This document shows positions 1 to 20,961 of a DNA stretch of 20,961 nucleotides, piece after piece. This DNA is from a virus, in the IMG/VR virus record IMGVR_UViG_3300032073_000326, positions 1 to 20,961 of that record. The stretch is one strand, 5' to 3'. The translations under genes were made by a program, and so were the position numbers. Under the pieces are notes generated by a model, which ran no database searches, had not been told where the DNA came from, and saw only the letters and a program-made list of their open reading frames with translations. Within the stretch, counting starts at the first letter, position 1; every line of letters starts with the position of its first letter.

Positions 1-1014
1 TACTGTTAGATTACCAGTAACTGTTAAATTACCAGCTGCAGATATATTAGTAGAAGTAATATCATCCGAAGTTAGTGTACCACTAACAGTAGCATTATTA
101 AATGTAACATTGTCTGATGTACCAACTGCTTGGCCAATACTTATTTGGCCATTAGAAATTGCGACGCCCGTACCCGCGGAGATGTGTGCTCGCACCTCGG
201 CCGCACTCGGGCCTGTATATGTTATAACACCTGTACTATTATTATATGCTAATGAACCATCACCACCAGCATCTGTAACTGATATTGCTTGACGGGCATT
301 TGAATTATTATATTGAGTTATTGAACTAGATATTACACCAGTAGAACTATTATAAGATACACCCGTACCCGCGCTTACGGCCGCTCTCGCACGTGCGTCT
401 GTATAGTATAGATTAGTTGAACCTTCTGTTAAATCGTCTGTATCAAATCCAGTTAAGTTTCTAGTTAAGAAACTAGCTTTATTACCCATATATCCATGTG
501 CTGAACATTGGTAATATAGACACATTGGTGTGTCACCAGTAGGTACAATTTGTGTATATGCACCGGATGAACCAGGTGTTCCGTTAGTTGTTACGCCTGC
601 GGTATAAGCAGTAGTTTTATCTGCTTCGTAATAAAATCTAAGTGGATGACCTGAGTTAGAAGAATCAGATTGATCGAATCGATATGTATTTCCAGGAACT
701 AAATTAAAGTGTGGCGATTCTATGCCATTAATATTATATCCTGAGCTTGATCCACTCCCATGATATGCATGATCAGTTGTTTTTGTTACAACCTTTACAG
801 TTAAAGATAATGTTTGGGATTTTCTTATCTTAAAATAAGAATCCGTTGCAGAACCTATTTGAACTATAGAGTCTAAAGAACCTTCGGTTGTTTTAGCGTA
901 TAATTTTCCATCATACGTGTTTAACGCTAACTCACCTAAGTTTAAATTACTAGTAGTTGGAATAGCTCCGGCTGTAGCCGAACGCCTTAGTCTAATGTCG
1001 CTCTTTCTTGCCAA
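1..1014 (-). CDS. Tail-fibre-like structural protein with cupredoxin-like domain, 3' end outside window
   Basis: An open frame of 338 codons reaches the left edge with no stop. The start is TTG at 1014-1012, chosen because AGGAG lies six bases upstream (1021-1025) and the product begins MARKSDIRLRRS, a typical fibre N-terminus followed by a 'NLNLGELALNTYDGKLYAK' stretch like that of many phage fibres. Residues about 60-180 look like a cupredoxin: His123 in SGHPLRF and Cys170, His173, Met176 in YYQCSAHGYMG. After that come fibre repeats (YYTDARARAAVSAGTGV, then AAEVRAHISAGTGV) and a 'FNNATVSGTLTSDDI' shaft-type segment. It is the last gene in transcription order here and has its own candidate late promoter. 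A virion fibre or decoration role is inferred from context; copper binding is untested. Confidence 0.8.
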   Translation of the reverse strand, partial: MARKSDIRLRRSATAGAIPTTSNLNLGELALNTYDGKLYAKTTEGSLDSIVQIGSATDSYFKIRKSQTLSLTVKVVTKTTDHAYHGSGSSSGYNINGIESPHFNLVPGNTYRFDQSDSSNSGHPLRFYYEADKTTAYTAGVTTNGTPGSSGAYTQIVPTGDTPMCLYYQCSAHGYMGNKASFLTRNLTGFDTDDLTEGSTNLYYTDARARAAVSAGTGVSYNSSTGVISSSITQYNNSNARQAISVTDAGGDGSLAYNNSTGVITYTGPSAAEVRAHISAGTGVAISNGQISIGQAVGTSDNVTFNNATVSGTLTSDDITSTNISAAGNLTVTGNLTV

Positions 1015-1020
1015 TTTTGG

Positions 1021-1025
1021 CTCCT
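1021..1025 (-). promoter_or_regulatory. Ribosome binding site that fixes a TTG start
   Basis: On the minus strand AGGAG is followed by CCAAAA and then TTG. No ATG in this frame lies nearby, and the spacing of six bases is normal. This supports TTG at 1014 as the true start of the left-edge gene. Confidence 0.75.
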
Positions 1026-1033
1026 ATTTTCAA

Positions 1034-1047
1034 TCTCTATATAGAGA
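1034..1047. repeat. Perfect 14-bp palindrome in the leader of the left-edge fibre gene
   Basis: TCTCTATATAGAGA is its own reverse complement. It sits nine bases upstream of the ribosome binding site, so it could fold as a small hairpin in the mRNA leader or be a protein-binding site. It is very AT-rich, and no poly-U tract follows that would make it a terminator. Confidence 0.6.
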
Positions 1048-1070
1048 ATCTTTATAAAAAATGTTTTACA

Positions 1071-1088
1071 AACACATATATATGTGTT
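1071..1088. repeat. Perfect 18-bp palindrome just downstream of a late promoter
   Basis: AACACATATATATGTGTT is fully self-complementary. A transcript from the TATAAATA at 1102-1095 should begin about six bases beyond it, close to 1088. The palindrome would then form a hairpin at the very 5' end of the message. It could instead act as a weak terminator for the gene ending at 1103, but the following sequence is not a clean U-run. Confidence 0.6.
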
Positions 1089-1094
1089 ATAATA

Positions 1095-1102
1095 TATTTA
1101 TA
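1095..1102 (-). promoter_or_regulatory. T4-type late promoter (TATAAATA) for the left-edge fibre gene
   Basis: The minus strand carries the exact octamer TATAAATA directly after the stop codon of the 520-residue protein and about 80 bases before the TTG start at 1014. It lies in the only non-coding gap of useful size in the window. T4-like phages read such sites with the gp55 late sigma factor and the gp45 clamp; neither gene is in view. Confidence 0.7.
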
Positions 1103-2665
1103 TTAGTATGTACCACCATCTATAATGTTAGTAACAATTGGAACACCAGAAGCATTAAATTGTACAAAGTCTCCAGTAGTTCCTAAAGAGCTTGTTAAAT
1201 AAGATAATGCTGTACCACCAGCGTTTGATATAATTACTGCGTCTCCAGTAAATGATCTAACACCAGTACCACCTTCGTCTACGGTTAATCCTGTACCATT
1301 TGATAGATTTAATCTTCCGGTAATAGTTGTAGCACCGGAAATACTTACATCATCATCAATAGTAGTTGTACCACCAGCTGAATCAATTGTTAAGTTACCT
1401 GATGTGGTATCAATCTCGTTATCACCTGTAATACCAACTTGGACATTACCTGCGTAAACCCCACCGAACTGAGCATCATGCCATGGTGATGATGCGTTAT
1501 CTCCGCCGGATAAATCCTCATCTTTTGTGAATGAGAATCTTTCTGTTTGTATATCTAAACCAAAGAAACCAGTTTTAACTGCTGAACCGTTATGATACTT
1601 AAATCTAATACCACGGTCAAGAGCATCTTGAGAAGTGGTATCTTTTGCTAACTCGATCATCGGATCGGTTAGAGTTGTCTCAGATGAATTAACTGTAGTT
1701 GTTGTACCGTTAACTGTTAGGTTTCTTCCAACGATTAAGTCACCACCTGTAGTAACTGTATCTGTTGTACCATTACCTAATACGGTATCACCGTTAACTT
1801 GTAAATCTGTTGTAACTGTTAAATCATTTCCGATTGTAACATCATTTGGTAATCCGATTATAACTTTAACATCAGTACCAACTTTAGTAACTGCTGTTTC
1901 GATCTCGGCTGTTGTACCAAGAATCTGTAGGTCATCTGATAACAATGCAACGTCTTGAGAACCAGCATCACCATCTATTGTAAGAGCAGTAGCAACATTA
2001 ACTGTTCCTGCTGCTGTTAATCGACCTTGTTGATCAACTGTAAATGTTGGAATTGCTGTAGTAGAACCATACGATCCTGCTGTAACTGCGGTATCATCTA
2101 GGTCAATACTAACTGCATTACCTGAAGCAGTTGTTGTAATACCTGTGTCACCTGAAAGTGTTAGTGTTTCCTCAGCTGTTGCTGCTCCACCGAATACGTC
2201 AATTGCAATTGTACCTGAATCACCAGCAACTGAAAGATCTAATGTATCTACAAATTCTTTAACACCTTGTGCTGTAAGCAATTGGGCATCAGTTGGGGTA
2301 TTAGGCATTGCTGTTTCAATGCTTGTTACTATCTGACCTGAACCACCTGTGGATTCAAGTGCTAATGCACCTATATTTAATTCATTTACGTGTTTATTAG
2401 CATCTAAGATAAGTGCACTAGATGCTGTTGCTGTACCATGTGCATGGTCCAACATTTGAGTGAAATACTTACCACCGACTATATCTACGGAAGAAGCAAC
2501 ACCACCGCTTTCCGTTCCTGATCCGATGTATAATCTTTCACCTGCTTGTCCTTGACCTTTATTGGATTGCTCATACGAGTATGCAAGCTCACCTGTCTTC
2601 AGATTACTAGGGGAACTGGTGTTAGATCCCGTAGTTACTATTTTTATCCTTGTTAATTTAGACAT
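1103..2665 (-). CDS. Fibre-like virion protein, 520 residues
   Basis: The composition is that of a phage fibre: rich in Thr, Gly, Ser, Asp and Val, no Cys, with repeated short beta segments. The N-terminus (MSKLTRIKIVTTGSNTSSP, then NLKTGELAYSY and ERLYIGSG) matches the start common to marine fibre genes and resembles the left-edge gene. Residues about 285-310 share a 'LQVNGDTVLGN...DTVTTGGDLIV' segment with the 1319-residue fibre. Residues about 335-385 form a 'DPMIELAKDT...DRGIRFKYHNG...GFFGLD' module known from marine T4-like structural proteins. The protein ends in NIIDGGTY, like the 71-residue protein encoded just upstream. The ATG at 2665 lies one base after that gene's stop, and GGAGG sits 11 bases ahead inside it. 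The exact virion position is unknown. Confidence 0.85.
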   Translation of the reverse strand: MSKLTRIKIVTTGSNTSSPSNLKTGELAYSYEQSNKGQGQAGERLYIGSGTESGGVASSVDIVGGKYFTQMLDHAHGTATASSALILDANKHVNELNIGALALESTGGSGQIVTSIETAMPNTPTDAQLLTAQGVKEFVDTLDLSVAGDSGTIAIDVFGGAATAEETLTLSGDTGITTTASGNAVSIDLDDTAVTAGSYGSTTAIPTFTVDQQGRLTAAGTVNVATALTIDGDAGSQDVALLSDDLQILGTTAEIETAVTKVGTDVKVIIGLPNDVTIGNDLTVTTDLQVNGDTVLGNGTTDTVTTGGDLIVGRNLTVNGTTTTVNSSETTLTDPMIELAKDTTSQDALDRGIRFKYHNGSAVKTGFFGLDIQTERFSFTKDEDLSGGDNASSPWHDAQFGGVYAGNVQVGITGDNEIDTTSGNLTIDSAGGTTTIDDDVSISGATTITGRLNLSNGTGLTVDEGGTGVRSFTGDAVIISNAGGTALSYLTSSLGTTGDFVQFNASGVPIVTNIIDGGTY

Positions 2666-2666
2666 A

Positions 2667-2882
2667 CTAGTATGTGCCTCCTGTTATTGTTAAGTTCTGT
2701 CCATCTAATATATTTTTCATGACGAACTTATTTGTTGTTCCATTATATTGAATTACTGCTCCATCAGATTGACCCGATGAATCAACGTCTGTTAAATCCG
2801 CTAAAGCAACATTACCGATCTTTAGCGTTTGGGCTATGATCTTCTCTGGATTTCCTCTTATTTTAGCTTTTAAATTAGCCAT
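2667..2882 (-). CDS. Small fibre-associated protein, 71 residues, unknown role
   Basis: I cannot assign a function. The short basic N-terminus (MANLKAKIRGNPEKII) is followed by 'LADLTDVDSSGQSDGAVIQYN', a stretch seen in marine phage structural proteins. The last 30 or so residues, ending NILDGQNLTITGGTY, resemble the C-terminus of the 520-residue protein encoded just downstream (GDFVQFNAS...NIIDGGTY). The start codon overlaps the stop of the 109-residue gene as TAATG, and the stop is one base from the next ATG, so the three genes are probably translated together. It may be a stand-alone fibre tip or adaptor (inference). Confidence 0.75.
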   Translation of the reverse strand: MANLKAKIRGNPEKIIAQTLKIGNVALADLTDVDSSGQSDGAVIQYNGTTNKFVMKNILDGQNLTITGGTY

Positions 2883-3211
2883 TATCTAGTAACCCCTGGT
2901 GTAACTTCTACCTGTCCTTCTAGGACTCTTGTTTTAGTTCCATTTAGATCTATTTCTACATCATATACATATCTTCCAGGTTTCATAGCATTTGTCGTTG
3001 CCGCTGATAAAGATAAACTAATAATCCCAGCTGTCGCATTTGACACAGTTGCCGTGAAATCTACTTTAGTTGATGAGTTATAGTGTTTCCTAATTTGACC
3101 AGCTACTGAATAACCAACCAACGAAACTGCATCCCCATCACTATCAGTGACATCAACTGCGGAACTAAAATCTGTTCCTTGGTCAATTGTTAGATTTGCA
3201 TATACCGCCAT
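2882..3211 (-). CDS. Small beta-sandwich-like structural protein, 109 residues
   Basis: No firm family assignment. The sequence alternates short hydrophobic strands with polar turns (MAVYANLTIDQGTDFSSAVDV, GYSVAGQIRKHYNSS, GIISLSLSAATTNAMKPGRY, YDVEIDLNGTKTRVLEGQVEV). This pattern resembles the Ig-like N-terminal domain of BppU-type baseplate or fibre proteins. There are no cysteines, signal peptide or membrane segments. The start at 3211 has a good GAGG site about ten bases upstream. It follows the large fibre gene after a 15-base gap and overlaps the next gene as TAATG. A role in fibre attachment or decoration is inferred from position only. Confidence 0.75.
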   Translation of the reverse strand: MAVYANLTIDQGTDFSSAVDVTDSDGDAVSLVGYSVAGQIRKHYNSSTKVDFTATVSNATAGIISLSLSAATTNAMKPGRYVYDVEIDLNGTKTRVLEGQVEVTPGVTR

Positions 3212-3226
3212 TTAATCTATACCTCT

Positions 3227-6200
3227 TTATTTATGCTTTTTTAATTCTTCGATTTCTGCTTTTAATTCTTTTACTGATTCTACTAATAAACCTATTATCT
3301 GGTTATAATCAACAGTTTTATAGGAATCTTCATTATTTAATCCTTCAACTTCCTCTACCGCCCTAGGAAATACTTTTTCTACGTTCTGGGCAATTAGACC
3401 AGCTGATTGTTTACCATCTTTTTTCCAATCAAAGGTGACACCATCTAATTTAGATACTATCTGTAAAGCACCATCAATGACTTCAATATTTTCTTTTAAT
3501 CGTTCATCGGATGATATACTGGTTGAATAAGCAATAACGTTACCATTTGCGTGCATAGTACCGCCATCCATAAAACGGAAATCCTGTAAACCATCAAAAT
3601 AAAAGTAAATATTGTCTGCACCACCCATGTGGATATAATTATTACCATCATAACCTATATAGCTAACGTCACCTCTTAAATCGCTTTCAATATTAACCGT
3701 CGGGCTTGTAGAAGATGCAGTAACATCAATACCAGTACCTGGAGTTACGCCTGTAACTGTACCTTGTGGAATAGATGTATTACCAGCCATTGCTGTCGAT
3801 GCTGTTCCACCAATAGCTAAGCTTGAAGTTCCTGCTCCAATCGCTGCCCTAACCTCCGCGGCTGTAATATTACTATTTAATGTTGGTGTATGGCCATCAG
3901 TTCCACCTGATAATATTGCAGGTGTACCTGTATCAGGAGCAGTGTTAGTAATTATAATTGCAAAACCTTGTCTATTGATTGCAATACCAGATGAACCTGT
4001 AAATAAAACTGTTTGACCGTTGGTAACTGTTTTATTTCCACTAGACGGTGACGTTTGAGTACCATTTACATTACCAGCTCTTCCGATAATAAATGAATAA
4101 TTGTTTGCTGAGCTTGAGATACCGTCTAGTTTAATCTTATCGGATCCTGACATAAGACCAGCTGTACCTATCAAGGTTGGAGATGCTGATGCATTTGCGT
4201 ATGTTGTATTCGTATCAGACCACGGTACGTTTACTACCATTTGATCATCTGAGTTTAATTGTATACCATATGTTCTACCTGTAGTTGCTGTGACAGTATT
4301 AGCTCCTACTGTTTGGTCAACATTTGAGAATAATTCTACACCACCTCTGGTAGTATTAGTTGCAAGTGGTAAACTATAAACTGTATCAGACCAAGGTACG
4401 TTAACAAAAGCTTCATTATCATTATCTAATGCAAGTGCATATTTTCTCTGAGATACACTTGTAGTATAACCTGTTTTAATTCCACCAAGAGCTGATGATC
4501 CTGCAACTGGTAAACTATAAACTGTATCAGTCCATGGTACATTTACGTAAGCTTTACCGCTTGATAATTCAACTGGATAATCTTTACCATCTTCAGTAAA
4601 TCCAATTTTAATACCACCAAGTTCAGTTGATGTTGCTGTTTGCAAATCGAATTTAACATCGTAGTCACCACTAGCACCGCCATTGAGAACCACACTTGAA
4701 TTTATACCTGTACCATCATTAAAGCTTAAAGAATTATCAGGACTTAAATCACCTTTATTAGTTCCATTTTCTTCGATATTTGGTGCACCTGCAGTTGCAT
4801 TTGATAATATTAATGAACCATCTGCTTCCCATCTATCAGTCGCAAAGTTATATACAATTGAATGTGAACCAGTTACGTTTGAAGCGGCATCTGCATGTAC
4901 GTTTGTACCTGTGAATAATCTAGTTTCAAGACCAAATCCACCAGTGGTTGGTTCCGAACCTGCTGTTCCCATTAATACCAATGTATCTTCAACTTCTAGC
5001 GTAGAAGTATTTAGTTTTGTTTCATCACCTTGAACTATTAAATCACCAGTAATTGTAACTGTATCACTTACGTGGTTACCTAAGGTTACATTACCATTTA
5101 CCTGTAAAGTACCTCCAATAACAGTATTACCAGATATATCTGCATTACCATCTACATCCAACGAATCAGATTGTAATTCGCCTGTTATATTAACGCCATC
5201 TGATTTTGTTTGTAGTTTATTTTGGTTATTATGAAAGAGATTTACTGCACCGCCGTTATATGCTGTTATCATATTAGCATTATTGGCTTGATTATTTAAT
5301 TCAAATGTGTTGGTAAGAACCTTAATAGGATCACTACTTGATATAACACTATTTGTATCATCATTATCAAGTTGGAATTCGTCTGATCCGCCTAATCTAA
5401 TCTTTTCACTATAACCTAAGTCTAATGTATTAGCAGTTAAAGCAAATGTAGTATTACTTAAATTAGTAACAGTTGCTTGTCCAAAGTTTCCACTAGTTCT
5501 AAAGTTTGAAGATGTAAATGTAAGTGTAGGATCATCAACATTAAAGTCAAAGTTTTGATTTGATGAATCCCAAGTAACATTAATACCAGATTCTGCATTG
5601 TTTGCTATCAAATCTTGTGCATTATAGAATGTAACTATATCAGCAGTGTTTGAAGCTGCAGAAGTATTTAATCCTTGTAATTGCCAAGCTCTATCTGGCT
5701 TACTACTTACAACAGATTCATTAAATTGTAATCTAACATCTGTACCTGAACCTGGTCTCCTTATTTCTAATCCCATTCCAGTATTAACTGTGATACTAGA
5801 ATCATTTGGAGTTAATGTTAAGAATGCTGTGTCATATAGTAGTTCACCTGCACCAGAACCAGTTAACAGTGCACCTTGTCTTATATCTAATGTAGATCCT
5901 GATGGAAATGTAAATGTTTTTCCAGTTGTAAAATTAGTATCACTATTAATAGTTTGTGTAGAGCCAGATGTTAATTTAAAGCTGGCATCTGCATTTGCAT
6001 CTACTTCATTTATTGCTAATACCAAATCACCTTTTGCACTAGTTGTAAGATTTGCTTTTGTTCCTAAATGTGCTTGTAGTTCTACTATAGCTGCAGATAA
6101 GTCTGTAGCTGAATATCCTGAGTCATCGTCTAGGAGAAGTACGTTTCCTATATCTGATTCGTGTTCTAATATAGCTGAAACGACATTGTTTGCAGTCATT

Positions 6201-7186
6201 CCACTTAGATCTTGTGAAACTAAATTATTACTTGTTCCTCTTAACCCTAATTCTAATTCATTAATTGATAATACGACGTCGGTATCATTATTCGTGTTTA
6301 GATTTTCAATGTTTCCGATATCGTCTTGTAATTCTGTAATAGCATCAACTAGGTTAGTGCTTTTAATTACGATAGCATCTGAATTAGAAGCTGGGGTATT
6401 TAATTCGATTGCAGAACCAAATGCTGCATCTCTTTGTGTATTTGAAGATATATTTGAAGCTACGATTCTATTAGAATTATCTGTATGTGGTGCACCTAGG
6501 TTTTGTGTATCAGAAAAAGTACCTGTAAGTGTTTTAAATAGTAATTGGCTTGAAGTTGCTGATAAAAGTACACCTGAGAATCCGCCTGATTGTGTTAGTG
6601 TAGCACCTTCTGTAAAAGATGCTGGAAGAGTAGGTGAACCAGTTAGTACAACTCTTAATCTATAATTTGGAATATGAAATCCAGCTGGATCAGTTATACT
6701 CTGTGGTAATTCTGTTCCACCCTTTGTAACTTTTAAAAGACCTTTTGGATATGATTCTGTAACTATTCTTACCACATTTGCGTGTGCAATAGTATCAGAA
6801 CCAACAACTAAATTTGAACCAGTGTTAAGTGTACCAGATGAATTTCTAACTAATATTTTAGTAGAGGAAGCACTTACGATTGTGGCTGAATAACCGCCTG
6901 ATTGTGTAAGGGAAGCACCTGCTATAAAACCAGAAGGTATAGTAGGACTTCCAGTTAAGATAATATATCCTGCTGTGTTATCTACGGACTCTTCAGGTTT
7001 AAATTCAAATCTTGCATCATCAAATAATGTCTGACCAGCTGATGCGGTATAAGAATAAACTTTATCACCGATTCGGGAATCTAATAAATCGTTATCCCCT
7101 AGGTTTAAAGAAACCTCATTGGTTTTTTGTCTTAGTTCTTCAACAGAATTATTTTTTAAAATTCTAGTTTCGTTATTTGCTGCCAT
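3227..7186 (-). CDS. Large tail fibre with C-terminal S74 self-cleaving chaperone, 1319 residues
   Basis: The last 95 residues are an intramolecular chaperone (peptidase S74): SSDERLKENIE from residue 1225, SAGLIAQNVEKVFP, VDYNQIIGLLVESVKELK and a terminal coiled coil. In this family the chaperone trimerises the fibre and cuts itself off before the Ser of SDxRLK. That would be Ser1226, with Lys1231 as partner, leaving about 1225 residues. Near the N-terminus are two copies of an 'LTGSPT-P--F--GA-LTQSGG' module (about residues 75-120 and 180-225). Next come helical repeats of the 'VDAITELQDDIGN' type (about 270-400), a shaft segment shared with the 520-residue protein (about 692-717) and three 'VNVPW(S/T)DT' repeats (about 880, 930, 985). 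It overlaps the 70-residue gene as TAATG. Probably the main receptor-binding fibre. Confidence 0.9.
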   Translation of the reverse strand: MAANNETRILKNNSVEELRQKTNEVSLNLGDNDLLDSRIGDKVYSYTASAGQTLFDDARFEFKPEESVDNTAGYIILTGSPTIPSGFIAGASLTQSGGYSATIVSASSTKILVRNSSGTLNTGSNLVVGSDTIAHANVVRIVTESYPKGLLKVTKGGTELPQSITDPAGFHIPNYRLRVVLTGSPTLPASFTEGATLTQSGGFSGVLLSATSSQLLFKTLTGTFSDTQNLGAPHTDNSNRIVASNISSNTQRDAAFGSAIELNTPASNSDAIVIKSTNLVDAITELQDDIGNIENLNTNNDTDVVLSINELELGLRGTSNNLVSQDLSGMTANNVVSAILEHESDIGNVLLLDDDSGYSATDLSAAIVELQAHLGTKANLTTSAKGDLVLAINEVDANADASFKLTSGSTQTINSDTNFTTGKTFTFPSGSTLDIRQGALLTGSGAGELLYDTAFLTLTPNDSSITVNTGMGLEIRRPGSGTDVRLQFNESVVSSKPDRAWQLQGLNTSAASNTADIVTFYNAQDLIANNAESGINVTWDSSNQNFDFNVDDPTLTFTSSNFRTSGNFGQATVTNLSNTTFALTANTLDLGYSEKIRLGGSDEFQLDNDDTNSVISSSDPIKVLTNTFELNNQANNANMITAYNGGAVNLFHNNQNKLQTKSDGVNITGELQSDSLDVDGNADISGNTVIGGTLQVNGNVTLGNHVSDTVTITGDLIVQGDETKLNTSTLEVEDTLVLMGTAGSEPTTGGFGLETRLFTGTNVHADAASNVTGSHSIVYNFATDRWEADGSLILSNATAGAPNIEENGTNKGDLSPDNSLSFNDGTGINSSVVLNGGASGDYDVKFDLQTATSTELGGIKIGFTEDGKDYPVELSSGKAYVNVPWTDTVYSLPVAGSSALGGIKTGYTTSVSQRKYALALDNDNEAFVNVPWSDTVYSLPLATNTTRGGVELFSNVDQTVGANTVTATTGRTYGIQLNSDDQMVVNVPWSDTNTTYANASASPTLIGTAGLMSGSDKIKLDGISSSANNYSFIIGRAGNVNGTQTSPSSGNKTVTNGQTVLFTGSSGIAINRQGFAIIITNTAPDTGTPAILSGGTDGHTPTLNSNITAAEVRAAIGAGTSSLAIGGTASTAMAGNTSIPQGTVTGVTPGTGIDVTASSTSPTVNIESDLRGDVSYIGYDGNNYIHMGGADNIYFYFDGLQDFRFMDGGTMHANGNVIAYSTSISSDERLKENIEVIDGALQIVSKLDGVTFDWKKDGKQSAGLIAQNVEKVFPRAVEEVEGLNNEDSYKTVDYNQIIGLLVESVKELKAEIEELKKHK
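3228..3235 (-). promoter_or_regulatory. Possible late promoter variant (CATAAATA)
   Basis: CATAAATA on the minus strand overlaps the last codons of the 1319-residue fibre, about 17 bases before the ATG of the 109-residue gene. It fits the relaxed NATAAATA consensus of T4-like marine phages. Transcription would begin inside the ribosome binding site, which weakens the call. Confidence 0.3.
4368..4530 (-). repeat. Nucleotide-level direct repeat in the fibre shaft
   Basis: An identical 22-base block occurs at 4368-4389 and 4509-4530, 141 bases (47 codons) apart and in frame. It encodes the TVYSLP part of the repeated 'VPW-DTVYSLP' motif. A third, more diverged protein copy lies near 4220. Near-identity at DNA level suggests recent duplication or recombination within the fibre gene. 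Confidence 0.75.
6582..6958 (-). repeat. Diverged two-copy module near the fibre N-terminus
   Basis: Related blocks begin at 6582 and 6894 with the same 14 bases (ccgcctgattgtgt on the plus strand). They continue with similar sequence for about 65 bases. They encode the paired 'LTGSPT(I/L)P--F--GA-LTQSGG(Y/F)S' segments. The copies differ at many positions, so the duplication is older than the one near 4400. Confidence 0.65.
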
Positions 7187-7398
7187 TATTTTTTACCTAA
7201 GTTTTTAACTAATTTTTTTAGTTCTTCAATATCGTTTTTCATCCTCATCATCTCATCATCTTTGGCTCGTACTATTCCCATTTGTTCTCTTCTGGAATTC
7301 AATTCGGATGTATTAGTATTTATAACCGCTCCAGTATCTAAATTTTTAATTAGATTAGGATTATCTTCTACTTGTGCTTCTTTTTTCTTTCTTGCCAT
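7186..7398 (-). CDS. Small coiled-coil protein before the tail fibre, 70 residues
   Basis: The product is highly charged and has no cysteines or membrane segment. The N-terminus is basic (MARKKKEAQ), the middle is polar (NLDTGAVINTNTSELNSRREQ), and residues about 45-68 (DEMMRMKNDIEELKKLVKNL) show heptad spacing of a short coiled coil. This segment resembles the coiled coil at the very C-terminus of the adjacent fibre (VKELKAEIEELKKHK). The gene starts one base after the stop of the 1757-residue gene and ends in a TAATG overlap with the fibre start. No clear Shine-Dalgarno sequence precedes it, so it probably depends on coupling. A fibre chaperone or connector is possible, but no function is established. 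Confidence 0.75.
   Translation of the reverse strand: MARKKKEAQVEDNPNLIKNLDTGAVINTNTSELNSRREQMGIVRAKDDEMMRMKNDIEELKKLVKNLGKK
7317..7324 (-). promoter_or_regulatory. Candidate late promoter (TATAAATA) for the large tail fibre
   Basis: An exact TATAAATA on the minus strand lies inside the 70-residue gene, about 130 bases before the fibre ATG at 7186. Transcription would begin near 7311 and give the fibre its own message. Being within a coding region, it could be chance in AT-rich DNA. Confidence 0.45.
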
Positions 7399-7399
7399 T

Positions 7400-10300
7400 T
7401 TATGTCGCCGCGATTGCTCTAAAGTCTTTTAATAAAGGTACTCTAGAAGAGTTAGTTGAATTAAGTACTACCTTAAATTGCATTGCACCAAAACTTACAT
7501 TTGCACCTAATGGATCAATACTATATTCTGCTTCTGCAAATTCACTTGGGTTATCATTAAAGGTAATAGGATCTATTGGACTAGCTTCTGTCCATGGTAC
7601 ATCGTTCATTTCTGTATAGTCTACGTTATTAACCCTAACTGTACCATCCCCTTGAAGTACTCTCCAATATAATCTTACGCTACCTGCAGTTGGTAGGTTG
7701 ACTGATAGATATGCTTTGATTATATCTGCTTCATCTTTTAGATCAACCTTCTTAGTAATATATTTTGAAACTGCATCACCACCTCTTGCAACAGTACCTT
7801 CGTTTGAATTAGTATTTGAAATTCTATTTTGGACTGAAACTACTGAGAATCTATTCATATCTATGACTGGTGATAAATGTGATTTAGTTGAAGTCATACG
7901 ACATCTAAGTACAAATGATTTTCCACCAGATCCAAGAGTAGCAGTTTCTTGTGCGGAATGTGCTATCGTTCTTGGCGATGCGAATATAACATTTTTACCT
8001 GGTAATACCTCAAATTCTGTTCCAGCGCTATATGAACCACCCTGTCCAGCAGTTGTTGAATTCATAATTGTTGCAAAGAATCTAATATCCGTATCTGGGA
8101 ATTTAAGATGTTCTGCGTAAAGATTCATAACATCCATATGTCTATTTTCTTGAACAACCACTGATGTTCCACCACCTGGACCAACACCAGTTGTTGCATT
8201 GTTATTTGAAAGGTCTGAATTAGCTGCGGTAATTGTATAACCATCGTGGGTAATATTACTAATAACATGGCTTCCATTAATATTATTAGCTGCGATACCG
8301 TTAATTGCTCCAGCTCCTGAAACTACAATTGTTGAACCTGCATACATTCCGTGGTTAGGATGATTAACAGTAATTACTCCGCTGTTTTGCGTAGTTGCTA
8401 AAGGATTCGCTGGTAGAGTTTTATTTGGTAAAATATCATTTACTAAAGTAATCTCGGAATGAGTTGATATATCAAAGTCTGCTCTATTTAATTTAAACTT
8501 AAGATCTTTAGATTGCTCTGGTGTCCAAGTTGAAGCATTTGCTGATGTAAAGAATACCCCATTGTAAGGTTGTTTTGTAATTCTTTCAGATGTATTTGTA
8601 ACATCGAATCCACCCATTTCTGCTACCCAAACATTATAATCATCACATTGTGATATAAGAACAACAGCATATTCTCTATCTTGTGATAGATATACTGGGT
8701 AATCAAATGCAAAGTTTGTTGCTTGAGTTGCATCAGCTGATGGAGTAACTTGGGCTGGTAGTAATACCTTTCTCGATCCTGGTACTACTCTTTGTGTTGG
8801 ATTACCATCTTGCATCTCACGAATTTCTAATCTAATTGCAACGTTTTCGGTATTTTTACTCTGGAAGAATATATCTATAGATGAAGCAAATAGTCCACCC
8901 TCTTGTTGTATTAAGAATGATTCTGCAACTGGATCGATCCATTCTACTGTTTCGTGTGTTGATACACTTGTGTCAACGATCGTCCTAGAGCTGTTTAATT
9001 CAGTTGTTGATATAACAGGAACTTTAGTAGAAGTAATTGTACGTTGTTTACTTTCTATTAATCCAGCAGCTGTATATATTGCATCGGCTGATGTAGTTTC
9101 TAATTCTTTATTGTTTGCTGCATTATCAGTTAATCTAAATGTTCTAGAACCTGTTTTAAATCTAAGAGAAGAACTGTTTGGTATAATAACCGAACCTGCT
9201 ATACTTCCATTTATGTCTGTTTCTAATGCACCCGAACCGCTGTCATAGTGAGAAGTAAGACCTGCGTGTTCTACTACAGAGGATCTACTTGAAAATTCTA
9301 CATATGCTTTTTGTTTTGCATAAGCTGTAATGTCTGTTCCATCAAAGAAAACAAATACCTTCGATTTAGGTTTCATTTGATCTGCTTTAAAGAATACCTC
9401 TCTCGATCTAATGAAAGGAGCAAAGTTAACTTCTACGACTCTATCTCCGCTTTCTTTTGTAATAGTATCAAATCCTAAATCAGTTCTTAATCCTGATCTA
9501 GCTTGGCCTTGTGTAGTCTGGGTAGTAGTCTGAGTTGTGGTAGTTACCTTAATACCTCTACCTCTTACTCTTTCTCTTGTAACATTTGTATCTTCGGAAA
9601 CATCTACACCAGTCCAGTTGGTTTCCCATTCGTTCCAAACTGTACCTAAAATACCTGTTGCATCTGCCATCGTTTTAAATTGATCATATTGTGAAGTATC
9701 ATCAATAAAAATACTTGGTCTTACATCAACATCTTTCCATTCATCGCTGTCCGGAGATAGTTCTAATATACCTGTCCAGTCAAATACGTTGTACGGGTTT
9801 ACGTTTACGAATTGTGATGCGTATGGTTGATTAATGTAATTAACCTCTGCTGTACTTGCTCTCTTCATTGTTCCTAGCGAGCCATTAACTACTACTGTTC
9901 CGGAATCACCAGCTTTACGAACTAAGTTAGTACTTCTTTCATCAAATTTTGGTCTTGCTGTACCTGTTCCTTTATCCATTGAAATATTATAATCTGGATT
10001 AGATGCATCACCAATCTGATGACCTCTAAATGAATCTACTAAGAATCCATTCTTAAATCTACTTAAACCAGAGCTATCTACAATATGTGCATCAGCTGCG
10101 TTTTGTTCTAGTAATGAAAGTGATACATAATACTCTAGGTTTTTAACACGTTTTTCTAATTTACCGATATCACGCATTGTAAATCTTTTGTTGTCTATGA
10201 TAACTGGTCTAACATCATCTAAGTTATAAACAAATGGATTAAGATGTAAATCATAAACTCCCATTGTATCATCTGGGGTTTTTGGTGCTTTTGGACTATC

Positions 10301-12673
10301 TGCCGGTACACCTTTTTCTACTTTATATTCACCTAATTTGTTAACATATAACTTATCAATACGTTTCATATAATAAGTTATTTCAGATGTAACTGTATGG
10401 TTTGTGTTTGGTGCTTGTGAAACTGATCCACCCGTCGAAGTAAAGTCTGTTCCGTTATCAGCAATTCTTGGTCTAAAATCTATACAATCCCTAAGAGAAA
10501 CTTCACCATCTCTAGATGAATTAAATGTTCCAATAGTAGCATAATCCGCTGGTGGATATGAATCTGCAGAGATATAATTACCAGCACCATGTGTATAGTA
10601 GTCATAATTAATTGATAATGTTCCAGGTATATTTGCAAATCCTGGTTTTAAAACAATCTTTGCAAGATCGTAAAATGTATCTCTTTGTCCATTATCCAAA
10701 GTAAACTGATCAGTAACGTTTACATTATTTGAATCTGTAATTGAATTGATTCGGATAACATCGGCCTTTCCTATACCTAAGGTTCCACCGTTTAAACTTC
10801 CAGTAACTGTTTGACTGTTTAATCTTGTTTTTGTTTTCTCATCAACATTCTTTTGTACAGTAGCGATTAGCTCACAGGCTGCTCCACTTGGTACACCAGC
10901 AATTGTAATAGATGTGGTTGAGCTTGAAGATATTTCGTATCCACCAGCTGCTGTTCCGTTAGTTAATTTTGTTGCAGCACCAACAGGAGATAACACATTG
11001 TTTGTTGTATCAACAAACGTTGGACCACCTGATATTGTAAAGGTTACATTCGTACCTGTTGCTGTAGCTTTAAAATGTTCTCTTACCCTAATAATATTAT
11101 CTGTTGTAGTTTGTCCATCTTGATTTAATGTTTTAATAGCATCAAATGGTAATTTATAAACTAATGAACTATTACCTGTATCTTCCAATAATGCTTGTGA
11201 TGCTGTTAATAATATATTAGCTGCAAATGCTTGAGTTGCAGGAGATCCAGAATCCGTTTGTGAAACACTTCTAACATTGTTAAAAGTATTTGTGCCAGTC
11301 ATTCTAATATCAAATAAATATAATTTAGCATGAGAGGCATTTGAAACAATATCTAATCCTCTTGCTCGAGCACTACCAATTGTTGCATTGCTACCATTTT
11401 TTAAAGCTAATGCTCTAAATGTATCTAAATCTGGTAAACCAGTTAATCCACTTAATTGCAATTTAATAAATGCACCCAATTTAACCTGGGTTGCTGCATA
11501 GTTAACATTGTTTGTTGCGTCTGTTCCTCTTGGCTTATCTACCGCAACATATTGGGTATCGGTGTGTTCTTTTCTAAATCCTTTAACATAAGTAACTGCT
11601 GGTTCAACACCAATAGCTAATTTATCTGCAGATCCACCATCACCAGATAATTTTAATCCACCATTACCTGCTCCGTCATCAAGATGTTCACGTATATTTA
11701 ACTCAATTGGGTTTACACTGTAATCACCTGACTCTTCGAACGTTCTTGTAGCTAATCTTCTTCCTAAAGCAGCATCATTTGTTTTATCTGTTTCATCTAT
11801 TTGTTTCTTTCCATTAGTAATAGTTACTAGTGGGATATAACTATCTTCAGTTCTAGCAGATAGATCCAAAGGTTGTTTTATGAGAGATGTAGCTATCTTA
11901 TATCTGTCTGCGCCTGGGGCTGCAAAGTTTGGAGTTCCTGTAGCATTATCGTTTAACGTACTATCTTGTGCTGTTCCTGCTAATGTTTCTGTTACGGATA
12001 AACCAACAATATAATTTGGGGTGTTTGTATATTTGTCTAATATTAAAGATCCAGCTGGAACATGTACAAAATTACCTGCAATAAAGTAAACACCTTCTTC
12101 GATATTTACTCTAGAACCCTTTCCAATAGGAGTTACTCCTGAAGTTTTTATTTTACCATGCCTAACTGTACCTGATGTTGTACTTGTATTAGAGGTAAAT
12201 TCTTCTGAAGCTGCAAACGTATCTACGGTTCTATTTCCAGTTGCTCCACCTTTTTCTCCATATTTAACATAGAGTGTATTTGGATCGGATCCTTCTGCAG
12301 CAATTGCTGCGATTACTTTAGCTGTAATTTGATTTCCACTATTACCTAATCCAGTAATTGTAGATCCAACAAACTCTGAAAGATATGCATCTGTATTAAC
12401 TGCGCCACCAACAGTGTGGGTAAATGCAGATTCAATCTTTATAAATTCAAAATTTACATCTAAACTAACTTCACCATTAACTACTTTTGATCCATCTTTA
12501 AAAGCATACCTTCCGTGTCGATCAATTTGTGCTTGTAGTGCAGTTTGTAGTTGAGTTAATTCTCTTGCTTGTACTGCAACACCGGGTTTAAATAATATTC
12601 TTTGATAACCTTTACTCTCATCAAAGTCATCGAAATACGGTGATATGTTGTAGTTTTTTACTTTTGTTGCCAT
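7400..12673 (-). CDS. Giant virion protein with DUF4815-like N-terminus, 1757 residues
   Basis: Residues about 10-65 (YFDDFDESKGYQRILFKPG, then VQARELTQLQTALQAQIDRHG) match the N-terminus of DUF4815 proteins, large structural proteins of marine and other T4-like phages. The rest is mixed beta-rich sequence. A Gln/Thr-rich linker near residue 1049 (TTTTQTTTQTTQGQ) divides it. The C-terminal third contains a lectin-like 'VAIRLEIREMQDG...REYAVVLIS' segment. A small inserted beta module at about 1420-1500 (VNHPNHGMYAGSTIVVSGAG, then HVISNITHDGYTI) resembles the modules annotated as E1 FCCH-like in phage proteins. It directly follows gp8, where T4 has gp9-gp12, so it probably builds the outer baseplate or links fibres to it (inference). 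AGAAGG precedes the ATG by eight bases. Confidence 0.88.
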   Translation of the reverse strand: MATKVKNYNISPYFDDFDESKGYQRILFKPGVAVQARELTQLQTALQAQIDRHGRYAFKDGSKVVNGEVSLDVNFEFIKIESAFTHTVGGAVNTDAYLSEFVGSTITGLGNSGNQITAKVIAAIAAEGSDPNTLYVKYGEKGGATGNRTVDTFAASEEFTSNTSTTSGTVRHGKIKTSGVTPIGKGSRVNIEEGVYFIAGNFVHVPAGSLILDKYTNTPNYIVGLSVTETLAGTAQDSTLNDNATGTPNFAAPGADRYKIATSLIKQPLDLSARTEDSYIPLVTITNGKKQIDETDKTNDAALGRRLATRTFEESGDYSVNPIELNIREHLDDGAGNGGLKLSGDGGSADKLAIGVEPAVTYVKGFRKEHTDTQYVAVDKPRGTDATNNVNYAATQVKLGAFIKLQLSGLTGLPDLDTFRALALKNGSNATIGSARARGLDIVSNASHAKLYLFDIRMTGTNTFNNVRSVSQTDSGSPATQAFAANILLTASQALLEDTGNSSLVYKLPFDAIKTLNQDGQTTTDNIIRVREHFKATATGTNVTFTISGGPTFVDTTNNVLSPVGAATKLTNGTAAGGYEISSSSTTSITIAGVPSGAACELIATVQKNVDEKTKTRLNSQTVTGSLNGGTLGIGKADVIRINSITDSNNVNVTDQFTLDNGQRDTFYDLAKIVLKPGFANIPGTLSINYDYYTHGAGNYISADSYPPADYATIGTFNSSRDGEVSLRDCIDFRPRIADNGTDFTSTGGSVSQAPNTNHTVTSEITYYMKRIDKLYVNKLGEYKVEKGVPADSPKAPKTPDDTMGVYDLHLNPFVYNLDDVRPVIIDNKRFTMRDIGKLEKRVKNLEYYVSLSLLEQNAADAHIVDSSGLSRFKNGFLVDSFRGHQIGDASNPDYNISMDKGTGTARPKFDERSTNLVRKAGDSGTVVVNGSLGTMKRASTAEVNYINQPYASQFVNVNPYNVFDWTGILELSPDSDEWKDVDVRPSIFIDDTSQYDQFKTMADATGILGTVWNEWETNWTGVDVSEDTNVTRERVRGRGIKVTTTTQTTTQTTQGQARSGLRTDLGFDTITKESGDRVVEVNFAPFIRSREVFFKADQMKPKSKVFVFFDGTDITAYAKQKAYVEFSSRSSVVEHAGLTSHYDSGSGALETDINGSIAGSVIIPNSSSLRFKTGSRTFRLTDNAANNKELETTSADAIYTAAGLIESKQRTITSTKVPVISTTELNSSRTIVDTSVSTHETVEWIDPVAESFLIQQEGGLFASSIDIFFQSKNTENVAIRLEIREMQDGNPTQRVVPGSRKVLLPAQVTPSADATQATNFAFDYPVYLSQDREYAVVLISQCDDYNVWVAEMGGFDVTNTSERITKQPYNGVFFTSANASTWTPEQSKDLKFKLNRADFDISTHSEITLVNDILPNKTLPANPLATTQNSGVITVNHPNHGMYAGSTIVVSGAGAINGIAANNINGSHVISNITHDGYTITAANSDLSNNNATTGVGPGGGTSVVVQENRHMDVMNLYAEHLKFPDTDIRFFATIMNSTTAGQGGSYSAGTEFEVLPGKNVIFASPRTIAHSAQETATLGSGGKSFVLRCRMTSTKSHLSPVIDMNRFSVVSVQNRISNTNSNEGTVARGGDAVSKYITKKVDLKDEADIIKAYLSVNLPTAGSVRLYWRVLQGDGTVRVNNVDYTEMNDVPWTEASPIDPITFNDNPSEFAEAEYSIDPLGANVSFGAMQFKVVLNSTNSSRVPLLKDFRAIAAT

Positions 12674-12693
12674 GTTTTTTACCTTCTAATAAA

Positions 12694-14088
12694 TTAGAAT
12701 TCAATAATTAATTTAATGTCTTCAATCTGTGTTGCGGTTCTATTAATAGGTGTTCTATTTTCTAGGAAAAGCATTTTACCAGAATCTCTATCAACTTCCG
12801 GATTACCAACAGCATTCGAGGATTCCAAAGCACCTGATGTATTTGATGTTTGTCCTGTAATCGTTTCCCCATTTGCGAAAGCTGTATATCCTGTTTTACT
12901 ATTTTGTGCATAATAGATATATCCGTTTGTAGTATCTATATCAACTGCAAAAGCTTTTGCTCCAGATGTTCCGCCAACTAGTAATTCATCAACTTGAAAA
13001 TTACTTAAAGAAACACCAGACGCAAAATCTAAATATTTCATAGCTTTTAATGTAGCTGCTGTAGATGTAGTAGTTGTTCCAAAGTTAACTGGATTCTTTA
13101 CCAAAGAGATTTGTCTAAAATCATTTCCTACTGTTAAGTCATTACCTGATCCACCTGTACCAGTTAATTGCGTATTAATACCAACAAAGAATGCTCCTAG
13201 TTCTGCAATAGGATCTACTCCGTGTCCTTTACCTGGGGCAAGTGTTGCGTTAGCAGTTGCACTTGAACCGTTACCACCTGAGATAAGTATTTTTGCAAAT
13301 GTATATCCTGCACCTTTTGCAGTAATATTGATTCCTGTAACTTTATTACCAGCTACTGTTGCTGTTGCTGTTGCGCCTGTTCCATCGCCTGTAATTGTAA
13401 CTGTTGGAGTACCTGTATATCCTGTACCTTGATTACTAATTTCAGCTCTCTCGATACCCCCCGCGTTCGCGTGGTCACGTGAAGCTTTTTGGTTTAGATA
13501 TTGGGCGTAATCTCCTTCACTTAAAGCTGCTTGAGCTGCTGAATCACTATTGTAAGCAAGGGAAACGGTCTTAACTGGCATATACGATGTTGTAAGGAAT
13601 TTTTCTGAATCTACTACCTGAACTGTAAACAGATATTTCCAGGTATACCCGTCTGACTCTGCAGTTGGTACTGTTAATGTTTGAGTAGGCTGTACTGTAG
13701 AAGCACCAGTTCCAGCTACGATACATTTATAAACTTTAAATTCTGCTGTAATAATATAAAAAGCTTTATCAAATATAGCTCCATCATTACTATCCCAAGC
13801 AAAATATGAAGCTCCTGAAGCCCATGTGTATCTTGGTACTACGTGAGATATATCAGTAGCATTTACTTTTTGCATAGCCATGAAATTGGCTCTTGCTTCT
13901 CCAATATCATCTATATGATCGTTTGGTGGGAATTCAGCCCCAATATCTGTTGAATCTGTCGTATCTGATGTTGTTGAAGACCAGACATCGGATTTACCAA
14001 TAGCTACATATACGCTAGCTCCAGCTACGTCTTCTTTAAAATTCTCAGCGTTTACGACCCTAAAGTCTGATGTGACTATTGCTGTCAT
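12694..14088 (-). CDS. 8: Baseplate wedge protein gp8, with inserted beta modules
   Basis: Homology to T4 gp8 is visible at both ends: TAIVTSDFR at the start, DVWSS and VVPRYTW in the first 90 residues, DGYTWKYLF near 145, FRQISLVKNP near 323, and the C-terminal MLFLENRTPINRTATQIEDI. It is 464 residues long against 334 in T4. The extra length is mainly two insertions. Residues about 211-289 carry two 'GxGY' beta repeats (QGTGYTGTPTVTITGDGTGA and KGAGYTFAKILISGGNGSSA). Residues about 355-440 carry an 'FQVDELLVGGTSGA...GETITGQTSNTSGA' module. gp8 dimers sit on the outer wedge and are the counterpart of TssK in type VI secretion systems. AGAGG lies nine bases before the ATG, and a candidate late promoter lies about 60 bases upstream. 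Confidence 0.92.
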   Translation of the reverse strand: MTAIVTSDFRVVNAENFKEDVAGASVYVAIGKSDVWSSTTSDTTDSTDIGAEFPPNDHIDDIGEARANFMAMQKVNATDISHVVPRYTWASGASYFAWDSNDGAIFDKAFYIITAEFKVYKCIVAGTGASTVQPTQTLTVPTAESDGYTWKYLFTVQVVDSEKFLTTSYMPVKTVSLAYNSDSAAQAALSEGDYAQYLNQKASRDHANAGGIERAEISNQGTGYTGTPTVTITGDGTGATATATVAGNKVTGINITAKGAGYTFAKILISGGNGSSATANATLAPGKGHGVDPIAELGAFFVGINTQLTGTGGSGNDLTVGNDFRQISLVKNPVNFGTTTTSTAATLKAMKYLDFASGVSLSNFQVDELLVGGTSGAKAFAVDIDTTNGYIYYAQNSKTGYTAFANGETITGQTSNTSGALESSNAVGNPEVDRDSGKMLFLENRTPINRTATQIEDIKLIIEF

Positions 14089-14105
14089 TTTCGTTTCCTC
14101 TTATA

Positions 14106-16019
14106 TTATATTACTTCTTCGTGTACAAAACTGCCCACGTTATATCTATTTATACTAATTGAACCAACGTTTTGTAGTTGTGTTGACCCAATTTGTTCAA
14201 TTCTATTGTTATTATTATAGAACCTTGCAGTTGTTGCAAAGTCTGATTTCTGTTCAAATGGATTAGTTTCATCTAATGTTTCACTAATATCATTCTTATG
14301 ATTTGTAAGAATAATGAGTATAGATTCGTGATCTTTTGCTCTCTGTTCATTATTAACCTGACTTCCTATTCTTACTTCTGGATCTACAACATAACCGTTT
14401 CCTACATTTGTTATAGTAGAGCCAGTTATTTCTCCATCTGCATTTAATGTTAAAGTTGCTGTAGCTGTAACATTTGTACTTAACGGATTTCCATCTTGGT
14501 CTACAGATGTTGGTGCTTCAAAAACTAAATTAGGAGCTGAATCATATTGCTTTTTAGCTGCCAATCCACTTATATTTATAGCAGCTATTTTACCTGCATT
14601 TGGATTAGCTGTTACTACAGCTGCTATATTTGCATACCCAGAACCAGCACTATTGATTGTAATATTGTCTACATCAACCTGACCTTCAGAGGTTAATCCA
14701 ACTGTAACCTGTGGAGCAACTAAACTTTGCCCAGATATTGCTTGCCCATTAAAACCAATTGTTGGGGGAGAGTTGCTTGGATATCCGAATCCTGGTTCTG
14801 AAAGTTCTACTTTAGTTAATTGGCCAGATGCATTTATTGTTAAAGAGAATGTTGCTGATTTGTGTATCTTCGCCTCGACACCTGGTAGGAAAGAAGACAC
14901 GAATGATTGTACTAATAATGGTAAATCCTCAATGCCGATTGCACCAGGTTGTCTGATTGGCATTGCTGAATTTAAATCTCTACTAATTCCTGCAACTGCT
15001 GGTAATTGTTTTCTAAACGCTGTAACCCCGGTACTTACTAAGTTAAGTAAGATTAAGATTTCACCAAAGAAAATAAATCCAGCTGGATGTACTAATTTGT
15101 CATAAACATTTTTCCAGTCAGATACGTTTTTACCTGTTTTAATTAAGTAACTAAACTTTTGGAATCTAAAACTATCTTGTAACTTTATTCTGTCAGATAG
15201 GAATCCTTTGTTATCTAGATATCTATTTTGGTTTGTATCAAAATTACCAGAAGAAGGTATAAGGGTTTTATCATACGGTCGTTCTACAATAACCTGTTCA
15301 TTAAATAATAATCTAAAGAATATTTCAATACTATCTGAATTACCTCTTACCTTATAAAAATCTAATATTTGTTTATATAGATTTCTTTTATTAACAGTTA
15401 CGTTTCTAGGAATAGCTGCAGCAATTTCTTTTTGCATTAACTCTAGATAATTTAAACTGTTTTGGTCTATATCTAAAGCACCTTCTATCGAACTCATTAC
15501 ATTTGATGGACCTGGACCAACCCATTTTTTAACTATAGTTGTAAGAGAACAAGATAAACTATTAAATGCTGATAATCCATTAACAGTAAATGTTTTACCA
15601 GTTTCTACGGCTAGGTTTGCTAAAGAACCCGGAAGTTCATTTCCGTTTGTAATTGCAACATTATTATCAACTAAGGGAATATTAACGGTGTTTCCGTTTA
15701 ATTGTGTAACTGTAAGTGTTGAGTTTTGACCGTCAAAGTCTGTAAAAAATTGATCGTTATTATTTTCAGGATCAGAAATTCTAAACTGTGCTTGTCCACC
15801 AAGTATAACATCATTAAATGTTAATGTTTCTTGATATATGAATTCATCTAAATTTAAAAATGTGTAATAAGCTTTTAATAAGCTATCCAACATTGGAGCA
15901 TCTTCCAATATATGGGATGGAAGGACTTGGGTATATCTTATGTCCTCTTTCGTCTTCCCTTTTGTTGAATTAGAAGATTCTATATATCCTGGAGAACTTT
16001 TTTCTGTATATCTTGGCAT
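14106..16019 (-). CDS. 7: Baseplate wedge protein gp7, short form with inserted beta modules
   Basis: The middle of this 637-residue protein matches the C-terminal part of T4 gp7 (1032 residues). Residues about 188-250 (ELMQKEIAAAIPRNVTVNKR, FYKVRGNSDSIEIFFRLLFN) align with T4's 'YDFYSTKGIEASYKFLFKVLYNEE' region. Residues about 300-327 (SDWKNVYDKLVHPAGFIFFG) align with T4's 'RWKSDVIRFVHPVGFGFIA'. The first 100 residues contain a 'LPSHILEDAPMLDSLLKAYY' helix that fits the gp7 segment beginning the conserved part. The long N-terminal domains of T4 gp7 are absent. Residues about 390-560 instead hold beta repeats with GFGYPSNSPP, GSGYANIA and GNGYVVDP. gp7 joins gp6 in the wedge core bundle. The ATG overlaps the gp6 stop as TAATG, and no strong ribosome site is seen. 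Confidence 0.88.
   Translation of the reverse strand: MPRYTEKSSPGYIESSNSTKGKTKEDIRYTQVLPSHILEDAPMLDSLLKAYYTFLNLDEFIYQETLTFNDVILGGQAQFRISDPENNNDQFFTDFDGQNSTLTVTQLNGNTVNIPLVDNNVAITNGNELPGSLANLAVETGKTFTVNGLSAFNSLSCSLTTIVKKWVGPGPSNVMSSIEGALDIDQNSLNYLELMQKEIAAAIPRNVTVNKRNLYKQILDFYKVRGNSDSIEIFFRLLFNEQVIVERPYDKTLIPSSGNFDTNQNRYLDNKGFLSDRIKLQDSFRFQKFSYLIKTGKNVSDWKNVYDKLVHPAGFIFFGEILILLNLVSTGVTAFRKQLPAVAGISRDLNSAMPIRQPGAIGIEDLPLLVQSFVSSFLPGVEAKIHKSATFSLTINASGQLTKVELSEPGFGYPSNSPPTIGFNGQAISGQSLVAPQVTVGLTSEGQVDVDNITINSAGSGYANIAAVVTANPNAGKIAAINISGLAAKKQYDSAPNLVFEAPTSVDQDGNPLSTNVTATATLTLNADGEITGSTITNVGNGYVVDPEVRIGSQVNNEQRAKDHESILIILTNHKNDISETLDETNPFEQKSDFATTARFYNNNNRIEQIGSTQLQNVGSISINRYNVGSFVHEEVI
14147..14154 (-). 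promoter_or_regulatory. Candidate late promoter (TATAAATA) for gp8 and downstream genes
   Basis: An exact TATAAATA on the minus strand lies in the last codons of gp7, 59 bases before the gp8 ATG. A start near 14141 would give a leader of about 50 bases containing the gp8 ribosome binding site, which is normal geometry for a T4-type late promoter. Confidence 0.55.
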
Positions 16020-17887
16020 TATTTAAATCTTGAGGTTGTTGTATAATTAATAGAACCTGTTGAACCGCTAACTGCGATTGTATCAATCTCTGGGCTTATC
16101 ACCACTCTCGAATCGTCAATAGAAAGTAGTTGATCTCTTTTTGGAGCTAAATCTAATGAATTAGGAGTTAAGACTAATCTTATTGCTGTAGTATCGTCTG
16201 GTTGGAAACTATTTAAAACTAATTTTCCTTTTTCTACATCTATTGTTCCAGCATTATTGATAACAGTTACGTTCGAACCTGCAACAATTTTATAAACGAT
16301 TACCTGTCGTGTAGTAGAACCTGTAATAGGTATATCACCAAAGAAACATTCTTCTCCGTTAATCTTCATCACTGTACTATTTAAAACAAAGTTGGATGAA
16401 CTTCCTGATTGGAAGAATGGTGATGTAAACGTTAAATCAAAATTATTTAATCCATTACTAATAGGAGTAATTGTTTGAAACATACGAGGCCGAATAGAAC
16501 TATTTAGAATTGCTGGATCAGAGTTGTCAATATTTCTTAGCAATTCAGAATGTCTGAATACCCCGTCAAATTTATTTAGGTTATTAAAATTATAATCTTT
16601 AATAGTATCTCTTACAACTGTTTGTAAGTCTGTAGAACTTCTATCTGTTAAGTTTGGATTATATTTAAATGATATATCTAATTCTAAATTAGTAAAGTTT
16701 GGATCAACTATTTCGGGGGTAATCGAAACTACATTTTTACCCTTTAATATTGTTCCTGTAATTTCAAGTTTCTCTGCAGCTGTTAATGTTTGGGATAGTA
16801 GAGGCTTAATTGCAACATATGCTTTACCATATTCTGGTGGATCCTGATCTTCCCCACCCCATGTAGATATAGAATCAATATTAGAAAATGATTTCTTAAT
16901 AATTGCTGCGTAGTCATCTGCCGTTACGGCTCTGTTTTGAGAAGTAAATGTAAGTGGTGCATTAAATCTTATACTTTCAGAAGTCTCTTGATCAACTCCA
17001 CCTGTTGATAAAGCTTTAGTTGTAACACTAATTACTGAATAACCGCCAACGGTATCTACCATACTAAACCCATCGGTTGCATTTACTGCTTTACCTGCAC
17101 CATTTGAATCCTTCCCTTTGGTTATAACATAATCGATAGTAACAATATTATTGTTTACTGGTTTAAATCCTGTTACACCATCACCGAAATATATTTCAAA
17201 ATATTCATTTGAATTTTGTTGAAGGTAAAATGTTTTAGTTTCAGCGTTTACCGATGAGAGACTTTCAAACTTAGTGTATATATCAAAGGAAGTACTTTCC
17301 TCATTTTCTTGTACACGTACGCGAAGTGTGGACGTGTCCGCGTGATCGTCCGACAATTGAAACTTTTGGTTTTCTATATCGTTATCAACTCTGTATTTTA
17401 ATTGTCTAAATGTTCCTTCTGCAACAGTTACATTAAGAAATGTAAACTTATTATCTCCACCAATAGTTGCTGTATGATTATTTAATACCACATATTGGAA
17501 TTCTTCACCGCTAACTAGGGTTTTTAATTTTGTTCCTCTAGGAAGAGTAAGGGTTGTTGGTATATCCCCTGATTCTTCTGCAACATCAACACTTATCTCT
17601 ACATTAGCTCTTGGTGCGAGAATTGATCTAGGAATATATCCCAACAGTTTTGCTCTTGTAACCACGTTACCACGAATCTGTGCAGAATCCAGGAATGCTT
17701 CATTTAATGCAAAGTGTGCATTCATTGCATTATAATGTGTATTATATGCTAGAACATCTAGTAATACACTCATTCCAGAACCGTCAAAATCGTAATCGTT
17801 AAATTCTGTTTGTTGTTTTAGATATGCTTTTAGATTAGATTTTATATCATCAAAATCTAATTCTGTAACCTTTAAATTTGTAGCCAT
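16019..17887 (-). CDS. 6: Baseplate wedge protein gp6 (baseplate J family)
   Basis: The 622 residues (660 in T4) align with T4 gp6 over most of their length. Residues 29-55 (FNDYDFDGSGMSVLLDVLAYNT and HYNAM) match T4's 'FLDYDFEGSRLNVLCDLLAYNTLY'. Near 224-260 are EIYFGDGVTGF and YVITKGKDSNGA, and near 321 is VTADDYAAIIKKSFSNID followed by GKAYVAIKP, the core of the baseplate J domain. gp6 dimers form the inner iris of the baseplate and bind gp7, gp25 and gp53; the type VI counterpart is TssF. The ATG overlaps the gp25 stop as TAATG, and AAGAAGG lies eight bases upstream inside the last gp25 codons, which decides the start. A GC-rich island at 17313-17352 interrupts the otherwise AT-rich codon use. 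Confidence 0.95.
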   Translation of the reverse strand: MATNLKVTELDFDDIKSNLKAYLKQQTEFNDYDFDGSGMSVLLDVLAYNTHYNAMNAHFALNEAFLDSAQIRGNVVTRAKLLGYIPRSILAPRANVEISVDVAEESGDIPTTLTLPRGTKLKTLVSGEEFQYVVLNNHTATIGGDNKFTFLNVTVAEGTFRQLKYRVDNDIENQKFQLSDDHADTSTLRVRVQENEESTSFDIYTKFESLSSVNAETKTFYLQQNSNEYFEIYFGDGVTGFKPVNNNIVTIDYVITKGKDSNGAGKAVNATDGFSMVDTVGGYSVISVTTKALSTGGVDQETSESIRFNAPLTFTSQNRAVTADDYAAIIKKSFSNIDSISTWGGEDQDPPEYGKAYVAIKPLLSQTLTAAEKLEITGTILKGKNVVSITPEIVDPNFTNLELDISFKYNPNLTDRSSTDLQTVVRDTIKDYNFNNLNKFDGVFRHSELLRNIDNSDPAILNSSIRPRMFQTITPISNGLNNFDLTFTSPFFQSGSSSNFVLNSTVMKINGEECFFGDIPITGSTTRQVIVYKIVAGSNVTVINNAGTIDVEKGKLVLNSFQPDDTTAIRLVLTPNSLDLAPKRDQLLSIDDSRVVISPEIDTIAVSGSTGSINYTTTSRFK

Positions 17888-18336
17888 TATCGTAACCTTC
17901 TTAATACTATTTCAACAGTATCATTACTGTCGTATTCTTTTATTTTAAACTTAACCAGTATTCTATAAGCGTTCTCATCTGGTAAATCCTTTATATCAAT
18001 ATCTCTTACAATCACTCTTGGCTCATGATTGTTTATCACATTAAATATATTTTCTCTTAATGCAATTTTTGTTAGAATATCTGCTGGTTCAAATAATAAT
18101 CCCCTTAGATTAGCACCAAGAAATGGTTGAAACGGTCGTTCGTTCGCGTTCGTGATTAAAAGGTTTTTAACAGCATTCTTTACCGCATTATCATCTTTTA
18201 ACACGTTTAGATCTTTTCGAATCGGATGTATACCTAATGTCAGATCTAAATCTCTATGACCCTTCCGGCGTGATACGATCTTAGCCTTAGAAAGATCTCT
18301 TGATATACTTTTATCTGATTGTATTAATGTAGACAT
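17887..18336 (-). CDS. 25: Baseplate wedge / sheath initiator gp25
   Basis: This 149-residue protein (132 in T4) has the full GPW/gp25 pattern: ANERPFQPFLGANLRGLLFE at about residues 64-83, then INNHEPRVIVRDI with the EPR triplet at 105-107, and the closing KFKIKEYDSNDTVEIVLRRLR. The EPR motif supports the beta-sheet by which gp25, and TssE in type VI systems, templates the first ring of sheath. The N-terminal 25 residues are basic and extended. The gene follows gp5 after a 20-base gap and overlaps gp6 by one base. No normal ribosome site precedes the ATG; instead the gap holds TATAAATA five bases upstream, so a nearly leaderless message is possible. Cyanophage-type genomes often place gp25 here, unlike T4. 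Confidence 0.95.
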   Translation of the reverse strand: MSTLIQSDKSISRDLSKAKIVSRRKGHRDLDLTLGIHPIRKDLNVLKDDNAVKNAVKNLLITNANERPFQPFLGANLRGLLFEPADILTKIALRENIFNVINNHEPRVIVRDIDIKDLPDENAYRILVKFKIKEYDSNDTVEIVLRRLR

Positions 18337-18341
18337 ATATC

Positions 18342-18349
18342 TATTTATA
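18342..18349 (-). promoter_or_regulatory. Candidate late promoter (TATAAATA) abutting gp25
   Basis: An exact TATAAATA on the minus strand fills much of the 20-base gap between gp5 and gp25, ending five bases before the gp25 ATG. A T4-type start site would fall at or next to the ATG. Either gp25 is read from a nearly leaderless message or the match is chance in an AT-rich spacer. Confidence 0.4.
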
Positions 18350-18356
18350 CCTATTC

Positions 18357-19229
18357 TTATGCCGGATCAGGTGCTGCTGGTCCAGAAGTTTTTGCCCCAT
18401 CTCCCTGTTCTGTATGAACATGAGTTGCTAGTGTTGCACCTTTATCCGTTATAGTTCCTTGAGCTACAATCGTTTTAGCATTTGTCTGTGCTTCAGTAAC
18501 ATGTAGTGTTCCAGTGATGGTTGTATTACCATCTATGTTTACTATATCATTTGATGCATCAATACTAACAGTTCCTTCGTCTGATATATTTATTGTTGTA
18601 CCTGAATGGTGCAATAAATTAATTGTATTTGTACTTGGATTTAAAGTAAGGGTATGTGTTTTAGGTTCATCGCCTATTCCAGTACTTTTTAATATAGTAA
18701 TTCCATCTTGGTCTATATTTAATGTAGAGGTATTTGTACCATGTTTTATATTAATTCTTTCTAGTCCAACAGTATTATCTAATTCAACTAAATGTCCACC
18801 AACAGTTTTTGTTACTTGGTTTGCATTTAAATCATCTACCTCTGTTGGAACGTCTGATGTTCCTGATTTGTTTCCATACGTACCTTGGAATCCTAATGAA
18901 GTGTCTATTGTCTCTTCTGTAAAAGACATAATGCTTCCAAGTATAATAGGATCCTGCGCACTTGGTCCATCACGGAAGAATCCAACCACCCATGAACCAG
19001 ATAGTAATTGATGATTTTGTCCTATACCTTCTACGCTTGGAGAAGTGCTTGGCATCATAACTGTAGCAAATGGAAGATCTTCTGTTTTTACTTCTGTTTT
19101 ATCATCCGTGTGATAACCGAAGCATCTTACTTTAACTCTATTTAATTTTTTAGGATCGTTAGTGTCTTCTACAACTCCTAAGAACCAATCAAACTGTCCA
19201 CCTACAAACTGATCATCATGTCTTAACAT
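18357..19229 (-). CDS. 5: gp5-like baseplate spike without lysozyme domain
   Basis: Residues 13-40 (FDWFLGVVEDTNDPKKLNRV and KVRCFGYH) and about 86-106 (WVVGFFRDGPSAQDPIILGS) form the OB-fold seen at the start of T4 gp5 ('WFVGVVEDRMDPLKLGRVRVR'). T4 gp5 has 575 residues with lysozyme in the middle; this protein has 290 and goes straight from the OB-fold to a repetitive beta region (about 145-260; INIKHGTNTSTLNIDQDGIT, TINLLHHSGTTINISDEGTV) that fits the triple-stranded needle. It ends THVHTEQGDGAKTSGPAAP. That is an HxH pair (His270, His272) followed by a Gly/Pro tail, like the metal-binding tip of P2 gpV-type spikes. It overlaps the gp27-like gene as TAATG and has GAGG nine bases before the ATG. 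Confidence 0.9.
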   Translation of the reverse strand: MLRHDDQFVGGQFDWFLGVVEDTNDPKKLNRVKVRCFGYHTDDKTEVKTEDLPFATVMMPSTSPSVEGIGQNHQLLSGSWVVGFFRDGPSAQDPIILGSIMSFTEETIDTSLGFQGTYGNKSGTSDVPTEVDDLNANQVTKTVGGHLVELDNTVGLERINIKHGTNTSTLNIDQDGITILKSTGIGDEPKTHTLTLNPSTNTINLLHHSGTTINISDEGTVSIDASNDIVNIDGNTTITGTLHVTEAQTNAKTIVAQGTITDKGATLATHVHTEQGDGAKTSGPAAPDPA

Positions 19230-20533
19230 TATTCTATACCTCTTTCTATAGAGTCTTTTTGTACTTTCAATTGCATCGTATAAGATTCTGGTCCTATCAT
19301 GTGAGTGACACCAGTAACCAGATAATTATCTCCTAAAAATCTATCTAATGGTACTGTTGGTTGTTCTTGTTCTAGTGTATCTGAAGACTGAACAATTTTA
19401 AGTTTAATCTTTTTACCAACGGTCATATTAAAATCCCCTGATATAGAAAAGTTCTGAGTCATGAAATTCATAGTTGATAAATGGGATTGTGCTTTTAATA
19501 AAGTAATGTGATTCGGCTCATGATAATTTTTATGTGAAGGATATGCATCGGTATTTCTAGATATGAAATGATGCTTACCTTCTTTTAACTCATTTAATTT
19601 TCTATCTTTAAACTTTGTCAAATCACTAAAGGGTTTATTCTTATTAATTTTCTTTGGAGTACTTTTTTCATAATCGAAAAAGCTTTTCTTATAACTTTTC
19701 TTAGAGATGTCTAGAGAATGTAAAGTAGATGCATAAGATCCATTTGCCATGGCTTCTAACTTAGACATACCTAATTCAGATCCAAATTGATTTATTCTTC
19801 TAGATTGTTCGTCGTATGCTTCTTTTGTTCCCATCTCAAATTCAAAATAAGGTTTAAATTCATATTCATTATATATTTCTTGCTCTAATAAATTTTCATA
19901 TGAATTAAATTGTACTCCATCCTGGGTTGTTTCGTAAAAATAATATGGAGTTCCATTATCAAATGCATTTCTTAATAACCAGTTAACAGATTGAATTGGT
20001 CTAAGAGTTGGATAAATTCCTTTAATTACCTCTTGAGTATCTGTATTGATTTCACATTTCTCTATTCCTAAATCTTTATCACAAATATTTTTTACTAATT
20101 GACCAATTGATCCTTGGAAAGATCTTCGTAATGCTTTAGTTTGATTAATATATAAATGTTTCGAAACACACCTTAACTTATAATATTGTGTTCCCGGATC
20201 CTGTCTTACGTAATTAAATACCTCTGCAATGTGTAATGACAATTCAAACTTTTCTTTTGAATCTCTATCTTCTCCACCAGCTTGCCTTTGTATTTTTAAA
20301 GATATCTGTTCATGACCATTTATTTGTGCAAATTCTAAAAGGTTAGTAGAATCTCTAACATAAAGAATTACCTCTAAAAAGGGTTTATTAATATCTTCAT
20401 ATATTTCTATTTTTTGAACTAGCTTTTTTATATCTAGTTCTTTTGAATCGTGGTGGGTTAATTTAGCATGTACAATATTAAATGCTTCTGGGTTAACCGA
20501 AACCGATCCTACTACTTTAGCTGTTCTAGGCAT
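19229..20533 (-). CDS. 27: gp27-like baseplate hub protein, 434 residues
   Basis: The position directly before gp5 and the overall layout fit the hub that trimerises on the spike (T4 gp27, P2 gpD, Mu gp44). The first 110 residues (KLTHHDSKELDIKKLVQKIE, NKPFLEVILYVRDSTNLLEF, then GHEQISLKIQRQ) look like the first tube-like domain. Residues about 100-170 (SLHIAEVFNYVRQDPGTQYY, then LRCVSKHLYINQTKALRRSF) resemble a hub middle section. The C-terminus (GDFNMTVGKKIKLKIV, then FLGDNYLVTGVTHMIGPESY) parallels T4's 'GNFNLTPGVKIIF...YVDEVIHELS'. A Lys-rich stretch at about 278-325 (SKKSYKKSFFDYEKSTPKK) is probably a surface insertion. It overlaps gp53 by eight bases. The family is clear by context; direct similarity to T4 gp27 is weak. 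Confidence 0.78.
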   Translation of the reverse strand: MPRTAKVVGSVSVNPEAFNIVHAKLTHHDSKELDIKKLVQKIEIYEDINKPFLEVILYVRDSTNLLEFAQINGHEQISLKIQRQAGGEDRDSKEKFELSLHIAEVFNYVRQDPGTQYYKLRCVSKHLYINQTKALRRSFQGSIGQLVKNICDKDLGIEKCEINTDTQEVIKGIYPTLRPIQSVNWLLRNAFDNGTPYYFYETTQDGVQFNSYENLLEQEIYNEYEFKPYFEFEMGTKEAYDEQSRRINQFGSELGMSKLEAMANGSYASTLHSLDISKKSYKKSFFDYEKSTPKKINKNKPFSDLTKFKDRKLNELKEGKHHFISRNTDAYPSHKNYHEPNHITLLKAQSHLSTMNFMTQNFSISGDFNMTVGKKIKLKIVQSSDTLEQEQPTVPLDRFLGDNYLVTGVTHMIGPESYTMQLKVQKDSIERGIE

Positions 20534-20961
20534 TTATTAAATTCTCAAATTCTTCTGCAAATTGTTCTACATAAGCAGGAGCAATAACTCTTATCTTAGA
20601 TCTTTCATCGTTAATCTCTTCAACAACTGCACGATTTGTTTTAAATGATAAATCACTGGTTGGAACTCCACCTTGGACATATGCGGCATTTGTAACAGGT
20701 TTTTCTTCTTTGTCCCCTGTAACAAACCAGTGATGGGGAGCTTCTGCGTATTTGTATGCTTGATATGAGTCAACAAAATCTCCACTTGTTTGACCAGTTA
20801 TTCTTTCTGTTGTGTTTGTAGGGAGTGTGGTAGGATCACCTAAGAAAGCACCAGTTACATCTTGAATTACTAATTGATTTAAATCCAAATCTTTTTTAAC
20901 TAGTGTTCCTGTCGCTCCGGATGTTCCACCTTGGATTGTTTCTCCTAATTGAAATAGACCA
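20526..20961 (-). CDS. 53: Baseplate wedge protein gp53, 5' end outside window
   Basis: The frame is open to the right edge: 24 more codons (GLFQLGETIQGGTSGATGTL and on) precede the first internal possible start at 20888, so 144 C-terminal residues are visible and the true start is outside. The part 'APHHWFVTGDKEEKPVTNAA' matches T4 gp53 'NPYVWYDKGDKARKYP', and 'VVEEINDERSKIRVIAPAYV...FAEEFENLI' matches 'EAAVLENEKLRQIKIIAKSDINSFMNDLI'. gp53 clamps neighbouring wedges together through the gp6-gp7-gp25 core. Before the conserved C-terminus lie two segments of a 'GET-xx-G-TSGA' type (GETIQGGTSGA and ERITGQTSGDF), a module also found in gp8 here and not present in T4 gp53. It overlaps the hub gene by eight bases. 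Confidence 0.85.
   Translation of the reverse strand, partial: GLFQLGETIQGGTSGATGTLVKKDLDLNQLVIQDVTGAFLGDPTTLPTNTTERITGQTSGDFVDSYQAYKYAEAPHHWFVTGDKEEKPVTNAAYVQGGVPTSDLSFKTNRAVVEEINDERSKIRVIAPAYVEQFAEEFENLINA

Follow-up and report, generated by a model that had tools for sequence, protein, structure and literature searches.

A cupredoxin domain with a conserved His-Cys-His-Met ligand set in fibre and baseplate proteins of marine T4-like phages

The window, by which we mean the whole stretch of 20,961 nucleotides that was analysed (IMG/VR record IMGVR_UViG_3300032073_000326), is part of the baseplate and fibre operon of a T4-like myovirus, as PHROG matches across it indicate. A segment of one of its tail-fibre proteins is, with good support, a cupredoxin domain that shares ancestry with plastocyanin, amicyanin and rusticyanin. 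It occurs as a portable module of virion proteins, in fibres, gp9-type connectors and wedge proteins, and the four residues that would form a type 1 copper site are kept in nearly all copies. We lean towards the view that a cupredoxin has been reused as a rigid surface domain with a site that still binds metal, likely copper that is loaded after lysis.

The fibre protein and the predicted fold of its domain

The fibre gene occupies positions 1..1014 of the window on the minus strand. Its frame opens with TTG at position 1014 and reaches the end of the window after 338 residues without a stop, so that the protein is incomplete. A Shine-Dalgarno sequence, AGGAG (1021..1025, minus strand), lies 6 bases from the start codon and is invariant in 8 aligned sequences; both the TTG start and the AGGAG upstream of it are conserved across seven close relatives. 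Residues 37-188 match the PHROG family phrog_30742, tail fiber protein (E 8e-53), which bears out the assignment as a fibre protein that the first-pass annotation had made. The other PHROG matches in the window are to baseplate wedge subunits, a baseplate hub/tail lysozyme and several tail-fibre proteins.

Three parts can be distinguished in the visible protein, all encoded on the minus strand. Residues 1-55, GELALNTYDGKLY (850..1014), are matched at residues 5-53 by phrog_17885, also a tail fiber protein family (E 1.4e-8), and are probably the attachment part, a role that is inferred. The cupredoxin domain follows at about residues 56-183 (466..849), as judged from an AlphaFold2 model, its Foldseek and VIA matches, and a profile match described below. 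The region 3' of the domain (1..465) is repetitive, with NLYYTDARARAAVSAGTG / NVTFNNATVSGTLTS-type repeats, and has an equivalent in relatives.

The leader of the gene (1015-1105, minus strand) contains a late-promoter-like TATAAATA and two palindromes, AACACATATATATGTGTT and TCTCTATATAGAGA. Among relatives (L002, L006, L007, L008, L010, L011, L012) the letters of the palindromes differ and the palindromy is kept. They may be two hairpins or binding sites that are maintained by compensatory change.

The putative ligands are His123 in SGHPLRF (646..648) and Cys170, His173 and Met176 in YYQCSAHGYMG (505..507, 496..498 and 487..489), all on the minus strand. Cys170 would be the thiolate ligand and Met176 the axial one, and the last three residues form a Cys-x2-His-x2-Met loop. 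These positions had been given exactly in the first-pass annotation, as had the spacing of 47 residues between His123 and Cys170; its remark that no other part of the visible protein contains Cys is likewise correct, both cysteines, Cys165 and Cys170, being in this segment. A conserved FDQSDxSN stretch precedes the first His in domains of the window type, and the residue after this His is Pro in the window domain.

The domain of about 115 residues was modelled with AlphaFold2 from an alignment of 19 diverse sequences of the window type (A1). The model has nine strands, with a pLDDT of 93 and a pTM of 0.84, and the strands span residues 68 to 182 of the window protein. In a Foldseek search of the PDB, rusticyanin ranked first (E 1.6e-4, probability 1.00), ahead of small laccases, nitrite reductase, other multicopper oxidases, AcoP and plastocyanin. 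The TM-scores of these matches are about 0.5, and the structural match is therefore remote. In VIA, the top match was a cupredoxin domain of Hyphomicrobium nitrite reductase (Z 9.1, 97 residues, 2.5 A). Thirteen chains reached a Z of 8 or more, values below 8 being commonplace, and all matches shown were cupredoxin-fold proteins, including, among the last of them, factor VIII, the A domains of which have this fold. The earlier suggestion of a cupredoxin fold, for which a structure prediction had been proposed as the check, is thus supported by a confident model with cupredoxins as its leading matches.

In the model, which is numbered by domain (His68, Cys115, His118 and Met121 become His123, Cys170, His173 and Met176 on adding 55), Cys115 closes strand 110-115, and the loop 116-122, with His118 and Met121 in it, leads into strand 123-127. 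His68 is placed just ahead of strand 70-73, an arrangement as in type 1 copper proteins. The model has the Greek-key beta-sandwich of about eight strands that characterizes the cupredoxin superfamily, and also the topology of type 1 copper sites, with Cys, His and Met between the last two strands and the first His before an inner strand. Convergence of the four ligands on one metal is only implied, by their register with known structures.

The same fold is found in BFVD in many cyanophage proteins. BFVD also contains stand-alone "beta-sandwich proteins" with this fold from Pithovirus- and Marseillevirus-like genomes of the LC series (A0A481Z7Q7, A0A481Z6J5, A0A481YY19, A0A481YWX9).

Ancestry and spread of the domain

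The sequence of the window domain alone does not reveal its origin. Searches in Pfam, NCBIfam and the PDB sequences gave no significant match, and a direct hhalign comparison of A1 with five plastocyanins was not significant either. An intermediate family (A2) was therefore sought, on which the homology now rests. It was found by searching bacteria that carry the window-type domain with the Copper-bind model PF00127, and has the plastocyanin-like signature HPFYIKT...YYYQCxxHxxM. Sixteen of 18 A2 members match PF00127 at E values up to 0.1, and the first member exceeds the curated cut-off (28.3 versus 21.2 bits). Against the PDB, the A2 profile finds plastocyanins, amicyanins, nitrite reductases, pseudoazurin and rusticyanin, with a best E of 4.9e-6; plastocyanin and amicyanin appear at about 5e-6 to 1e-5, and alignment of A2 to plastocyanins gives 4.5e-7.

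A2 is linked in turn to the window-type domain. The hhalign comparison of the two alignments spans 87 columns at E 1.4e-15, with H, C, H and M all in register, and the A2 profile recovers the window domain at E 2e-11. A significant profile relation to known cupredoxins, as expected of a member of the superfamily, therefore exists via A2, and the cupredoxin reading is backed by ancestry as well as by fold, in two significant profile steps to plastocyanin and amicyanin. The Prochlorococcus phage MED4-213 protein (L245) has one domain of the FDQSD form and one of the A2 form. PF00127 itself does not match the window protein or its domain at the cut-off of 21.2 bits, and the domain is therefore assigned to the superfamily only and not to this family; a flavobacterial relative scores 14.4 bits, with nearly the whole model covered.

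The closest cellular relative of the phage domains that we found is an A2-type copy in a 148-residue frame of a Prochlorococcus genome (L314), with HPFYIKT...CSPHASFGM. It matches plastocyanin by phmmer at E 6e-4 with His, Cys, His and Met aligned, and appears from its sequence to be a small secreted plastocyanin-like protein with a signal peptide at its start. Weak matches of the window domain to SETD7 and fimbrial proteins were judged to be due to chance. A few members of A1 and A2 weakly match PF25489, the At5g54830-like domain of plants, with E values of 4e-4 and 1.5e-4 at best; for gp9 of S-SM1, residues 340-406 score 17.9 bits, below the 27-bit cut-off. PF25489 was not found in the record of the window or in 14 control genomes. 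Such sub-threshold matches may hint at a relative among eukaryotes.

The viral contig stretches that matched include 450 confirmed relatives, and at least 596 when the profile is used. The 111 phage records with the domain are from phages of Synechococcus/Prochlorococcus, Pelagibacter and Methylophilales, together with virus records that are marine or unassigned. A search of plasmids gave no match. In the genome collection, 41 loci carry the domain, several of which are probably phage contigs within marine bins, whereas some belong to cells. The complete chromosome of Candidatus Arcticimaribacter forsetii (L107, L417, L418) has it in a 9,219-residue frame that starts with an apparent signal sequence and adjoins a gene resembling PorP/SprF; its C-terminal segment is, by our own reading and not by a model match, presumably a type B gliding/type 9 secretion sorting domain. 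Giant secreted proteins of marine Flavobacteria, of which this is one, contain the domain (also L104-L114).

The position of the domain within phage proteins varies. Fibres carry it N-terminally, in the middle or C-terminally. It lies at about residues 58-183 in the window protein, at 72-173 in a Melnitz protein of 517 residues, at 282-383 in one of 850 from Bellamy, at 400-500 in one of 579 from Mosig and at 604-703 in one of 757 from the podovirus-sized Baldr. In the gp9-type baseplate connectors of cyanomyoviruses, a T4 gp9/10-like N-terminus (PF07880, found in all five connectors tested) is followed by the domain at the end of the protein. The connector form is matched by 326 phage records, many of them from near-identical isolates. 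All four ligands are present in the connectors of ACG-2014d, RB11-B, Syn10, S-RIM8, P-SSM4, S-SM1, P-RSM1, S-RIM2 and S-RIM12, and in a related tail protein of S-N03 (cyanophage records L243, L419-L427). In eight of these phages, the gene after the connector, for a baseplate wedge subunit or an unnamed protein, contributes a further ligand-bearing copy. The first-pass annotation was thus right to place the domain in a phage fibre and underestimated its scope, since it is a widespread virion module rather than the peculiarity of one fibre.

Conservation of the ligands and the nature of the site

The type 1 ligand order His, Cys, His, Met is invariant across the 19 sequences of A1, so that its occurrence in the window protein is no coincidence, and corresponds to that of plastocyanin through the register with A2. 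In 127 non-redundant copies, the four ligand columns are 95-98% conserved and stand within the top eight of 98 columns, for which the median is 58%. Copies that were fetched with peptide patterns devoid of the ligands retain all four in 80 of 80 viral cases and in 41 of 45 cases from the genome collection. The non-redundant set has a lower proportion (118 of 130), and since it includes copies found with a ligand-free query, its absolute loss rates are too high and the unselected sets are the fairer estimate. The length of the ligand loop is variable, and C-x2-H-x3-M and C-x4-H-x2-M forms occur with the ligands kept. Free replacement of the ligands in homologues, named at the outset as an outcome that would refute the proposal, is therefore not what is found.

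This near-universal retention of the ligands by selection leads us to infer that the site would most likely be metal-bound, no metal having been measured, and the ligand set, with its conserved Met, would fit copper best. The cupredoxin would have been inserted as a portable surface domain in a tail-fibre protein of a T4-like marine phage, where it follows the N-terminal attachment segment and precedes the repetitive shaft. As apo type 1 copper sites are generally preformed, such a site could be filled with copper from seawater after lysis. The time of loading is inferred from the synthesis of the fibre in the cytoplasm of the host, which contains very little free copper; the virion proteins have no export signal, and copper loading in the cytoplasm is unlikely. 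The domain would then be a metal-braced rigid unit that strengthens the fibre and baseplate or their contacts with the cell surface. This stabilising or adhesive role is also an inference; it is the one that best suits a domain positioned close to the attachment end in a fibre and terminally in a fibre connector. The Pro after the first His counts against this reading, as many cupredoxins have Asn or Ser directly after this residue; laccases also have His-Pro at the type 1 site.

The scarcity of copper in the cytoplasm raises the alternative that the site takes up zinc or another divalent metal there, as a structural brace with the ancestry of a copper protein, so that the metal in the virion is not copper. 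Zinc is available where fibre proteins fold and copper is not, and a zinc site would explain the conserved ligands equally well. However, Met is kept at the axial position in 97-98% of the 127 non-redundant copies, zinc sites rarely need a Met, and Cys-x2-His-x2-Met is the loop of amicyanin-type copper sites. We consider zinc rather unlikely on these grounds, and copper is favoured.

It is also conceivable that the domain is a metal-free beta-sandwich for spacing or adhesion, comparable to the Ig-like domains that are common in phage virion proteins, with the ligands as a fossil or a constraint of the fold. The copies without ligands bear on this directly. In the clearest case, at the same position of the same protein in cyanophage-like contigs, some copies read HPFRF...YYC..H..MG (L194-L199) and others HRLAF...YNVSNSDYG (L184-L192), so that ligand-less members persist, and the domain is found beside repeats in fibres, and in the giant secreted flavobacterial proteins. 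A prediction for one ligand-free copy had a pLDDT of 71 and no useful PDB match. Since such copies stand in a few virion proteins, metal is evidently not always needed. Yet the ligands do not disappear as four independent fold residues would. All seven non-redundant copies without the Cys also lack the second His (p 9e-11), as do all five without the first His (p 2e-7), the p-values being optimistic because the Fisher tests treat related sequences as independent. On a rough tree, some nodes of which have low support, the losses map to about five places. Judged from sequences alone, such concerted loss is what a shared metal site would predict, and together with the high rank of the ligand columns and their presence in every unselected viral copy it makes a metal-free domain unlikely. 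Joint loss is seen in L184-L192, in L215-L218 and in L225, L227, L232 and L236, and some of these proteins retain a second, intact copy.

A redox or receptor role is a further possibility. The copper centre would then help the phage to adsorb, for instance if it touched something on the host surface that carries copper or electrons, or if contact altered its state. This would agree with the surface position on fibres and baseplate connectors and with the proposal that metals in marine phage fibres act as docking cues for iron (PMC11705849), yet it is improbable in the absence of a known partner, with the domain of the window protein near the attachment end rather than the tip, and with a host range of Pelagibacter and Methylophilales besides cyanobacteria that breaks any tie to photosynthetic plastocyanin. 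For the same reason, since the first two hosts are non-photosynthetic, imitation of the plastocyanin of the host does not serve as a general explanation.

A braced surface domain with copper acquired after lysis thus remains our preferred reading. Its furthest extension is doubtful at present: the particles of T4-like marine cyanophages would be copper metalloparticles, with type 1 copper domains on the gp9-type connector, the wedge and many fibres. Each virion would then hold tens of copper atoms, acquired after lysis, that matter for adsorption or for the stability of the particle, and for the chemistry of copper in the ocean.

Relation to known systems

Cells are known to use blue copper proteins as electron carriers in solution and as domains of enzymes. 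A conserved copper-type site built into baseplate and fibres of the best-studied phages of the ocean would, if confirmed, be a new setting for the fold, and metal, probably copper, may be present on many virus particles of the sea, although metal binding is unproven. Such a site would give a concrete and testable reason to seek copper in virions, and the result names a domain that is unannotated in hundreds of phage records, in fibres, gp9-type connectors and structural proteins. Copper would also join the debate on phages as trace-metal carriers, which so far concerns iron only.

The closest precedent there is iron bound by HxH motifs of phage tail fibres, as in T4 gp37, and the Ferrojan Horse hypothesis (PMC11705849). 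The two systems would have in common a metal on the tail fibre of a marine phage and a proposed link to trace metals. In contrast to the HxH repeats, which lie in the fibre needle and bind iron octahedrally, the window domain is folded and has one Cys/His/Met site per copy, and its visible 338 residues contain no H-x-H motif. The plastocyanin of cyanophages is a separate metabolic gene, petE (PMC10436341). The PHROG families phrog_30742 (tail fiber protein) and phrog_677 (baseplate wedge tail fiber connector) contain the domain, but are named after the host protein and described without a copper-type domain. A literature search, which left preprints and most subscription journals outside its scope, found no description of a cupredoxin domain in a phage virion.

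Copper nitrite reductase and two-domain laccases give the best structural superpositions (VIA Z 8-9). These enzymes also have type 2/3 copper sites, of which the window domain shows none. By profile, the closest relatives are the plastocyanin-like A2 domains, which are common in viral contigs as well (77 loci), and of which the scanned member exceeds the Pfam cut-off that the window form does not reach. With the type 1 (blue) copper cupredoxins plastocyanin, amicyanin, pseudoazurin and rusticyanin, the window domain shares the predicted fold, the order of the four ligands, the ligand loop between the last two strands and the amicyanin-type spacing in it. It differs from them in the Pro after the first His and the FDQSDxSN stretch before it, and in having no measured copper. 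Electron-transfer cupredoxins are exported, soluble and have a redox partner, whereas this one is an internal fibre domain, in a virion protein with no signal sequence at its N-terminus and without a known redox partner. We rate it as a divergent subfamily of the cupredoxins in a new setting.
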